A DNA stretch of 64,000 nt from Desulfogranum japonicum DSM 18378 (GTDB lineage Bacteria; Desulfobacterota; Desulfobulbia; Desulfobulbales; Desulfobulbaceae), in contig NZ_AUCV01000008.1 in assembly GCF_000429945.1 (NCBI RefSeq), forward strand, positions 1 to 64,000, read 5' to 3'. How positions within the stretch are numbered: position 1 is the first letter of the stretch; every line of letters begins with the position of its first letter. Of the stretch, positions 1 to 64,000 are shown piece after piece. The notes beneath the pieces were generated by a model. The model did no database searches and had not been told where the DNA came from. It saw only the letters and a list, made by a program, of their open reading frames with translations. A program made the position numbers and the translations under genes.

Positions 1-1
1 A

Positions 2-688
2 GATGTTTTGCGCACCTTCGCACGCAACAAAAAACATCTTGGGGCCGAGATCGGCATGACCATGGTACTGCATACCCATTCCAGAAGATTGGAGTACCAT
101 CCACATATCCATGTACTTGTACCTGGCGGTGGCATCGATCAGCAAAGTCGCATCTGGAAAAAGGTGAAAAAGAAGTATTTGTTTAACGGCTTTGCCCTGG
201 CCAAAGTCTTTCGGGGGAAATTCCTGGCTGGAGCCAAGGATGCTGGTTTGCGGATCACATGCAATGTTCCTCAAAAATGGGTTGTTCACTGTGAGCATAT
301 GGGCACAGGTGCACCGGCATTAAAATACCTGTCGAGATATCTGTATCGGAGTGTGATCAGCGAAAAGAATATCATTTCCAACTGCAACGGCGAAGTTACG
401 TTCAGGTATCGTGACAGCGCCACTGGCGCAATGCAGGAAAAAACACTTAAAGGGGAAGAGTTTGTGTATCTTCTGTTGAAACATGTCTTGCCCAGCGGAT
501 TCAGGAGGGTGCGCGACTATGGCTTTCTCCATGGGAACGCAAAAAAGATTCGCCTGTTGGTTCAACTTATCCTGCATGTCATTATCAGGCCGCAACCGCC
601 ACGGCCACGACCGGTGTTTGCATGTCCGCATTGCAACAGACCGATGCGCATCCTGAGATTCAGAAATGATTACCGTCAACCTGGCTAA
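2..688 (+). CDS. IS91-family transposase, 3' part (5' end outside window)
   Basis: This is the C-terminal part of an IS91-type HUH/Y2 transposase, which moves by rolling-circle replication. The frame is open to the left edge, so the start lies upstream; a TTG at 8 is only an internal codon. Counting from that TTG, the HUH motif is visible as HPHIH at residues 31-35, followed by the conserved VPGGG. The paired catalytic tyrosines are Y107 and Y111 (YLSRY). A CPHC pair lies near the C-terminus. The spacing and order match the IS91 family. The zinc-finger N-terminus is outside the window, so whether the element is complete cannot be judged. Confidence 0.9.
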   Translation, partial: DVLRTFARNKKHLGAEIGMTMVLHTHSRRLEYHPHIHVLVPGGGIDQQSRIWKKVKKKYLFNGFALAKVFRGKFLAGAKDAGLRITCNVPQKWVVHCEHMGTGAPALKYLSRYLYRSVISEKNIISNCNGEVTFRYRDSATGAMQEKTLKGEEFVYLLLKHVLPSGFRRVRDYGFLHGNAKKIRLLVQLILHVIIRPQPPRPRPVFACPHCNRPMRILRFRNDYRQPG

Positions 689-768
689 ATGGTAATCGAG
701 GCACCGCTTCACAGTCAACAATAGCAGAGAGGCTTCCATTGATTATGGACATCGTGTTTTTTTTTAAC

Positions 769-836
769 GCCTGGTCAGGCGAATGGATTTTTGCGCCCAC
801 CGTTCAGCGCTGCTGCCCTGGCAGCGCAATCTGAAC
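769..836. mobile_element. Putative IS91 terminal (ori-IS-like) hairpins
   Basis: Two hairpins follow the transposase: a short CGCCTG/CAGGCG palindrome at about 769-782, and a longer interrupted stem at 802-836. The longer stem begins with GTTCAG-CGCTGC and returns as GCAGCG, a 4-nt bulge, then CTGAAC. IS91-like elements carry subterminal hairpins at the replication-origin end and use a GTTC-type target. This is therefore a plausible end of the element. The exact boundary with the truncated permease that begins at 860 cannot be fixed without a second copy. Confidence 0.45.
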
Positions 837-859
837 ATACCTGAAAAATATATATTTCC

Positions 860-1633
860 TTATAGAGACGGGCTTGTCCAACCACGGATAAGATTGTGGT
901 TCGTTCGTTCCTCACTCACACAATCTATCCTTATTCGTTCAAGATACCTGGATGTTTCGAATCCTTGCACTATGATGAGTAGTCCGAGCAAAATTCTGAC
1001 ATCTTGGGTAGTAATGTCTGAGGAGATTGCTGGCATCTGCCATGATCCAGCTACCAGAAGCTTAACATTGTAGGTGGCTAAAGCGATAAGAAGTGCTCCT
1101 ATCATAGCTAGATTCAGACTGATCGTATATTTTTCAAGTACCTCCAGTTCAGCCAAACCGCGCCAGATTCCAAAACCACATATCACCAATAGGATGGAGG
1201 TGGTTAAAATGTGTCCCCCTAACACGCTGTGGATGCCAAGTGCGTTTAAAACAAACGCAGATAAAAGTTGAATATAGTAAATTACAGAAATAAAATAGGC
1301 TCCTGACAGCACCAGGCGTGATGCGAAGGCTATGCCTTGTACTGCACCTAAGTCGTTATTTTCGATGGGCTCAAAATGCTTGATATTGAAGCGAATAGCG
1401 CTTCCTATTCCATAGGCAAAGGTGAGGAGAACCGCCATGCAGATTACGGCAAGGTCACCCACAACACCCGCCAGCAAGGGGGCACTGACAAGAAAACCAC
1501 TACCCATGATGGAAGAAAGGGGCGTTATTGTAGCTTTCCAGGATTCAGAGTTAGCCAGGTACTTTGAAAATATCAGATATCCTCCAAGGAGGAGCACTAT
1601 GAGAATGACTACTATATTGAGCAATATGAACAC
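860..1633 (-). pseudogene. APC-type permease remnant, C-terminally truncated
   Basis: The 257-residue product begins with a hydrophobic segment and carries about seven predicted membrane spans. Visible features are SSIMGSGFLVSAP near residue 40 and QGFETSRYL near residue 222, resembling amino-acid permease-like proteins of the APC superfamily, which usually have 10-12 spans. After QGFETSRYL the sequence runs into 26 polar residues and stops 24 nt from the IS91 terminal hairpin. I infer that the mobile element removed the 3' half. The substrate is unknown. The GTG start at 1633 lies very close to a GGGAG, so the true start is not certain. Confidence 0.55.
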
Positions 1634-1778
1634 TCCCTATCGTTTGATATGTTGAAATCGTAAGTGGTTCTATATCTCTGCGGGAACCATAAGTGGTGAT
1701 GCCCTATAGGGAAAACGTTTGTTTTCAATGGAGCGTAGAACTAACAGCTTATGTGTGCTTATTCTGGGGGCAGGCTTG

Positions 1779-2999
1779 CTATTTGATTAACTGGTTCATT
1801 TCAAAAATAGGTAAAAGGATGGAGACCACAACAAACAGAACCACTATTCCCATGAACAGGATCATGATAGGCTCTATGAGCGAGGTCAGTGCCAGAATTT
1901 TCGATTCCACTTCTTTTTCGTAAGCATCGGCCGCCTTGGCCAGCATCTTGTCCAGTGAACCACTTTGCTCCCCAACACCTATCATTTGAACCAGCATGGG
2001 GGGCAGATATCTGTTACCTTTAAAAAATTGTGACAAACTATGCCCTTTTTCCAACTCCTCACTGGCTTCATCGATGGTCTCCGCGAGCATGACATTGTTT
2101 ACGATGCTGCGCACAATTTTTAGCGAGATGGTCAGCGGCACCCCTGCTGTCAAGAGGCTGGAGAGAGTCCTGCCGAGACGGGCAGAAGCAATTTTTTGAT
2201 TGAGGTCATTGAACGGCGGAGAGGTAAGTTTCAGGCTGTCCCATTTTCTTTTACCCTTTGGATGGCGGATGTATGCCCGCAAGCCAATTCCGGAGCCGAT
2301 GAACATGCCGGTCAATAGCCACCAGTATTGTTTGACAAAGTCGCTGATGGCAAGCAGTACTATTGTCGGCAAGGGAAGGGCGTGCTGGGATTCTTCAAAG
2401 ACCGATGTAATACTGGGTACGATAAAAACGAGCAGCCCGGTGAGAACAAGCAGGCATATTATGGCCATGATAAACGGGTAGGTCAGCGCTGCCTTGATTC
2501 TTGAACGCAAAGCCTGCTGGTTTTCATTGAATTCAGCCAACTGTTCCAGCACAACATCCAGGGATCCCGACGCTTCGCCTGCTCGAACCATGTTAATGTA
2601 AATACTGGAGAACAGCCGGGGATGCTCTTCCAGAGCAGCCGTTAAGGAGTTACCCTCATTGACAGCATCCTTTATCTGGGCAATACTTTTTTTCAGGACA
2701 GCGTTATTGGTCTGTTGAATCAGACCGTCCAGGGAAGGTATCAAGGGGATGCCGGCTCCAAGCAGGGTGGCCAGTTGCCGGGTAGCGATGTTGATCTCTT
2801 CATGCTTGACCCCTCTGCCTATTTGCCGTGATAAAATAGAACCTTGTTGTTTTTTTCTGGTTGAGGCCTGCTTAATTGATACCGGGTAGCTTCCCTGGCT
2901 GCGAATTTTCTGGCGGGCAGCTGAGAGTGAATCCGCATCCAAAATGCCTTTACATTTTTTCCCAGAGCTATCTAGGGCTGTGTACTCAAAAACGGGCAT
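1779..2999 (-). CDS. gspF: Type II secretion / type IV pilus inner-membrane platform protein GspF (PilC-like)
   Basis: This 406-residue protein has the family's usual length. It starts with the characteristic MPVFEYTALDSSGKKCKG and has two T2SSF domains (about residues 70-195 and 270-400). Hydrophobic segments lie near residues 170-195, 220-240 and 375-400, where the last carries LIEPIMILFMG. GspF anchors the assembly ATPase and pseudopilin machinery in the inner membrane. No other gsp or pil genes are present here, so it is either an orphan or serves a system encoded elsewhere. Assignment to GspF rather than PilC is by overall appearance. The ATG start directly follows a short non-coding stretch. 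Confidence 0.88.
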   Translation of the reverse strand: MPVFEYTALDSSGKKCKGILDADSLSAARQKIRSQGSYPVSIKQASTRKKQQGSILSRQIGRGVKHEEINIATRQLATLLGAGIPLIPSLDGLIQQTNNAVLKKSIAQIKDAVNEGNSLTAALEEHPRLFSSIYINMVRAGEASGSLDVVLEQLAEFNENQQALRSRIKAALTYPFIMAIICLLVLTGLLVFIVPSITSVFEESQHALPLPTIVLLAISDFVKQYWWLLTGMFIGSGIGLRAYIRHPKGKRKWDSLKLTSPPFNDLNQKIASARLGRTLSSLLTAGVPLTISLKIVRSIVNNVMLAETIDEASEELEKGHSLSQFFKGNRYLPPMLVQMIGVGEQSGSLDKMLAKAADAYEKEVESKILALTSLIEPIMILFMGIVVLFVVVSILLPIFEMNQLIK

Positions 3000-3212
3000 G
3001 GGAGCAACCTGGTAAAATGAGACTGTGAGTTGGCAGGACTAAATGTTTTCAGTGCCGGTAAAAGATATGGTATCGTGACATGTCCATTGCACCTTCAATA
3101 TGATATGCTATTATAGCCCGGTTTTATTCTGGAAAGCAATGGCAAGCGCCTGTTGCGTGAGAAATCGTTCATAGAGTGGCGGAACATATGGAAGGTAGCA
3201 TGGAGGGTAGAT

Positions 3213-3728
3213 TCAGTTGGAGTGGGGCTCTGAATCCTGGGCAGGCATGCACTGGGCAACGCATTTACGACAGCTGTGCTTGGTCTCCCCTTTTTCACAG
3301 AAATCGGCAAACCCCTGGATCAGGTCTTCGCCGCCTCGAGGACAGACCTCAAGAAATTTGATAAACTGGATCATTCTGTTTATAATCTCTCGTGGTGCTG
3401 TGTGTTCTATTTTGCATGCGCCTTCTTCGGCGATTTCGTTATCAATGGCCAGCACGTTGGTAAAAAATTGTTTAAGCGCATTATGCCGCCTTATTACATC
3501 TTCGGCCACCAGGCGTCCCTGGTCCGTCATTGTGATGACTTCATAGGGGGCATAGTTGATCAGTCCTTTCTTGGAAAGGGCTCGAAGAGCTTCGGTGACA
3601 GAAGGGCCACTCACCTGCAGTCGTGCGGAAATGTCTTTACCTCTGGCGACCTGTTTGTCTTCAATAATGTGATAGATGGCTTCTATGTAATCTTCTAAAC
3701 TGGCGCTCAGTTGCGGTGTGGTAGACAC
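3213..3728 (-). CDS. DtxR/MntR-family metal-dependent transcriptional regulator
   Basis: The first 75 residues form a winged helix typical of the family (SLEDYIEAIYHI, then SARLQVSGPSVTEALRALSKKGLI). The dimerisation and metal-binding helices follow (VIRRHNALKQFFTNVL, IEHTAPREIINRMIQFI). Such proteins repress or activate iron or manganese uptake genes when loaded with metal. The C-terminal 45 residues are cysteine-rich (CPRGG, FC, SCRKC, AQC). At 171 residues it lacks an SH3-like third domain. The gene is divergent from recN across a 114-bp region; no feoA/feoB or mntH lies nearby, so its targets are unknown. Confidence 0.85.
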   Translation of the reverse strand: MSTTPQLSASLEDYIEAIYHIIEDKQVARGKDISARLQVSGPSVTEALRALSKKGLINYAPYEVITMTDQGRLVAEDVIRRHNALKQFFTNVLAIDNEIAEEGACKIEHTAPREIINRMIQFIKFLEVCPRGGEDLIQGFADFCEKGETKHSCRKCVAQCMPAQDSEPHSN

Positions 3729-3842
3729 AATACCTCCAAGTCATATATAATCAGTATGTAATCTTTGGAAGATACTGTGTGTTCCCAGGAGCGTCAAGAA
3801 TTATATAGGTTTATAAAATAACTGCCTTTTTTCATTGAGATA

Positions 3843-5531
3843 ATGTTAAACGAACTTCGCGTGAATAATCTGGCCCTCATTGACAGCCTGCATCTGGACC
3901 TTTCGGAACAGGAGGCTGGTCTTATTGTCCTGACAGGGGAAACCGGGGCTGGCAAATCAATAATATTGCAGGCTGTACATCTGCTTGGTGGTGGGCGCAG
4001 TTCTGCCAGCTGGGTCCGTAACGGGAGCGAGCAGGCGGAAATTGAGGCTGTGTTTGATATTCATCCTCAAAATAACGACGTTTTTGAGATTCTTGAAGAG
4101 CTCAGCCTCCGTGACGGAACCAGCTGCCTGGTTCGTAGGGTTATCAGCAGCCAGGGGAGAAGCCGATTATACGTTAATGACGGACAGGTCACTTCCCGCG
4201 CTGCTGGAAATTTGGCCGCTGGGCTGGTCAATATCGCCAGCCAGCATGATAATCAACAACTGCTCAGCAATCGTCATCAACTTGATTTTCTGGATAGCTA
4301 CGGTGATCTCTGGCCCCTACGTATGCAGTTTAGCCAATTGTTTGCAAAATGGCAGAAATTTTCCAGCGAATTGCGCCAGTTGTTGGATAAAGAGCATGGA
4401 AAGGAGCAACATAAGGAATTTCTTGGTTTTCAACTGGAAGAAATAGAAAATGCTCATCTGATTCCAGGAGAAGATGAACAGTTGCATCAGGAAAAAGAAC
4501 GTATGAAGGTGTCCAGTCTTTTGGCAGAACATGCACAAAATGCCTGGCATCTCTTTGCCGTCAATATTATAGATGCCCTTTCTGAAATCAGAAAAGATAT
4601 GGAACAGGTGGGAGCGCTGGATAAGGAAGCCGCACCCCTTTCTGAACGTATTATTTCAGCCTGTTATGAAGTGAGCGATATTGAACAGGATCTTGCCAGG
4701 TACTTGGAATCAATACCAAAAGACCAGAATCGACTGGAGCAGATCGCTGAGCGTTTGGCACAGATCAAACAGTTGGAACGCAAACACGGTCCCACTCTTG
4801 AGGATGTATTGGCCAAAGCTGAGTCTCTTCGCAAGGAACTTGAAGAACTTGAGGGACTTGAGGCTGCAATAGCGCACCTGGAGCAGAGGCTGGAAGAGGT
4901 CAGCACAGAGGCATTGCTTAAAGCTACCGAGCTTTCTGCTGCGCGGCGGGAAGTTGCCATGCGGCTGAAAGCAGCCATGGAGAAGGAACTTGGTTCTCTC
5001 AGTTTTAATCAGGCTGTTTTTGAGGTTGATCTTTCTCAGCCGGAAGGGTTGGGGCTTGAAGGCTTTCAATCAACAGGAAGGGATACGCTGGCCTTTCTCT
5101 TTTCAGCAAATCCCGGTGAGCCACCAAAATCACTGGCTAAAATTGCCTCTGGAGGTGAATTATCCCGTCTCATGCTGGCCATGAAATGCATTCTTGCCAA
5201 AAGGGATAAAGTGGAGACCGTGATTTTTGATGAGATTGATGCAGGGATAAGTGGTGAAGCGGCAGAAGCTGTGGCCAGAAAAATAGGTGAACTGGCAAGC
5301 CATCATCAGGTAGTGTGTATCACCCATCTGCCGCAAATTGCGGCAGGGGCTGACATGCATTTTAAGATCGAAAAGATAGTTGAAGACGGGCGTACCAGAA
5401 CAGTGGTTCACAGGCTTGCCCATGAGGAAAGGGTTGCTGAACTGGCACGAATGTTGGGAGGTCAGCAACCTACGCAACAGACACTGGCATATGCCCAAGA
5501 GCTGGTAAACAGAAAAGGAGGTACGGAGTAG
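3843..5531 (+). CDS. recN: DNA repair protein RecN
   Basis: RecN is an SMC-like ATPase that acts at double-strand breaks. In this 562-residue protein the Walker A motif GETGAGKS is at residues 32-39. A long coiled-coil-rich middle follows (about 150-370). The ABC signature ASGGELSR is near residue 435 and the Walker B TVIFDEIDAGISG near 460. Length and order match the family. The ATG at 3843 begins the conserved N-terminus LNELRVNNLALID. The next gene starts 3 nt after the stop, so the two are probably cotranscribed. I could not identify a convincing LexA box in the short upstream region. Confidence 0.97.
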   Translation: MLNELRVNNLALIDSLHLDLSEQEAGLIVLTGETGAGKSIILQAVHLLGGGRSSASWVRNGSEQAEIEAVFDIHPQNNDVFEILEELSLRDGTSCLVRRVISSQGRSRLYVNDGQVTSRAAGNLAAGLVNIASQHDNQQLLSNRHQLDFLDSYGDLWPLRMQFSQLFAKWQKFSSELRQLLDKEHGKEQHKEFLGFQLEEIENAHLIPGEDEQLHQEKERMKVSSLLAEHAQNAWHLFAVNIIDALSEIRKDMEQVGALDKEAAPLSERIISACYEVSDIEQDLARYLESIPKDQNRLEQIAERLAQIKQLERKHGPTLEDVLAKAESLRKELEELEGLEAAIAHLEQRLEEVSTEALLKATELSAARREVAMRLKAAMEKELGSLSFNQAVFEVDLSQPEGLGLEGFQSTGRDTLAFLFSANPGEPPKSLAKIASGGELSRLMLAMKCILAKRDKVETVIFDEIDAGISGEAAEAVARKIGELASHHQVVCITHLPQIAAGADMHFKIEKIVEDGRTRTVVHRLAHEERVAELARMLGGQQPTQQTLAYAQELVNRKGGTE

Positions 5532-5534
5532 TTT

Positions 5535-6581
5535 GTGAAAGATGTTATAGCACTGGGATTGTTTTCAGGCGGATTGGATTCAATCCTCGCCTGCCGAACA
5601 GTTGCGGAACAGGGGATCAGGGTTATCGGGTTGAAATTTGTTACCCCGTTTTTTGATAATTACCTTCTGGGGTGCAAAGAAAAGTATCAGAAGGAGATGC
5701 AGGAAAAGTATGAACTACAGGTTGAAGTGATTGATCTGAGTCAGGGCTACCTGCAATTGCTGCATAACCCTGAACACGGGTTTGGTAAAAATTTCAATCC
5801 GTGTATTGATTGTAAAATTATGATGCTGCGTACGGCTCGTGAACTTATGGCAACGTATAATGCATCTTTTTTGATAACAGGTGAAGTGGTTGGACAGCGC
5901 CCCATGTCCCAACGTCGAGACACCATGCGCGTTATTGAACGGGATTCTGGCTGTAGTGGCCTGTTGTTACGTCCCCTTTCCGCTTTGCTTTTGCCTCCGA
6001 CACCAATGGAAGAAAAAGGACTGGTAGATCGTGCCGGACTGCACCGTTTCGCTGGAAGAGGTCGGAAGCCCCAGATAGAATTGGCTGCTCGCTATGGGAT
6101 TACAGATTATCCCAATCCTGCCGGCGGATGTATCTTGACCGACCGGAATCTGGGAGCACGTATCAAAGCTCTGTATAATGGTGACATTATTCTCTCTGAT
6201 GAGGATTTATCAGTGGAAGATGTTCGTCTGTTGCTTGTGGGCAGGCAGTTTCAGATTGGTGGAAAATACTGGTTGGTGGTTGGACGTAATGAACGCGAAA
6301 ATGAGCTGATACGCTCCCTGCAAAAAAAAGGAGACTGGCTCCTGAGCATGGAAAATCATCCCGGTCCAACGGCGTTGCTTCGCAGTGCTGAAGAAACAGT
6401 GTTGCCGGACGAACGCGAAAATGTGTTGCAGTATGCAGCCGGGATTGTTGTCAGATATGCCAAGAAAGTTGCCGGTGTACATGTTGCAGCAGAGGTTTGC
6501 GTTGAAAAGGATGACTCAATGGTATGCCGCAGTTTCGAGCCGCTTGACGAGGAGGTCGTCAGCTCATGGCAAATCACATAA
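5535..6581 (+). CDS. PP-loop ATPase, tRNA thiolation (ThiI/MnmA-like) protein
   Basis: The N-terminus carries an ATP-pyrophosphatase P-loop, FSGGLDSILA (residues 10-19), as in tRNA-thiolating and tRNA-modifying enzymes. A PCIDCK motif near residue 92 and NPAGGCIL near 195 provide cysteines that could take part in sulfur transfer or bind a cluster. The C-terminal third (VEDVRLLLVGRQFQIGG, VVGRNERENE) resembles an NFACT-R-like RNA-binding fold, though this is a weak impression. I infer a role in tRNA 2- or 4-thiolation. Its placement just ahead of a tRNA nucleotidyltransferase, with a 16-nt overlap, supports a tRNA role. The GTG start follows the recN stop by 3 nt. The exact modification is unknown. 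Confidence 0.75.
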   Translation: MKDVIALGLFSGGLDSILACRTVAEQGIRVIGLKFVTPFFDNYLLGCKEKYQKEMQEKYELQVEVIDLSQGYLQLLHNPEHGFGKNFNPCIDCKIMMLRTARELMATYNASFLITGEVVGQRPMSQRRDTMRVIERDSGCSGLLLRPLSALLLPPTPMEEKGLVDRAGLHRFAGRGRKPQIELAARYGITDYPNPAGGCILTDRNLGARIKALYNGDIILSDEDLSVEDVRLLLVGRQFQIGGKYWLVVGRNERENELIRSLQKKGDWLLSMENHPGPTALLRSAEETVLPDERENVLQYAAGIVVRYAKKVAGVHVAAEVCVEKDDSMVCRSFEPLDEEVVSSWQIT

Positions 6582-8074
6582 GGCATCCTATCGGTGACTG
6601 TCGTGTTCCGACTGCTGGCGATGTCGGTTCTGTGTTGCCTGAGTGGTTACGTTCAGAGTTGCGTGTTTTACAGAGACGCATGCAGGCAGAACTCTATCTT
6701 GCCGGAGGTACAGTTCGTGATTTAGTGCTGGGACGACATCCGCATGATGTTGATCTGGTTGTTCCTGAAAAAAGTCACGACTGGGCCAGAGGTCTTGCCG
6801 ATGCAATCGGCGGAGCCTATGTGCCGCTTGGAGATGAAGATGCTGCCCGTGTTGTTTTTCAAGAACAGGTGATAGATTTTTCTTCTTTTCGTGAGGGAGC
6901 TGTCACTATTGAGCAGGATCTCAGGAAAAGAGACCTTACTATTAATGCAATGGCAGTGCAGATTACTCCGTTTTTACAACGCGAGGCTGTTGCGGATGAT
7001 ACCTCGTTAACTCTTCTTGATCCCTGTGCAGGAATGAACGATCTGCAGACACAGACAATCCGTTGCGCAGAGCAGCAGATTTTACACAGTGACCCTCTGC
7101 GGATGCTTCGGGCGTATCGATTCAGTGCTGTTTTGGGCTTTGACATTGACGAACTGACCAGCAGATGGATTGGAGAATTTTGCAGGGAAATTACCCGTTC
7201 TGCCCCTGAGAGAATATATTATGAGTTCCGGATGGTTTTGGAGTCTTCGAATAGCGCTGCCGTCATAGGAAGGATGGCAGATTCCGGTATGTTGTGGAGG
7301 CTTTTTCCGGAACTGAAGAAAGGTGTGGGGATGCAGCAGCCTGCAAGTCATCATCTGGACGTGTTTGAGCATAGTCTGGAGGCATTACGCTGCTTGGAAG
7401 AATTATTATCAGATCCTTGTTACGGTTTCAGCAAAAGTTATATAGAGGTGGATAACTGGCTGGCTGAAAAGAATCACAGGGTGTTGTTAAAGTGGGCAGC
7501 TTTGTTTCATGATGTTGGAAAACCGGTTACCCATGCCATTGATGAGAGCCGTGATGGCAAAATTACCTTTTATGACCATGATCAGCAGGGCATGCGTGTT
7601 TTTTCCGAAATTGCTGAAAGACTTCGCATGAGCACCGCAGATCGGACGCATGTGAAGCATCTCATAGGATTGCACATGCGGCCGTTTCACCTGGGCAATG
7701 TTGCCAGAGAGAAGGAATTGACCATTCGGGCATGTACACGATTGATACGTAAAGCGCAGGGATTATTGCCAGGTTTGTTTCTCCTTGCTCTGGCAGATAC
7801 TACTGCTGGCAAGGGCGACAAGCGGCCTCTGACCCTCGAAAAGGAATTGGAAGCCGTGCTCGAGCGTATACTTCAGGTACAACGTGAAAATGTAGCTCCT
7901 GTGCTGCAGGCACCTCCCTTGGTAGATGGACACGATTTGATCGATGTGTTGAAGCTACAGCCGGGGCCTGTATTTAAGACTATTCTGGCTGCAATCCAGG
8001 ATGCGCAGATTGAGGGGGCTATACAGACAAAAGAAGAGGCATTAATCCTGGCAAGCTCACTTGCCCAAGGGTGA
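6566..8074 (+). CDS. HD-domain tRNA nucleotidyltransferase / poly(A) polymerase-family protein
   Basis: This class II nucleotidyltransferase has the G-rich motif LAGGTVRDLVLG (about residues 45-56), the metal-binding DVDLV at 62-66 and the KRDLTINAMA motif near 124-133. A tRNA-binding helical region follows (DPLRMLRAYRFSA). A C-terminal HD phosphohydrolase domain is marked by LFHDVGKPVTH near residue 313. Such proteins add or repair the CCA end of tRNA, and the HD domain can remove 2',3'-cyclic phosphates. Sequence alone does not separate CCA-adding, A-adding and poly(A) polymerase activity. The start overlaps the previous gene by 16 nt, implying translational coupling. Confidence 0.9.
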   Translation: MANHIRHPIGDCRVPTAGDVGSVLPEWLRSELRVLQRRMQAELYLAGGTVRDLVLGRHPHDVDLVVPEKSHDWARGLADAIGGAYVPLGDEDAARVVFQEQVIDFSSFREGAVTIEQDLRKRDLTINAMAVQITPFLQREAVADDTSLTLLDPCAGMNDLQTQTIRCAEQQILHSDPLRMLRAYRFSAVLGFDIDELTSRWIGEFCREITRSAPERIYYEFRMVLESSNSAAVIGRMADSGMLWRLFPELKKGVGMQQPASHHLDVFEHSLEALRCLEELLSDPCYGFSKSYIEVDNWLAEKNHRVLLKWAALFHDVGKPVTHAIDESRDGKITFYDHDQQGMRVFSEIAERLRMSTADRTHVKHLIGLHMRPFHLGNVAREKELTIRACTRLIRKAQGLLPGLFLLALADTTAGKGDKRPLTLEKELEAVLERILQVQRENVAPVLQAPPLVDGHDLIDVLKLQPGPVFKTILAAIQDAQIEGAIQTKEEALILASSLAQG

Positions 8075-8104
8075 ATAACGCCTCTATATTCAATTTGGCA
8101 AAAC

Positions 8105-8716
8105 ATGCGTAAATATCAGGATTTCTATTTTAAAAAGGCCAAAAAGGATAACTATCCGGCCAGATCTGTCTATAAACTGGAAGAAGCGCAACAAAAATAT
8201 AAGTTTCTAAAAAAAGGACAGCGTATTATAGACTTCGGCTGCCATCCTGGAAGTTGGAGTCTTTATGCAGCATCGATAGCAGGAGAAAAAGGGACGGTCG
8301 TGGGTGTTGACCTGCAGGCCACAGATATCCCCACTCAAAAACCCAATGCTGAAATTCATTGGCTCTGTTATGATGTCTATGCAGATGATCTACCCGCACT
8401 GTTGAAAAAACAGTGGCCAGGGTTTCACGTGGTGCTTAGTGATATGGCGCCACGAACCACTGGAAGTCAGTATGCTGATCATCAACACTCTCTCAGGCTT
8501 GTCCGCCGTGTACTGGAGCTTGCCCAGGAACTGTTGCATGAAAATGGAACAATGTATTGCAAAGTCTTTCAGGGGGAGGACTTTCCGGCTTTAGTGGAGG
8601 AGTGTAAGCCATATTTTAAGACTATCAAGGTGGTTAAGCCTAAAAGTTCACGACAGGAGAGTCGTGAAGTCTTTATTTTAGGACGCAATTTTATACCTGT
8701 AAGAAAGCATATATAG
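8105..8716 (+). CDS. rlmE: 23S rRNA (uridine-2'-O)-methyltransferase RlmE/FtsJ
   Basis: The 203-residue protein has the compact Rossmann methyltransferase fold of RlmE. The SAM-binding motif is DFGCHPGSWSLYA (about residues 43-55). The catalytic K-D-K-E tetrad is visible: K in SVYKLEE, D in LSDMAP, K in YCKVFQGED and E in SRQESREVF. RlmE methylates U2552 in the ribosomal A loop. The gene is typical in length and motifs. Its stop codon, TAG at 8714-8716, is made of the TA target plus the first G of a MITE-like element; without the element the codon would read TAA, so the insertion left the protein unchanged. Confidence 0.95.
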   Translation: MRKYQDFYFKKAKKDNYPARSVYKLEEAQQKYKFLKKGQRIIDFGCHPGSWSLYAASIAGEKGTVVGVDLQATDIPTQKPNAEIHWLCYDVYADDLPALLKKQWPGFHVVLSDMAPRTTGSQYADHQHSLRLVRRVLELAQELLHENGTMYCKVFQGEDFPALVEECKPYFKTIKVVKPKSSRQESREVFILGRNFIPVRKHI

Positions 8717-8856
8717 TGTCTGTCCATAAATGAGGATTTTTGCTTATGTTTAGGGCCAGTGATAAATTTTTCCGCAGATATATGATTGATATTTCGAGGA
8801 TAAAATTTTGAGTATGACGAGAAAAATAGGTGAAAAGACCATTTATGGACAGGCAC
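8716..8856. mobile_element. 141-bp MITE-like element with TA target duplication
   Basis: The ends are inverted copies: the left reads GTGTCTGTCCATAAATG from 8716 and the reverse complement of the right end reads GTGCCTGTCCATAAATG from 8856, one mismatch in 17. TA dinucleotides flank it at 8714-8715 and 8857-8858. No transposase is encoded inside. This is the structure of a miniature inverted-repeat element. The TA duplication is typical of IS630/Tc1-type and some IS5-group transposases. It sits exactly at the rlmE stop codon. The autonomous partner is not in this window. Confidence 0.75.
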
Positions 8857-8952
8857 TAACTAACGCCGGGATGAACGCAACCAGATACATATATCAGGGA
8901 GTCTTTCCCTGGCAAAAGAATAACACGATATAACAAGTAGAGGGAATCGGCT

Positions 8953-9702
8953 GTGTCAGGACATTCGAAATGGAGCACAATCAAACGTAAAAAAGGGGCC
9001 AACGATGCCAAGCGAGGGAAGATTTTCACCAAGCTGATCAAGGAAATTACCATCGCTGCGAAAATGGGAGGCGGAGACCCGGATGGTAATCCACGGCTGC
9101 GAAGTGCCGTAACTGCGGCCAAAGCCGAAAACATGCCCAAGGATAATATTGATCGCGCTATCAAAAAGGGCACAGGAGATTTGGATGGCGCAGTATATGA
9201 AGAAATTTTGTACGAAGGTTACGGTCCGGGCGGCGTGGCGGTTCTTGTGGAAACCATGACCGATAATAAAAACAGGACAGTTGCTGATGTTCGCCATTAT
9301 TTTTCCAAAAGTGGTGGTAACCTTGGTGAATCAGGTTGCGTAGCCTGGATGTTTGACAATAAGGGTACCATGCTTGTTGATAAAGAAGGGATTGATGAGG
9401 AAGAACTCATGGATCTGGCGCTGGAGGCTGGCGCAGAGGATGTGGTTGATGACGGGGAAGCTTTTCAGGTTATCACCGCACCGGAGGATTTTAGCGAGGT
9501 GGTCGACTCTTTAGAAAAGAGCAATATTACCTGCTCTGAGGCAACCATAACCATGATCCCTAAAAATGTTGTGGAAGTTACTGAAGAAAAGCCTGCCAAA
9601 GCATTACTGAAACTCCTGGAAAATTTGGAAGACCATGACGATGTACAGAAAGTGCACGCCAATTTCGATATACCTGATGAGCTGATGGAAGCTCTCTCCT
9701 GA
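8953..9702 (+). CDS. yebC: YebC/TACO1-family protein (PmpR-type regulator or translation factor)
   Basis: The N-terminus [27 protein letters not shown] is diagnostic for the family, which has been described both as DNA-binding regulators and as ribosome-associated factors that help translate proline stretches. The 249-residue length is standard. GTG at 8953 is the start because it places the conserved MSGHSKW at the N-terminus. The acidic middle and C-terminal domains ([30 protein letters not shown]) are complete. It leads a yebC-ruvC-ruvA-ruvB run, an arrangement common in proteobacteria. Confidence 0.96.
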
Positions 9703-9725
9703 TCACTCAAGGTAACAGGGAGACC

Positions 9726-10214
9726 ATGCGGATACTTGGCGTGGACCCCGGTTCTCGGGTTACCGGATATGGTATTGTGGATTGTTCCGGAACAGATTTG
9801 GGATTTGTTTCATGCGGAACCATACGCACAACCCATGAAGAGGACTTTTCCCGCCGACTTTGGATTATCTTTTCAAGTCTTGCCAAAGTGATAGAAACAC
9901 ATGCGCCTGAAGTTGCAGCCATAGAGGAAGTGTTTGTAGACCGCAATGTGCGCAGTGCCCTTAAACTGGGTCACGCACGGGGCGCAGCCATCGTAGCTGC
10001 CATGGAAAACGATATACAGGTGCATCATTATACTGCCCGTACAGTGAAACAGACCGTCACCGGGTACGGGCAGGCCGATAAAAAGCAGGTGCAGCATATG
10101 GTCACGACTCTGTTGGAACTTAATACTTTTCCGAGTCAGGATGCTGCAGATGCCTTAGCCATAGCAATATGTCATGCGCAGCATTGCTCATTTATGAAAT
10201 TATGCTCCTTATAA
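9726..10214 (+). CDS. ruvC: Holliday junction resolvase RuvC
   Basis: RuvC cuts Holliday junctions in the RuvABC complex. The RNase H-fold acidic residues are in place: D7 in LGVDPGSRVTGYG, E66/E67 in AAIEEVF, and D139 and D142 in SQDAADALAIA. The 162-residue length fits the family. The ATG at 9726 follows an AACAGGGAGA purine-rich site. Only 21 nt separate it from ruvA, so they share a transcript. Confidence 0.97.
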   Translation: MRILGVDPGSRVTGYGIVDCSGTDLGFVSCGTIRTTHEEDFSRRLWIIFSSLAKVIETHAPEVAAIEEVFVDRNVRSALKLGHARGAAIVAAMENDIQVHHYTARTVKQTVTGYGQADKKQVQHMVTTLLELNTFPSQDAADALAIAICHAQHCSFMKLCSL

Positions 10215-10235
10215 ACAGGGAGTTATATCCTGTCT

Positions 10236-10862
10236 ATGATTGCAACACTAACCGGTATTGTCCGATATAAAACACCAGGGGCCGTGATTCTGGACGTGGC
10301 AGGTGTGGGCTATGAATTGGCCATTTCCAGCCGTACCTATGATAGCCTTCCTGCTATTGAGGAAGAAGCTTTTCTTCACGTGTATACCAATGTACGTGAA
10401 GACTCCATCACCCTTTTTGGATTTGAGTATATTGAAGAAAAGCAGCTGTTTCTGCTGCTTGTCGGGGTTTCCGGCATAGGGCCCAAGCTTGGACTGGCTA
10501 TTCTCTCCGGGCTCAACGGCAAGGAACTGCGTGATGCCATAATGCTGAAAGACTACAGCCGCCTGACTGCCTTGCCAGGCGTAGGCAAGAAAACCGCCCA
10601 GCGGTTGTGTATGGAGTTAGGTGAAAAAATTGGCGGTTTGCAGGTGGAAGACTCCGGCAGTGTGCAGGCAACCCCTGTTAGTGGCACAAATGAAAGTGCA
10701 GTTATGCATGATGCGGTGTCAGCGCTTGTAAATCTTGGGTATCACCAGAACATTGCCTGGCAGGCATTACGGCGGGTATACAACCAAAATTGCCAGGAAG
10801 GGGATGCCGTGAGTGTTGAAGAACTTATTCGTTTAAGCCTTCAGGGCCTGGCACAGCAATGA
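10236..10862 (+). CDS. ruvA: Holliday junction branch-migration protein RuvA
   Basis: RuvA is the junction-binding tetramer that loads RuvB. The OB-fold N-terminal domain begins MIATLTGIVRYK. Two helix-hairpin-helix motifs follow (VSGIGPKLGLAILSG near residue 78 and LPGVGKKTAQRLCMELGEK near residue 113). The C-terminal UBA-like domain that contacts RuvB (AVSALVNLGYHQNIAWQAL) is present after a linker. The 208-residue length is normal. It lies between ruvC and ruvB. Confidence 0.97.
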   Translation: MIATLTGIVRYKTPGAVILDVAGVGYELAISSRTYDSLPAIEEEAFLHVYTNVREDSITLFGFEYIEEKQLFLLLVGVSGIGPKLGLAILSGLNGKELRDAIMLKDYSRLTALPGVGKKTAQRLCMELGEKIGGLQVEDSGSVQATPVSGTNESAVMHDAVSALVNLGYHQNIAWQALRRVYNQNCQEGDAVSVEELIRLSLQGLAQQ

Positions 10863-10898
10863 TGATCAGGTTGAGTGGCAATATGTTTGGAAGCAACC

Positions 10899-11945
10899 AT
10901 GAATTTTGAGGAACAGCTTACCGGTAAACGACTGGTGACCAGTGAGCTTCAACAGGAAGACCGGGCATCCGGTGTTGATCTTCGTCCTAAACAGTTGGCC
11001 CAGTATATTGGCCAGGATAAGGTTAAAGAGAGTCTGGGGATTTTTATTCAGGCTGCACGCTTGCGTGGCGAACCCCTTGATCACGTACTTTTTCACGGCT
11101 TTCCCGGTTTGGGAAAGACAACTCTAGCCTATATAATCGCCCATGAAATGGGGGCTGGCATTAAAGTGACAAGCGGGCCGGTTATCGAGCGGCCTGGGGA
11201 TCTTGCCGCTATTTTGACAAGTCTGCAGGCTGGAGATGTTTTATTTATCGATGAAATCCATCGTCTGAATCATGTGGTCGAGGAGATTCTTTATCCGGCC
11301 ATGGAAGACTATCAACTCGATCTGATTGTAGGGCAGGGACCAGGCGCAAGATCTGTAAAGGTGGATTTGCCGAGGTTTACCTTGGTGGGTGCCACCACCA
11401 GAACCGGATTATTGACGCCTCCGCTGCGGGACAGATTTGGAGTGTTGCTGCGACTAGATTATTATTCAGCTGAAGAGTTGAAAACCATAGTGCGACGTTC
11501 AGCCAAGTTGTTTGATATCGGCATTGATGATGAAGGAGCTTATGAACTTGGCCGGAGATCTCGAGGCACGCCTCGTATTGCCAATAGGTTGTTGCGGAGG
11601 GTGAGGGATTTTTCCCAGGTCGGCGGGCATGATGTCATTACCGGCGATGTGGCAGACGCGGCTCTGAATATGCTGAACGTTGATCAGTACGGTCTTGACG
11701 AAATGGATCGACGCATTCTTGTTACTTTAACGCAGAAATTCAGCGGAGGGCCAATCGGGCTTGAGACACTGGCAACGGCAGTCTGTGAAGAGAAGAACAC
11801 CCTTGAAGACGTATATGAGCCTTTTCTTATCCAGTCAGGCTTCCTTGTCAGGACACCAAGGGGAAGAATGGCAACGGAATTAGCCTACACCCATCTTAAC
11901 CTGCCGGTACCCACCAATGAAGGACCTCAGGCGAGGTTGTTTTAG
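10899..11945 (+). CDS. ruvB: Holliday junction ATP-dependent helicase RuvB
   Basis: RuvB is the AAA+ motor for branch migration. Seen are [14 protein letters not shown] (Walker A, near residue 68), [11 protein letters not shown] (Walker B, near 110), the sensor 1 stretch LVGATTRTG, and the C-terminal winged helix [11 protein letters not shown] with [11 protein letters not shown] chose ATG at 10899 (348 residues) because GGAAG lies 5 nt upstream and MNFEEQL resembles a usual RuvB N-terminus. A GTG at 10875 would add 8 residues. This is the last gene of the yebC-ruvCAB run. Confidence 0.97.
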
Positions 11946-12325
11946 TCCCGGTTCTTTGGTTATCATGTTGCAGAGCAACAACATTTCTGAGATTAAAATC
12001 TGGTAAAGCAAATAGAACAAGAACAAGGTGTCTGTTTGTATAGACTGCTTTGCCTGCCAGATAAAATGTAACGTTTTTTTACTTTTCTCCCCACCTTACT
12101 CCCCACTTTCCCCCACCTACATTTTCTGTGAATAAAACATAGATATTCCGCTTTGTTGACTGATAATATATCTGTCGTCATCTTCAACTTTCATTCCCGT
12201 GCTCTCCTTTTCAAAACAACATTTCGCAAGCAATTGTGCTGTTTGTCTGTATGTATATACCATATGTAGTGCTTTTCTTTGCCTTGTCGGTCTTGGGCAA
12301 CTTCTTGATGTTCTGGTAATTTTTC
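11946..12325. other. Intergenic region between ruvB and the dcw cluster, with a G-rich triplet on the minus strand
   Basis: No gene is supportable in this stretch. A short hairpin (GTTGC-AGA-GCAAC) follows ruvB at about 11968, but no U-tract follows it. On the minus strand, 12087-12118 carries three G-rich repeats of the type GTGGGG, the nearest pair spaced like MraZ boxes (TGGGG, 5 nt, TGGGG) and the third at 7 nt. It may be a distant MraZ site or only a purine-rich tract. Confidence 0.35.
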
Positions 12326-12355
12326 TTGACTCGTGCTGAGCCTTGGTATAGAAAT
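12326..12355 (+). promoter_or_regulatory. Putative dcw cluster promoter
   Basis: A perfect five of six -35 (TTGACT at 12326-12331) is followed by TATAGA at 12347 (15-nt spacer) or TAGAAA at 12349 (17-nt spacer). It lies directly upstream of the MraZ-box-like repeats and 80 nt before the mraZ start, as expected for the Pmra promoter that MraZ autoregulates. No experimental support is available. Confidence 0.45.
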
Positions 12356-12361
12356 GGTATT

Positions 12362-12390
12362 AAGTGGTGCAAAGTGGTGTGATGGGGGTG
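12362..12390 (+). promoter_or_regulatory. MraZ operator-like direct repeats
   Basis: Consecutive 10-bp repeats are visible: AAGTGGTGC, AAAGTGGTGT and GATGGGGGTG. MraZ is known to bind tandem TGGGN or AAAGTGG-type boxes with 10-bp periodicity upstream of its own gene. The repeats sit between the putative promoter and the mraZ start, in the position of an autorepression operator. Confidence 0.65.
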
Positions 12391-12409
12391 AATACTGGCG
12401 GGTGATGGT

Positions 12410-12889
12410 TTGAAGAAACGAATCACGAAACATAGATTTCGAAGTCGGTCTGAGCATACCCTGGATGACAAGGGCCGCTTGAATATTCCGGCACGCTTTC
12501 GTGAGATTCTAAAAGAAAAATACGAATCAGAGTTTCTTATAGTTACCAACTGGCATAATTGTCTTCGGGTGTATCCGGAAGATGAATGGGAAGAGTTTGA
12601 AGAGGATCTGCTTGCTCGGGAACAACCTACAGAGGAAGAGGAGCAGTTCATTCGGTATGTTGTATCTGGTGTTGCGGAATGCGCGCTTGATAAACAGGGA
12701 AGAATACTTCTTCCTGCAAATTTGCGTAATTCATTTGGGTTGAATAAAGAAGTCGTCCTCAACGGGATGCTGCATTTTTTTGAGATTTGGGACAAGGCAA
12801 CCTGGGAAGTAGAGGAACAAATGTTGAAACGTGATTTTTCCCAAATTTACAGAGGTGTGACTCGTCGCACCCAGGCTTCTGGTAAATAA
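12410..12889 (+). CDS. mraZ: Transcriptional regulator MraZ
   Basis: Two SpoVT-AbrB half-barrels are present, each with the conserved DxxGR motif: DDKGRLNIPARFRE (near residues 19-32) and DKQGRILLPANLRN (near 93-106). MraZ forms ring oligomers that bind repeats upstream of the dcw operon and control it. The product has 159 residues, slightly longer than usual because of about 15 basic N-terminal residues. TTG at 12410 is the only start that precedes the first domain in frame. The stop overlaps the rsmH ATG by 1 nt. Confidence 0.93.
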   Translation: MKKRITKHRFRSRSEHTLDDKGRLNIPARFREILKEKYESEFLIVTNWHNCLRVYPEDEWEEFEEDLLAREQPTEEEEQFIRYVVSGVAECALDKQGRILLPANLRNSFGLNKEVVLNGMLHFFEIWDKATWEVEEQMLKRDFSQIYRGVTRRTQASGK

Positions 12890-13773
12890 TGGAGCCGTGG
12901 CGCGCGCATATACCGGTTCTTGCCGCAGAAGTTATTCAGTGGATCAGCTTAAAGCCTGGGCTGATATATGTTGATGCAACACTGGGGCTTGGCGGTCACA
13001 GTGAACTAATTCTGCAAAATCCTGTACATGTCGGTCGGGTTGTCGGATTTGAATGGGATCCCGATGCTGCTGCAATTGCACGCGAAAGGTTAGCTCCTTA
13101 CGGTGATCGATTTACGTTGGTTCCCACTTCCTATACGCAACTTACCAGAGAGTTGACACGGTTAGGCATACACAATGTTGCAGGTATTGTAGCAGACTTC
13201 GGTGTTTCCTCTTTACAGCTGGATCGAGTGGAGAGAGGTTTTTCTTTTCAGAGTGATGCTCCTCTGGATATGAGAATGAGTTCAAGCATCAACGTTACAG
13301 CAGCGGACATGGTGGCAGATTTGTCCGAAGAACAGCTCGCTGATGTTTTTTATCATTACGGTGAGGAACGTCAGGCAAGAAGAATTGCTCGAAGACTAGT
13401 ACAGTACAGGGATATTAATCCTGTGAAAACAACCTGCCAATTGGCTGATATTGTTGCTGCGGCAGTGCCACGAAAATTTCATCCCAAAAAAATCCATGTA
13501 GCCACAAAGGTATTCCAGGCTCTGAGGATTGCTGTTAACCGTGAATTTGAGAACATTACTTCCCTGATACAACAGGCGCCAGAAGTATTAGCTGAGAAGG
13601 GGAGAATATGTACTATCAGTTTTCATTCGCTGGAAGACCGAATGGTTAAACATTTATTCCAGAAAGAAAAATATACCGTACTCACCCGAAAACCCGTACA
13701 GGCTGAAGCTGCTGAAGTGGCCGTTAATCCCAGAGCACGAAGTGCACGACTCAGAGTTGCAGAGAAAAAATAG
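12889..13773 (+). CDS. rsmH: 16S rRNA (cytosine1402-N4)-methyltransferase RsmH (MraW)
   Basis: RsmH methylates C1402 of 16S rRNA in the P site. Visible family signatures are HIPVLAAEVIQWI at the start, the SAM-binding VDATLGLGGHSE, ADFGVSSLQLD, RGFSFQSDAPLDMRM, and KVFQALRIAVNREFENI with SFHSLEDRMVKH in the C-terminal half. At 294 residues it is slightly short but complete. Its start overlaps the mraZ stop by 1 nt (TAATG). Confidence 0.96.
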   Translation: MEPWRAHIPVLAAEVIQWISLKPGLIYVDATLGLGGHSELILQNPVHVGRVVGFEWDPDAAAIARERLAPYGDRFTLVPTSYTQLTRELTRLGIHNVAGIVADFGVSSLQLDRVERGFSFQSDAPLDMRMSSSINVTAADMVADLSEEQLADVFYHYGEERQARRIARRLVQYRDINPVKTTCQLADIVAAAVPRKFHPKKIHVATKVFQALRIAVNREFENITSLIQQAPEVLAEKGRICTISFHSLEDRMVKHLFQKEKYTVLTRKPVQAEAAEVAVNPRARSARLRVAEKK

Positions 13774-13820
13774 TAATACCCGCCCCCCTTATTTCTCAAT
13801 GTTTTTTTTGGAGGATAGCC

Positions 13821-14183
13821 ATGATAGCTCAGGTGAATGTTAAGGCATATAAGCCCCGCAGGGCACATACCCTTTCCCGCCAGCGGGTAGCCAGTCGTTC
13901 GTCCTTTGTTCTGCCTGTGAAAGAACTAAGGGCGCCTGTGACTATTATGGCGGCTGTGGTGTTATGTGCAACTGTTGCTATCGGTCATATTTTTTCCTGG
14001 CAGATCGGCAGGGTGCAGGCTGCGACTTCAGAACTGAAGATTCAATATAGTCAACAGGTCAATGAACATATTCGTTTGAAAGCCGAATATGTTCACCTCA
14101 GATCCAAGGCAAGGGTGGAAGTTGTGGCAGCAGAAAAGCTGGGGTTATATAGCCCGAACAGAAATCAAGTGCATCATATGTAA
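13821..14183 (+). CDS. ftsL: Cell division protein FtsL
   Basis: This 120-residue bitopic protein has a basic cytoplasmic N-terminus of about 38 residues, one membrane span (about 39-60) and a periplasmic coiled coil (about 62-98) ending in AAEKLGLYSPN, the recognisable FtsL/DivIC tail. FtsL bridges FtsQ and FtsB to the FtsW-FtsI synthase and helps activate it. Position between rsmH and ftsI supports the call, since sequence identity in the family is low. A clear GGAGG site precedes the ATG. Confidence 0.85.
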   Translation: MIAQVNVKAYKPRRAHTLSRQRVASRSSFVLPVKELRAPVTIMAAVVLCATVAIGHIFSWQIGRVQAATSELKIQYSQQVNEHIRLKAEYVHLRSKARVEVVAAEKLGLYSPNRNQVHHM

Positions 14184-14186
14184 AAG

Positions 14187-16070
14187 ATGCCTAGAGTCGT
14201 AAGAAACAGAATATCGACTGCAAGCAAGCGACGCAGTAAGAGTCGGGCGATTGTCTGGCTCGTTGCAGTAATATTGATTGCAGGGGGAGCGGTAACGGCC
14301 TACAGGTTTTCTCCTTCTCTCCGCAAAATGGCGGTAACTGCGGGGTCGATAGCCGATAGAATTACTCAGAATTCAGCGGGCATGGAACCCGCTGAGTCTG
14401 TTTTAAGGGGAACGATCTACGATCACAAGTATAAGGAACTTGCGGTTTCCTATGCTGTTTATTCTCTGTATGCCAAACCTGTTGGGATGCATGTGGATTC
14501 TAAGTTGATTTCTTCGCTTGCAACCATAACCGGGCAAACGGAAAAAGATCTGGCAACCCTGTTGAAAAGCCATGCGCCTGTGGTCAGGCTGGCGGAAAAT
14601 TTAGATTACCATCAATCTGTAGAGGTGGAGAAACTCGGCGTACAGGGATTGTATTGTAGTGAGGAAGAGGTACGGTTTTATCCTGCCCAGAATGTTGGCG
14701 CCCACGTTATCGGTTTTGTGGGAGAGCAAATTGGATTGGCAGGAATAGAAGGGCGGTATGATGTTGTTCTTCATCCTGGTCAATTTATGGCATCTGATGT
14801 TTTCGAATTGGATGTCAATAAGGATGAAATACTCGGTGATACTATTGCTGACATCAAACTCTCTCTTGATTTATCCCTGCAAAAGGAACTGAATCAGCAG
14901 TTGCAGAGATATCTTGATGCCCAGGGGGTGTCTAAGGGTATTGGCATTTTGGTCAATCCGCATTCAGGGCGTATTCTGGCTCTGAGCAATTTACCCAGCT
15001 ATAATCCTAATTTTTTTTGGCAGGCTGACGCGGCAGTTCAGGAAGATAAAGTCTACCGTCAGAAATTAAGCAAAGAATTGATAACACCTCTTCTTGCTCG
15101 AACGGCAGCTATCTTACGGGAAGGTCTCTCCTATGACGGCGTACTGCCGGTGGGGGTTCGGGCACCAAATTACGGTGTGTCCGATGAAGACATCGCATCC
15201 CTGCAGCAAGAGTTGCGTTTGTATGCTCCTGTTGAGAGCAGCTGGGAGTCCGGCTATAAAGACAGACTACAGGCTGTACGGGAATCTATCCATGGCATGG
15301 ATAGCACATTGACAGGCGTACAGATAGAGGTTGCCCTGGCAAGTTTGATCAATGGAGGGTGGCGAATAGCGCCTTGGATGCTGGAAGGATTGTATGATCA
15401 CACTACCAGGAAAATGTATCCTCTGAATAAAGGGAAAATCACCCGAAATATGGTGCTTGAACCGGTTTCCGGAGTGTTACTTCGACGCGAGCTTTTTGCC
15501 GGGCGGGTAACAACACAAGGCAGTGATGAAACAAAGAAAGGACGTGTTGTCTCTGAGGTTTTCACGCATTCCGATATACATTTTTCTAAACAGACATCGG
15601 AATATGTGCAGCAACAGCTTTATGTCGGTATGATTCCTCCCAAAAAGCCACAGTATTTTTTAGTTCTCGCTGTTGAGGCGGATCAGATTTATCCCAGACC
15701 ACGTTCCGCGGACGATGATTCTGTGAGTATGGATACAATCGGCGAGCATATATTGACTCGCGCAATGGCCGCCGATCTTATGGTGGTTGACAAGCATCCA
15801 TTGGAGAAAAATAAAGAAAACATGAACAAATTTTTTGTCAGTAAGCGGCTGAATTTTCAACTCCCGGACAATCCGGTTCGTCAGCCGGTTATTGATATGC
15901 CGCAGCTTGCAGGTATGAGTCTGCGTAAAGCACTGCAAAGGCTTGGACAGCAAGATATGAAGGTGCGGATTAAGGGCTCAGGGACTGTCGTGGCTCAAAC
16001 ACCGGCAGCCGGACAATCGTTGCAGGGTATTACTGAATGTACCCTACGATTGGAATCAGGAAAATATTAA
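14187..16070 (+). CDS. ftsI: FtsI-like division protein with degenerate transpeptidase site and C-terminal PASTA domain
   Basis: Domain order matches FtsI/PBP3: a basic N-terminus, a membrane span (about residues 24-43), the pedestal domain starting at RGTIYD, a transpeptidase-like domain (about 215-515) and a PASTA domain (about 571-626). Family landmarks are clear: ILALSNLPSYNPN before the active site, TGVQIEVALASLINGG, and YVGMIPPKKPQYFLVLAV. The catalytic motifs are not. No SxxK follows YNPN: the region reads KLSKELITPLLART. No SxN is seen. The KTG position, 10-25 residues before YVGMIP, reads HSDIHFSKQTSEY. The YNPN-to-TGVQ distance is about 105 residues, versus about 150 in E. coli FtsI. 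The frame is intact over 627 residues, so this looks like a maintained pseudoenzyme, not decay. Confidence 0.85.
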   Translation: MPRVVRNRISTASKRRSKSRAIVWLVAVILIAGGAVTAYRFSPSLRKMAVTAGSIADRITQNSAGMEPAESVLRGTIYDHKYKELAVSYAVYSLYAKPVGMHVDSKLISSLATITGQTEKDLATLLKSHAPVVRLAENLDYHQSVEVEKLGVQGLYCSEEEVRFYPAQNVGAHVIGFVGEQIGLAGIEGRYDVVLHPGQFMASDVFELDVNKDEILGDTIADIKLSLDLSLQKELNQQLQRYLDAQGVSKGIGILVNPHSGRILALSNLPSYNPNFFWQADAAVQEDKVYRQKLSKELITPLLARTAAILREGLSYDGVLPVGVRAPNYGVSDEDIASLQQELRLYAPVESSWESGYKDRLQAVRESIHGMDSTLTGVQIEVALASLINGGWRIAPWMLEGLYDHTTRKMYPLNKGKITRNMVLEPVSGVLLRRELFAGRVTTQGSDETKKGRVVSEVFTHSDIHFSKQTSEYVQQQLYVGMIPPKKPQYFLVLAVEADQIYPRPRSADDDSVSMDTIGEHILTRAMAADLMVVDKHPLEKNKENMNKFFVSKRLNFQLPDNPVRQPVIDMPQLAGMSLRKALQRLGQQDMKVRIKGSGTVVAQTPAAGQSLQGITECTLRLESGKY

Positions 16071-16078
16071 AAGCGATC

Positions 16079-19000
16079 ATGAAAAATCTCACAGTATTAT
16101 TAGAGAGCATTGAGCACCTCTCTCCTATGTATATCGGCAATAGAGAGGAGACAACTGAGGTGCGGGGATTGATTGCTGATTCGCGCAAGGCTCAAAAAGG
16201 AGATGTGTTTGTCGCACTGAAGGGGAGTCACTGCGACGGACATGATTTTGTGAATGAAATGCTTGCCTTGGGCTGCAGTGCGGTTGTTGTTCAGCGGGGA
16301 GCCATAGATCCCCTTTCTCTTGATACTGGTGATACCCTGCTGGTTACAGTTCCGGATACTTATATGGCCCTGGCTGAGATGGCGGCAGCCTGGTACGACT
16401 ATCCTGCCAGTCAAATGGTGAGGATAGGGATTACAGGGACGAATGGTAAGACAACCTGCACCTGGCTGATTGAAGAAATGCTTGTGGCGTGCGGCTATAA
16501 AACAGGTGTTATCGGGACAGTGAATTATCGTTACCGTGATCAGGACGCAACGACTCTTTTGCAGAGTGCACCCATGACCACGCCGGACCCCCTTGTTTTT
16601 CAGAGAACGCTGAAAGAGATGGCTGACAACAGGGTAACACACCTGATCATGGAAGTCTCTTCGCATGCGTTGCATCAGTCCAGGATTGGTGGAATGCAAT
16701 TTGATGTAGCAGTGTTTACTAATCTGAGCTGGGATCATCTCGATTATCACCATGATATGGAAGAATATTTTCAGGTCAAGTCAACACTGTTTACACGTCA
16801 TTTGAAAGAGGCCGGGTATGCGGTGGTCGTAACGGATGAAAATGCTGGGGAGAGGGACTGGGCTGCAGAAATAGCGAAATTGGTTCCTCAAAATCAGCTG
16901 ATTCGCTGCGGGTTGCATCAGGGAAACGATATTTTTGTAAGTGAGTTGAAGCAAACCTATACAGGTTCCCGCTGCACATTACATGTTCATGATGAGCAGA
17001 CGATGTTTGTAAGCCCCTTAACCGGTCGTTTCAATATGCGTAATATTGTTGCTTCGGTAGGGGTTGGAGTCGGGCTGGGTTTTTCTCTGGAATCTACCTG
17101 CACAGCTCTACAGAGCGTGCAAAGTGTGCCGGGACGTTTTGAACGGGTGAGTTTGGCCGAAACCGGTGATGCTGATCAACCAGCGGTATTCATTGATTAT
17201 GCCCATACTCCCGATGCACTGCTCAATGTCTTAGAGACTGCCCGGGCATTACGTCCCAGACGGTTGATCTGTGTCTTTGGTTGTGGTGGAGACCGGGACA
17301 GAGGAAAACGGCCTGAGATGGGAAAAATTGTTGGAGAACATGCTGACCTGTCGATTGTAACTGCAGATAATCCGCGAACAGAAAAAAGCGATGCTATTCT
17401 GGGAGATATTGTTCCAGGGCTTGAACAGGCTGGAGCGGTTGAACTGAATGAAGAGCATGTATGGAAGACTTCAGAGTGGTCAGGCCGATTCCTGGTCATT
17501 GAGGACAGGGCCAGAGCCATTCGGACGGCATGTTCTTTGGCTGGTCATGGGGATTGTGTGATTATTGCCGGAAAAGGACATGAAGACTACCAGATTGTTG
17601 GAAGAGAGAAGCGATACTTTGATGATCGCCGGGAAGCTGTAACAGGTTTATTGACCTGGAATAGCGCCAGATTGCTTGCTGCAACGGGGGGGCGTATTTT
17701 TTCCGGGCAACAGGATTGTCTGTATGCACAGGTGAAAACAGATAGTCGGGCCGTGGAGCGGGATGACATATTCATCGCACTTCGTGGTGAAAAATTTGAT
17801 GGACATCATTTCATCGACAGCGCACTGGAGCAGGGTGCTGCTGCAGTTATTGTAGAGGAACAAGTCAAAGATATTCCTGACAATGTTCTTTGTATCCAGG
17901 TAACTGATACGCTGTATGCACTGGGTGAACTTGCACGCTATCTGCGAAAAAAAATGCAGAAAAGGATAACTGTTGCGGCTATTACCGGGAGTTCTGGCAA
18001 AACCTCGGTCAAGGAGATGGTGGGTGCCATTTTCGCGGAACATTGGCAAACAAAACAGAATGAACCGGACAGAGTTTTAAAGACCCAGGGGAATTTTAAC
18101 AATCTAATAGGATTACCCCTTTCTCTCCTGCCATTGAGCGGCCAGCATGAGGCTGTCATTTTGGAAATGGGGATGAATAGTCCCGGAGAGATCCAGCGTC
18201 TTTGTGAGATTGCTGACCCAGATATAGGCTGTATCAACAATATCCAGGCCGCACATCTTGAAGGACTGGGAACCCTTGAAGGTGTGGCCAGGGCCAAAGG
18301 AGAGTTGTTCGCAACAATGAGAACCGATGCTGTGTGCGTAGTTAACTATGACGATGAACATTGTCTGGAACAGGCGAGACAGCACGGGGGTGAGCATGTC
18401 GGTTTTGCCGTAACTCCTGATGGAAGGAAATATTCTCCTGCTGTACGGGCTACACGCATACATTGTGATGGAGAAAAGGGGAGTTCGTTTACGCTGCAGA
18501 TAGAGGATATCAAACACCGTGTCAAGTTGACTGTCCCGGGCATGCACAATGTGAGCAACTGGGTAGCGGCAACTGGCATAGCCTGGGCAGCAGGTGTAGC
18601 TTTCGAAACGATTATCAAGTCCATGGAAAACTATCAAAGTGTGGACAAACGAATGTTGCTGGAGGAACTCCCTGGTGGCTTGCGGGTCGTGAACGATACC
18701 TACAATGCCAATCCGTCATCCATGACGGCAGCCTTAAGGACTGTGGCGACCTTTGGCAGAAAATGTAAACGCATTGCAATCCTGGGAGATATGCTCGAAC
18801 TTGGCAAAGATGCATGTATTCTGCATGAACAAGTTGGCGTTGAAGTCGGAAAGCAGGGATACGATTACCTCGCCGTAATCGGTGAGTATGCTGATGCGGT
18901 GGCTGGTGGGGCGCGCAAAGGCGGTATGACTTCAGATCAGGTTTTTGTGTTTGATACAAACCAGGCCGCGGCCACCTGGGTGTATCATCTTTTTTCAAAT

Positions 19001-19123
19001 GGCGTATTGGCCCAGGATGATTGGCTCCTGATCAAAGGGTCAAGAGGAATGCGGATGGAAACCACAATAGAGGAACTGCGTGGGCAGTTGAATCATGAGG
19101 TAAACGAGATCAATGCTGTATAA
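16079..19123 (+). CDS. murEF: Fused MurE-MurF ligase
   Basis: One 1014-residue chain joins two consecutive Mur ligases. Residues 1-500 are MurE (UDP-MurNAc-dipeptide:diaminopimelate ligase), with ATP loop GITGTNGKTT near 118 and the DNPR motif near 430 that selects meso-diaminopimelate. Residues about 530-1014 are MurF (D-Ala-D-Ala-adding), with a second N-terminal domain, loop AITGSSGKTS near 634 and NDTYNANPSSM near 871. Both active sites look complete. Such fusions are known, for example in Bordetella. ATG at 16079 was chosen because it yields a normal MurE N-terminus, while an upstream in-frame start would overlap ftsI. The end overlaps mraY by 11 nt. Confidence 0.95.
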   Translation: MKNLTVLLESIEHLSPMYIGNREETTEVRGLIADSRKAQKGDVFVALKGSHCDGHDFVNEMLALGCSAVVVQRGAIDPLSLDTGDTLLVTVPDTYMALAEMAAAWYDYPASQMVRIGITGTNGKTTCTWLIEEMLVACGYKTGVIGTVNYRYRDQDATTLLQSAPMTTPDPLVFQRTLKEMADNRVTHLIMEVSSHALHQSRIGGMQFDVAVFTNLSWDHLDYHHDMEEYFQVKSTLFTRHLKEAGYAVVVTDENAGERDWAAEIAKLVPQNQLIRCGLHQGNDIFVSELKQTYTGSRCTLHVHDEQTMFVSPLTGRFNMRNIVASVGVGVGLGFSLESTCTALQSVQSVPGRFERVSLAETGDADQPAVFIDYAHTPDALLNVLETARALRPRRLICVFGCGGDRDRGKRPEMGKIVGEHADLSIVTADNPRTEKSDAILGDIVPGLEQAGAVELNEEHVWKTSEWSGRFLVIEDRARAIRTACSLAGHGDCVIIAGKGHEDYQIVGREKRYFDDRREAVTGLLTWNSARLLAATGGRIFSGQQDCLYAQVKTDSRAVERDDIFIALRGEKFDGHHFIDSALEQGAAAVIVEEQVKDIPDNVLCIQVTDTLYALGELARYLRKKMQKRITVAAITGSSGKTSVKEMVGAIFAEHWQTKQNEPDRVLKTQGNFNNLIGLPLSLLPLSGQHEAVILEMGMNSPGEIQRLCEIADPDIGCINNIQAAHLEGLGTLEGVARAKGELFATMRTDAVCVVNYDDEHCLEQARQHGGEHVGFAVTPDGRKYSPAVRATRIHCDGEKGSSFTLQIEDIKHRVKLTVPGMHNVSNWVAATGIAWAAGVAFETIIKSMENYQSVDKRMLLEELPGGLRVVNDTYNANPSSMTAALRTVATFGRKCKRIAILGDMLELGKDACILHEQVGVEVGKQGYDYLAVIGEYADAVAGGARKGGMTSDQVFVFDTNQAAATWVYHLFSNGVLAQDDWLLIKGSRGMRMETTIEELRGQLNHEVNEINAV

Positions 19124-20192
19124 CTTTCTCTACCCACTTCATACAGATTACAGTTGGCTCAATGTATTCCGGTATATTACCTTCCGGACCATCATGGCTG
19201 CTGTGACTGCTTTTGCCATTATGGTAATCGCGGCTCCCTATTTTATTAACTGGTTAAAGAAAAAACAGATTGGACAGGTGGTTCGTCAGGACGGCCCTGA
19301 ATCTCATTTTTCCAAACAGGGCGTGCCTACCATGGGCGGGGTATTGATTCTGTTCGCCATGACCCTTTCTTCTCTTTTGTGGACAGATTTAACCAATGGC
19401 CTGGTCTGGCTTCTTATGGGGATCAGTTTGTTCTTTGGACTGATTGGCTCTGTTGATGATCTCAAAAAAATTCGAAAAGGAAACTCCAGAGGCTTAACAG
19501 CCAGGGAAAAACTGTTGCTTCAAGTATTTGGAGCATCAATGGTTGGTTTATACCTGATTGTGCATCCAGAATATGATGGAGCCCTGAGCCTGCCTTTTTT
19601 TAAAGGTATCAGACCCGACCTGGGATGGTGGTATATACCTTTTGCGGTCATGATTATTGTAGGAGCCTCCAATGCGGTTAATTTGACAGACGGCTTGGAT
19701 GGCTTGGCTGCCGGGCCGGTTATTATTACCGGAGCTGTGTATCTGATTTTTTCCTACGTAGCTGGTAATGCTGTGGTATCAGGTTATCTGCAAATTCCTT
19801 TTGTACAGGGGGCCGGTGAAGTGGCTGTGTTCTGTGGCACCTTGGTTGGAGCATGTTTGGGGTTTCTCTGGTTCAATGCCTATCCTGCACAGATATTCAT
19901 GGGAGATGCCGGTTCTCTCTCTCTTGGAGGGACTGTCGGAGCCGTTGCTATCATAACCAAGCAGGAAATATTACTGGCCATTGTCGGGGGAATCTTTGTC
20001 ATGGAAGCCTTGTCAGTCATTCTCCAGGTTGGCTATTTTAAAATTTCAGGCGGAAAGCGGATCTTTCTCATGGCTCCTTTTCACCATCATTTTGAGAAAA
20101 AAGGTTGGGTTGAGCCCAAGGTTGTTATCCGTTTCTGGATTATTTCCGTCATACTTGGGTTGATAGCCCTGGCTACATTGAAATTGAGGTAG
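19113..20192 (+). CDS. mraY: Phospho-MurNAc-pentapeptide translocase MraY
   Basis: MraY makes lipid I from UDP-MurNAc-pentapeptide and undecaprenyl phosphate in the inner membrane. About ten membrane spans are seen over 359 residues. Signature motifs are PTMGGVLIL, DDLKKI (catalytic aspartates), NLTDGLDGLAAG, NAYPAQIFMGDAGSLSLGG and APFHHHFEKKGW. All key residues are present. It overlaps murEF by 11 nt and murD by 1 nt, which indicates tight translational coupling. Confidence 0.97.
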   Translation: MLYNFLYPLHTDYSWLNVFRYITFRTIMAAVTAFAIMVIAAPYFINWLKKKQIGQVVRQDGPESHFSKQGVPTMGGVLILFAMTLSSLLWTDLTNGLVWLLMGISLFFGLIGSVDDLKKIRKGNSRGLTAREKLLLQVFGASMVGLYLIVHPEYDGALSLPFFKGIRPDLGWWYIPFAVMIIVGASNAVNLTDGLDGLAAGPVIITGAVYLIFSYVAGNAVVSGYLQIPFVQGAGEVAVFCGTLVGACLGFLWFNAYPAQIFMGDAGSLSLGGTVGAVAIITKQEILLAIVGGIFVMEALSVILQVGYFKISGGKRIFLMAPFHHHFEKKGWVEPKVVIRFWIISVILGLIALATLKLR

Positions 20193-21568
20193 TGATGAGG
20201 TTATCCCCTGCTGATACAGCGGTTGTACTGGGCTGCGGGAAATCCGGGCTTTCTGTAATTCGTTTTTTACGCAAATACGGAGTGCGTGTATTTGTCTCAG
20301 AGACACGGGAGGAGGCCGACCTGCCACAAGATGTGCTATCTCTGCTCCATGATCACGTGGAAGAATATGAATGTGGGGGGCACCGCTCTGATTTTGTCTG
20401 TCGGGCTGATTTTGTAGTACCCAGTCCGGGAATCCCTCTGGATTCGAAGATTATTGAGCAGGCCAAAGCGAGTGGATTGCAAATTGTTGGAGAATTGGGA
20501 TTAGCTGCTGGGCGTTTTCATGTACCGGTTATCGGGGTAACCGGTTCCAACGGCAAGACTACAGTCACAAGCCTTATCGGTCATCTCCTGGAACAGGGTG
20601 GCAAGCGAGTTTTTGTAGGTGGCAATATCGGTACACCTCTTCTGGATTTTTTTGCTGAACCATCTGCTTATGACGGGGTTGTTTTGGAATTGTCTTCCTT
20701 TCAACTGGAACTCGTGGGATCTTTCAGGCCTGATATCGCTGTGGTGCTGAATATCAGCCCCGATCACCTGGACAGGCATCACAGCATGGCAGCATATGCC
20801 CTGGCGAAGAAAAACTTACTTTCTCATCAGATTGCCGGTGATATTGCTGTTCTTGGTGGTGATGATCCTGTTTTGAGTTCCTGGTCCGTAAATCCAGATG
20901 TGAAAAAAATATTTTTCGGACAAACTGAAGGGGCTGAGGCACAGGTGAGAGGAGATGAGGTATTGCTTTCCGTCGATACGGGAGGAGGAATGGAAAGCTA
21001 CCCGCTGGCTCAGGGGGCGCTTTCTTCTCTTGTAAATAGATTGAATGCTGCCGCTGCAATACTTGTTGCCAGTTGTTCAGGGCTTGAAAATAAGTTGATT
21101 TGTCAAGGCCTGGAAGGATTCAACACACCACCACACAGAATGTCAGAGGTGGCTGTGATAGATGGCGTACAGTACATAAATGATTCCAAAGCCACAAATA
21201 TCGGAGCCATGGAAGCTGCCTTGAAAAGCTGCTTGCAACCTGTGGTGCTGATAGCAGGTGGTCGGGATAAGCAAAGTGACTTTACTTTGCTTGCTTCTTT
21301 GATACAGCAGAAGGTAAAGCATCTTTTCCTCATAGGTGAAGCTGCTCCTGTTATGCAGCAGGCTTTTTCTTCTGTTGTTTCCATAAGCATGGTCTCCTCT
21401 CTTTGTGACGCCGTTAAAGGCGCAAAGGAGCTTGCTGTTGCTGGAGATGTGGTATTGCTTGCGCCAGGTTGCGCCAGCTTTGATATGTTTTCCGGTTATG
21501 CTGAACGGGGTAAGGTGTTTTCAGATTGTGTTATGCAGTTAAATAAACTTTGCCAGGAGAAACAATAA
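20192..21568 (+). CDS. murD: UDP-N-acetylmuramoyl-L-alanine:D-glutamate ligase MurD
   Basis: The N-terminal Rossmann-like domain (AVVLGCGKSGLSVIRFL) recognises UDP. The ATP loop is GVTGSNGKTTVTSLIG (near residue 112). Other family motifs are LELSSFQLE, NISPDHLDRH, INDSKATN and GGRDK. Length, 458 residues, is usual. A GTG at 20192 overlaps the mraY stop, and an ATG at 20195 is the alternative start. In most dcw clusters the next gene would be ftsW; here it is a small zinc-ribbon ORF. Confidence 0.96.
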   Translation: MMRLSPADTAVVLGCGKSGLSVIRFLRKYGVRVFVSETREEADLPQDVLSLLHDHVEEYECGGHRSDFVCRADFVVPSPGIPLDSKIIEQAKASGLQIVGELGLAAGRFHVPVIGVTGSNGKTTVTSLIGHLLEQGGKRVFVGGNIGTPLLDFFAEPSAYDGVVLELSSFQLELVGSFRPDIAVVLNISPDHLDRHHSMAAYALAKKNLLSHQIAGDIAVLGGDDPVLSSWSVNPDVKKIFFGQTEGAEAQVRGDEVLLSVDTGGGMESYPLAQGALSSLVNRLNAAAAILVASCSGLENKLICQGLEGFNTPPHRMSEVAVIDGVQYINDSKATNIGAMEAALKSCLQPVVLIAGGRDKQSDFTLLASLIQQKVKHLFLIGEAAPVMQQAFSSVVSISMVSSLCDAVKGAKELAVAGDVVLLAPGCASFDMFSGYAERGKVFSDCVMQLNKLCQEKQ

Positions 21569-21570
21569 CA

Positions 21571-21774
21571 ATGGTTACACTGTGCTGTGTGTGCGGCAGA
21601 ATCGAACAACGTGGCGAATGGCTTGATACATCTGATCTGGCTGACAACGAACTTGTTTCCCATGGATACTGCCCTGATTGTTTCAACGAAGCGATTCAAA
21701 ATATTGACCGTTATGAGCACGCCTCCGCTTCAGAGTTGTATCAATCTGATAAGATTTTTGTCCCACTCTGCTAG
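21571..21774 (+). CDS. Small CxxC...CxxC zinc-ribbon protein in the ftsW position
   Basis: The 67-residue product has two cysteine pairs, CCVCGRI near residue 5 and HGYCPDCF near residue 37, separated by a GEW-containing loop, which suggests one bound zinc. The arrangement C-x2-C...GEW...SHG-x-CPDC also occurs at the C-terminus of the receiver protein at 33363-34019 in this window and, to my knowledge, at the ends of some PAS and receiver signalling proteins. Here it stands alone. An AGGAGA site lies 8 nt before the ATG, and murG starts 3 nt after the stop, so it is embedded in the operon. Function is unknown. Confidence 0.75.
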   Translation: MVTLCCVCGRIEQRGEWLDTSDLADNELVSHGYCPDCFNEAIQNIDRYEHASASELYQSDKIFVPLC

Positions 21775-21777
21775 GTT

Positions 21778-22869
21778 ATGACAATGAGACTGGTGATCAC
21801 TGGAGGAGGCACAGGAGGCCACTTGTTTCCAGGACTTGCTGTTGCAAGGGCCGTAACATCTGACCATGAAGCGCGTGTGCTCTTTGTGTCAACATCCAGA
21901 GTCATTGACCAGAAGGTACTTGCATCAGAAGTGTTTGAATGCGTCACAATCAGAGGCTGTGGAATTAAAGGGGTTGGTTTTACGGGTACATTGAAAAGCC
22001 TGTTTGTTCTCCCTATGGCTGTATGGGAAGCTATTCGCCTTTTAAAAAGGTTTCGCGCAGAGGTGGTTTTTGCAGTTGGTGGCTACGTTACTGGTCCTGT
22101 CATTGTAGCTGCCAGGATGCTGCGTATTCCTGTCTGTATACACGAACAGAACTCCGTTCCCGGGCTTACGAACAGGCTGGCGGGAAAGTTGGCAAATATT
22201 ATTTGTACATCCATCCCCTGTGGATCGTCTTTTCCTGCAGCGAAGGTGGTTCAGACCGGCAATCCTGTTCGTCATGAAATTCTTGAGCTGATGCAGGAAA
22301 CCAGAGAGATACATACCGGTAGCCCCTGTTTACTCGTCCTTGGAGGCAGTCAGGGGGCGCATCGGGTCAATGAACTGGTTGTGGAAGCAGTTGGTCTGCT
22401 CCAGGAGCAGGGCATAACCCTGAAAGTAATCCATCAAACGGGTGAAAAGGATGCCGCTGTGGTGCGACGGGAATATGAACAGATAAAGGCAGATGCAACG
22501 GTCGCACCGTTTATTTCTGATATGGCCTCCTGTTACAGGCAGGCTGATTTTGTAGTCTCCAGAGCAGGGGCTACTACATTATCTGAACTTGCTGTAGCAG
22601 GTTTGCCGGCAATTTTGATACCATACCCTTACGCGGCGGATAACCACCAAGTCGGCAATGCTCTCTATTATAAAAAGAAGGGAGGGTGTGAAGTGTATGA
22701 GCAGCACGAACTGGATGCTACTGTACTTGCAGGCCATCTCAAGCGCTTATTGACTGAACCGGAACATCTTGCGCAGATGAGTGAACATATGCGATCAGCC
22801 GCGATGCCACATGCTACTGAAGCTATTTTGAACCAATGTATGCAGCTAATAGACGAAAAATGTCGATAA
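21778..22869 (+). CDS. murG: UDP-GlcNAc:lipid I N-acetylglucosaminyltransferase MurG
   Basis: MurG converts lipid I to lipid II at the cytoplasmic membrane face. Glycine-rich loops [13 protein letters not shown] (residues 9-21) and [13 protein letters not shown], plus [12 protein letters not shown], are diagnostic. [31 protein letters not shown], the UDP-GlcNAc site, is intact. At 363 residues the protein is standard. An ATG at 21784 is an alternative start 2 codons on. Confidence 0.96.
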
Positions 22870-22900
22870 CAGGTTAACAATATTCAAATTTCTCTTGTTT

Positions 22901-24286
22901 ATGTATAGAAAAACAAAACATATACACTTTGTAGGCATCGGCGGTATCGGTATGAGTGGTATTGCTGAACTCTTACTTAACCTGGGTTATAAGGTCAGCG
23001 GTTCTGATCTGGCAGATTCTGCCATTACCAGAAGGTTGTCTGAACTGGGCGCCATTGTCTACAAGGGCCATCAGAAAGAGTGGGTAAACGGAGCTGAGGT
23101 CGTGGTGACTTCAACGGCAATTGCTTCAGATAATCCAGAGGTTATGCAGGCAAGAGAAGAGCATATTCCCGTTATTGCACGGGCTGAGATGCTGGCTGAA
23201 CTCATGCGTCTGAAAAAATATGGTATTGCCATTGCGGGGAGTCACGGAAAGACTTCAACCACATCGCTGGTCGCTACTGTACTTGGGGAAGCGGGAATGG
23301 ATCCGACTATAGTCGTCGGAGGTAAGGTGGATAGCCTTGGCAGTAATGCCAAACTTGGTGATGGGGAGTTTCTCGTAGCTGAAGCAGACGAGAGTGACGG
23401 CTCGTTTTTAAAACTTTCACCAGTCATTAATGTTGTTACCAACATTGATCTGGAACATTTGGATTATTATCGGGATCTTGATCATATAAAAGATGTGTTT
23501 TTAGAGTTTATCGACAGATTGCCGTTTTATGGCGTAGCCATAGTCTGTCTCGATGATGAGAATGTGGCTCAAATTCTACCCCAGATACACAAGAGAACCA
23601 TTACCTATGGGCTTACAGAACAGGCTGACATTTATGCTACAAAAATAGTTCCTCTTGGTATGGGCAGTGAATTTGTCGTTCGTTATCGAGGTGAAGAACT
23701 TGGAGCAGTACGCCTCCCCCGTCCTGGGCAACATACCATTTACAATAGTCTGGCAGCCATCGCCGTTGGCCTCGAATTGAACATTGACTTTGCTGTGCTT
23801 GCCAGAGCATTGGAAAATTTTCAGGGAGTTGAACGGAGATTACAGGTCAAGGGAGAAAAGAAAGGGATTTTGGTTGTGGATGATTACGGGCATCACCCAA
23901 CTGAAATCAAAACCACCTTGAATGCCGTGCGCGACGGATGGCCGGAGAGAAGACTGGTGGTTGCGTTTCAGCCACACCGGTACAGCAGAACCAAGGGGCT
24001 GTTCCAGGAGTTTGTAACCTCTTTTCACAGGGCCGACCTTCTAGTTATGTGTGATATTTATCCTGCTGGAGAGCAGCCTATAGAAGGCGTATCTGCACAA
24101 TGTTTACTTGAGGCAATTAAACAGCACGGGCAGAGACAGACACATTTTATCGGAGACCTTGTATCTGAGGCGGAATCCCTGCTGGAAATACTCCAACCCG
24201 GAGATCTTCTGTTAACGTTGGGTGCCGGTTCCATAGTTCGCGTGGGTGAACGGGTTCTTGAACTGCTGGACGGAGAATGCTCATAA
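22901..24286 (+). CDS. murC: UDP-N-acetylmuramate:L-alanine ligase MurC
   Basis: MurC adds the first amino acid of the stem peptide. Seen are [17 protein letters not shown] at the N-terminus, the ATP loop [33 protein letters not shown] and [12 protein letters not shown]. The start was set at ATG 22901 (461 residues); a TTG two codons upstream is possible. There is no strong Shine-Dalgarno. It lies 31 nt after murG and 4 nt before murB. Confidence 0.96.
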
Positions 24287-24290
24287 CAAT

Positions 24291-25223
24291 ATGGCCTTAC
24301 CATCCTTTTCTGAGCTTTCTTCACTGCGTCTGGATGTTCGTTTGGATGTGGATATGGGGGCATTCACCACGCTGAGAGCAGGTGGCAAGGCTGCTGCGCT
24401 GGTGGATGTACATGATCAGCCAGCTTTATCTGCGCTGTTATCTTGGTGCACGAATAACAACGTTGTCTGGCACATGCTCGGTGCGGGATCCAATGTTCTG
24501 GTTGGTCCAGAGAAGTTCCAAGGTATCTTTATCCGCTTGCAAGGAGACTTCAGACAGGTCGTATGTTGTAGTGGACAAAGCAGGAATGTTGCACAGCAGA
24601 CCATTCGAGTGGGAGCAGGGTATAGTTTATCGAGACTTGTCGCGCTGTGCATGAAAAAAAGTTGGACCGGAATGGAATGGGCATCCGGCATTCCCGGTTC
24701 TGTTGGAGGTGCACTTTACATGAATGCAGGAGCATATGGAAGCTGTATGGGCGAACATATTGAATCTATTACATGTTTAGGTGATGATGCTAGGGTTTAT
24801 CAGTTATCTGCAGAAAAAATGGAATTTCTTTATAGAAAAACCAAGTTTCCTGAAAATATTGTCGGGCCATCTCCTGTAATTCTTGGTACAACTATTGTAC
24901 TGCAGAAGGGTGAAAAACAACAGATCCGCAATCTGTGCATGCAACTTGTTGAAAAAAGAAAACAAAAAATGCCATGTGGGGCTGGTTCTGCAGGATCATT
25001 TTTTAAGAATCCCGATGGTGAATATGCCGGTCATCTTATCGAACATGCCGGTTTAAAAGGCAAAAGAATAGGTGGCGCCCAGGTATCCTTCCGACATGCA
25101 AATGTTATAGTCAACCGAGGGCAGGCTACAGCAGCAGATATCCTTGCTCTTATGAGAATTGTCCAGGATGAAGTGAAAAAGAAATCAGGGATAGACCTGG
25201 AACCTGAAGTGCAAATTTACTGA
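24291..25223 (+). CDS. murB: UDP-N-acetylenolpyruvoylglucosamine reductase MurB
   Basis: MurB is the FAD/NADPH enzyme that makes UDP-MurNAc. The FAD-binding motifs LGAGSNVLVG and ASGIPGSVGGALYMNAGAYG are clear. The catalytic serine region is GSAGSFFKNP and the C-terminal HANVIVNRGQATAADILALM is typical. I prefer ATG 24291 (310 residues) because longer frames overlap murC out of phase. An unusual feature is gene order (murC-murB-ftsQ), which is nevertheless common in proteobacteria. Confidence 0.95.
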   Translation: MALPSFSELSSLRLDVRLDVDMGAFTTLRAGGKAAALVDVHDQPALSALLSWCTNNNVVWHMLGAGSNVLVGPEKFQGIFIRLQGDFRQVVCCSGQSRNVAQQTIRVGAGYSLSRLVALCMKKSWTGMEWASGIPGSVGGALYMNAGAYGSCMGEHIESITCLGDDARVYQLSAEKMEFLYRKTKFPENIVGPSPVILGTTIVLQKGEKQQIRNLCMQLVEKRKQKMPCGAGSAGSFFKNPDGEYAGHLIEHAGLKGKRIGGAQVSFRHANVIVNRGQATAADILALMRIVQDEVKKKSGIDLEPEVQIY

Positions 25224-25238
25224 TTTGTAGAAAATATT

Positions 25239-26183
25239 ATGGCTGCCTACGTACCTCGAGGGAGTTTTTCATCAACTCCTCCCAAAAAAAACAAACCCGG
25301 TAAGCTGTCACAGCTATGGAGAAAGCTATGTTCGAGACGAGCACCTCGTGTTCGCTCATCTTCTCCACAGAATCTGATTGCAGGAATGCAGCGTAAAAAA
25401 ACGCCTCCGGTCAAATATTGTGTCCGGTTTATGATTGTAATTGTTTGTGCAGGGGGCGGTATGCTGGCTACCCATTTTGCACTGCAATTATTAAAAAATT
25501 CAGATGTTTTTTTAATATCTGATATTCTAGTGAGTGGAAATAAAGTCATCAGCAGGCAGCATGTCCTGAATACATCAGGTGTCGATCTCGGTAATTCACT
25601 GATAAGTGTAGACTGTTCTGAATTGGAAGCCAGGCTCCAGGATCAGGATCACATAGAGTTTGCAGAGGTAAAAAAATACTGGCCTTCAACATTGAAAATT
25701 CATGTGCAAGAGTTTGTTCCTTTGGCAATGGTGTATGTGGAGAGTCAATCTGGGGGCGGGCTGTATTATATGGATAAAGTTGGCAAGCTCTTTGCTAAAA
25801 GAGAACCAGGTCAGGAACTGGACTTTCCTGTAGTAACCGGAGTGCAGATTCCAGATCTGAGCCAGTCTGTTTCATTGCCTGCCGAAGGGTTGACCAGTGC
25901 CGCTTTGACCCTGCTCCAGCTAGCAGCACAGGGCGATGTGATTTTGCCTATACAGTCGATATCAGAGATACATTTGGATATGCAGCAGGGAGTGGTGGTA
26001 TACCTTGTCGATCAATCGTTTCCTATTTATTTTGGACATGAAAATATGAGAACGAGATATCATCGGCTGGTTGCCATCCTTGATAATCTTTACAGGGAAA
26101 ACAGTATCGAGGGCATTAAGGCCATTCGAATGGATTATATGCAAAATAAGGTGTTGGTTGCCAGGGCGGAAATGGACAGGTGA
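25239..26183 (+). CDS. ftsQ: Cell division protein FtsQ
   Basis: A basic, proline-rich cytoplasmic tail of about 65 residues precedes one membrane span (about 66-88). A POTRA domain follows (ISDILVSGNKVISRQHVL), then the FtsQ beta domain with YWPSTLKIHVQEFVPLA and a YYMDKVGKLF segment. FtsQ anchors FtsB-FtsL at the septum. The 314-residue length fits. The stop overlaps the ftsA start (GTGA). No ftsB is visible in this window, as is common, because ftsB usually lies elsewhere. Confidence 0.92.
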   Translation: MAAYVPRGSFSSTPPKKNKPGKLSQLWRKLCSRRAPRVRSSSPQNLIAGMQRKKTPPVKYCVRFMIVIVCAGGGMLATHFALQLLKNSDVFLISDILVSGNKVISRQHVLNTSGVDLGNSLISVDCSELEARLQDQDHIEFAEVKKYWPSTLKIHVQEFVPLAMVYVESQSGGGLYYMDKVGKLFAKREPGQELDFPVVTGVQIPDLSQSVSLPAEGLTSAALTLLQLAAQGDVILPIQSISEIHLDMQQGVVVYLVDQSFPIYFGHENMRTRYHRLVAILDNLYRENSIEGIKAIRMDYMQNKVLVARAEMDR

Positions 26184-27412
26184 AAAGCATGGACAATGTA
26201 GAGGTAAGAGAGACCGGAGAATTGGTTGCAGGTCTTGATATTGGAACAACCAAGGTCCTTGCTGTAGTCGGTGAGGTCTTTGATGATAGAATTGATATCA
26301 TCGGCGTTGGTACCGCTGCGTCAACAGGTTTGAAAAAAGGCGTCGTCGTAAATATCGAAGGAACAGTCAAAGCGATTCGTGAGGCAGTACGCATTGCGTC
26401 GGATATGGCTGGTTGTGATATTGAGACAGTGTATGTCGGCATTGCCGGGAACCATATCAAAGGCTTTAATTCACCCGGAATAATAGCTGTAAACAATCAG
26501 GAAATTAAAGAGAAAGACATCGAAGCGGTTATTCGGGCCGCTCAAACTGTAAAAATTTCTGATAATCAGCAAATCGTCCATGTGTTGCCTCAGGAATACA
26601 TGGTAGACGACCATACAGGTATCCAAAATCCTCTTGGAATGACAGGGGTCCGACTGGTTACCAACGTACATATTGTGACTGCCGACGTGACAGCACTGCA
26701 TAATCTTGTTACCAGTTGCAATCGTGCAGGTCTGGCAGTTTCTGAGATAGTTTTAGAATCGGTTGCATCCTCCCATTCGGTCCTGGGCAAGGATGAAATG
26801 GAATTGGGAGTTGCTCTTGTTGATATAGGTGGGGGCAGCACAGATCTTGCAATATTTTGTAATGGGACCATCAAACACACATGGGAACTTGCACTTGGTG
26901 GTAATAATTTAACCAGTGATCTCAGTGTAGGGCTCAGGACTCCGTTGCTGGAAGCAGAAGAGCTGAAATATTTATACGGTGGAGCTCTTTCTTCTATGAT
27001 TAAAGAAAATCATATTATCGAGGTTCCCACTGTGGGAGATCGCAAACCTCGCAAAGTCTCACAAAGGGTCATGGTCGAGATTCTCGAGGCCCGTATAGAA
27101 GAAATTTTGCAGATGGTTAATAAAAATATACATGCCAGTGGCTATCGAAATCGTATTAACTCCGGCGTGGTAATCACCGGTGGCACTGCTTTGCTGGCAA
27201 ATATTGTCGAGATGGCTGAACAGATATTTGATATGCCGGTGCGTGTTGGATATCCGTCAGGAGTCGGTGGCAGAAGTGAGGATGTACACTCGCCCAGATG
27301 TACTACAGGTGTCGGGTTAGTGTTGTATGGCAGTAAAGCTACAACATATTCCCCCAGCGAACACGGAGGGTTTTTGAGCAAATTGAAAAACTGGCTGAAA
27401 AATATCATCTGA
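26180..27412 (+). CDS. ftsA: Cell division protein FtsA
   Basis: FtsA is the actin-like membrane tether of FtsZ. Actin-fold nucleotide motifs are seen: GLDIGTTKVLAVVGE (phosphate 1), VDIGGGSTDLAIF (phosphate 2) and VVITGGTALLANIVEMA (adenosine). The 1C/SHS2 domain lies at about residues 90-170. The C-terminus ends in an amphipathic helix, GFLSKLKNWLKNII, which serves as the membrane anchor. GTG 26180 overlaps the ftsQ stop; ATG 26189 is also possible. Confidence 0.96.
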   Translation: MKSMDNVEVRETGELVAGLDIGTTKVLAVVGEVFDDRIDIIGVGTAASTGLKKGVVVNIEGTVKAIREAVRIASDMAGCDIETVYVGIAGNHIKGFNSPGIIAVNNQEIKEKDIEAVIRAAQTVKISDNQQIVHVLPQEYMVDDHTGIQNPLGMTGVRLVTNVHIVTADVTALHNLVTSCNRAGLAVSEIVLESVASSHSVLGKDEMELGVALVDIGGGSTDLAIFCNGTIKHTWELALGGNNLTSDLSVGLRTPLLEAEELKYLYGGALSSMIKENHIIEVPTVGDRKPRKVSQRVMVEILEARIEEILQMVNKNIHASGYRNRINSGVVITGGTALLANIVEMAEQIFDMPVRVGYPSGVGGRSEDVHSPRCTTGVGLVLYGSKATTYSPSEHGGFLSKLKNWLKNII

Positions 27413-27499
27413 ATACGATGAAAAGTGTTTTGGACTGGGTGAGATAGTTGGTATACTTGGATAAATTGAAACAGGAAAATCAGATCTCGGGAGAATCAT

Positions 27500-28714
27500 A
27501 TGCCGTTCAGAATGGCTGAAGAAGAGTCTGTGGCAGTAATCAAGGTAATCGGCGTTGGTGGTGGTGGCGGTAATGCCATTAATACCATGGTAGAGAACCG
27601 ATTGGCAGGTGTGCAATTCATCGCAGCCAATACCGATATGCAGGCACTGGAGAAATCACGGGCTGATATTCGTTTACAGCTCGGGCCGGGCATAGCGAAA
27701 GGTATGGGTGCCGGTGCTGATCCGGAGACAGGCCAGGAAGCTGCAAAAGAAAGTTACGATGAGCTTCAAAACGCTTTGAGAGGGGCTGACATGGTCTTTA
27801 TCACCGCCGGTCTCGGTGGTGGTACAGGAACCGGTGCGGCACCTGTTATCGCTAAGCTGAGCCGTGAAGCGGGAGCCCTGACCGTGGCCGTCGTGACTAA
27901 GCCGTTTTATTTTGAAGCCAAGAAGCGCATGGGTAACGCTGAGCGTGGATGGGAGCAACTTAAGGAATATGCAGATACTATTATTACTGTACCCAATGAT
28001 CGTTTGCTCGGGCTGATGAATAAAAACTCCACCCTGGTCGATATGATGAAAATGGTTGATAATGTCCTTTTGCAGGCTGTTAAAGGCATTACTGATCTTA
28101 TCAATCTACCTGGCCATATCAATGTGGACTTTGCCGACTTGAAAACTGTTATGAAAGAAGTTGGACCGGCCATCATGGGGTCAGGTGCAGCTGTGGGTGA
28201 AAACAGAGCGAGTGAGGCCGCTAAGAGGGCCATTGATAACCAGCTTCTTGAAGATGTGGGAATTGATGGTGCCCGTGGAATCCTGATTAATATTTCTGCT
28301 GCTCAGGAAACCCTTACCATGAATGAATTCATGGAAGCTTCTGCTCTGATTCAGGAAAAAGCTCATGATGATGCCAATATTATCATCGGAGCATTGTTTG
28401 ATGAATCGCTGGGTGAAGAGTTGAGGGTAACGGTGATTGCTACAGGTATCCAAAGTATCGATGACTCTGAAACCATTTCTCAGCTCGACATGGTCAGGAA
28501 TCGTCAGGTTCAGCCTGTAAAGAATCAGAGAGCTGCAGTGGTAAATGGTATCGAAGAAGATACCACCTCTCAGGAGCCGAGTACCTTTTCCATTGCTAAA
28601 CCCAACAAAATGCCCAAAGGCCTGCCGCGAATGCCGCGACCGGTTTTTGACGATACTGAATACCATGACGATAGATACGATAAACCTGCATATTTGCGAA
28701 AAAAAGCTAATTGA
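27500..28714 (+). CDS. ftsZ: Cell division GTPase FtsZ
   Basis: FtsZ polymerises into the division ring. The tubulin signature [15 protein letters not shown] (near residue 104) and N-terminal [13 protein letters not shown] are complete. The T7 loop reads [11 protein letters not shown] with the catalytic aspartate. After an about 70-residue linker comes the conserved FtsA/ZipA-binding tail, [10 protein letters not shown]. Length is 404 residues. It closes the dcw cluster, 87 nt after ftsA, and an 11-bp hairpin follows about 80 nt downstream. Confidence 0.97.
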
Positions 28715-28791
28715 TTTATCCTTCGGACGCAGTGTTGCAGAGGAGTATGTTTACGAACTGACACCTGTCGATATCTGCCGGTATGCCATAG

Positions 28792-28826
28792 ATCTTGGCC
28801 CGAAAACCCTTCCGGGCCAAGATTTC
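28792..28826 (+). terminator. Terminator-like hairpin after the dcw cluster
   Basis: A perfect 11-bp stem (ATCTTGGCCCG at 28792-28802 pairing with CGGGCCAAGAT at 28813-28823) encloses a 10-nt loop and is followed by TTCAATC, a weak U-rich tail. It is placed between ftsZ and the radical SAM gene, where transcription of the cluster is expected to end. Confidence 0.55.
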
Positions 28827-28847
28827 AATCACGATGTAGTTATATAA

Positions 28848-30638
28848 TTGTTGCGAAAAGCTGTCTTACAAGAAACCGGAACTGTTCATAAAAAATGGAC
28901 GAACCGGCTCCCCATTGCCCTTATCTATGCCAATGCATATCCTGTTGCAGCATCCAATCTTGGACTGCAGATAGTCTATACGCTGCTTAACAGACGCGAC
29001 GATGTCGTGTGTGAACGCTTTGTGTATCCTTCAGCTCACGAACCCCTGGTTTCTCTTGAGTCTGGACGCCCTTTGCAGGATTTTCCCATTGTGTGCGGGT
29101 CTATTAGTTTTGAGGAGGACTATCCTCGCATGGCGGCTCTGCTTGCCGCCGGGCGAATACCTCCTTTTCATCATCAGCGTGGAAGTCGGATAGCACCGGG
29201 TGACCCTCTCGTTATATTGGGAGGTGTAGCGGTGTTTATGAACCCTGAACCCCTCGCTCCTTTTGCAGACCTTATGGTTATAGGTGAGGCTGAAGATATC
29301 ATTAATCCCCTGGTTGATCATCTTCAGCGATACCGCATGGAATCAAGAGCAACCCTCACAAGCCGGGTTGCAGCAGGTATGGATGGGATCTATGCCCCGT
29401 CTCATTACAGCATTCATTATAACCATATGGGACAGGTGGAACGCGTTACTCCTGCCAACGATGTCCCTCAACGAGTGAAAAAAGTAGTTCAGAAACATCC
29501 AGCCATAGCCGGTCACTCCACGATTCTTTCCCGCGAAGCTGAACTCGGTATGTACATGGTTGAGTTAGGTAGAGGCTGCAGCCGTGGATGCAGGTTTTGC
29601 GCTGCTGGCTATATTTACAGAGCACCAAGATTATGGCAGGCTGATTCCATTCTTAAAGCACTTGAAGATCGCCCTGAAGGGGTGGATACCGTAGGCCTGC
29701 TTGGAATGGAAATGACTCCGGAAGGTACCCTTGATCAGATTGCAGATTTTCTCTCTCTACACCAGTGCAGATTGTCATTTTCATCCCTTCGAGCAGATCA
29801 TATTTCTCCCCGAATTCTTGATGTACTTGCCCATTCAAAATTGAAAAGTGTTGCCATCGCTCCGGATGGAGCTTCGGAACGGTTGCGTACCGTTATCAAT
29901 AAAGGGCTGCGTACGGAAGATCTACGGTCGGCCGCCAGCAGATTGTGCGAAGCTGGGATTTATAATCTCAAATTGTACATTATGATAGGATTACCAACTG
30001 AGACTGCAGATGACCTGGACGAATTAGTAGAGCTCATTCAAAATATCCACGGTGATCTTCTAGCCATCGGGAAGGCGCGTGGCCGTTTGACGGAAATTAC
30101 TCTGTCTGTGAATTCCTTTGTTCCCAAACCCTGGACTGCCTTTCAATATGCTTCGTTCGGAGGGCTGGAGCCTGAGGTAGCTCAGGATTTACATGCTGTG
30201 GAAAAGGCAATTCTGGCACTTAAAGGCAAAATCAAGTATCTTCGTAGGGCACTTTCAAAACTTGCCAATGTACGCATCAAAACCGACCATCCTGAGCGTG
30301 TGTATCAACAGGCTGTTTTTGCACGGGCAGATCGACGCATTGCTCCCATCCTGTTAGACCTGGGCATGGGAAAATACTCTTTCAAACAGGCTGTTCGCAG
30401 GAATATAGTTGAGGACTGGCAATATGCAATACGACCACGAACAAAGGACGAGCTTCTCTGTTGGGAAATTATAGATCACGGAATTCACTCTGCATATTTG
30501 TGGAAAGAATATGAAAAATCAATGGCAGGAAAAAGTACTCCGCCATGCCGGCCATCTCATTGCCGCCGCTGCGGCGTCTGTCAAGAGGGTACCTCTCAAT
30601 TCGCGAAATCGGATTCGTTCGGTACTGAAAAGAAATAA
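28848..30638 (+). CDS. Radical SAM protein with N-terminal B12-binding-like region
   Basis: The [4Fe-4S]/SAM motif CSRGCRFCAAG starts near residue 243. The preceding 240 residues (ALIYANAYPVAASNLGLQ, VILGGVAVFMNPEPLAPFADLMVIGEAE) resemble the cobalamin-binding-like domain of B12-type radical SAM proteins, without an obvious DxHxxG. A TIM-barrel continuation (SFSSLRADHIS, KLYIMIGLPTET) and a C-terminal cluster CRPSHCRRCGVC near residue 573 follow. The substrate is unknown. TTG 28848 is the annotated start but is not strongly supported. The last 128 nt overlap the next gene in another frame. Confidence 0.8.
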   Translation: MLRKAVLQETGTVHKKWTNRLPIALIYANAYPVAASNLGLQIVYTLLNRRDDVVCERFVYPSAHEPLVSLESGRPLQDFPIVCGSISFEEDYPRMAALLAAGRIPPFHHQRGSRIAPGDPLVILGGVAVFMNPEPLAPFADLMVIGEAEDIINPLVDHLQRYRMESRATLTSRVAAGMDGIYAPSHYSIHYNHMGQVERVTPANDVPQRVKKVVQKHPAIAGHSTILSREAELGMYMVELGRGCSRGCRFCAAGYIYRAPRLWQADSILKALEDRPEGVDTVGLLGMEMTPEGTLDQIADFLSLHQCRLSFSSLRADHISPRILDVLAHSKLKSVAIAPDGASERLRTVINKGLRTEDLRSAASRLCEAGIYNLKLYIMIGLPTETADDLDELVELIQNIHGDLLAIGKARGRLTEITLSVNSFVPKPWTAFQYASFGGLEPEVAQDLHAVEKAILALKGKIKYLRRALSKLANVRIKTDHPERVYQQAVFARADRRIAPILLDLGMGKYSFKQAVRRNIVEDWQYAIRPRTKDELLCWEIIDHGIHSAYLWKEYEKSMAGKSTPPCRPSHCRRCGVCQEGTSQFAKSDSFGTEKK

Positions 30639-32079
30639 TACCGGTGAAGGTCTGCTCCCCTTTGAGCTGGTAAAATATTTTGCTTTTACTGCTCTACTGG
30701 CAATGCTTCTTGCTTCGCTGGTACTTGCCTGGATGGTGTCCAACAATGCCCGTACGGTTTTGCTGAAACGTAGCGAAGCATATTCTCAACTTTTTGCCGA
30801 TAATCTCAACCGACAGGTTTTTCTTCAGTTTGTACTTCCTACCGTAGTACGTTATGGGCGTATTGCCCTGGCGGATCAGAACCAGTATGCTCGCCTTGAC
30901 CGTATAGTCCTGAATGTCACCCGTGGGATGCGCATAGATTCAGTGACTATTTTTGATTCCAAGGAAAATCGCATTAGTTATTCCACCCAATCTGAGCTTA
31001 AAGGCAAGAGAAATATGGGAGGGTTGGAGTATAAGAAGGCCCTTGAAGGGGAGACTTCCACTGTTATAGTGTATGGTGGTTCTTTGCTCAGTCTTATTCC
31101 TGGAATGCCGAAGGTCTATTGTACACTGAAAACCTATGTACCTTTTCGGCAGGAAGACCGCTTGGGTATGCGTACCGGTGAAATTATGGGTGTGGTGGAG
31201 GTAACTCAAGATCTTTCAGAGGATCTCGAGGCCATCATCCTTTTACAGGCACGTATTATAATTACCTCGCTTGTGATTATGGCTTTTCTGTTTTCCATTC
31301 TCAGCCTGATTGTTGTCAGGGCTAACCGGATTATGGCAAAACGGGCAGAAGAACGCATTATACTTGAAGAACAGCTCAATGAATCACAACGATTGGCCTC
31401 TTTGGGGAAGATGGTCGCCGCTGTTTCTCACGAGATAAAAAATCCTCTAGGTATCGTTCGTTCCACGGCAGAAGTGTTAAAAAAACGGATTTCCAAAATT
31501 GCACCGGGAAATGAGCATCTTGCAGGTATTATTGTTGAAGAAACTTCCAGGCTGGACCGTATTGTTCGAGAATTTCTAGACTTTGCACGTCCGCAAGAAG
31601 GAGCAATGAAGGCTGATTCGATAAATCCCGTTGTGGAGCGTGTTGCACGATTTATGGAATCTGAAATCGCTCAGAAGGATATCGAGCTTATCCTGCGCCT
31701 ATCCCCAAACCTGCCAGATGTCTTTATGGATGGGGAGCAGATATATCAGGTTTTGTTCAACATTATGTACAATGCCGTTCAGGCCATGCCCGAAGGTGGC
31801 ATTCTGCAACTGCATACCAGCCTTGAACAGAAGAAAAATGAAGTGCGGTTGAGTATTGAAGATACTGGAATAGGTATTAAACCAGAAAATCTGGAGCAGG
31901 TTTTTACTCCATTTTACACTGATAAAAGCAAGGGAACAGGCTTGGGGTTGGCCATAGCGAAGAATATCGTCGACAAACATAATGGTTCTATACTTGTGAA
32001 CAGTATCGTTGATAAGGGCAGTCAGTTCATTGTCAGTTTGCCTGTTCATATTGAGAAGACAGAAAGTGAAGAAATTTAA
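30511..32079 (+). CDS. Membrane sensor histidine kinase
   Basis: Two membrane spans (about residues 52-73 and 246-270) frame a periplasmic sensor of about 170 residues. The cytoplasmic part has the H-box VSHEIKNPLGIVRSTAE with the phospho-accepting histidine near 306. N-box NIMYNAVQA, G1 DTGIGI, F-box FTPFYTDKSKG and G2 GTGLGLAI are complete, so it should be active. The ligand is unknown. The only ATG/GTG/TTG in frame before the first span is at 30511, giving a 128-nt overlap with the radical SAM gene. The receiver at 33363 may be its partner. Confidence 0.9.
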   Translation: MKNQWQEKVLRHAGHLIAAAAASVKRVPLNSRNRIRSVLKRNNTGEGLLPFELVKYFAFTALLAMLLASLVLAWMVSNNARTVLLKRSEAYSQLFADNLNRQVFLQFVLPTVVRYGRIALADQNQYARLDRIVLNVTRGMRIDSVTIFDSKENRISYSTQSELKGKRNMGGLEYKKALEGETSTVIVYGGSLLSLIPGMPKVYCTLKTYVPFRQEDRLGMRTGEIMGVVEVTQDLSEDLEAIILLQARIIITSLVIMAFLFSILSLIVVRANRIMAKRAEERIILEEQLNESQRLASLGKMVAAVSHEIKNPLGIVRSTAEVLKKRISKIAPGNEHLAGIIVEETSRLDRIVREFLDFARPQEGAMKADSINPVVERVARFMESEIAQKDIELILRLSPNLPDVFMDGEQIYQVLFNIMYNAVQAMPEGGILQLHTSLEQKKNEVRLSIEDTGIGIKPENLEQVFTPFYTDKSKGTGLGLAIAKNIVDKHNGSILVNSIVDKGSQFIVSLPVHIEKTESEEI

Positions 32080-33145
32080 GGTAGGGTGTTGCATAACCTC
32101 CCATGGATGGGGCCATGCCGCGCGAGTTTGCGCTGTCATGGAACAAATGTATCAATTAGTACCTGTTGACTCTGTGTTTGTCACCCAGGTTCCTGAGTTT
32201 TTTTTTGAGGAATCTCTTGGAAAGCCGGTAAACTATCATTTTCTGCAAACAGATGTTGGTTTTGTTCAGGCTTCCTGTTTGGACGAAGATCTCGGTCGGA
32301 CTCGTGCTGCCCTTGACTCCTTTTACCCTCTTTCCAGCGAAAGAGTAGATACCTGCGCCACCTTTTTTGAGGAATGTGATATCATCGTCTGCGATATCGC
32401 TCCATTGGGGATTCTGGCAGCCGGAAAATTGGGTGTTCCTTCCGTGTTGATCGAGAATTTTACATGGGACTGGATCTATGAAGCATATTTGCAGAAATGC
32501 CCTGAGTTAAAATCTCACCGAAAGTATCTGCAGCATGTTTTTGATCAGGCCGATTATCATATTCAAACACAGCCGGTCTGCTATCCTGGTCAGGCTGATC
32601 TGATTGTTGGGCCTGTTGCCCGGTCATTACGCGGCAGTGCAGGGCGTATCCGTAAAGAACTTACAGGTGATGTCTATAATCACTTGATTTTGTTAACCAT
32701 GGGCGGTGGTGGGCGCAGTGAAATCGCTTTGGAGATTGCCGGCCAGTTTCCTGAATGTCTTTTTCTCACACCCGGCTACGTTCACACTGAACATCCATCC
32801 AATGTAATGGCTCTGCCAACGTCTTCCACGTATTATCATCCGGATCTAATTGCAGCTGTTGATATTGTCATAGGCAAGGTAGGGTATTCAACCACAGCAG
32901 AGATCGTCCAGGCTGGCAAACCGTTTGGGTATGTAGATCGCCCACTGTTTCCCGAGTCTACTCATCTGATACGATACATAGAAAAGCATCTGCAGGCTAC
33001 ACGGGTATCCAGTGATGCACTGCGCACAGGGTCCTGGTCTGAGCAGTTGGCATGGCTACTTGAACAAAGCCGGCAATCCCACTCTCCTGTAATCTGCAAT
33101 GGAGCCGAAACCATAGCTGCTTTTCTCCTTGACCTGCAAATTTGA
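32066..33145 (+). CDS. GT-B-like glycosyltransferase family protein
   Basis: The N-terminus VGCCITSHGWGHAARVCAV is the SHGxGHA loop seen in MurG-like and L-arabinokinase N-terminal domains. The C-terminal half carries LLTMGGGGRSE and VIGKVGYSTTAEIVQAGKPFGYVDRPLFPE, resembling the nucleotide-sugar site of GT28 enzymes. I infer a GT-B fold sugar transferase or sugar-binding regulator. The acceptor is unknown. GTG at 32066 overlaps the kinase stop by 14 nt and gives 359 residues. It lies between a sensor kinase and a receiver. Confidence 0.7.
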   Translation: MKKFKVGCCITSHGWGHAARVCAVMEQMYQLVPVDSVFVTQVPEFFFEESLGKPVNYHFLQTDVGFVQASCLDEDLGRTRAALDSFYPLSSERVDTCATFFEECDIIVCDIAPLGILAAGKLGVPSVLIENFTWDWIYEAYLQKCPELKSHRKYLQHVFDQADYHIQTQPVCYPGQADLIVGPVARSLRGSAGRIRKELTGDVYNHLILLTMGGGGRSEIALEIAGQFPECLFLTPGYVHTEHPSNVMALPTSSTYYHPDLIAAVDIVIGKVGYSTTAEIVQAGKPFGYVDRPLFPESTHLIRYIEKHLQATRVSSDALRTGSWSEQLAWLLEQSRQSHSPVICNGAETIAAFLLDLQI

Positions 33146-33362
33146 CATATTGAATTGGCTGGTTGCCGGTGTCTGATTCATGATCAAATTTTGGAATGCT
33201 GCAGCGGATGTTTTGTATCCTTTTAACGCATTGAAAATACTGGCATGTTTAAGGTTTTCTGTTTTTTTGTTGTTGATTCCAATAGATATCGCTACATTGC
33301 CCTGATCATCATATGATCTAAGCCTATGTAAAAAGTTGTCTGATAAAGGGGTGATATTCTTA

Positions 33363-34019
33363 ATGGAATGCAATGTCTGTGGAACACAATCCAATATGTC
33401 TTTTCGAAACAGAATAAATAAAACTGGTCACTGCTCAATTCTTGTAGTGGATGATGAGCCCCTTGTTCGAACAAGTTTGCATCATGATTTGAATGAGCTC
33501 GGTTACCTGGTGGATGTTGCTGAAAATGGAAGGCAGGCTATGGAATTATTATCCAAAGCTGAGTATTCCCTTGTTATTACAGATCTCATGATGGAAGACC
33601 TGGATGGATTGCAACTTTTGGAAATGATAAAACAGGAACAACCTGAGCAGGCAGTATTTATTCTTACAGGGTTTGGCGAAATGGACTCTGCAATATCAGC
33701 GCTTCGTCTGGGTGCTGATGATTATCTGCTTAAACCCTACGATCATGGTGACATGGTTGCACGGGTCGGAAGATGTCTTGCACGTAAGAGCGTGAACGGA
33801 CCCTTGAAAAAGAAAGAGGGAACGCTTTGTCTGTGCAGTGAGTGTAAAAAGGTTCGTAACCAGTCCAAAGGCTTTGCTGGTGAATGGATGAGTATTGAAG
33901 AATATTTAAGCTCAACCACCACTGACTGCCTGAGTCATGGCATCTGTCCCGATTGTTATCAGCAAAAGATCGAAGAACTGAATCAGCTTATAATGTATGA
34001 CAATTTGAAATTCAGATAA
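33363..34019 (+). CDS. Receiver-domain response regulator with C-terminal zinc ribbon
   Basis: Residues about 32-150 form a CheY-like receiver with acidic pocket VDDEP, the phospho-acceptor aspartate near residue 73 (VITDLMMEDLDG) and the K in LLKPYD. There is no DNA-binding output domain. The C-terminus (about 153-205) has C-x2-C...GEW...SHG-x-CPDC, the same zinc-ribbon pattern as the 67-residue protein at 21571. The first 12 residues add another CxxC (MECNVCG). ATG 33363 was preferred to an upstream TTG. The output is probably by protein contact. Confidence 0.85.
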   Translation: MECNVCGTQSNMSFRNRINKTGHCSILVVDDEPLVRTSLHHDLNELGYLVDVAENGRQAMELLSKAEYSLVITDLMMEDLDGLQLLEMIKQEQPEQAVFILTGFGEMDSAISALRLGADDYLLKPYDHGDMVARVGRCLARKSVNGPLKKKEGTLCLCSECKKVRNQSKGFAGEWMSIEEYLSSTTTDCLSHGICPDCYQQKIEELNQLIMYDNLKFR

Positions 34020-34051
34020 AGAGGCAACACTGTGTTGCCCCGAAAATATTC

Positions 34052-35446
34052 ATGATCTTCTGCGCCCATTTGCAGATGTCATTCTCTGGTCCGTTCAAGA
34101 GTGTTGTTCAGGGTAATCTGTTTCAATGGTTGGTGGTGCTGCATGTAGCACTGGTTGTGATGGCTTCAGGCGGTCAGGCTAAAGAAAGGGTACTGACAGT
34201 TTATTTTGCCGGTACAGGTATGACCTGGAATGACTATATCCCTTTGAGTTGTCCATGGAATAGTCCGGAGTTACTGGCATCTCTCTATACGCATCACGAT
34301 AGATCCAAAGCCATTGAGCACGACTCTTTTCAGCCCCAGAACGGCTCCTGGCCTCCTCTTTCCGTAGAACACACTGACGTTACGCATTTTAAATACTTTA
34401 TCAACGGTCCAGGCACATCCAACGATACCCTGATGAAGGGTTCGGAGTCAAGATTGAGCAATCTGGTTTCATTGCTTGGCTCCATCGAACCTGATCTGGG
34501 GACACGGACGTGGAGCACTATTGATGCGGAAGCCATGGGTGGCCTCGATATGGTAATCAGCGCCTTTCCCGGTGATGATATTACCCTTAATATGCTTGGA
34601 TTCAGTCGTGGTGGAGTTTCCGCAATGCGAATGGCTCACCTTGCTGCAATGTACCCTTCCGTGAAACACATCAATATTCTTTGCTTTGATCCTGTTCCTG
34701 GTGGCCTTGATCCTGTTGCCAAGCACGGTCCATATTTTGTGCTGCCGCAGAAAGTGCAACAGTATGTCGGGCTGTATGCGGAAGATGAACGGACATATCA
34801 ATTTGAACCTGTTATCCCCAAGTGTTTGAACAATAGTACTACATTACTTTTGCTTCGTATGCCGGGAAGTCATGAGACAATGATGGGCAATCTGCAAATG
34901 CTTGGGCATTCTGCGGGCCTTAATCTCTCTTCTGTACTGAAAGAGGTTCCTGAATATAGAGTTGTTTCTCAACTTGCCTTTGTTATCGTGCAACGATTGG
35001 TTAATTCCAAGCCTTGGGGTAATGTCTCCCTGGCAGATGGCGGGAGTGTATTTGTTACAACCAGCGTCGACACGCGGGAAAAGTTCGCTCTGCTCAGTAA
35101 AGATGCATTGAATGTCCTTGATAGTCCCGCACCTTTTCCCTGGTCCAATTACCAGGATGCCATCCGGCAAACCAGTTTTTTGGGCACACTATTCGGAGGA
35201 CGGGATGTCATATATACGCTTTTGGAAAAGGGGCATGAATTGCGTGTTGCTACACCTTTATCAGGTGATAAAAGGTTCGTTTTCTGGGGTGATGAACGGC
35301 GGCCATTTGGTGAATGGGTCAGAGGATATGGCTATCCTGGTGGATTTGTTTTCAATTCGGAGGTGGTGTATTGGCTCAATGACCTCACCTCCCGTATAAA
35401 TGGTACCACCTGGGATATGCTGGAGAGATTCAGGGGAGACGAATAG
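34052..35446 (+). CDS. Secreted alpha/beta hydrolase, Tle1/DUF2235-like
   Basis: After a signal peptide ending near GGQA-KE, the protein begins with VLTVYFAGTGMTW. The nucleophile elbow is GFSRGG (serine near residue 188), followed by LCFDPVPGG (aspartate) and MPGSHETMMGN (histidine). This is the serine-aspartate-histidine layout of DUF2235/Tle1 lipases, some of which are type VI effectors. Here a Sec signal is present and no T6SS gene is nearby, so I infer a periplasmic or secreted esterase or phospholipase. ATG 34076 is an alternative start that gives a shorter n-region. A terminator-like hairpin follows. Confidence 0.65.
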   Translation: MIFCAHLQMSFSGPFKSVVQGNLFQWLVVLHVALVVMASGGQAKERVLTVYFAGTGMTWNDYIPLSCPWNSPELLASLYTHHDRSKAIEHDSFQPQNGSWPPLSVEHTDVTHFKYFINGPGTSNDTLMKGSESRLSNLVSLLGSIEPDLGTRTWSTIDAEAMGGLDMVISAFPGDDITLNMLGFSRGGVSAMRMAHLAAMYPSVKHINILCFDPVPGGLDPVAKHGPYFVLPQKVQQYVGLYAEDERTYQFEPVIPKCLNNSTTLLLLRMPGSHETMMGNLQMLGHSAGLNLSSVLKEVPEYRVVSQLAFVIVQRLVNSKPWGNVSLADGGSVFVTTSVDTREKFALLSKDALNVLDSPAPFPWSNYQDAIRQTSFLGTLFGGRDVIYTLLEKGHELRVATPLSGDKRFVFWGDERRPFGEWVRGYGYPGGFVFNSEVVYWLNDLTSRINGTTWDMLERFRGDE

Positions 35447-35569
35447 CCTTAAAGTAATGGCCTTGAGGCTTAGCCCCGATTTTTCACGAGGATATTCTGC
35501 AGCAGATACGAGACACCAGACATGCAACCGTAGTGAACGACCTGAGTCTGTATTTACCTGTAATTATTC

Positions 35570-35584
35570 GGTAATATAGCAGGT
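35570..35584 (+). repeat. Shared dyad-plus-GGTAATATAGCAGGT motif, copy 1
   Basis: The 15-nt sequence GGTAATATAGCAGGT occurs here and at 45709-45723. In both places TTACC lies just upstream, making a small dyad with GGTAA. TAATAT could be a -10 box. The following genes are the small ORF at 35704 and the AsmA-like gene at 35996. Confidence 0.4.
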
Positions 35585-35609
35585 GCTATACATTTGCTCC
35601 CCTCCATAG

Positions 35610-35649
35610 GGTGTTTTGTGGAGTTTCTCTGAAAAACACCTTGTTTTTG
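35610..35649 (+). terminator. Terminator-like hairpin after the hydrolase
   Basis: GGTGTTTT (35610-35617) pairs with AAAACACC (35633-35640), with a 15-nt loop, and is followed by TTGTTTTT. This is a plausible intrinsic terminator for the hydrolase gene or an attenuator for the downstream genes. Confidence 0.5.
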
Positions 35650-35703
35650 GAGGATTCCTGCTGATTACTATTATTTCAATCACTTAAATTTATTCAAAAA
35701 GTC

Positions 35704-36006
35704 ATGAAAAAGCGGGTTGGGACCGCAGAAGAACTACGTTATCCAGTTTGTTTTGTTTATCGTTTAACAGGTTCTGGCAACAGCTCGCACAGTCTTGTAT
35801 CCTGTGTTGCGCAATCCACTGCTGTGGAATCTGTAAAAGGAGGAAAGACGGTCTTCCTCACACAACGTGGTTGTTGTGATTCCTGCAAGAACGATATCTC
35901 ATCGAACAAACAGGAAATCCCATTGACATCCGCACCTTTTCGAGGCATGTTGCATAGCGAAACTGCAGAGATAAGGGGCCGGTTGGAGCACGGAGGTGAT
36001 GAGTAA
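35704..36006 (+). CDS. Small cysteine-containing hypothetical protein
   Basis: This 100-residue frame starts ATGAAAAAGCGG and has six cysteines, including RGCCDSCKND near residue 57. I recognise no family. It ends 11 nt into the AsmA-like gene. Support is only the open frame and its coupling to the next gene; no clear Shine-Dalgarno lies close to the ATG. Frames on the other strand are also open here, so it may not be real. Confidence 0.3.
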   Translation: MKKRVGTAEELRYPVCFVYRLTGSGNSSHSLVSCVAQSTAVESVKGGKTVFLTQRGCCDSCKNDISSNKQEIPLTSAPFRGMLHSETAEIRGRLEHGGDE

Positions 36007-39000
36007 ACAACAACAACGGATACGATGGGTACTGTATTCCAGTCTCGGCCTGTGTCTTTTCTGCATTGCCATTCTTCCTACCTGTATTGGGTTCAATCCC
36101 ATTCTGAAGCATCTTTTTTCTTTTCTGAATGCCAGTCAAACGTTCTCCACGCAGGTGCAATCATGTTCTTTCGGTTGGTTCACGCCACTCTCCTGCTCAA
36201 ATTTTATCTATCAGGACTCTGATGTCGATATCTCAGTTGCAGAGATACACCTTGATCGTGGACTATTGAAACTCCTGCTAGCCCACAAAAATCCTGGAAA
36301 GGTCGCCATCATAAATCCCGCTGTTACCTTGTCGTCAGGCAAGGGGGAATCGGGCAATGCAAATGATGCAGAGGAAAAACAGAATAGGCAGGATACAAAT
36401 CCTCTCCAGGAAGAATTATATGTAGCCGGTAAACCTGTCTGGGAAGGCCTCAGCCTTGAGCTGGAGATAAGAAATGGCACGTTGCATCGCCAAAACGATG
36501 ACGGGCATCGATATGAGGTGCTTCAAGGGCTTGATCTTGATGCCAGTCTTTTTAATGGTACTGTAGAGTATACCTGCAGCCTGGCGTCTCCTCTTGGCAG
36601 TGGTAAAGCCAAAGCTTCTGGTTTTTTCAATTTACCTGCCGGAAAGAAGGGTGCCCTTACCTCCCTGGTATCTCAAACTACTCTGACCGTAGAGCAACTC
36701 GACCTGGAACCTCTTACGCTGTTCGTTGCCTCGCGGGGTAATCTTCCCCAGGGAAAGGGGCGGATCAGCGGACAGTGGCAGGTGCAGACGGCAGGGCTGG
36801 ATCACTTGAATATTAAAGGGAATGCAGCCATTCAGGGGTTGCAGCTTTACGGAGGAGTATTGGGGACAGACCGTCCGGAATTTTCTTCGATAGAGCTAAG
36901 TGTGGATCTGGAGAAGCAAAAATTAGATCAGCTTGTTATCAACACCATTGATTTACATTCAGATTTGCTCAACTTTCAGGCTGTTGGACAATTATCAGGT
37001 ACTGTGGGTAGCATGCAGGTCGATGGGAGTGTTCATCTCCCCCGTATGTTTGCTCTGTTTCCACAGACAATGAGAACCAGAGAAGGACTGCAATTGGATA
37101 AGGGGCAAGTTGATTTTTCCGTCCTCTATCAACTTAAGGGAAGCGGCAAAAGTGATCTGACAATGGAGTGCACCAGTGAAACAATACGTGGTCAGGTTGG
37201 CTCCGTACCACTTTATTGGGATCAACCAATCACTGCCGAGGTCTCTCTCGTTATTGATCGTGGAATCTCCATTTTACAAAACCTGCAATTACAGACTTCA
37301 TTTGCACAGTTGAACGGCAGCGGTGCCCTTGATAATTTCGCCATGCACGGTTGGGCTGATCTTGCACAGGCCCAAAAGCAGTTGGGACAGCTGGTCGAGC
37401 TACCGGTAGAACTCCAGGGGAAAGCAAGCTGGGACAGTTCTGTAACGCTCAATGAACAGGACCGTTATCTTCTTGAATCTGATTTTCAGATAACTGACTT
37501 CGCTCTTGGCAAGGAAAGTCCCCCTGGCACCTTGTTAATGAATGTGCGGGCGTCAGGTCAACGAGATCTCTTTCAGGGAGGTCGTTCAGGTATCTGCGAC
37601 ATTCGTCTGGATTCTCAGATGGGTACATTTACTCTGCAGGCCAAAGACATACGACTGCAGCCCGCAGTTTCAGCTTCCTATAGTTTTGACAGCCATGTTG
37701 AGCTTGAGAAGTTTTCATCTTTCTTCCGGTCCCTGAACCTGTCAGACGTCAAAATGAACATACTGGGCGTTATAGACCTGGAGGCTTCTGGACGGTACTC
37801 GCCAGATGTGTATGATATTGATCATCTCCTGTTGAATATACAAGATTTCGTTTTGCAGCAAGGGCCAATAGGATATGAAGATACCCATGTGCAGTTGAAA
37901 ATACAGCCTCCTCCGCAGGTGGCTGATGTATCGGAAGGTGTACGGATAGTTCCATTGCGGATATATGATACCAGGCAGGAATTTTTGTTGAGGAATGGTG
38001 TTGGGATCCGTATCCTGCCTGGGACTCGCCAATTGAATGCTCAACATCTGCAACTGGACACAGGGTTGCTGAAATTGACTGATTCGTCAATAGTGGTTGA
38101 TGACTATTCGCACCCGATGCAAAAGTACCAGGCACATGTTCAGGCCTCTTTTCAGGCAGAAAATGTACTGGATGTGCTCATACAGAAGCATTTGGTACCT
38201 CAAGACTTTTCAGCTCATGGCACTCTGGATATACTCGCTGACACATCCACCAATGGGTTGGAGCAAAAAGGTACATTTCAAATTCATGGTAAAGAAACAG
38301 AAATTAAAAAACATGAAAAAATAGTGTTTCCTCAGCAAGAGATTCAGGGGCATGCCGATTTTGTTCATGATTGGACAACAAACTCCCTGCAACTTGAAAA
38401 CGTAACCTTTGATTCAGGCTTAGGAATGTTGCAGGGGCAATTGCACAGTGATCCTGAGCTGAATGTTATGGGAAATGCGTCTCTTTCTCCCGATTATGGA
38501 GCAGTTTCAAAATTGCTTACTTCCCTGACCGGTAAGACAATTATGTTGGAGGGGAAGCAGGCTGTTCAAGTTGAATTTGGCACCGAAAAGCCGGGTAAGG
38601 AGGAAACTACACAGCTCCTGCCATCGTTGCACTCTTCAGTCAATCTGGACAGGCTGGCTTTTGAAACACTGCTGGTATCAAAGCTGCAATCTACTCTCGA
38701 ACTGGAGCGGGGAGCTGGTAGCTTTACCCTGCAAGGCGAGCTCAACAACGGCAAAATATATATGCAGCCAAGCCTTGATTTCAGCGAGATTCCCCATGTG
38801 CTCATGGTCCAGCAGCCGCAGAGAGTTTTGGATGAGGTCAATATAACCGAGTCGCTTTCCGAGCAGTTGCTTTCCCGGATGCATCCTCTTCTCGGCGTAT
38901 TTGTACAGCCAACTGGAACTATCTCTGTTCTGTTGAATCATTTGCTCTACCCTCTGGAAAAACCCGAGAATGTCTTGTTTGCAGCCAGTTTGAATATGCG

Positions 39001-39436
39001 CAATGTGCAAATGGCACGTAATGGTTTGTTTGCCAGCATATTATCTGTGACGGGTTTGGGGGAAGGAGATCTGCAGATTGCAGACAGTGAACTCAATTGC
39101 GAAGGCAACTCTTCAAGGGTAACTTGCTCTCCAATTCATCTGCTGGTGGGAGAAACTGCAGTCACCTTGACCGGTTCCATGAGTTACAGCGGTGAGCTGG
39201 ATTATGTGTTCCAGATACCCGTAACACGGAACCTGGTAGGTAAAGACGCATATGAGGTGTTGGAAGGTTCCATTTTAAAAGTACCTGTTTCCGGTACTGT
39301 GCATAAACCACGGTGTGATATGCAGGCATTGCAGCAGAACATAGGTGCGCTTCTTGAAAAGGCAGCAGAAAAAAGCATTCAGGAGGAACTGCTGCAGGCG
39401 GTACCTGACCTGTGGGATAAGATTTTTTCAAAGTGA
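35999..39436 (+). CDS. Large AsmA/TamB-like envelope protein
   Basis: After a short basic start and one membrane span (about residues 8-30), about 1100 residues of beta-rich, weakly repetitive sequence follow. Typical AsmA-like stretches are VAEIHLDRGLLKLLLA, LDHLNIKGNAAIQGLQL, VQVEFGTEKPG and, at the C-terminus, LTGSMSYSGELDYVFQIPVTRNLV with VPVSGTVHKPR, which resemble the end of AsmA-family domains. Such proteins bridge the periplasm and move phospholipids. The ATG lies inside a GGAGGTGAT sequence, so the spacing is unusually short; a GTG one codon earlier is possible. fluC starts 4 nt after the stop. Confidence 0.75.
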   Translation: MSKQQQRIRWVLYSSLGLCLFCIAILPTCIGFNPILKHLFSFLNASQTFSTQVQSCSFGWFTPLSCSNFIYQDSDVDISVAEIHLDRGLLKLLLAHKNPGKVAIINPAVTLSSGKGESGNANDAEEKQNRQDTNPLQEELYVAGKPVWEGLSLELEIRNGTLHRQNDDGHRYEVLQGLDLDASLFNGTVEYTCSLASPLGSGKAKASGFFNLPAGKKGALTSLVSQTTLTVEQLDLEPLTLFVASRGNLPQGKGRISGQWQVQTAGLDHLNIKGNAAIQGLQLYGGVLGTDRPEFSSIELSVDLEKQKLDQLVINTIDLHSDLLNFQAVGQLSGTVGSMQVDGSVHLPRMFALFPQTMRTREGLQLDKGQVDFSVLYQLKGSGKSDLTMECTSETIRGQVGSVPLYWDQPITAEVSLVIDRGISILQNLQLQTSFAQLNGSGALDNFAMHGWADLAQAQKQLGQLVELPVELQGKASWDSSVTLNEQDRYLLESDFQITDFALGKESPPGTLLMNVRASGQRDLFQGGRSGICDIRLDSQMGTFTLQAKDIRLQPAVSASYSFDSHVELEKFSSFFRSLNLSDVKMNILGVIDLEASGRYSPDVYDIDHLLLNIQDFVLQQGPIGYEDTHVQLKIQPPPQVADVSEGVRIVPLRIYDTRQEFLLRNGVGIRILPGTRQLNAQHLQLDTGLLKLTDSSIVVDDYSHPMQKYQAHVQASFQAENVLDVLIQKHLVPQDFSAHGTLDILADTSTNGLEQKGTFQIHGKETEIKKHEKIVFPQQEIQGHADFVHDWTTNSLQLENVTFDSGLGMLQGQLHSDPELNVMGNASLSPDYGAVSKLLTSLTGKTIMLEGKQAVQVEFGTEKPGKEETTQLLPSLHSSVNLDRLAFETLLVSKLQSTLELERGAGSFTLQGELNNGKIYMQPSLDFSEIPHVLMVQQPQRVLDEVNITESLSEQLLSRMHPLLGVFVQPTGTISVLLNHLLYPLEKPENVLFAASLNMRNVQMARNGLFASILSVTGLGEGDLQIADSELNCEGNSSRVTCSPIHLLVGETAVTLTGSMSYSGELDYVFQIPVTRNLVGKDAYEVLEGSILKVPVSGTVHKPRCDMQALQQNIGALLEKAAEKSIQEELLQAVPDLWDKIFSK

Positions 39437-39440
39437 TGTT

Positions 39441-39833
39441 ATGGATAGTGTAATTCGTTTGTGTATTATCGGGGCTGGAGGGTTTGTTGGTGCCATAGGG
39501 CGTTATCTGGTTAGTGGCTGGGTTCAGAATCGTTCGGATCTTCTCCTCTTTCCAATAGGAACCATGGCTGTTAACCTGATTGGCTGTTTTTGCATTGGTT
39601 TTCTTACGATGTTAGTCGAGACCCGTTCTTTTTTTTCAGTGGAAATTCGAAGTTTTCTGCTGATAGGGATGCTGGGCGCCTTTACCACGTTTTCAACCTT
39701 TGGCAATGAGACCTTGATGTTGATGAGGGAAGGGCGCTTTGATTTAGCGGCATTTAACTCCGTGGTACAGGTCGTTATTGGCGTAGCCATGGTCTGGATG
39801 GGTAGAGCTGCGGCAGGAATAATCTGGAGGTAG
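39441..39833 (+). CDS. fluC: Fluoride channel FluC (CrcB)
   Basis: This 130-residue, four-span protein carries GAGGFVGAIGRYLVS at the N-terminus, GTMAVNLIGCFCIGF (the conserved asparagine) and GMLGAFTTFSTFGNET, the fluoride-pore phenylalanine and threonine motif. FluC dimers export fluoride. No crcB riboswitch precedes it because only 4 nt separate it from the previous gene. A DUF190 gene follows 1 nt after the stop, a known pairing. Confidence 0.93.
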   Translation: MDSVIRLCIIGAGGFVGAIGRYLVSGWVQNRSDLLLFPIGTMAVNLIGCFCIGFLTMLVETRSFFSVEIRSFLLIGMLGAFTTFSTFGNETLMLMREGRFDLAAFNSVVQVVIGVAMVWMGRAAAGIIWR

Positions 39834-39834
39834 T

Positions 39835-40170
39835 ATGAAGTTACCTGATCAGGGATGTTTGTTGAAAATAATTGTCGGTGAAGCTCTTCGTTATCAGGGC
39901 ATGCCACTTTATGAATGGATTGTGATCGAGGCGAGAAAGCAGGGGATAGCCGGGGCAACCGTTTACCGTGGAATAATGGGGTTTGGGGCAAATTCAAGGA
40001 TAAAAACAAATTCTGTGTTGCGATTATCCAATGATATGCCTGTTGTCATCGAGATGATTGATGAAGCACAAAAGCTTGAAAAACTACTGGATACTATAGA
40101 TCCTGCCATTTCTGAAGGGATAGTAACGCTACAGGATCTGGCCATACGTATGTATCGTCATCGCAAATGA
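39835..40170 (+). CDS. DUF190 (PII-like) protein
   Basis: The 111-residue product shows DUF190 features: LLKIIVGEALRYQGMPLYEWIVIEARKQGIAGATVYRGIMGFG and VVIEMIDEAQKLEKLLDTID. DUF190 proteins fold like PII trimers and are often encoded next to fluC, where they may regulate or sense fluoride stress. Nothing else is known from the sequence. It starts 1 nt after fluC, so the pair is cotranscribed. Confidence 0.88.
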   Translation: MKLPDQGCLLKIIVGEALRYQGMPLYEWIVIEARKQGIAGATVYRGIMGFGANSRIKTNSVLRLSNDMPVVIEMIDEAQKLEKLLDTIDPAISEGIVTLQDLAIRMYRHRK

Positions 40171-40196
40171 TACCATAAAACGAATAGAGCAAAGAA

Positions 40197-40293
40197 TTAA
40201 GGGCCGTGTAAAAAATTAAGTAACCTAATCTTGTTGGTCTCTCAACTCATTCCCCTGAGTTTTTTGGATAGTTATTCTTTTCCGCGCCCCTAA
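40197..40293. mobile_element. Palindromic MITE-like element, copy 1
   Basis: This 97-bp intergenic sequence starts TTAAGGGCCGTGTAAAAAA and ends GCGCCCCTAA; the two ends are imperfect inverted repeats of about 30 bp. The left arm continues into AATCTTG then TGGTCTCTCAACT, which is shared with the element at 47607. A central small hairpin, AACTCA-TTCCCC-TGAGTT, lies between the arms. It has no coding capacity. The source transposase is not identified. Confidence 0.55.
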
Positions 40294-40467
40294 GCAGTTG
40301 TTTGAAAAATAGTGAAAAACTCGGGCTTGAAATATATGCCCTGAAGAAAAATCACATTGGAAATAATCACACCTGCGTACCATTGAGAGAAAGGATTGCA
40401 AGGCGGATCTTTTGTTTGACTGCATGTGCGCTGGTATTGTTCTTTTTATTTTTTTGAGGAGAAAATA

Positions 40468-42195
40468 GTGGGAAAAAAAATTGTCATTGTTGGTGCTGTG
40501 GCTGCTGGCCCTAAAGCGGCATGTCGATTGAAACGGCTGGATCCTGATTGCGAGATCACCATGGTTGATCAGGATTCCCTCATTTCATATGGTGGGTGTG
40601 GTATACCATATTATGTAAGTGGAGATGTTTCAGATGCCAGTGAGCTGCGTGCAACTAGTTTTCATGTAGTTAGAGACGAGAACTTTTTTAAAAATGCTAA
40701 AGGGGTAAATGTGCTGACCAGTACCCGGGCCATGTCCATTGACAGGGAACGTAAGGTGCTCAGAGTGCAGCATATGGAGAGTGGGGAACAGCAAGAACTC
40801 CCTTATGATAAACTCATGCTGGCCACAGGTGCAAGCCCATTTGCCCTGCCTATTCCTGGAACAGACCTTGATGGTGTTTTTACCATTGCCAACTTGCACA
40901 AAGCCATAGAAATCAGGAAGCGAATATCCCAGGGGCAGGTTTCCAGGGCGGTGGTTATAGGTGGTGGTGCAATTGGTATAGAAATGGCTGAAGCATTAAA
41001 AGATCTCTGGGGTGTGGAAACGTCACTGATTGAATTGGCACCTCATCTCTTGCCAGGGATTGTAGATTGGCATTTTGCAGAAATGCTTAAAGTACATCTG
41101 CAGGAAAGCGGTGTGGATGTATATACAGGAGAGTCAGCCACAGAAATTATTGGTGATAGTGAAGGAAATGTGACTGCTGTTACAACCGGTGCCCGCACGC
41201 TGGATGCCGATTTAGTGATAATAGCTGTTGGGGTACGCCCACGGAGTGAGTTGGCCAGGGAAGCTGGACTCTCTGTAGCTCCCTGGGGAGGCATCCGTGT
41301 TAACAGACGGCTGCAGACTTCTGACCCTGATATTTATGCTGCAGGAGACTGTATTGCTTCCGTGAGCAGTATTACCGGCAAGGAAACCTATGCCCCGCTT
41401 GGCTCTTTAGCAAACCGCGAGGGGCGTGTTGTCGCAGACAATATCGCCGGGCTACCTTCCACGTTTGGTGGCGTCTGCGGTTCCTTTATCATGAAAGCTT
41501 TTGAGCGTTGCATTTCATGCACCGGGATCAGCTATAAAACAGCTATCGCAGAGGGATATGACGCCGAGTATGCGTTGACGTCTCCCCCGGACCGAGCACA
41601 TTTTTTTCCCAACCAGTCCGTGGTTATTTTTCAGTTGGTTTTTGATAGAAGAACAAGAAAGGTGCTCGGGGCGCAAGGCTTCGGGATGATGAATGACAGT
41701 CTCTCGGCACGCATTGATACTGCTGCGGCCCTTATTGGCAAAGGCGGAACGATTGATGATTTCATCGGTGTTGAGATGGCATATGCTCCACCATTTTCCG
41801 CTGCCATTGATACCATTAATGCCGCAGGATTTGTTGCTGAAAATCTTTGTGAGAACCGGCTTCGACAAGTACAATTGGAACGCTTTCTTCATTGGATGAC
41901 CGATATGGAAATTGAACCTGATTGGGTTGCCCTTGATATTCGACATCCGATGGAGGCCAAACCCTATGTTGAACGGTATGGTAAAGACAAATGGGTTGCT
42001 GTTCAATACGAACAGATGCGTGAAAAATATTCCGAAATACCGGAAGGGAAAACCTGCATCATTTTGTGCAATGCAGGTACTCGCTCCTATGAAGTTCAAA
42101 TCTTCCTTGACCATCTCGGCAAAACAGATAGCATGGTATTAGGTGGTGGTTTAAATGTCATCAGCAGGTTGGGGGTCGATTGGTATATTAAATAA
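40468..42195 (+). CDS. CoA-disulfide reductase-like flavoprotein with C-terminal rhodanese domain
   Basis: The FAD-binding start is KKIVIVGAVAAGPKAACRLKRLDP, followed by the single redox-active cysteine in SYGGCGIPYYVSG (near residue 43). The NAD(P)H loop is VVIGGGAIGIEMAEAL and the second FAD motif IYAAGDCIA. A C-terminal rhodanese domain (about residues 475-575) has active loop CNAGTRS. This fusion is known in NADH-dependent persulfide and polysulfide reductases (Npsr/CoADR-Rhd), which suits sulfur metabolism. GTG 40468 was chosen because GAGGAG lies 7 nt upstream. Substrate (CoA persulfide, polysulfide) is inferred. Confidence 0.9.
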   Translation: MGKKIVIVGAVAAGPKAACRLKRLDPDCEITMVDQDSLISYGGCGIPYYVSGDVSDASELRATSFHVVRDENFFKNAKGVNVLTSTRAMSIDRERKVLRVQHMESGEQQELPYDKLMLATGASPFALPIPGTDLDGVFTIANLHKAIEIRKRISQGQVSRAVVIGGGAIGIEMAEALKDLWGVETSLIELAPHLLPGIVDWHFAEMLKVHLQESGVDVYTGESATEIIGDSEGNVTAVTTGARTLDADLVIIAVGVRPRSELAREAGLSVAPWGGIRVNRRLQTSDPDIYAAGDCIASVSSITGKETYAPLGSLANREGRVVADNIAGLPSTFGGVCGSFIMKAFERCISCTGISYKTAIAEGYDAEYALTSPPDRAHFFPNQSVVIFQLVFDRRTRKVLGAQGFGMMNDSLSARIDTAAALIGKGGTIDDFIGVEMAYAPPFSAAIDTINAAGFVAENLCENRLRQVQLERFLHWMTDMEIEPDWVALDIRHPMEAKPYVERYGKDKWVAVQYEQMREKYSEIPEGKTCIILCNAGTRSYEVQIFLDHLGKTDSMVLGGGLNVISRLGVDWYIK

Positions 42196-42240
42196 ACGAC
42201 TATAGTTGGCCACTGTAGTCCTGCAGGTCAAGGAGGTAGT

Positions 42241-43869
42241 ATGGCAGAATTGAATGCGCAGCACATGATAGAGGAAATTCAGGCCAACATTAACACTGGC
42301 GATGCATTAAAAGCACAACTGGTCCTCGATCATTTGGGGTCTGTAGACAGCAAAACCCAGAATCGGCTGGTGTATGAATTGTCTAGAGCAGATGTGAAAT
42401 TTACCGTTCCTCTGCTCAACTACCTTCTCGTGACTCAACCTGATTTGAGTCAGAGTCTTCCTGTTATCAGGGAGACTCTGATATCCAGCCTTATCGCCTA
42501 TCCTGAAGTTTTAATCGATAGCCTTTCTTCCCCTGAAATAGATGATAAAACACTGTTTGTGGAAACTGCGGGAGAACTGAAGCTTGAAGAGGCAACAAAT
42601 CCTTTGATTGAACTTCTTGGCAAGTCTGAAGATGGCTACACCATGAGGCTGATCATCGATAATCTTGGACTTATAGGTGATCCTGAATGCGTTAATACCC
42701 TGACGGATTTTCTGTACTCTGCAGATAGAGAATTGATTATGGCAGCCATTCACGCCCTGGGCATGGTTGGGACCAATACCGCCATGCACAGACTCGCAGA
42801 GAGAATGGGAACCGACAATGAGTTGGACCTGATTATTCTCGGTATTTTTGCAGATGTACAGGATCAGGTCTCTTTGGAAAAATTAAATGACACATTACGT
42901 TCGCATTATGCGCATATGCGTATCTATGCGAAAGACAGTCTCGTTGCAATAGGAACAAAAGCCGTTCCTGTGCTCATAGAAAACCTCAAGGAGGAAAATA
43001 ACGATTTACTCATCCATACCCTGAATATTCTTGGCGATATCGGAGACGATAGTGCTATCATGCCAATTCGCACATTGCTTAACAGTGTTCCTAAAAATGC
43101 CAATGTGCGCTTTGCAGCCTATGAGGCGCTGGCCTTGTTACCTCTCCGTAAGGGAGCATATACATTGGCAGCCGGGCTTACGGATAAAGAAGATCATGTC
43201 TGTACAGCCGCCGCCAGGGCTATTGACAGGAACTTTAATGAAGTGCTTGCTGCCGGCATCAAGAATATGATTCGTCCACAAAGTGATGAATCCAGGCATA
43301 TTGTTAAGATTATAGTGAACGCCCAGGTAGACAATATGTTCCTGAGCCTAGCCGAAGAAGAGTTTTTTCAAGAAATGGCTCTGGTCTATTTACCACACGC
43401 CCATCCGGACATTCGTGAGCACTATATTGCATTGCTCAGGCAAAAAGGCCTGAATGATTTCGCAGGTAAGCTCACCGGCGAGGTGAGTGAAGAGGGGGCC
43501 AGGTTGAAGGTTTGTGCTGTAGACGACTCTAGAATGATCCTCAATATTTATAAAGCGACATTGCATGAACTGGGCTTTGAGCCTGTTCTTTTTGAGTTCC
43601 CTGCAAGTGCGATTGAATGGCTTGGAAAAGAGAAGCCCGCCCTAGTGTTAACTGATCTGAACATGCCTGAAATTTCAGGAATAGAACTGACTCTGCGTTT
43701 ACGGGAAAAGTATACTGTAGATCAATTACCTGTGATCATGGTGACCACCCAGGGAGATGCTCAGGATCATGAGGCTGCAACCTCTGCCGGTGTTAATGCC
43801 ATTTTAATTAAACCGTTCAATGCTGAATCTTTGCGTAAAGCAATGGAGGAATTTATCGCTGTGAGTTAA
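42241..43869 (+). CDS. HEAT-repeat protein with C-terminal receiver domain
   Basis: About 410 residues of HEAT-type helical repeats (for example LIIDNLGLIGDPECVNTLTDFL, LIHTLNILGDIGDDSAI) are followed by a CheY-like receiver (about 422-542). The receiver has VCAVDDSRM, the phospho-acceptor in LVLTDLNMPEISG and K in LIKPFNAE. The receiver thus seems functional. It may regulate a HEAT-mediated protein interaction. An AAGGAGGT sits 4 nt before the ATG, a strong ribosome site. No kinase gene is adjacent. The gene order, 45 nt after the flavoprotein gene, suggests a shared transcript. Confidence 0.85.
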   Translation: MAELNAQHMIEEIQANINTGDALKAQLVLDHLGSVDSKTQNRLVYELSRADVKFTVPLLNYLLVTQPDLSQSLPVIRETLISSLIAYPEVLIDSLSSPEIDDKTLFVETAGELKLEEATNPLIELLGKSEDGYTMRLIIDNLGLIGDPECVNTLTDFLYSADRELIMAAIHALGMVGTNTAMHRLAERMGTDNELDLIILGIFADVQDQVSLEKLNDTLRSHYAHMRIYAKDSLVAIGTKAVPVLIENLKEENNDLLIHTLNILGDIGDDSAIMPIRTLLNSVPKNANVRFAAYEALALLPLRKGAYTLAAGLTDKEDHVCTAAARAIDRNFNEVLAAGIKNMIRPQSDESRHIVKIIVNAQVDNMFLSLAEEEFFQEMALVYLPHAHPDIREHYIALLRQKGLNDFAGKLTGEVSEEGARLKVCAVDDSRMILNIYKATLHELGFEPVLFEFPASAIEWLGKEKPALVLTDLNMPEISGIELTLRLREKYTVDQLPVIMVTTQGDAQDHEAATSAGVNAILIKPFNAESLRKAMEEFIAVS

Positions 43870-43957
43870 TTCCTCAAGCCTTTCTGAGGCACGGCATAGG
43901 GCATTTGTTCATCCCCCAGGATTAAAAGATGGGGGTTGACCGCACCTAGCCCTAGGG

Positions 43958-44233
43958 TTACATGCCAACAGCAAACATGGCATCCAGATCATGTTTGGAA
44001 TAGGCTTTGAAAGCCAGCATTGTTTCTGTTTTTATAACTGCATCTATCTGCAGGAGTTTTTTGGTTACCAGACTGGAGAGATCTTCATTTGTTTTAACGC
44101 GAACTATGGCTATCAGGTCATACTGACCACTGACCGAGTAGACCTCAGAAATACCTTCAGTGTCAGCTAACTGTTCAGCTACGGTATTGATCTTGTTTCT
44201 CTTGACATTCATAAAAATAATCGCTGTAACCAT
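43958..44233 (-). CDS. Stand-alone Lrp/AsnC ligand-binding (RAM) domain protein
   Basis: The 91-residue product is an alpha-beta RAM/SAM domain: VTAIIFMNVKRNKINTVAEQLADTEGISEVYSVSGQYDLIAIVRVKTNEDL. It lacks the helix-turn-helix of full Lrp/AsnC regulators. Such proteins bind amino acids or form oligomers with full-length partners. Convergent to the HEAT-receiver gene. ATG at 44233. Confidence 0.88.
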   Translation of the reverse strand: MVTAIIFMNVKRNKINTVAEQLADTEGISEVYSVSGQYDLIAIVRVKTNEDLSSLVTKKLLQIDAVIKTETMLAFKAYSKHDLDAMFAVGM

Positions 44234-44290
44234 TTATCAATCCTTGGATGTGGGTGGTTAAATGTTAAGTGTGAAATCTGAGTGGAGAGG

Positions 44291-45082
44291 TCATGTACCG
44301 ATGGATTTCAAATACTGTAACAGGGAATTAAAATCACGCCCAACCTGTTCCGGGGAATGGGCATCTGACCCTGCCTGAAGGCGAATATGTTTTTTCTGCG
44401 CCATTTGTAGGATGTCACGGTTGGGAAAAGGATTATTTCGTAAGGTAAATCCGGAAGTATTGACTTCCAAAGCAATGTCTTTTTGCGACATTACATCAAG
44501 AATTTGTTCTATAAGTGAATAGTGATATGTTGTCAGAGTAATGTCTGGTACATGCCGTAGAGCGGCATCCAGGTGACAGACTACATCAATGTGTATATCA
44601 TGCAAGACTTCCAGAATAGAGGTGAAATAGTCGTCGAGAACGATATTTCTACCAAAGGCTAATAATTGGCTCAGCCCACGTTTTTTCCTGCTGAGCAGAT
44701 TGTAGTGCTCATTACCTATTTGAAAGAAATGGCGCGATAGACCAATGCGGTCCACTGGCAGCTTTGCAATACGCGAATACACCTCTTTGGGCATAGCAGG
44801 GTTAATACCAGCTTCAACACCGAGAAGAATGTTGATTTTATCTTTATAGCGTTCGCGTAGACGGTTTCCTTCTGAAAAATAATACCTGAAGTCCTCCGTG
44901 GTCAGCCAGCTTCGTGGCTGATAAGAAATACCAGTTTCCATGTGTTCCAGGAAACATATCGTATGCAGTTTCTTATCAATGGCAGCTTGGACATAATCTT
45001 CCATTTGCCCGGTAGCATGTTGACACAGCGAAGTATGAATATGGCCGTCAAATCCTGTGTCAATCTGCGTGGCCAGTGTCAT
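44291..45082 (-). CDS. PHP-domain phosphatase, HisJ-type histidinol-phosphatase-like
   Basis: The PHP metal motifs are seen: GFDGHIHTSLCQHATG (H-x-H near residues 13-15), FLEHMETG, LGVEAGI and, at the C-terminus, GSDAHSPEQVG. VVCHLDAALRH gives another histidine-aspartate pair. At 263 residues, it resembles HisJ/HisK histidinol-phosphate phosphatases. No other his gene is present, so its role could be different. An AAAGGA site precedes the ATG at 45082; the small gene at 45121 is 38 nt upstream. Confidence 0.82.
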   Translation of the reverse strand: MTLATQIDTGFDGHIHTSLCQHATGQMEDYVQAAIDKKLHTICFLEHMETGISYQPRSWLTTEDFRYYFSEGNRLRERYKDKINILLGVEAGINPAMPKEVYSRIAKLPVDRIGLSRHFFQIGNEHYNLLSRKKRGLSQLLAFGRNIVLDDYFTSILEVLHDIHIDVVCHLDAALRHVPDITLTTYHYSLIEQILDVMSQKDIALEVNTSGFTLRNNPFPNRDILQMAQKKHIRLQAGSDAHSPEQVGRDFNSLLQYLKSIGT

Positions 45083-45120
45083 GAAGGGCGTACGTATCCT
45101 TTAGGAAAGAGCTTGGGAGG

Positions 45121-45318
45121 TCAGGCATTTCCTTTGGGAAAGAAGTGCAAGACACCATCTATGTCGGAAGTGTCGCAAAAGTCGCCGAGTTCCATTTCTA
45201 TGTCTATGAGATCCCCTATTCCTTCTATTTCAAGTGAAAAGGACGGGCCATCGGGAAGGTGATAGACAAGGGTGTCAACTTTTGAGAAATCAATTGTATT
45301 TGGGAAAATGTTTTTCAT
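45121..45318 (-). CDS. Small acidic hypothetical protein
   Basis: The 65-residue product starts MKNIFPNTIDFSKVDTLVYH and is acidic (many D/E in EIEGIGDLIDIEMELGDFCD). I recognise no family. The composition looks protein-like and it sits 38 nt upstream of the PHP gene on the same strand, so it may form an operon with it. No Shine-Dalgarno is obvious. Confidence 0.45.
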   Translation of the reverse strand: MKNIFPNTIDFSKVDTLVYHLPDGPSFSLEIEGIGDLIDIEMELGDFCDTSDIDGVLHFFPKGNA

Positions 45319-45886
45319 AAAATAAAAAATAAGGAAGTCCAGCTATATGGCTGAGCTTCAGGGTGGAGCTTAGAGCACCTTTTTCAAGATTGCCATGATG
45401 TGCAATTTGTATAGATACCCGAAAACGGTTGCGTTTATTGATATGTGTAATCAATATTGGCAACTCACAACAATACGTTACTGCACACCTTATGATGTTC
45501 TTCTATCTATTAACAGGTTCAGCGGTAATTGCACACAAAATTGCTCAAATGATTAGTACTTTTTTTTGGCAATTCGGGGGACAATCATTATGGAAAGGGC
45601 CGTATGATGCTCAATGTAACCCGATAGAAAATGTATTGTGTTCTAACCTGTTGATGTAGCAGTCTATTTTGTGTCTAGAGAATAAGGTTTGACAGTATTA
45701 CCGAAGGTGGTAATATAGCAGGTTCATTTTATAAAAGCGTGTACTGTCTTTTGAATACTGATAATCGTTACAGAGATCAGTCCTGGAAGGGTTTGATTCA
45801 AGGGGAGTATATCGATAATGATTCGAGGGTGTCCGAGGGGGGGCCCAAAAAAGGTGATAAAGGTCCACCACGAGAGGGATTAGAGC
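45319..45886. other. Intergenic stretch with a promoter-like site, no gene seen
   Basis: No credible gene is seen in this 568-bp stretch. A weak 76-codon frame on the plus strand (45429-45659) lacks protein-like composition. The region contains the promoter-like dyad motif at 45689-45723. From 45838 comes a G run, then GGCCC, of no known meaning. Confidence 0.4.
45689..45723 (+). promoter_or_regulatory. Putative promoter with dyad operator, motif copy 2
   Basis: TTGACA (45689-45694) and TAATAT (45711-45716) are separated by 16 nt, a near-consensus sigma-70 promoter. The spacer holds the dyad ATTACC-GAAGGT-GGTAAT. GGTAATATAGCAGGT (45709-45723) is identical to 35570-35584. It faces the YkgJ-type gene, 164 nt downstream of the motif. 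Confidence 0.5.
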
Positions 45887-46828
45887 ATGTCCGATACGTT
45901 TGAAAACGATGCAATTCAGAGTAGTACTTTAAAGAGCACGGATAAAAATCCATCAAATATAATGCCGGAGAAATTGACTCTGGATTCAAGTCTCCAGTTC
46001 GAGTGTCATCCCGGAGTGAGTTGTTTTACTGCATGTTGCCATAATATTAAAATAATTTTAACTCCTTATGATATTCTCATCCTGAGTAGAAGACTCGGCA
46101 TTACAGCCAGTAAATTTGTTACTGAATACACTGAACCTACCTATTTGGAAAAAACAGATATGCCCGGTGTACAGCTGAAACTTGTAGGAGAGAAAAGGGG
46201 ATGTCCTTTTGTTACACCTGAAGGCTGTACCGTGTACGAAGATCGCCCAACAGCGTGTCGCTATTATCCTGTGGGAATGGCTGATTTTCATGAGGGAGGC
46301 TCAAATGATGCTGCTGAGGAGAAATTTTTCTTTTTGGTAAAAGAACCTCATTGTAAGGGACACGAAGAATCCAAACGGTGGACCATTCGTGAATGGCGGG
46401 CTGATCAAGGCGTTGATATTCGTGATGAAATGAATAAGGAATGGCTTCGCCTAGTCATGCGTAGAAAATCGTTTGGGCATCAGGCTTCTTTGAGTGAGGC
46501 AGCCAAACGGATGTTCTTTATGGCATCCACTGATTTGGATACATTCCGGGATTTTATTTTCAACAGTTCTTTTCTTGACACCTATGAAGTCGACCCGGAG
46601 ACTGTTGCCAAAATCAAAGAGGATGATGTTGAGCTTATGCTTTTTTCATTCAGATATCTGGCAAATACTCTTTTTGGCGCCGGTGGAATGAAAATTAAGG
46701 AAGATAAACTTAAAGCCAAGGTGGAAGAAATCAAGGAACGGCAGGATGAATCACTGAAAAAGGCTGAGCAGGAGTATAAGGAGTTAAAAGCCGAGCGCGA
46801 CAGGATGCTCCAGGAACGTAAAGCATAA
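45887..46828 (+). CDS. YkgJ-family CxxxCxxCC metal-binding protein
   Basis: The YkgJ/UPF0153 motif is FECHPGVSCFTACCHN (cysteines near residues 40-50) followed by GCPFVTPEGCTVYEDRPTACRYYPVG, which together bind a zinc or iron-sulfur cluster. The C-terminal 60 residues are a charged coiled coil (KLKAKVEEIKERQDESLKKAEQEYKELKAE). The 313-residue size is longer than the basic family. Function is not established; some relatives are annotated Fe-S oxidoreductases. Confidence 0.85.
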   Translation: MSDTFENDAIQSSTLKSTDKNPSNIMPEKLTLDSSLQFECHPGVSCFTACCHNIKIILTPYDILILSRRLGITASKFVTEYTEPTYLEKTDMPGVQLKLVGEKRGCPFVTPEGCTVYEDRPTACRYYPVGMADFHEGGSNDAAEEKFFFLVKEPHCKGHEESKRWTIREWRADQGVDIRDEMNKEWLRLVMRRKSFGHQASLSEAAKRMFFMASTDLDTFRDFIFNSSFLDTYEVDPETVAKIKEDDVELMLFSFRYLANTLFGAGGMKIKEDKLKAKVEEIKERQDESLKKAEQEYKELKAERDRMLQERKA

Positions 46829-46871
46829 AAAGAAAGCGTTACAAGAGATAAAAACTCTTATGTAGGATGAG

Positions 46872-46903
46872 ATCTGTCCAGAAAGGGATCTTTCTGGACA
46901 GAT
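46872..46903. terminator. Bidirectional hairpin between convergent genes
   Basis: A perfect 13-bp stem (46872-46884 pairing with 46891-46903; core CTGTCCAGAAA) surrounds a 6-nt loop. It lies between the convergent YkgJ-type gene and the CBS gene, the expected place for a shared terminator. No long U-tract follows on either strand. Confidence 0.5.
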
Positions 46904-46911
46904 TGAACATG

Positions 46912-47376
46912 TTACTCTTTAAAGAGATGGAAAAAAATATCTGAAATATAGACTACACCCACCAATTTTCCATTATCCACCACCGGCATCCGACGGATAC
47001 GATCCTTTATCATGCGGTCAACTATGGCCATGAGAGGTTCATCGGGGGAAATGCTCAAAATATTCGGATTCATGATTTGCCGAACGGTTTTTTCTTTCAC
47101 AGCTTCAATGAACTGATCCAGTTCACCTTTCCATGAAATAGTATCACCATCTATACCATAGTTCAAAAAAGAAGGACGTAAATGGTACAGTATGTAGAAC
47201 ATACTTATTGTGCCAACCAGTCTGTAGGCATCATCGACCACCATAAGACTCACTGTTTTGTGTCCGGTGGGACGAATTTTGGCGTCAAGTATTCGGCGGA
47301 TGGCATTTACTGCAGGAGCATCCAAATGTATGGTGTCAAAGTTTTTTACCATTATGTCTTTGGCAAATAGTTGCAT
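46912..47376 (-). CDS. CBS-domain pair protein
   Basis: The 154-residue product is two CBS motifs: AKDIMVKNFDTIHLDAPAVNAIRRIL and VRQIMNPNILSISPDEPLMAIVDRMIKDRIRRMPVVD. A 30-residue insertion separates them. CBS pairs bind adenine nucleotides and regulate partners. No catalytic domain is attached. ATG 47376 was chosen because AAGGAG lies 8 nt upstream; a TTG two codons earlier is less likely. Confidence 0.85.
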   Translation of the reverse strand: MQLFAKDIMVKNFDTIHLDAPAVNAIRRILDAKIRPTGHKTVSLMVVDDAYRLVGTISMFYILYHLRPSFLNYGIDGDTISWKGELDQFIEAVKEKTVRQIMNPNILSISPDEPLMAIVDRMIKDRIRRMPVVDNGKLVGVVYISDIFFHLFKE

Positions 47377-47606
47377 ATTCAACTCCTTGGTTCATCTGAA
47401 AGGAAATTTGCAGTTTACATACATCCCTTATAGTATTTATGCAACACTACAATGTAAAAATCCAGTCATATCAATTCAGTTATAACTAAGATGCTCTTTC
47501 ATTTCATTTTTTTGATGTGGTGGAGAAAAATAGGGGGATAATGGAAATGATCAGCTGGTGTAAGCAGGCCTGAAGGCATTACGTACGGAGTTTTTTGAGT
47601 CACTGC

Positions 47607-47776
47607 TTTAAGGGGCACGGAAAAAATAAAATATCCAATCTTGCTTGTCTCTCAACTTGGTAACGCAGTAGCGTCAAGGGTTCAATACTGCCAATATGGA
47701 ACTATTGACGCTACGACGTTACCAAACCGATATCCTACGCAATTTTTGGATATTTATTATTTTTCGTGATCCTAAA
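47607..47776. mobile_element. Palindromic MITE-like element, copy 2, with an internal hairpin
   Basis: The element begins TTTAAGGGGCACGGAAAAAA and its end is the inverted form (…CGTGATCCTAAA), with about 30 bp of imperfect terminal inverted repeat sharing ATATCCAA. The stretch AATCTTG…TGTCTCTCAACT matches copy 1 at 40197. Between the arms lies a second inverted repeat, 21-nt arms at 47657-47677 and 47705-47725 with 19 matches and a 27-nt loop. It has no coding capacity. Confidence 0.6.
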
Positions 47777-47883
47777 CTTTGAATTTATGCTGTTTGACAG
47801 GCTGTTTTTAAGATGAATTTTTCTGTTGGAATAATCTGAAAAAACAGGAAATCTGCCGGCAGAGTCCTGGAGAGTAACAGGGT

Positions 47884-47921
47884 AAAAAAAAAAGCCCTGC
47901 CGGAATATCCGGCAGGGCTTT
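47884..47921 (-). terminator. Intrinsic terminator of the PFOR gene
   Basis: A 14-bp stem (47891-47904 and 47908-47921, core GCCCTGCCGGA) with an ATA loop is followed on the minus strand by about ten T. It lies 22 nt after the PFOR stop. This is a textbook rho-independent terminator. Confidence 0.93.
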
Positions 47922-47942
47922 CTTCAATAATGGCAATACTGA

Positions 47943-50900
47943 TTATTCAACATCCAAAGCTTTTGCCCATGCTTTGAGCATTTTCCAGGATTTGTCAGTA
48001 TCTGTCTGTGCAGCTGTCATAAGCTGGTCAACCATATCAGGATTGGCCATCTTCAGCATACGATAACGGTTTTCGTTCAGAGCGTAGTCGGCAAAGGACA
48101 TAGTCGGCTCTTTACTATCAATGGTCAATGGGTTTTTACCCTCGGCCTCGAGATCAGGATTGTAGCGGTACAAGGACCAGTGACCACACTCAACAGCTTT
48201 CTTCTGCTGCTCAAGACCTGTAGCCATGTTAATACCATGGTTGATGCAGTGTGCATAGGCGATGATCAGAGATGGTCCGTCATAGGCTTCAGCCTCAGCA
48301 ATGGCTTTGATTGCCTGCTGTGGGTTGGCACCCAGAGAAATGCGGGCTACATATACAGTCCCAAAGGTGGAGAAGATCATACCCATATTTTTCTTAGGTG
48401 CTTTCTTACCACCAGCAGCAAACTGTGCTACAGCTGCACGAGGTGTGGATTTGGACATCTGACCACCGGTGTTGGAGTACACTTCGGTATCCAGAACCAT
48501 AACATTAACGTTTTGACCAGAGGCAAGAACGTGATCCAGACCGCCGTAACCAATATCGTACGCCCAACCGTCGCCACCGAAAATCCAAACGGATTTTTTC
48601 ACCAGGTAATCGGCAAGGGAAACGAGACCTTTGGAGAGTTTGTCGGAATTACCCGCAAGAGCTGCCTTCAATTCAGCAACACGCCCACGCTGTGCTTCAA
48701 TTTCATCCTGGGTGCTCTGGGTAGCGTCAAGCAGTCCATCAGCCATTGCCTTGTCGATCAATTTGGCTTCTACAGCAGCTTCTACCAGCTCTGCTGCCTG
48801 ACTACCGAGTTTGTCAACAGACTGACGCATACCAAGACCGTATTCAGCATTGTCTTCGAACAGTGAGTTTGACCAGGCAGGACCACGGCCATCATCACGA
48901 GTACAGTATGGTGTGGTCGGCAGGTTACCACCATAGATTGAAGAACAACCTGTAGCATTGGCTACCAGCATCCTATCACCGAACAACTGGGTGATCAGTT
49001 TAACATAAGGAGTTTCACCACAACCTGCGCAAGCACCGGAGAACTCAAACATAGGTCTCAGGAACTGGCTGCCTTTAATGGTTGTTGGGTTGATGGTGGC
49101 ACGATCAACTTCCGGCAGTTTCAGGAAAGCTTCCCAGTTTTTGGACTCGCGCGCATGTACTTCTTCGGTGTTGGGGATCATTACCAGCGCAGGTGTCTCT
49201 GTTTTCTTACCATCTGTATCTTTCTTACGCGCAGGGCAGGCAGTAACACAAAGTGTACAACCGCAGCAATCAGCTGTGGAAATCTGCATGGTGAATTTCA
49301 TGCCTTTGTATTCTTTACCAACTGCGTCTGCTGTTTTGAAATCCGCGGTTGCCCCAGCTGCTTCAAGTGCTTCAGGTGTAGCAACTTTCATACGGATACA
49401 GCCATGTGGGCATACCAGGGAACAACGTCCACATTGGATACAGGTCTCTGGATCCCAGCTGGAAACATTGACCGCGATGTTTCGTTTTTCCCATTGTGTA
49501 GTGGCTGTTGGCCAGCGACCATTGTCAGGCATTTGAGAAACGGTGATTTCTTCTCCGCGGCCTTCCATCATTTTAGCGGTAATTTCCTTAACAAACTTAG
49601 GCGCTTCTTCAGGAACGGTTGGCGGCATTTCGTGACCAGAAACTTCACTTGGTAAAGATACCTGGACAATGTTCTCTATGGCACCGTCAACTGCTGCATA
49701 GTTCATGTTGACGATCTTATCGCCTTTTTTGCCATAGGTTTTCTTGATCGCAGTTTTAATAGCCTCTACTGCGGCTTCCTGGGTGAGAATACCGGAGATC
49801 ATGAAGAATGCTGTCTGCATGATCATGTTGATACGTGCACCCAAACCAATTGCCTGGCCAAGTTTTACTGCATCAATGATGTAGAATTTTGCTTTTTTCT
49901 CTATCAGTTGTTTCTGAACCAGAGCTGGCAGATGAGACCAGATTTCATCTTTAGAGAATACAGTGGTCAGGAGAAAAGTTCCTTCATCTTCCAGGTTAGC
50001 CAGCATGTCGTAGGAATCCAGGAAGGCAAAGTTGTGACAGGCGATGAAGTTGGCTTTGTTGATCAGGTAAGGAGCAACAACCTGGTTCTCTCCAAAACGG
50101 AGGTGAGAAACGGTCATGGAACCTGATTTTTTAGAATCGTAAACAAAGTAACCCTGGGTAGAGTTGGTTGTCTCACCACCGATGATCTTGATGGTATTTT
50201 TATTCGCGCCAACGGTACCGTCTGAGCCTAAACCATAGAACAGAGCACGATAGACATCTTCGCTTTCAATGTTAAAGGTTTTATCGTAATCCAGGCTGGT
50301 AAACGCAACGTCGTCGTTGGGGCCAACACAGAATTTTTTCTTAGGTGCAAAGGATGCCATGTTGTCGTATACAGCTTTCACCATGGCTGGGGTGAACTCT
50401 GCAGAACCAAGACCATAACGTCCACCGAGAATCATAGGCATGAACATGGTAGGGTTGGCTTCAACTGCTTCACCAACTGCTGCACGAACATCAAGATACA
50501 GAGGCTCGCCAAGGGCACCAGGCTCTTTGGTACGGTCCATAACAGTGATACGTTCAACGGTACCGGGCAGGGCGTTGACCATAGCTGCAGCATCAAAAGG
50601 TCTGAAAAGACGAACGATAACGCAACCAACTTTGTCTCCCTGGCTGGCCAGGTAATCAATGGTGGAAGCAACAACTTCCGCACCGGAACCCATGATAACG
50701 ATGACGTCTGTTGCATCCGGAGCGCCGTAGTAATCGAAAAGGTGATACTGACGACCGGTTATCTTGGCGAATTGATTCATTTTCGCCTGTACGATTCCAG
50801 GTACAGCATCATAATATTTGTTTACTGTTTCACGGCCTGTGAAATATACGTCAGGATTCTGAGCAGTACCGCACATACTTGGGCGGTCTGGAGTCAGCGC

Positions 50901-51518
50901 ACGCTCACGATGGGCAAGAACCTGGTCATCATCAATCATTGCACGCATATCATCCATTGTCAGTTCTTCGATCTTGGCTACCTCATGGGAGGTACGGAAA
51001 CCATCAAAGAAATGCAGGAAAGGAATACGTGATTCCAAGGTTGCGGAAGTGGAGATCAGAGCCATATCCTGAGCCTGCTGTACGTTCTCTGCACAGAGCA
51101 TAGCCCAGCCTGTCTGACGGGCTGACATTACATCACTGTGATCGCCGAAGATTGAGAGACCCTGATAGGCGAGGGCACGAGCTGTTACATGGAATACGGT
51201 AGGGGTCAGCTCACCTGCGATTTTGTACATATTGGGCAGCATCAGCAGCAAACCCTGTGACGCAGTAAATGTGGTGCAGAGAGCGCCTGTGTTCAGAGAA
51301 CCATGCAACGCGCCGGCTACGCCACCCTCTGACTGCATCTGAGAGATGACAGGAATTGTTCCCCAGATATTCTGTTGCTTTGCATTGGCTTTGGCATCCG
51401 CTTCTGCTGCCATCGGAGATGATGGCGTAATAGGATAGATTGTGATGACTTCACTGGTGGCATACGCAACATGGGTACATGCCTGGTTGCCGTCAATGGT
51501 GACCATTTTTCGCGACAT
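47943..51518 (-). CDS. nifJ: Pyruvate:ferredoxin (flavodoxin) oxidoreductase, homodimeric
   Basis: This 1191-residue enzyme oxidises pyruvate and CoA to acetyl-CoA and CO2 and reduces ferredoxin. The N-terminal domains (GNQACTHVAYATSEVITIYPITPSSPMAA) are followed by the gamma domain. Two ferredoxin-type clusters, CIQCGRCSLVCPHGC (near 694) and CCGCTLCVTACPARKK (near 750), and CAGCGETPYVKLI (near 828) come next. The TPP site is GDGWAYDIGYGG (near 981). All cluster cysteines are present. The gene is single and strongly expressed-looking, with AAGGAG before the ATG and a strong terminator after the stop. It implies strictly anaerobic central metabolism. Confidence 0.97.
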   Translation of the reverse strand: MSRKMVTIDGNQACTHVAYATSEVITIYPITPSSPMAAEADAKANAKQQNIWGTIPVISQMQSEGGVAGALHGSLNTGALCTTFTASQGLLLMLPNMYKIAGELTPTVFHVTARALAYQGLSIFGDHSDVMSARQTGWAMLCAENVQQAQDMALISTSATLESRIPFLHFFDGFRTSHEVAKIEELTMDDMRAMIDDDQVLAHRERALTPDRPSMCGTAQNPDVYFTGRETVNKYYDAVPGIVQAKMNQFAKITGRQYHLFDYYGAPDATDVIVIMGSGAEVVASTIDYLASQGDKVGCVIVRLFRPFDAAAMVNALPGTVERITVMDRTKEPGALGEPLYLDVRAAVGEAVEANPTMFMPMILGGRYGLGSAEFTPAMVKAVYDNMASFAPKKKFCVGPNDDVAFTSLDYDKTFNIESEDVYRALFYGLGSDGTVGANKNTIKIIGGETTNSTQGYFVYDSKKSGSMTVSHLRFGENQVVAPYLINKANFIACHNFAFLDSYDMLANLEDEGTFLLTTVFSKDEIWSHLPALVQKQLIEKKAKFYIIDAVKLGQAIGLGARINMIMQTAFFMISGILTQEAAVEAIKTAIKKTYGKKGDKIVNMNYAAVDGAIENIVQVSLPSEVSGHEMPPTVPEEAPKFVKEITAKMMEGRGEEITVSQMPDNGRWPTATTQWEKRNIAVNVSSWDPETCIQCGRCSLVCPHGCIRMKVATPEALEAAGATADFKTADAVGKEYKGMKFTMQISTADCCGCTLCVTACPARKKDTDGKKTETPALVMIPNTEEVHARESKNWEAFLKLPEVDRATINPTTIKGSQFLRPMFEFSGACAGCGETPYVKLITQLFGDRMLVANATGCSSIYGGNLPTTPYCTRDDGRGPAWSNSLFEDNAEYGLGMRQSVDKLGSQAAELVEAAVEAKLIDKAMADGLLDATQSTQDEIEAQRGRVAELKAALAGNSDKLSKGLVSLADYLVKKSVWIFGGDGWAYDIGYGGLDHVLASGQNVNVMVLDTEVYSNTGGQMSKSTPRAAVAQFAAGGKKAPKKNMGMIFSTFGTVYVARISLGANPQQAIKAIAEAEAYDGPSLIIAYAHCINHGINMATGLEQQKKAVECGHWSLYRYNPDLEAEGKNPLTIDSKEPTMSFADYALNENRYRMLKMANPDMVDQLMTAAQTDTDKSWKMLKAWAKALDVE

Positions 51519-52166
51519 AGTTCTTTCTCCTTACACGATGGTTACTTATTGCCGGCAGAATTCCCGTCGGCAATTGTTTTGAAAAAAGGGGACATCTCTG
51601 TGCAGAAACAAAGAGCCACATTTTTTTTAAACACTGGAAGATTTGGGTGAGGACGGACTAATCCTGAAAAAAATGATTGACGCTTCATTCAATCACGAAG
51701 TGCTAGCCATCCGAAAGAAACCCTACTTTCCCCCCCAGTATAGTTGGGCCTTCTTGGAACGAGACCTTTACAACATCAACGGCGACATACCTGTACCGCA
51801 GATAAGAACAAAGATCATTTAATGAGGGGAAGATAAACTAAAAAAAAGTATAATGCAACGGTAAAGAGCTCTCTAAATGGGTAGGATAAGTAGACCTTTG
51901 CGAATAAGAAGTGATTGCTACTCAGGTGCATAAAACAGGAATATAGGAAATCCTTTAACAAGGATGGTATCCTGCCCGTCAGTATACCTGAAAAGGTGAG
52001 GGCCGATTCATTACCTGGTCCTTTGCTCCATGCTGGAATGGTTTGCTGCATGAAAAATGAGTCTCGGGGCAACAGTATAAAAAAACCAGTAATCAGGAAA
52101 AATATTCGTCACAGACCCTTATGGTACAAAACGGTTGGCATAACCCCATAACCGTACGTTGTCACC
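51519..52166. other. Long non-coding stretch upstream of PFOR
   Basis: This 648-bp stretch includes the PFOR leader (minus strand; an interrupted hairpin at about 51552-51578, TTGCCG…CGGCAA) and a short protein-like frame at 51634-51822, listed separately. From 51823 to 52166 only weak overlapping frames are seen and I support no gene there. Confidence 0.4.
51634..51822 (+). pseudogene. Protein-like fragment without a clear start
   Basis: Between an in-frame TAA at 51628 and a TAA at 51820 lies a frame reading LEDLGEDGLILKKMIDASF, then KPYFPPQYSWAFLERDLYNI and NGDIPVPQIRTKII. Aromatic and charged residues are distributed as in a real protein. Possible starts are TTG 51643 or ATG 51673. No Shine-Dalgarno is seen. 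It looks like either a small gene or the remnant of a larger one. I recognise no family. Confidence 0.3.
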
Positions 52167-52358
52167 TTATGTATTTTCCTCTTCAATGAAATCTTTGATT
52201 TTTTCGTACAAAGACTGTGGAATCTGTTCGCTATACATAAATTGCTCGGCTTCATCTCCACTGATTTGCTGTTTGATTTCCAATGGAAGGCTTCTTAAAA
52301 AAGCAACCCGCTCAGGAATCGGTTTTTTTGCCGGTGTCTGTGTAGGATTGTTCCGCAT
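52167..52358 (-). CDS. Small hypothetical protein
   Basis: The 63-residue product starts MRNNPTQTPAKKPIPERVAFLRSLPLEIKQQISGD and continues as a charged helical segment ending FIEEENT. GAGGAT is 6 nt upstream of the ATG, giving a good ribosome site. No family is recognised. The composition is helical and acidic in its C-terminal half. It stands alone on the minus strand, divergent from the dGTPase-type gene. Confidence 0.5.
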   Translation of the reverse strand: MRNNPTQTPAKKPIPERVAFLRSLPLEIKQQISGDEAEQFMYSEQIPQSLYEKIKDFIEEENT

Positions 52359-52550
52359 CAGAGATCCTCATAGGCCAGAAGTAAATAAATAATGTTTTTA
52401 TCTGTGTTACCTGTATAGTGCTTTATGCATTTTGGGCGCAGATGTAAATGGGGGAGCCGGTTTTTGTCGTTTTTTTCACATGTATATTTTGCCTGGGGAA
52501 AATTTTTTCACCGAAAAACACCTATATTATTAACTTCCCGTAGAAATTGT

Positions 52551-52578
52551 TTGGCCCTTTAACAGATTCTGGTATAGT
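52551..52578 (+). promoter_or_regulatory. Possible promoter of the dGTPase-type gene
   Basis: TATAGT at 52573-52578 is a good -10 with a weak -35 (TTGGCC at 52551-52556, 16-nt spacer). It lies 40 nt before the GTG start at 52618. Confidence 0.35.
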
Positions 52579-52617
52579 GCCGTTTTTTGGATAAAGATTT
52601 TATGATGGCGTTGTGTT

Positions 52618-53817
52618 GTGTTCTCACAGGAAAGCATTGTTGAAAAAATTAGACAGCAGTTGGATTCTCAGGAACAGGAGATTTTGAGCGGCTTGGCCTG
52701 TTGCAACAGGGAATCCCTCCGTCGACGTGAAGAGAAGCGTCCTGGATATCGACAGAATTTTGCCATGGATGCTGATCGTATTCTGCATTCCAAATCGTAT
52801 TCCAGATACATTGATAAAACCCAGGTCTTTTCTCTCATAGAAAATGATCATATCAGTCACCGGGTGCTTCATGTGCAACTTGTTGCCCGCATTTCGCGAA
52901 CCATTGGCAGATTTCTTGCGCTTAATGAAGATCTCATTGAAAGCATTGCCCTAGGACACGATATTGGTCACCCGCCCTTTGGTCACGAAGGGGAACGTAT
53001 TCTCTCAAAGATCTGTAGGCTACATGGGCTTCCGTCTTTTCAACATAATGTACAGTCGATTCAGTTTCTCGATCGCTTTGAGCGTAAAGGCACGGGCTGG
53101 AATTTAAGTCTTCAGGTTCTTGATGGGATTTTGTGCCATGATGGTGAAGTAAATGTGACCCGGTTACGTCCAGACCGCGAGAAAAATTTTGCATTGTTTG
53201 ACTGTGAATTGAAAGACAAAGCCGACAATCCCAGCTTGCAGCTTTATCCCATGACCCTGGAAGGATGTGTTGTACGGCTCGCTGATACCATAGCCTATAT
53301 CGGCAGGGATATAGAAGATGCCATAGAACTTGGTTTCATTTCCAGAAAAGATATTCCCACTTCCTGCGCGTCTGTATTGGGGACAACGAACGGGACCATT
53401 GTTCATACCTTGGTAACGGACCTGATCTGCAATAGCACCCATGTTCGGACCGCAAGAACACAAGCAGGTGAACGGGATTTTATCGGTTTCAGTGAGGCTG
53501 TGGCGACTCAGCTTTTGGAACTGAAAAGATTTAATTACCAGAATATATATACTAATGCAGCGTTCAAGCCGGATTTTGTCAAAATCCATCGTTGCTATGA
53601 GCAGTTGTTCGACTATTTTTTACGACAAGCAATGAACGAAGAAGAAACTGGAGAAACAGGCCGTTTTCTCCGCTCCATGTCCAAACAATACAGACAGGAG
53701 CACAATTGTGTAGAGTTGGTCCGTGATTATCTCGCGGGAATGACAGATAAATTTTTCCTGCGTAAGGCCCGAGAGATCGGGTGCGATGTTCCGGAGCGGC
53801 TATGCGTGCAAAATTGA
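52618..53817 (+). CDS. dgt: dGTPase-family HD-domain deoxynucleoside triphosphate hydrolase
   Basis: The HD signature HDIGHPPFGHEG is near residue 112, preceded by the N-terminal SYSRYIDKTQVFSL and IENDHISHRVLHVQLVARISRTIG. ADTIAYIGRDIEDAIELG supplies the distal aspartate. Family members hydrolyse dGTP or other dNTPs to the nucleoside and triphosphate. The 399-residue length fits the bacterial class with the HD core in the N-terminal half. GTG 52618 is the only in-frame start; nearby ATGs at 52602 and 52605 are out of frame. The stop overlaps the CLC start. Confidence 0.88.
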   Translation: MFSQESIVEKIRQQLDSQEQEILSGLACCNRESLRRREEKRPGYRQNFAMDADRILHSKSYSRYIDKTQVFSLIENDHISHRVLHVQLVARISRTIGRFLALNEDLIESIALGHDIGHPPFGHEGERILSKICRLHGLPSFQHNVQSIQFLDRFERKGTGWNLSLQVLDGILCHDGEVNVTRLRPDREKNFALFDCELKDKADNPSLQLYPMTLEGCVVRLADTIAYIGRDIEDAIELGFISRKDIPTSCASVLGTTNGTIVHTLVTDLICNSTHVRTARTQAGERDFIGFSEAVATQLLELKRFNYQNIYTNAAFKPDFVKIHRCYEQLFDYFLRQAMNEEETGETGRFLRSMSKQYRQEHNCVELVRDYLAGMTDKFFLRKAREIGCDVPERLCVQN

Positions 53818-55583
53818 AGCTACTGCTCCCGGGTGAGCAGGCGAGAATGATTACCATAGCTGCCTTTATAGGCGTGATGTCAGGATTTTCCATTATTGCC
53901 TTCAGAGAGGCTGTGGAACTGGTGCATGAGGTCGTTTTTGTCGGAGGGTATAATCTCCTTGGCATTGAACAGGGAGGGTGGCGTTGTCTGCTTATCCCTT
54001 TATTACCCATGGCTGGTGCAGTTGGCCTTATTCCTTTATCCCTGCTTTTTCCCGGAAAAGTTAACGGCTATGGTCTCCCTGCCTTCTTGCGTCGGGTAAA
54101 TCTGGAAAATGGAGTTATCCGTGCACGCAATATTTTTATTAAAATTGTGGCAACGGCTCTCACCATTGGTTCCGGTAATTCGGCAGGTGTGGAGGGGCCC
54201 ATCGCGCAGATTGGAGGGGCGGTCGGTTCACAAGTAGGGCAACGCTTCCGTGTTAGCGGTAAGCGTATGAAGGTTTACATCGCAGCAGGCTGCGCAGGAG
54301 GAATAGCAGGTATTTTTAATGCGCCGCTGGCAGGCATTTTTTTTGCCGCTGAAATTGTTCTCCTTGGTACCTATGAAATTTCATCTTTTTCCGCACTTGT
54401 CATTTCTTCTGCGCTTTCCACTGTTGTTTCCAGGGCCTATTATGGGCAGGTTCCCGCTTTTCCTATTCCTGACTACCAGATTGTAAATTATTTTGTTGAG
54501 TTGCCATTGTATGCAATAATGGCCTTTCTTGTTGGAATTCTTGCAGTTATTCATATTCGTTTTTTTTATTATGTGAGGGATAAGTTTCAAAACCTCCCAT
54601 TGCATCCGCAGGCTAAACCAATACTGGGAGCTTTTCTTGTAGGATGCATAGGGATTTTCTTCCCACAGATTATGGGGGATGGCTATGGCTACATTGAAAA
54701 GACTTTAACAGGTCATGGTGTTGTCTGGCTGATGTTTGTATTGATCTTCCTTAAGTCCATAGGCACAGCCATAACCCTGGGTTCAGGGGGCGCAGGAGGC
54801 GTTTTTGCTCCCTCGCTGTTTATTGGCGCCGTTATCGGCGGGGCATATGGTGGCGTGGTTCATAACTGGTTTCCCGGTCTGACAGCCGATCCCGGAGCAT
54901 ATGCAACTGTCGGTATCGGTGCTTTTATGGCGGCTTCAACCCATGCTCCCCTGACTGCGATTTTTCTCCTGTTTGAAATGACAGGAAATTACATGATCAT
55001 CATCCCTGTTATGATGACCGCTGTCATCGGTACCATGACTGCAACCAGATTTTATTCAGACTCAATTGATACAGTCGATTTTACACGTCAGGGTATTGAT
55101 ATCCATCAAGGAAGAGAAGTGGCTATCATGAAATCCATCCGTGTTGGTAAAGCTATTATTGAAGACGTTGATTTTATCAGTGAGAATGCAAATATAAATC
55201 ATCTTCTAGAGTTATTTCGTTTTGCAAAAGACAGTTTTTATTTTCCCGTGGTAAACCATAAGGGGCTCATGGTAGGTGTTGTTTCCATGCAGGATGTCAA
55301 GACAATACTCCACGATGAAGAACAGCGGGTCTGTTACCTGGTAGGTGCCATCTGTACTAGAGATGTGATCATGCTGACCCCTGACGCAACCTGTTACGAA
55401 GCCATGCAGCTTTTCGATATTAAGGGGATTGATGAAATCCCTGTGGTGGAATCCCATGAAGAACCGTGGGTGCTCGGTATGCTCAGACGACAGGATGTAA
55501 TAGCAGCGTATAACCATGAAATGCTCAACCGGGGTATTAACGAAAAGGCTGAATCCATCCGTATGTTATGTTCAGCGACCTGA
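53802..55583 (+). CDS. CLC chloride channel/antiporter with C-terminal CBS pair
   Basis: The CLC fold (about residues 1-430) has ion-path motifs GSGNSAGVEGPIAQIGG (the gating glutamate in GxEGP) and GSGGAGGVFAPSLFIGA (GxFxP). IFLLFEMTGNY holds the position of the proton glutamate region. A CBS pair follows (FISENANINHLLELFRFAK; IMLTPDATCYEAMQLFDIKGIDEIPVV). It may be a channel or an antiporter. ATG 53802 was chosen over an upstream in-frame GTG or ATG inside the dgt gene. The overlap with dgt is 16 nt. A terminator follows. Confidence 0.93.
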   Translation: MRAKLKLLLPGEQARMITIAAFIGVMSGFSIIAFREAVELVHEVVFVGGYNLLGIEQGGWRCLLIPLLPMAGAVGLIPLSLLFPGKVNGYGLPAFLRRVNLENGVIRARNIFIKIVATALTIGSGNSAGVEGPIAQIGGAVGSQVGQRFRVSGKRMKVYIAAGCAGGIAGIFNAPLAGIFFAAEIVLLGTYEISSFSALVISSALSTVVSRAYYGQVPAFPIPDYQIVNYFVELPLYAIMAFLVGILAVIHIRFFYYVRDKFQNLPLHPQAKPILGAFLVGCIGIFFPQIMGDGYGYIEKTLTGHGVVWLMFVLIFLKSIGTAITLGSGGAGGVFAPSLFIGAVIGGAYGGVVHNWFPGLTADPGAYATVGIGAFMAASTHAPLTAIFLLFEMTGNYMIIIPVMMTAVIGTMTATRFYSDSIDTVDFTRQGIDIHQGREVAIMKSIRVGKAIIEDVDFISENANINHLLELFRFAKDSFYFPVVNHKGLMVGVVSMQDVKTILHDEEQRVCYLVGAICTRDVIMLTPDATCYEAMQLFDIKGIDEIPVVESHEEPWVLGMLRRQDVIAAYNHEMLNRGINEKAESIRMLCSAT

Positions 55584-55626
55584 GCATATGCCTCATATAG
55601 GAGTAAACATCAAATGAGGAATTTGT

Positions 55627-55657
55627 AAAAGAGCACCGGAAAGGTGCTCTTTTTTTT
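55627..55657 (+). terminator. Intrinsic terminator after the CLC gene
   Basis: AGAGCACC (55630-55637) pairs with GGTGCTCT (55643-55650), loop GGAAA, followed by seven T. It is a clear rho-independent terminator 44 nt after the CLC stop. Confidence 0.93.
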
Positions 55658-55756
55658 ACATTTTCCTTCCTGTCAATAAATAGGAAAATCTTATTATAGC
55701 TGTTGATTATGTTCCCTTGATGTATAATATCTTTATACATCTCCGTGAGCAGCAAT

Positions 55757-56137
55757 ATGAGGTACTCTGTGAAGATTACTCTTTTTTCTTTTGGCTACAA
55801 ACATGGTTTTCCTGAGGCGGACATGGTCATTGATGTGCGCTTTCTCCCTAATCCCTATTGGGTCCCGGAACTCAAGCCCCACAGTGGCTGCGACCCCAGG
55901 GTCGCTCTATATGCCCTGGGTAACGAAAGTGGACGCCATTTTCTTGAGTACCTGGAGCCGTTTCTGGACTTTCTTCTGCAAGAACACGCTTCCAGGGAAA
56001 GGGAGCAGTTTACTGTAGCAATAGGCTGTACTGGAGGTAAACATAGAAGTGTCGCTGTTGTTGAGCACCTTAGAAGATTTTTAGATGAAAATCCTTTTCC
56101 CTTGGAAGCATATCACCGGGATATGGACAAGGAATAA
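55757..56137 (+). CDS. Stand-alone RapZ C-terminal domain protein
   Basis: The 126 residues match only the C-terminal half of RapZ/YvcJ proteins: LFSFGYKHGFPEADMVIDVRFLPNPYWVPELKP, then AIGCTGGKHRSVAVVEHL and a HRDMDKE tail. The N-terminal P-loop ATPase of full RapZ is absent; the gene begins at the junction. In RapZ this half binds RNA and carries the GlcN6P regulatory site. It may act alone or with another RapZ subunit. ATG 55757 was chosen; the GTG four codons upstream is possible. It ends 38 nt before the phasin-like gene. Confidence 0.87.
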   Translation: MRYSVKITLFSFGYKHGFPEADMVIDVRFLPNPYWVPELKPHSGCDPRVALYALGNESGRHFLEYLEPFLDFLLQEHASREREQFTVAIGCTGGKHRSVAVVEHLRRFLDENPFPLEAYHRDMDKE

Positions 56138-56175
56138 CAAATCATGTAATCCCACAAACATGTGAGGAGGATCGT

Positions 56176-56490
56176 ATGAAAGAACTATTTAAAAATGTTG
56201 TGTATGCCGGTCTGGGAGCAGCCTTTCTCACCAAGGAAAAGATTGAGGACATTAAAACTGACCTGATCGAAAAGGGTAAAATGAGTCAGGAAGAAGGAAA
56301 ACAGTTTGTTGATGACCTGGTAAAAAAATCTGAACAGGCAAAGGAACAATTTGAGTTGTGGCTGAACAAACGGGTTGAAGAAAAAGTGAAGCAGCTTAAC
56401 CTGGCCACCGCAGATGAGGTGCAGGAGTTGCGTAGGCAGATTGCCGAACTACAGGTTGCCCTGAATAAAAACAGTAGCGACGAATCCTGA
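56176..56490 (+). CDS. Phasin-like (PhaF/PhaI-type) small coiled-coil protein
   Basis: The 104-residue product has a short hydrophobic N-terminus (LFKNVVYAGLGAAFLTKEKIEDI) and a helical remainder (QEEGKQFVDDLVKKSEQAKEQFELWL, then VQELRRQIAELQVALNKN). This is the layout of phasin-superfamily proteins. No polyhydroxyalkanoate synthase is present, so membrane or regulatory roles are equally possible. GAGGAGG lies 5 nt before the ATG. It is 9 nt upstream of ubiB, with which it is known to co-occur. Confidence 0.75.
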   Translation: MKELFKNVVYAGLGAAFLTKEKIEDIKTDLIEKGKMSQEEGKQFVDDLVKKSEQAKEQFELWLNKRVEEKVKQLNLATADEVQELRRQIAELQVALNKNSSDES

Positions 56491-56499
56491 TTCTGGACG

Positions 56500-58197
56500 A
56501 TGTTCAGTATCCGAAAACTTGGGGCCATTGGACGTACATATCGTCATTTAAACCGGTATCACCGGATATTACGCGTCCTTTTCAAATACGGTTTTGAAGA
56601 CCTGGTTGATCGTTTGCACATAGATCAGTATCTTGAATCTGGTCTGCAGATGATCAACCGAAAACCTCGTGAGCAAATCACCCGTTTTTCCCGGCCAGAA
56701 CGATTGCGACTGGTCTTTGAAGAGCTTGGGCCCACCTTCATCAAACTTGGCCAGCTGCTTTCCACCAGGCCCGACCTTATTCCCGCGTCATACGTTCATG
56801 AACTGACAAAACTTCAGGACGACATCCCTCCCTTTGCTTCGGAGGCTGTCAAAGAAATTTTCCAGGAAGAGTTGGGGAAAAATCCTGAAGAGTTTTTTTT
56901 GTCATTTGAATCTGAACCACTGGCAGCAGCATCCATAGGCCAGGTACACTTTGCTCGTCTGGACAGCGGTGAAGAGGTAGTTGTGAAGGTGCAACGGCCA
57001 AAGATCGACCAGGTCATAGCTGTCGATCTGGAGATTCTTGCTCATCTGGCCAGTCTCATGGAACAATACCTTGAAGAGTTCCAGGGGCATAGTCCCTCTG
57101 ATATTGTTGAAGAATTTGCAAGGGGACTGAGCAGGGAAATAGATTTCAATACGGAACTGGCGAACATACAACGATTCAGCCGTCAATTTGAGGGAAACAA
57201 CACCATTCTTGTCCCCAAAGTTTATCCCCACTTGAGCACAGAACGTATTCTGGTTATGGAATATATAGCCGGTGTGAAGTGCTCCCACTTGCAGAAGTTG
57301 AAGGATATGGATTGTGATCTTTCGCTATTGGCCAGACGTGGGGCGAATCTGGTGATGGAGCAGATTTTCGTGCATGGTTTTTTTCATGCCGACCCTCACC
57401 CGGGAAATATTTTTATCCTGCCGGGTAACGTGATCAGTTTCATTGATTTTGGTCAGATGGGACGTCTGTCATTGCGGGACCGGGAGGTGTTTGCCAATCT
57501 CGTCCTGAGTCTGGTTTCTGGTGATGAACGTAAAATCCTCAACGGTATTCTTGCCATTACCATTCAACAGGGAGAAGTGGACCGGGAGCTTCTCAGTCGC
57601 GATCTTGCGGGACTCATCGATCTGTACCTCTACCGTCCTTTAGGCGAGATAAAAGCTGCCAAACTCCTTCAGGACATGCTGGATTTGATTTCAAGACACA
57701 AGTTATCTTTCAGGCCCAGCATGTATTTGATGATGAAAGCCCTCAGCACAGTTGAAGGTGTTGGGCTGATGCTGGATCCGGACCTGCAATTAATACTTCT
57801 TGCCAAACCGTTCATGCGAAAAATTCAACTTGGTCGCATGGATCCCAGAAGAATTACGGAAGATATACTGGACACATCCGAGTCCTATGTTCAGCTGTTG
57901 CGGGAGATGCCTGATGAAGTATTGAGTATCCTCAAATTATTGCGAACCGGCAAGATGAAGGTTGAATTTGAGCATCTGGGCTTACAATCTCTCCGCAAGA
58001 CCTTGGATAGGGTGTCCAATCGCATCGCATATTCCATAGTACTGGCCGCCCTTATTATTGGTAGCTCACTGATTGTTCTTTCAGATATACCCCCTCGCTG
58101 GCACGATATACCGCTTATCGGCATCATTGGTTTTCTTGTGGCCGGAGTTATGGGCTTCTGGTTGCTGCTGTCCATCCTTCGGCATGGACGTATGTAG
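56500..58197 (+). CDS. ubiB: UbiB/ABC1/ADCK-family atypical protein kinase
   Basis: The family's KxGQ helix is FIKLGQLLSTRPDLIP (near residue 86). The alanine-rich loop AAASIGQVHFA, VVVKVQRPKID (ATP lysine), the catalytic HADPHPGNIFIL and DFGQMG follow. The C-terminus has two membrane spans (IAYSIVLAALIIGSSLIVL and IPLIGIIGFLVAGVMGFWLL). Such proteins support ubiquinone biosynthesis or lipid metabolism through ATPase activity. Anaerobes lacking ubiquinone often keep a copy whose role is unclear. Length, 565 residues, is normal. Confidence 0.93.
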   Translation: MFSIRKLGAIGRTYRHLNRYHRILRVLFKYGFEDLVDRLHIDQYLESGLQMINRKPREQITRFSRPERLRLVFEELGPTFIKLGQLLSTRPDLIPASYVHELTKLQDDIPPFASEAVKEIFQEELGKNPEEFFLSFESEPLAAASIGQVHFARLDSGEEVVVKVQRPKIDQVIAVDLEILAHLASLMEQYLEEFQGHSPSDIVEEFARGLSREIDFNTELANIQRFSRQFEGNNTILVPKVYPHLSTERILVMEYIAGVKCSHLQKLKDMDCDLSLLARRGANLVMEQIFVHGFFHADPHPGNIFILPGNVISFIDFGQMGRLSLRDREVFANLVLSLVSGDERKILNGILAITIQQGEVDRELLSRDLAGLIDLYLYRPLGEIKAAKLLQDMLDLISRHKLSFRPSMYLMMKALSTVEGVGLMLDPDLQLILLAKPFMRKIQLGRMDPRRITEDILDTSESYVQLLREMPDEVLSILKLLRTGKMKVEFEHLGLQSLRKTLDRVSNRIAYSIVLAALIIGSSLIVLSDIPPRWHDIPLIGIIGFLVAGVMGFWLLLSILRHGRM

Positions 58198-58273
58198 AAA
58201 GCGAGACAATCGCAGAAGTAACTGGGCTCAGGTACTTCATCTTCGGACAATATCACTTTTCCGCATAGATGGG

Positions 58274-58402
58274 CTATAACGAAAAACCACGATTGTCCAT
58301 AATTGAAACACCTGAGACCTGTTGAAGTTCTGTGGGAAATGAAATTAACGAGATGTACTCCTCGCAATCAATTACTGGCAGAGTTCTCAGCACATGTCCC
58401 AT
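58274..58402 (-). CDS. Possible 42-residue ORF downstream of ydbL
   Basis: A short frame reads GHVLRTLPVIDCEEYISLIS, then FPTELQQVSGVSIMDN, with protein-like composition, in the 236-bp gap between ubiB and ydbL. No clear Shine-Dalgarno is present. It may be a short gene at the end of the ydbHE-L operon, or chance. Confidence 0.2.
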   Translation of the reverse strand: MGHVLRTLPVIDCEEYISLISFPTELQQVSGVSIMDNRGFSL

Positions 58403-58433
58403 GAAATAGTTGCAGAATACATGGGCGATGCTT

Positions 58434-58757
58434 TTACTTCTTCATCCACTTGCCATTGATATGGATGAATTGACCCGCAGGGGTCTTTTCAATGGCTGTT
58501 TTTCCAGCAAGCTTTTCCACTGCCTGAAGAGATGTATTCCTTTTTTGGGCAATTTCCTGATACTGTTTTTTTCGAGCTGCGTTAATTGATTGTACGAGTT
58601 TATCAACTTCGCCGTTTCCAGGTTTAACACTCTGAAGGTATCCGCTGGGAGTTTCGCCTACCAAACCTTTCTGTTTGGCATTTTGCAGGTCCATAGCAAA
58701 AATAGATGCCGAACTGAAGAACAGGGTAACTAAAAAATAGAGAAATATTTTTTTCAT
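58434..58757 (-). CDS. ydbL: YdbL-family (DUF1318) periplasmic protein
   Basis: A signal peptide (MKKIFLYFLVTLFFSSASIFA) is followed by a DUF1318 domain: DLQNAKQKGLVGETPSGYL, VDKLVQSINAARKKQYQEIAQK and the closing GQFIHINGKWMKK. All these match E. coli YdbL. The mature protein works with YdbH and the YnbE lipoprotein in outer-membrane lipid transport. Operon position, 11 nt after ynbE, supports it. Confidence 0.92.
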   Translation of the reverse strand: MKKIFLYFLVTLFFSSASIFAMDLQNAKQKGLVGETPSGYLQSVKPGNGEVDKLVQSINAARKKQYQEIAQKRNTSLQAVEKLAGKTAIEKTPAGQFIHINGKWMKK

Positions 58758-58768
58758 AAAAGGGCTCC

Positions 58769-58966
58769 TTAAAACAATCCACTATCTTCACTGAGTACTT
58801 GTTCCAAATCTTTTTCAACCTTCACCTGAATCTCATGTTTGATATTCACATTAAGGTTGATGGTAATTGGCTTTTCCGGAGGAGCGACTTCCACCCTTGG
58901 GGTACAGCCTCCGAGGATAAGAAAAAAGGACAACAAAAACAAAAAAGCATAGGGAGGTTTATTCAT
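58769..58966 (-). CDS. ynbE: YnbE-like outer-membrane lipoprotein
   Basis: A lipoprotein signal ending in the lipobox ILGGC is followed by TPRVEVAPPEKPITINLNVNIKHEIQVKVEKDLE, very like E. coli YnbE. YnbE stacks on the C-terminus of YdbH to complete the lipid bridge at the outer membrane. ATG 58966 is chosen because AAGGAG lies 5 nt upstream; the longer frame to 58984 runs through that site. It lies between ydbH and ydbL. Confidence 0.92.
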   Translation of the reverse strand: MNKPPYAFLFLLSFFLILGGCTPRVEVAPPEKPITINLNVNIKHEIQVKVEKDLEQVLSEDSGLF

Positions 58967-59033
58967 AATGGCTCCTTGGGACATGAAGGCACATGGAAAT
59001 GAATTACTCTGAGGATACTGAAACGGCTGGTGA

Positions 59034-61556
59034 CTATTTACGCTCAGTCTCCCTCTGTTTATGGGATCCGGCCTTGAGCGAATGCTGGAGCTCTTTATCC
59101 AGGTCGGAAGTGACTTTATTATTGTACTGGACGCTTCGCAGAAGCGAAAGAAGATTTTGTTCTGTATGGATATTCAAATGTACAGGTCTGGTTTCAGATA
59201 AATGTGGACTTTTTCCCTGAAGTTGTATCTCCACCAGCAGATTACCGTCTGGATGGTAGGTCACTGTGGCCTGCAGTAATGTATAATAGAATTCCTGCAA
59301 AGCCCGCAGAACCATTTCTGTATATTTACTTTGTTGTCCTGTGTCGGGGGGCTGATAACGAATAACACCTTGGTTTCCGATGCCATGAACCTCGCCTTCA
59401 TTTACAACGAAACCTTCCGACGTTTGTTGAACGGGCAGGTGCCCAGAGACTGTTCCTTCTACTTCCAGCCCCTGTGCCTTGAAATAACTGATAAGTGAGG
59501 CAAGATTTATGTCATTGAAATAGAGAGTTGTATCATTACTCTTTTCTGTGAGCGAGAGTGTAAAGGGGGCGGCCTGAATTTTTCCCCCGAGAGTCTTGGC
59601 TGATACTTCTTGAAAAATGACTGCAGGGAGAGCTGATTGCTCTCGGTTATCAATAACGGTGGTGACCTGAACCTGTTCCAGGGGCACAAGCATATGTAAT
59701 TGTTCTATACTTAATGTGCCTGGTTCCGGTGTGCGAAGTATTTTCCCAAACTGGAATTTTTCTTCAGCATTCAGCCCTGTGTATGGGAAACCAAGGATAG
59801 AGCCTGCTCCATTTTTTATGTTCAATTCAACAGTTGTCTCTGGTGTGTCACCAACTCCCCACACAGTGGAGAACGTACATGCTGCCTGCCCCCCTGTCAG
59901 ATCAAAGGGGATTTGCTTTCCTTTGATGAGTTTTTGCAGGGAGTTTGATCCCTGAAAACTATGGGTGGTGGTACCGTTGATATGACCTTTCCCGGTATGC
60001 ATATTATGTTGCAAATGGAGTGTTATCAGGTCTTCTGGACCACCTGTGTTAAGTAGTATTGTCCCTGTAACGATATCTTTCGAGGAAGCAATTTCTGTCT
60101 CTACAGTACGAAAAGGTATGGCATATTCTGAAAATTGCACCTTGGCATCTGCAACACGACTCCTGATCTCATAAGCCAAATTTTTGCCAGATTGTTCGAG
60201 CAGGTTGATAGTAAGCTCTGCCTGCTTCAGAGATGCTCGTGTCTTGTTATGATGGATTGTCAGAGGAGAAAGTTGTATTCCCAGGGGAGCCAGCATCCAT
60301 TTTGCCTGTTCAACAGTGAGTTGCAGAGGATTTTTCGGGTGTATTGTTATTTCGGGGATGGAGATGCTTTTCAGATCAAGCCCCTTGCCGGATACTGTAT
60401 CCAGAATCGCCTCAAATTTGACAATATCTCTGGCTTTTCTGCTCATGGAAAATTGGCGTGGCTGCATTACAACGTGAGCAATGTTTGTTTCTTTAGTTTT
60501 TATGTTGTTGATTTTCCACTGCATATCTGGAGCAAATGCCAATGACCAGTCTTGCTCCTGCCAATAGTATTCTCCTGCCAGCCCTATCTGCAGGCCATCA
60601 AAGGAGGAGGATTCGCTTTGCATGCTGCCTGCTTCCATATGGCTCCCGGGGAAGAGAATCAGTTTTTCGGATTCTTCGTACTTACCCTCAGCTGTTACTG
60701 TAAAAGAACTTAGAGTGTTCTGATGTATACTCATGTTTCTGATTGCACAGCCCATGGAAAAGTCCAGACTATTGTCCCAGGTTGCCTGGCCTTGGAAATC
60801 AAGAGATCCTTTGACCGATTCCTGAGAGGTAAGGGTAAGAAAAGGTGTGATATCTTGAAGGGATATATGTGCTTCAGCCTTTAAGGCCGCGGGAGTTAGG
60901 TTCAGGTAAGCTGTTTGCTCTTGGATACCTGGAGCGGCAAGTGTCGCTATGACTTCGATTTCCTTGGTTTTTTTTGCTGGTGCACGGATGGTACATTTGA
61001 ATCGTCCAGCATTTTTGAGGCCTGCCCCAATTTCAATTTTTCGCTGTACTTGGCTGTCGTGCAGCTGAAATGTTATCAGTTGCTGGGTAACTTCGGTATA
61101 TGGCAGACCATGTATCGATAATTGATCAATACGAATGCGTTGCACTGGAAAATTGGTACCCAGTACTTCCAGTATTTTCTCCACAAGTTGTGGTATTGAG
61201 GAATGAGTAAACGTATCTCTGCTTTGAGGCTCTTGAGGTGTACTGGGGAGAGATATTTGTAATGTGCCGATATGAAGCTCATGTATAGATTTTTGCTTGA
61301 GGGTGTCAGGGGAATATATGGCTGATACATTTTCGGCCTTAACATTGATGGGGCCTTTGTCTGTAGTTACAGACAGTTTCAGATTCCGGAGGAGAAGGTG
61401 ATTAAGGGAGACTGTCTCAAGGTGCATCTCTAGGTTGTGTGGCGTTGCCCTGTTGACATACAGGGGCACTATAAATTCGAGGAGCGGAACTCTAGCGAAC
61501 ACCATACATAGAGATATGAGTAGAAACAGAAAAAGTATGCGAAAGAATTTTTTCAT
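59034..61556 (-). CDS. ydbH: YdbH-type AsmA-like phospholipid transport protein
   Basis: The 840-residue protein has an N-terminal membrane anchor (FRILFLFLLISLCMVFARV) and an extended beta-rich body. Its C-terminal third (LNIKNGAGSILGFPYTGLNAEEKFQFG, VLRALQEFYYTLLQATVTYHPDGNLLVEIQLQGKSP) matches the dicarboxylate/YdbH-like end. In E. coli YdbH, TamB and YhdP redundantly carry phospholipids to the outer membrane. Gene order ydbH-ynbE-ydbL is the same here. Identification rests mainly on the operon partners and C-terminal region. Confidence 0.88.
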   Translation of the reverse strand: MKKFFRILFLFLLISLCMVFARVPLLEFIVPLYVNRATPHNLEMHLETVSLNHLLLRNLKLSVTTDKGPINVKAENVSAIYSPDTLKQKSIHELHIGTLQISLPSTPQEPQSRDTFTHSSIPQLVEKILEVLGTNFPVQRIRIDQLSIHGLPYTEVTQQLITFQLHDSQVQRKIEIGAGLKNAGRFKCTIRAPAKKTKEIEVIATLAAPGIQEQTAYLNLTPAALKAEAHISLQDITPFLTLTSQESVKGSLDFQGQATWDNSLDFSMGCAIRNMSIHQNTLSSFTVTAEGKYEESEKLILFPGSHMEAGSMQSESSSFDGLQIGLAGEYYWQEQDWSLAFAPDMQWKINNIKTKETNIAHVVMQPRQFSMSRKARDIVKFEAILDTVSGKGLDLKSISIPEITIHPKNPLQLTVEQAKWMLAPLGIQLSPLTIHHNKTRASLKQAELTINLLEQSGKNLAYEIRSRVADAKVQFSEYAIPFRTVETEIASSKDIVTGTILLNTGGPEDLITLHLQHNMHTGKGHINGTTTHSFQGSNSLQKLIKGKQIPFDLTGGQAACTFSTVWGVGDTPETTVELNIKNGAGSILGFPYTGLNAEEKFQFGKILRTPEPGTLSIEQLHMLVPLEQVQVTTVIDNREQSALPAVIFQEVSAKTLGGKIQAAPFTLSLTEKSNDTTLYFNDINLASLISYFKAQGLEVEGTVSGHLPVQQTSEGFVVNEGEVHGIGNQGVIRYQPPDTGQQSKYTEMVLRALQEFYYTLLQATVTYHPDGNLLVEIQLQGKSPHLSETRPVHLNIHTEQNLLSLLRSVQYNNKVTSDLDKELQHSLKAGSHKQRETERK

Positions 61557-61789
61557 TGCAACAGGAGAACGTATCTATTGCGGCTTAATAGTTGATTTGT
61601 ATATAGTATCACATCGGACCTAGAGATGTTGCATTGTCTATTTGGTTAGCGAAGACTCTTACAGGCGATTGTTTTTTCTACAATAACACCTGGCCGGGAA
61701 AAGGGCATTCTCAGGCAGCCTCCTGGGGCACTGCGCTACTGCAAAATATACTCGTAAGACGTTCTGGCTATCAAGGGTTTGTCACGATT
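61557..61789. other. Intergenic region between ydbH and the FecR gene
   Basis: The stretch is 233 bp and both flanking genes are on the minus strand, so it holds the ydbH leader. No gene, terminator or repeat was found here. A weak plus-strand frame (61634-61942) overlaps the FecR gene antisense and is not credible. Confidence 0.4.
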
Positions 61790-63448
61790 CTACAAAACAA
61801 TGATGCCAATGGTAACTATACCCATGAGCATTTCTTGCCAGCCAGGGGGAGGTTGTTCGATGGTAAGTTGTTGCGGCGGTGTCCATGGAGTGCTTGTTCC
61901 TTTAAAATTTCCTCGAACCCTGATCATATATTTTCCAGGTAAAAGAGGTGTCGAAATGTTGTAAGAATGCGTGCTGAGGGCTTTTTGTTCAATAAGAAGC
62001 TGCTTGAACTGACTGTCTTCAGCAATCTGAATATCGTAACGACAATCATCTCCCATGCTGGGCCAGTTAAGGGTAATGACAGAGGACGACTCAAATGTTG
62101 CTTGCTCTATTTCAGGCTTTTTCGCAATGGTCCAGTGTATAGGGGAAGAGTAGAAGGTGCGAAAACCATCATCGGCAATAGCCTGCACCTGAAAATAATA
62201 GTTGCCGATATCAAGCACTGGTGACTGATACTTTGTTCCTGTGCAGTTTTTTTCCTCTATTATATCTGTAAACTTGCTGTTTTTAGCAAGCTGGCAATGG
62301 TATTGGGCCACGGTTTTGTCCTCAAGCCACTGCACCGTGACTTGGGATTCCCAAGTGGTCATATGAGTTTCAGGAGTAGAAATTACCGGAGCAACAGGAA
62401 TGGTCCGCAGCTGGAGTGGATATGGTCCTGAGGGGATGCTTTCGAATCCTTCATTATCGGTACCAGTAAGCAGTATGTTGTAGTGGCCGTCAGCAAGATC
62501 AGGTATGACAAAGGTAGAGCCGGGCGGAGCGTTTATTTTGGCTAAGGTCCTGGCACCTTCCAGATCTGAACTCAACCGGAGGGTGTAGAACTTGGATTCG
62601 TCCGATCTGGGGGCGGGCAACCGCACCGGCAGCGTTTTTTGAACAGCATCATATTGGCCTATTGCCGGTGGAGGAGGCAGAGGCTTCGGAGGGTCAGGTC
62701 TTTTGCCTTTTGATATTTTTGTTCCTTGGCCGTCAGGCAAAAGTATTGAACTGTTGCCTGCTTGTACTGCAACCAGCCCGCTCAGTGTTTCTATACTGCT
62801 GTCTGTCTCGCTTGTCTTAAGGCGATATTCTGTACCCCGTATGCCGGTTATGGCGGTTGGCGTTCTTGTTCGATGACTGTCATTGTTTTTAAGCCGCTTT
62901 GTCACCGTATTTGTCACCGCCCCCTTTTCGACAGCGTAATCGATTTTAACACTGCCGTCCGTCAGCCGAATAAGGTAATTGAGTGTTACCCGGGAATTGG
63001 CATCAACTCGGGCTGATCTGTTATTAGGGAAGAGGAGATGTGCATAGCCGTCATCTCCGGTTATTAATGCGTCTCCTGCTTTTAAATGGTACGCGTTGAG
63101 GCTGTTCCCTTGAATTTGTTTATGTTGAATGGAAACTGTACCGACCTTGTGGGTAATTTGTGCCTGTAGTGGTTCGGCAATTAAGAGAGAAAGGGGAATT
63201 TGCAGAGAAGTATCCTTTTTGATGAGATAGGGAGGCTTGAGTTTGTTAATGCGGGCTATGATCTTCCAGGAATTTTTGGAATAACAATAATCTCTTGCCA
63301 TGTGGATCAGGTTTGTGCCTGCATGCACATATATTGGGATGAGCTGTTCCACTGCGTGACTGGTTTGACTCGCGGTAAGAAGCATGCACAACATAAAGGA
63401 AAAAACAATTATCTTTTTTCTTGACATTCGGGCATGAAAAACCTGCAT
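61790..63448 (-). CDS. LysM/FecR-domain periplasmic protein with fibronectin-like repeats
   Basis: A signal peptide (to about residue 33) is followed by a LysM-like segment (VHAGTNLIHMARDYCYSKNSWKIIARINKL) and then a FecR domain (about 95-235: GDALITGDDGYAHLLFPNNRSARVDANSRVTLN, TAITGIRGTEYRL). Two fibronectin-like domains (about 325-525) and a short hydrophobic end (MLMGIVTIGIIVL) complete the protein. FecR-LysM proteins are usually paired with CHASE2 adenylate cyclases or OmpR regulators. The regulator gene is 35 bp upstream on the same strand; the cyclase is not in this window. GGGGAG precedes the ATG. Confidence 0.82.
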   Translation of the reverse strand: MQVFHARMSRKKIIVFSFMLCMLLTASQTSHAVEQLIPIYVHAGTNLIHMARDYCYSKNSWKIIARINKLKPPYLIKKDTSLQIPLSLLIAEPLQAQITHKVGTVSIQHKQIQGNSLNAYHLKAGDALITGDDGYAHLLFPNNRSARVDANSRVTLNYLIRLTDGSVKIDYAVEKGAVTNTVTKRLKNNDSHRTRTPTAITGIRGTEYRLKTSETDSSIETLSGLVAVQAGNSSILLPDGQGTKISKGKRPDPPKPLPPPPAIGQYDAVQKTLPVRLPAPRSDESKFYTLRLSSDLEGARTLAKINAPPGSTFVIPDLADGHYNILLTGTDNEGFESIPSGPYPLQLRTIPVAPVISTPETHMTTWESQVTVQWLEDKTVAQYHCQLAKNSKFTDIIEEKNCTGTKYQSPVLDIGNYYFQVQAIADDGFRTFYSSPIHWTIAKKPEIEQATFESSSVITLNWPSMGDDCRYDIQIAEDSQFKQLLIEQKALSTHSYNISTPLLPGKYMIRVRGNFKGTSTPWTPPQQLTIEQPPPGWQEMLMGIVTIGIIVL

Positions 63449-63483
63449 TGTATTCTCCCCGGCAGATGGGATATGAGATGTAT

Positions 63484-64000
63484 TTAAGGCAATGGTGTCA
63501 GTTTATATCCAACTCCGACAACCGCTGCGATTTCAATCATACCTGGGCGTGCCTTTTCCAGTTTGCGCCGGATATTGGCAATATGCATAACCAGCGATTT
63601 GGTTTCCACCGTTGGTTCATATCCAAGCACCTCTTGCAGGAGTTCCCCGTGGCTGACAACGTGTGTTTGCCGTGCAGCAAGATAATAGAAAAGATCAAAT
63701 TCGGTTTTGGTTAATTTGAGAGGATTGTTTTCTGTGATAAAGATCTCTCGTGTTTCGGGGTCAATGGTAAGCGGGCCAACCTGCACCCTCTTTGTTTGGG
63801 ATGGCAAAGTAGTACGTTCCAGACGACGCAACTGAGCCTTAACTCTGGCATGTAATTCCCGCAGGCTGAATGGTTTGGGGATGTAGTCATCTGCACCCAG
63901 CTCTAGACCTTTTACCTTGTCATCGACCCTGCTTTTATCAGTGAGAAAAAGCACCGGTAGATCGTTATTTACCTCTCGCAACTCTTTTATAATAGTAAAG
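63484..64000 (-). CDS. OmpR/PhoB-type response regulator (5' end outside window)
   Basis: The frame runs to the right edge, so the N-terminal receiver is cut. Visible are the end of the receiver (DLPVLFLTDKSR, DYIPKPFS with the conserved lysine) and a complete winged-helix DNA-binding domain (VGPLTIDPETREIFI, LTKTEFDLFYYLAARQTHVVSHGELLQEV, IANIRRKLEKA, VGVGYKL). The phospho-acceptor aspartate is outside. It is read with the FecR gene; by analogy it may control it. Confidence 0.9.
   Translation of the reverse strand, partial: FTIIKELREVNNDLPVLFLTDKSRVDDKVKGLELGADDYIPKPFSLRELHARVKAQLRRLERTTLPSQTKRVQVGPLTIDPETREIFITENNPLKLTKTEFDLFYYLAARQTHVVSHGELLQEVLGYEPTVETKSLVMHIANIRRKLEKARPGMIEIAAVVGVGYKLTPLP

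Follow-up and report, generated by a model that had tools for sequence, protein, structure and literature searches.

Apparent loss of FtsW and of the FtsI active site across a class of Desulfobacterota

FtsW and FtsI have been described as being regarded everywhere as indispensable for building the septal wall, the exception being C. difficile and many other Clostridia (PMC10693644). C. difficile divides with the class A PBP1 (PMC10693644), and septum synthesis is promoted there by the class B PBP3 independently of its catalytic activity (PMC12539705). E. coli PBP1b responds to FtsBLQ (PMC6325244), and four genomes of the Desulfobulbaceae, two from cable bacteria and two from Desulfobulbus, are reported to lack ftsW, zipA and ftsN (PMC7873302). 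The absence of ftsW in these four Desulfobulbaceae is what has already been published. In the open-licence PMC literature, at the level of titles and the starts of abstracts, we found no report of a motif-less FtsI in this group and none of FtsW loss beyond those four genomes.

Here, we analysed an FtsI homolog encoded in the window, by which we mean the whole 64,000-nucleotide stretch from Desulfogranum japonicum DSM 18378. Judged from sequence alone, the whole class sampled, which we infer to be Desulfobulbia, seems to have lost FtsW and to keep FtsI only without its active site, so that the wall between daughter cells would probably be built by other enzymes.

The window FtsI and its dcw cluster

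The genes of the cluster are ordered mraZ, rsmH, ftsL-like, ftsI, murE-murF fusion, mraY, murD, murG, murC, murB, ftsQ, ftsA and ftsZ (Table 1), several of these names resting on gene order and on reading of the translations. The cluster around ftsI is otherwise ordinary. murE and murF form one fused frame; long murE-murF-like frames also occur in several relatives, and two separate genes in other families. The gap between murD and murG is filled by a small frame with CxxC and CPDC, for which no Pfam match was found and which is perhaps metal-binding. Frames similar to it occupy the same place in L043 and L045.

Table 1. Coordinates of the features described; those without a locus label refer to the window.
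Feature	Coordinates	Strand	Basis or remark
FtsL-like protein, 120 aa	13821..14183	+	Pfam FtsL E 0.0038 (below cut-off), DivIC E 0.0078; between rsmH and ftsI
Pseudoenzyme FtsI, 627 aa	14187..16070	+	Open frame; active-site columns without SxxK, SxN, KTG
Pedestal (PBP_dimer), residues 72-195	14400..14771	+	Pfam PF03717, E 2.8e-11; well conserved in 33 relatives
Degenerate transpeptidase-like domain, residues ~225-530 (borders approximate)	14859..15776	+	Alignment to canonical FtsI
PASTA domain, residues 570-614	15894..16028	+	Pfam PF03793, E 3.8e-9
Fused murE-murF frame, 1028 aa	16037-19123
murD-murG gap, 209 bases	21569..21777	.	ftsW site in canonical clusters
Frame with CxxC and CPDC, 67 aa	21571-21774		No Pfam match
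FtsQ	25239..26183	+	Pfam POTRA_1 and FtsQ_DivIB_C
FtsA	26180..27412	+	Pfam FtsA
FtsZ	27500..28714	+	Pfam Tubulin and FtsZ_C
Membrane-protein-like frames between murD and murG, f35/f65	L110:7085-7897, L111:7107-7910, L113:6692-7501, L118:6651-7454		By eye
Long class A PBP, own copy	L039:5203-8646		GT51 by Pfam

An earlier note, made from the sequence alone, had described ftsI as an open frame of 627 residues with a membrane anchor, a pedestal, a transpeptidase-like domain and a PASTA domain, in which the landmarks YNPN, TGVQ and YVGMIPP are kept and SxxK, SxN and KTG are missing. The frame, the landmarks and the lack of all three motifs at the columns aligned with the active site of canonical FtsI were borne out, and Pfam recognised both the pedestal and the PASTA domain. 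The transpeptidase-like domain can be aligned with canonical FtsI, and the model PF00905 matches residues 373-500 only, at 22.0 bits and so just below its cut-off of 22.1. The membrane anchor rests on visual inspection alone. The best two solved relatives, SpoVD and FtsI, align with residues 73-279, and bare S-x-x-K strings found elsewhere in the protein are SLRK, twice. The stretch between NPN and TGVQ is indeed shorter than in E. coli (103 against 142 residues), by 39 residues and not by about 45 as had been noted; in other FtsI of the phylum it spans 136-146 residues (both landmarks were found by pattern in 4 of 9). A predicted structure with one homolog as input reached a mean pLDDT of 30 and was discarded. 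The nearest named relative comes from a MAG labelled Desulfobulbus propionicus isolate DOLJORAL78_50_64 (63% identity).

Measured against what defines an FtsI, the protein has the PBP_dimer domain of a septal class B PBP and its gene lies in the ftsL-to-murE slot of the dcw cluster. The transpeptidase motifs are not there, and neither is an FtsW partner, the only SEDS protein of the genome scoring as RodA (398.6 bits against 285.7 with the ftsW model, below the ftsW cut-off). The gene of this SEDS protein lies directly behind that of PBP2.

Active-site motifs and SEDS proteins across the class

Relatives of the window FtsI were found in 55 of the 57 genomes searched. Leaving out G045, the remaining 54 were aligned with 36 from the class sample, which gave 90 genomes covering all but one of the 15 order families encountered (family labels such as f1 and f2 are those of the search tool). 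Ser and Lys do not occur together at the SxxK columns in any of the 90 order genomes, nor does KTG or KSG at the KTG columns. The letters S-x-N are present at the SxN columns of two rows (L053 and L069), where the other motifs are missing, and a few rows contain KTGT-, KSGT- or SxxK-like strings off the aligned columns. Contig ends truncate four rows (L016, L050, L051 and L060). The frame is split in G010 (509 + 176 aa), and its 176-aa row was dropped prior to the motif count. In the same alignment, the motifs were present in E. coli FtsI and MrdA, in all 13 FtsI from other families of the phylum (SxxK, SSN, KTGT) and in 10/10 PBP2, four from the order and six from outside (SxxK, SCD, KTGT). 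They were also intact in eight order PBP2 aligned separately, five of which are not among the 10. In the clearest parts of the alignment, the residues flanking SxxK are preserved and those of the motif itself are swapped in place; for f1, the placement of the motifs is alignment-dependent, since that zone is short and diverged. Several canonical FtsI score in the same PBP_dimer range as dead ones, and because this score fails to separate the two it was rejected as a discriminator in favor of the aligned motifs. The alignment with relatives that the earlier note had proposed as a check thus extends the motif loss to the whole order. An assembly error, which it had named as a possible refutation, is very unlikely, because 90 genomes are in the same motif-less state.

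The number of SEDS proteins was counted in 159 class genomes with a completeness of at least 90%, and exactly one was present in 151. No SEDS was found in three (G005, G029 and G290). More than one match was obtained in five genomes: the frame of G012 is split in two, G023 and G034 each show an additional fragment where a contig begins, G252 carries two nearly complete copies (contamination 8%) and G303 gave three matches (contamination 7%), the extra proteins of the last two being assumed to be contamination. RodA adjoins PBP2 in all eight SEDS loci read (two in order genomes, six outside). A class sample of 58 genomes gave two PBP_dimer matches in 56, the second in G010 being a fragment; only FtsI was matched in G029 and only PBP2 in G040. 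In G029 (99% complete, FtsI in L014), neither SEDS nor PBP2 was found, which could reflect an assembly gap or possibly a member without RodA-PBP2. All 7 canonical clusters of the phylum that span murD and murG have a SEDS gene between the two, and none of five further order loci reaching murG does. At the level of sequence, it can be regarded as well shown that FtsW and the active site of FtsI are lost across the class. The earlier note had missed both the absence of FtsW and the reach of the loss outside the class.

Families outside the class, origin of the loss and selection

Among 148 genomes of the phylum, a single SEDS was detected in 33, none in three and at least two in 112, the split frame of G012 being counted with the last. 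The 33 comprise five genomes of the class, 19 from ten other families and nine remaining ones. Four of these nine (G106, G110, G181 and G227) have one PBP_dimer protein each, and since it scores FtsI-like the missing pair seems to be RodA-PBP2; the other five (G093, G107, G137, G154 and G217) have two or more PBP_dimer matches. The ftsI slot could be read in nine of the ten non-class families. For f59, in which no rsmH was found, only the numbers of SEDS and PBP_dimer proteins were used. Proteins without motifs (5/5, 538-643 aa) occupy the slot in f28, f66, f72 and f76, the FtsI of f28 still scoring 101.8 bits with the transpeptidase model. In the five other families, the relic in this same slot is reduced to 248-457 aa: 457 aa in f75, 440 aa in f40, 334-340 aa in f39, where the pedestal is matched with an hhalign probability of 97.5 (three of the four genomes were read), and, in f65 (299-329 aa) and f35 (248-267 aa), a stub that matches the PASTA region with an hhalign probability of 97.7. 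All these lengths are those of stop-to-stop frames. Matches to ftsQ, ftsA and ftsZ were found in 9/9 non-class loci extending that far. The murD-murG gap is not covered in f28 and f76, and the absence of FtsW there rests on the SEDS count.

A frame of ~267-270 aa, membrane-protein-like by eye, lies between murD and murG in f35 and f65 (Table 1). It is not recognisable as an FtsW remnant (hhalign probability 0.2 against SEDS and 0.1 against the MraY control), and no Pfam match was obtained for the two frames tested. In G130 (f52), scored 94% complete, SEDS, PBP_dimer and RsmH proteins were all not found.

A FastTree phylogeny of ten dcw markers from 44 taxa, rooted on E. coli and with partial marker sets for many taxa, united 32 of the 34 taxa that lack FtsW in a single clade (support 0.995). 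The other two, both from f28, adjoin a canonical family through nodes of support 0.09-0.67. A topology uniting all 34 was not rejected (IQ-TREE, AU p 0.272; only two topologies were compared). A single ancestral loss is compatible with this tree, two losses are not excluded, and f28 may represent a second, separate one.

Conservation was expressed as the average frequency of the most common residue among 33 relatives from the same family. It was 0.59 in the pedestal, 0.62 from pedestal to YNPN and 0.60 in PASTA, against 0.43 in the zone from SxxK to SxN and 0.36 over residues 416-470. The comparison of substitution rates proposed earlier (Nei-Gojobori, own script, ten closest pairs, which share members) gave dN/dS of 0.10-0.35 for ftsI, with dS above 1 in four pairs. 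By these ratios, the relic is under purifying selection; together with the conserved cluster position, they back its retention.

Role of the relic, septum synthesis and known systems

The earlier note had inferred that catalysis was lost, that the protein is kept as a structural part of the divisome and that septal cross-linking falls to another enzyme. The first of these points is supported by the lack of motifs throughout the order (0/90 with SxxK or KTG), and the need for another enzyme follows from it, provided that the septum is cross-linked. Retention is likewise backed, as given above; the structural role is an inference. That ftsI is merely a decaying pseudogene has in its favor the lost motifs, the weakly conserved zones (0.36-0.43) and the split frame of G010, and hardly deserves credence given the low dN/dS and the frames kept in 14 families of the order. 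Just as little credit is due to a non-canonical active site of new origin: the domain is retained in degenerate form and selected, with N389, D404 and R433 at least 95% conserved in the 33 relatives, but residues 277-530 contain no Ser, Cys, Lys, Thr or His with an identity of 95% or more, and the domain is mostly or wholly gone in five non-class families. We infer that the relic would serve as a scaffold or regulator in the divisome. No single domain explains its retention, since the pedestal remains in some lineages and the PASTA stub in others.

Several enzymes could provide the septal wall. GT51 proteins were present in 45/45 FtsW-less genomes searched, with exactly one in 8, whose frames (614-733 aa) have the size of class A PBPs; a single GT51 is no mark of the FtsW-less group, as 1 of 11 controls also has one. 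The D. japonicum genome encodes four, all matching the transpeptidase model, one of them weakly, and this domain was checked only there and partly in G105. MreB was found in all 34 genomes searched. RodA-PBP2 and class A PBPs would be the common candidates, the latter not being singled out because RodA and PBP2 are also kept wherever the locus was read. The best reading is that either or both may build the septum, and the choice is not settled. We lean towards class A by analogy, since the class B PBP of C. difficile acts non-catalytically alongside PBP1 and E. coli PBP1b responds to FtsBLQ.

RodA-PBP2, as the only SEDS/class B pair left, might instead make both side wall and septum, recruited or activated at midcell by the relic with FtsL and FtsQ. 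The single SEDS of most class genomes (151/159), its place beside PBP2 in the loci read and the intact motifs of PBP2 (10/10 checked), with MreB present wherever searched, fit this possibility, which remains doubtful: G029 lacks SEDS and PBP2, barring an assembly gap, G005 and G290 lack SEDS, no sequence sign ties the relic to RodA-PBP2, and C. difficile, whose gene set is comparable, relies on class A. Likewise doubtful is the broader proposal that, after one ancestral dismantling of FtsW-FtsI in a clade comprising the class and several related families, a pseudoenzyme at the divisome core directs a general wall synthase, possibly RodA-PBP2; if true, one SEDS enzyme serves both elongation and septation. 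Cross-linking by L,D-transpeptidases is very improbable. YkuD proteins occur in 24/28 FtsW-less genomes, but none was found in G105, G112, G148 and G117, each at least 97% complete, which rules them out as a general replacement, and a glycosyltransferase would still be missing.

The order also has a long class A PBP of 1,102-1,182 aa (Table 1), in which GSTFK, KSEN and KTGT strings were seen by eye. Frames of this size exist in 26/28 order genomes (661 aa in G010, none in G062). It was set aside as a general replacement because relatives with 38-43% identity occur outside the FtsW-less set in f31, f44, f60 and f79 (SEDS counts 2-3, one in f79) and the other FtsW-less families sampled give only partial matches.

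On balance, and by a narrow preference only, we favor a pseudoenzyme FtsI kept as a non-catalytic divisome part, with the septum made by a class A PBP, perhaps helped by PBP2. Gene content and alignments document that FtsW and the FtsI active site were lost in an ancestor of the class and several related families. The relic was kept under selection, being no more than a short stub in some lineages, and is inferred to act with FtsL and FtsQ. Septal peptidoglycan may then come from the class A PBP, with PBP2 possibly aiding cross-linking, an inference drawn from C. difficile. This would be a second lineage, outside Firmicutes, in which FtsZ, FtsA, FtsQ and FtsL are kept and the core enzymes are lost or dead. 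It makes testable what the remaining divisome does without FtsWI and whether FtsI can be a pure regulator, and the relics, whose frames range from above 600 aa to 248 aa, amount to a natural deletion series for the FtsI domains.

The Desulfobulbaceae study agrees with ours on the absence of ftsW, for four genomes only; it counts FtsI as present, and the parts seen do not mention the missing motifs (PMC7873302). A C. difficile-type divisome is marked by the lack of a canonical FtsW-FtsI pair and the presence of a class A PBP, both of which are met here (the latter by the four GT51 proteins with transpeptidase matches). C. difficile likewise has no such pair for vegetative division, retains RodA-PBP2 and a class A PBP, and gives a class B PBP a non-catalytic role, as proposed here (PMC10693644, PMC12539705). 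It differs in that the SEDS and class B enzymes of its dcw cluster are dedicated to sporulation and in that it lacks FtsA (PMC10693644, PMC12539705), whereas here there is no dcw SEDS, FtsI itself has lost its active site, and the cells retain FtsA, FtsQ and FtsL. In B. subtilis, catalytically dead PBP2B can support division structurally while another PBP cross-links; that case is an engineered mutant with PBP3 as the substitute (PMC5656894), whereas the loss described here is natural, ancient and coupled to the loss of FtsW.
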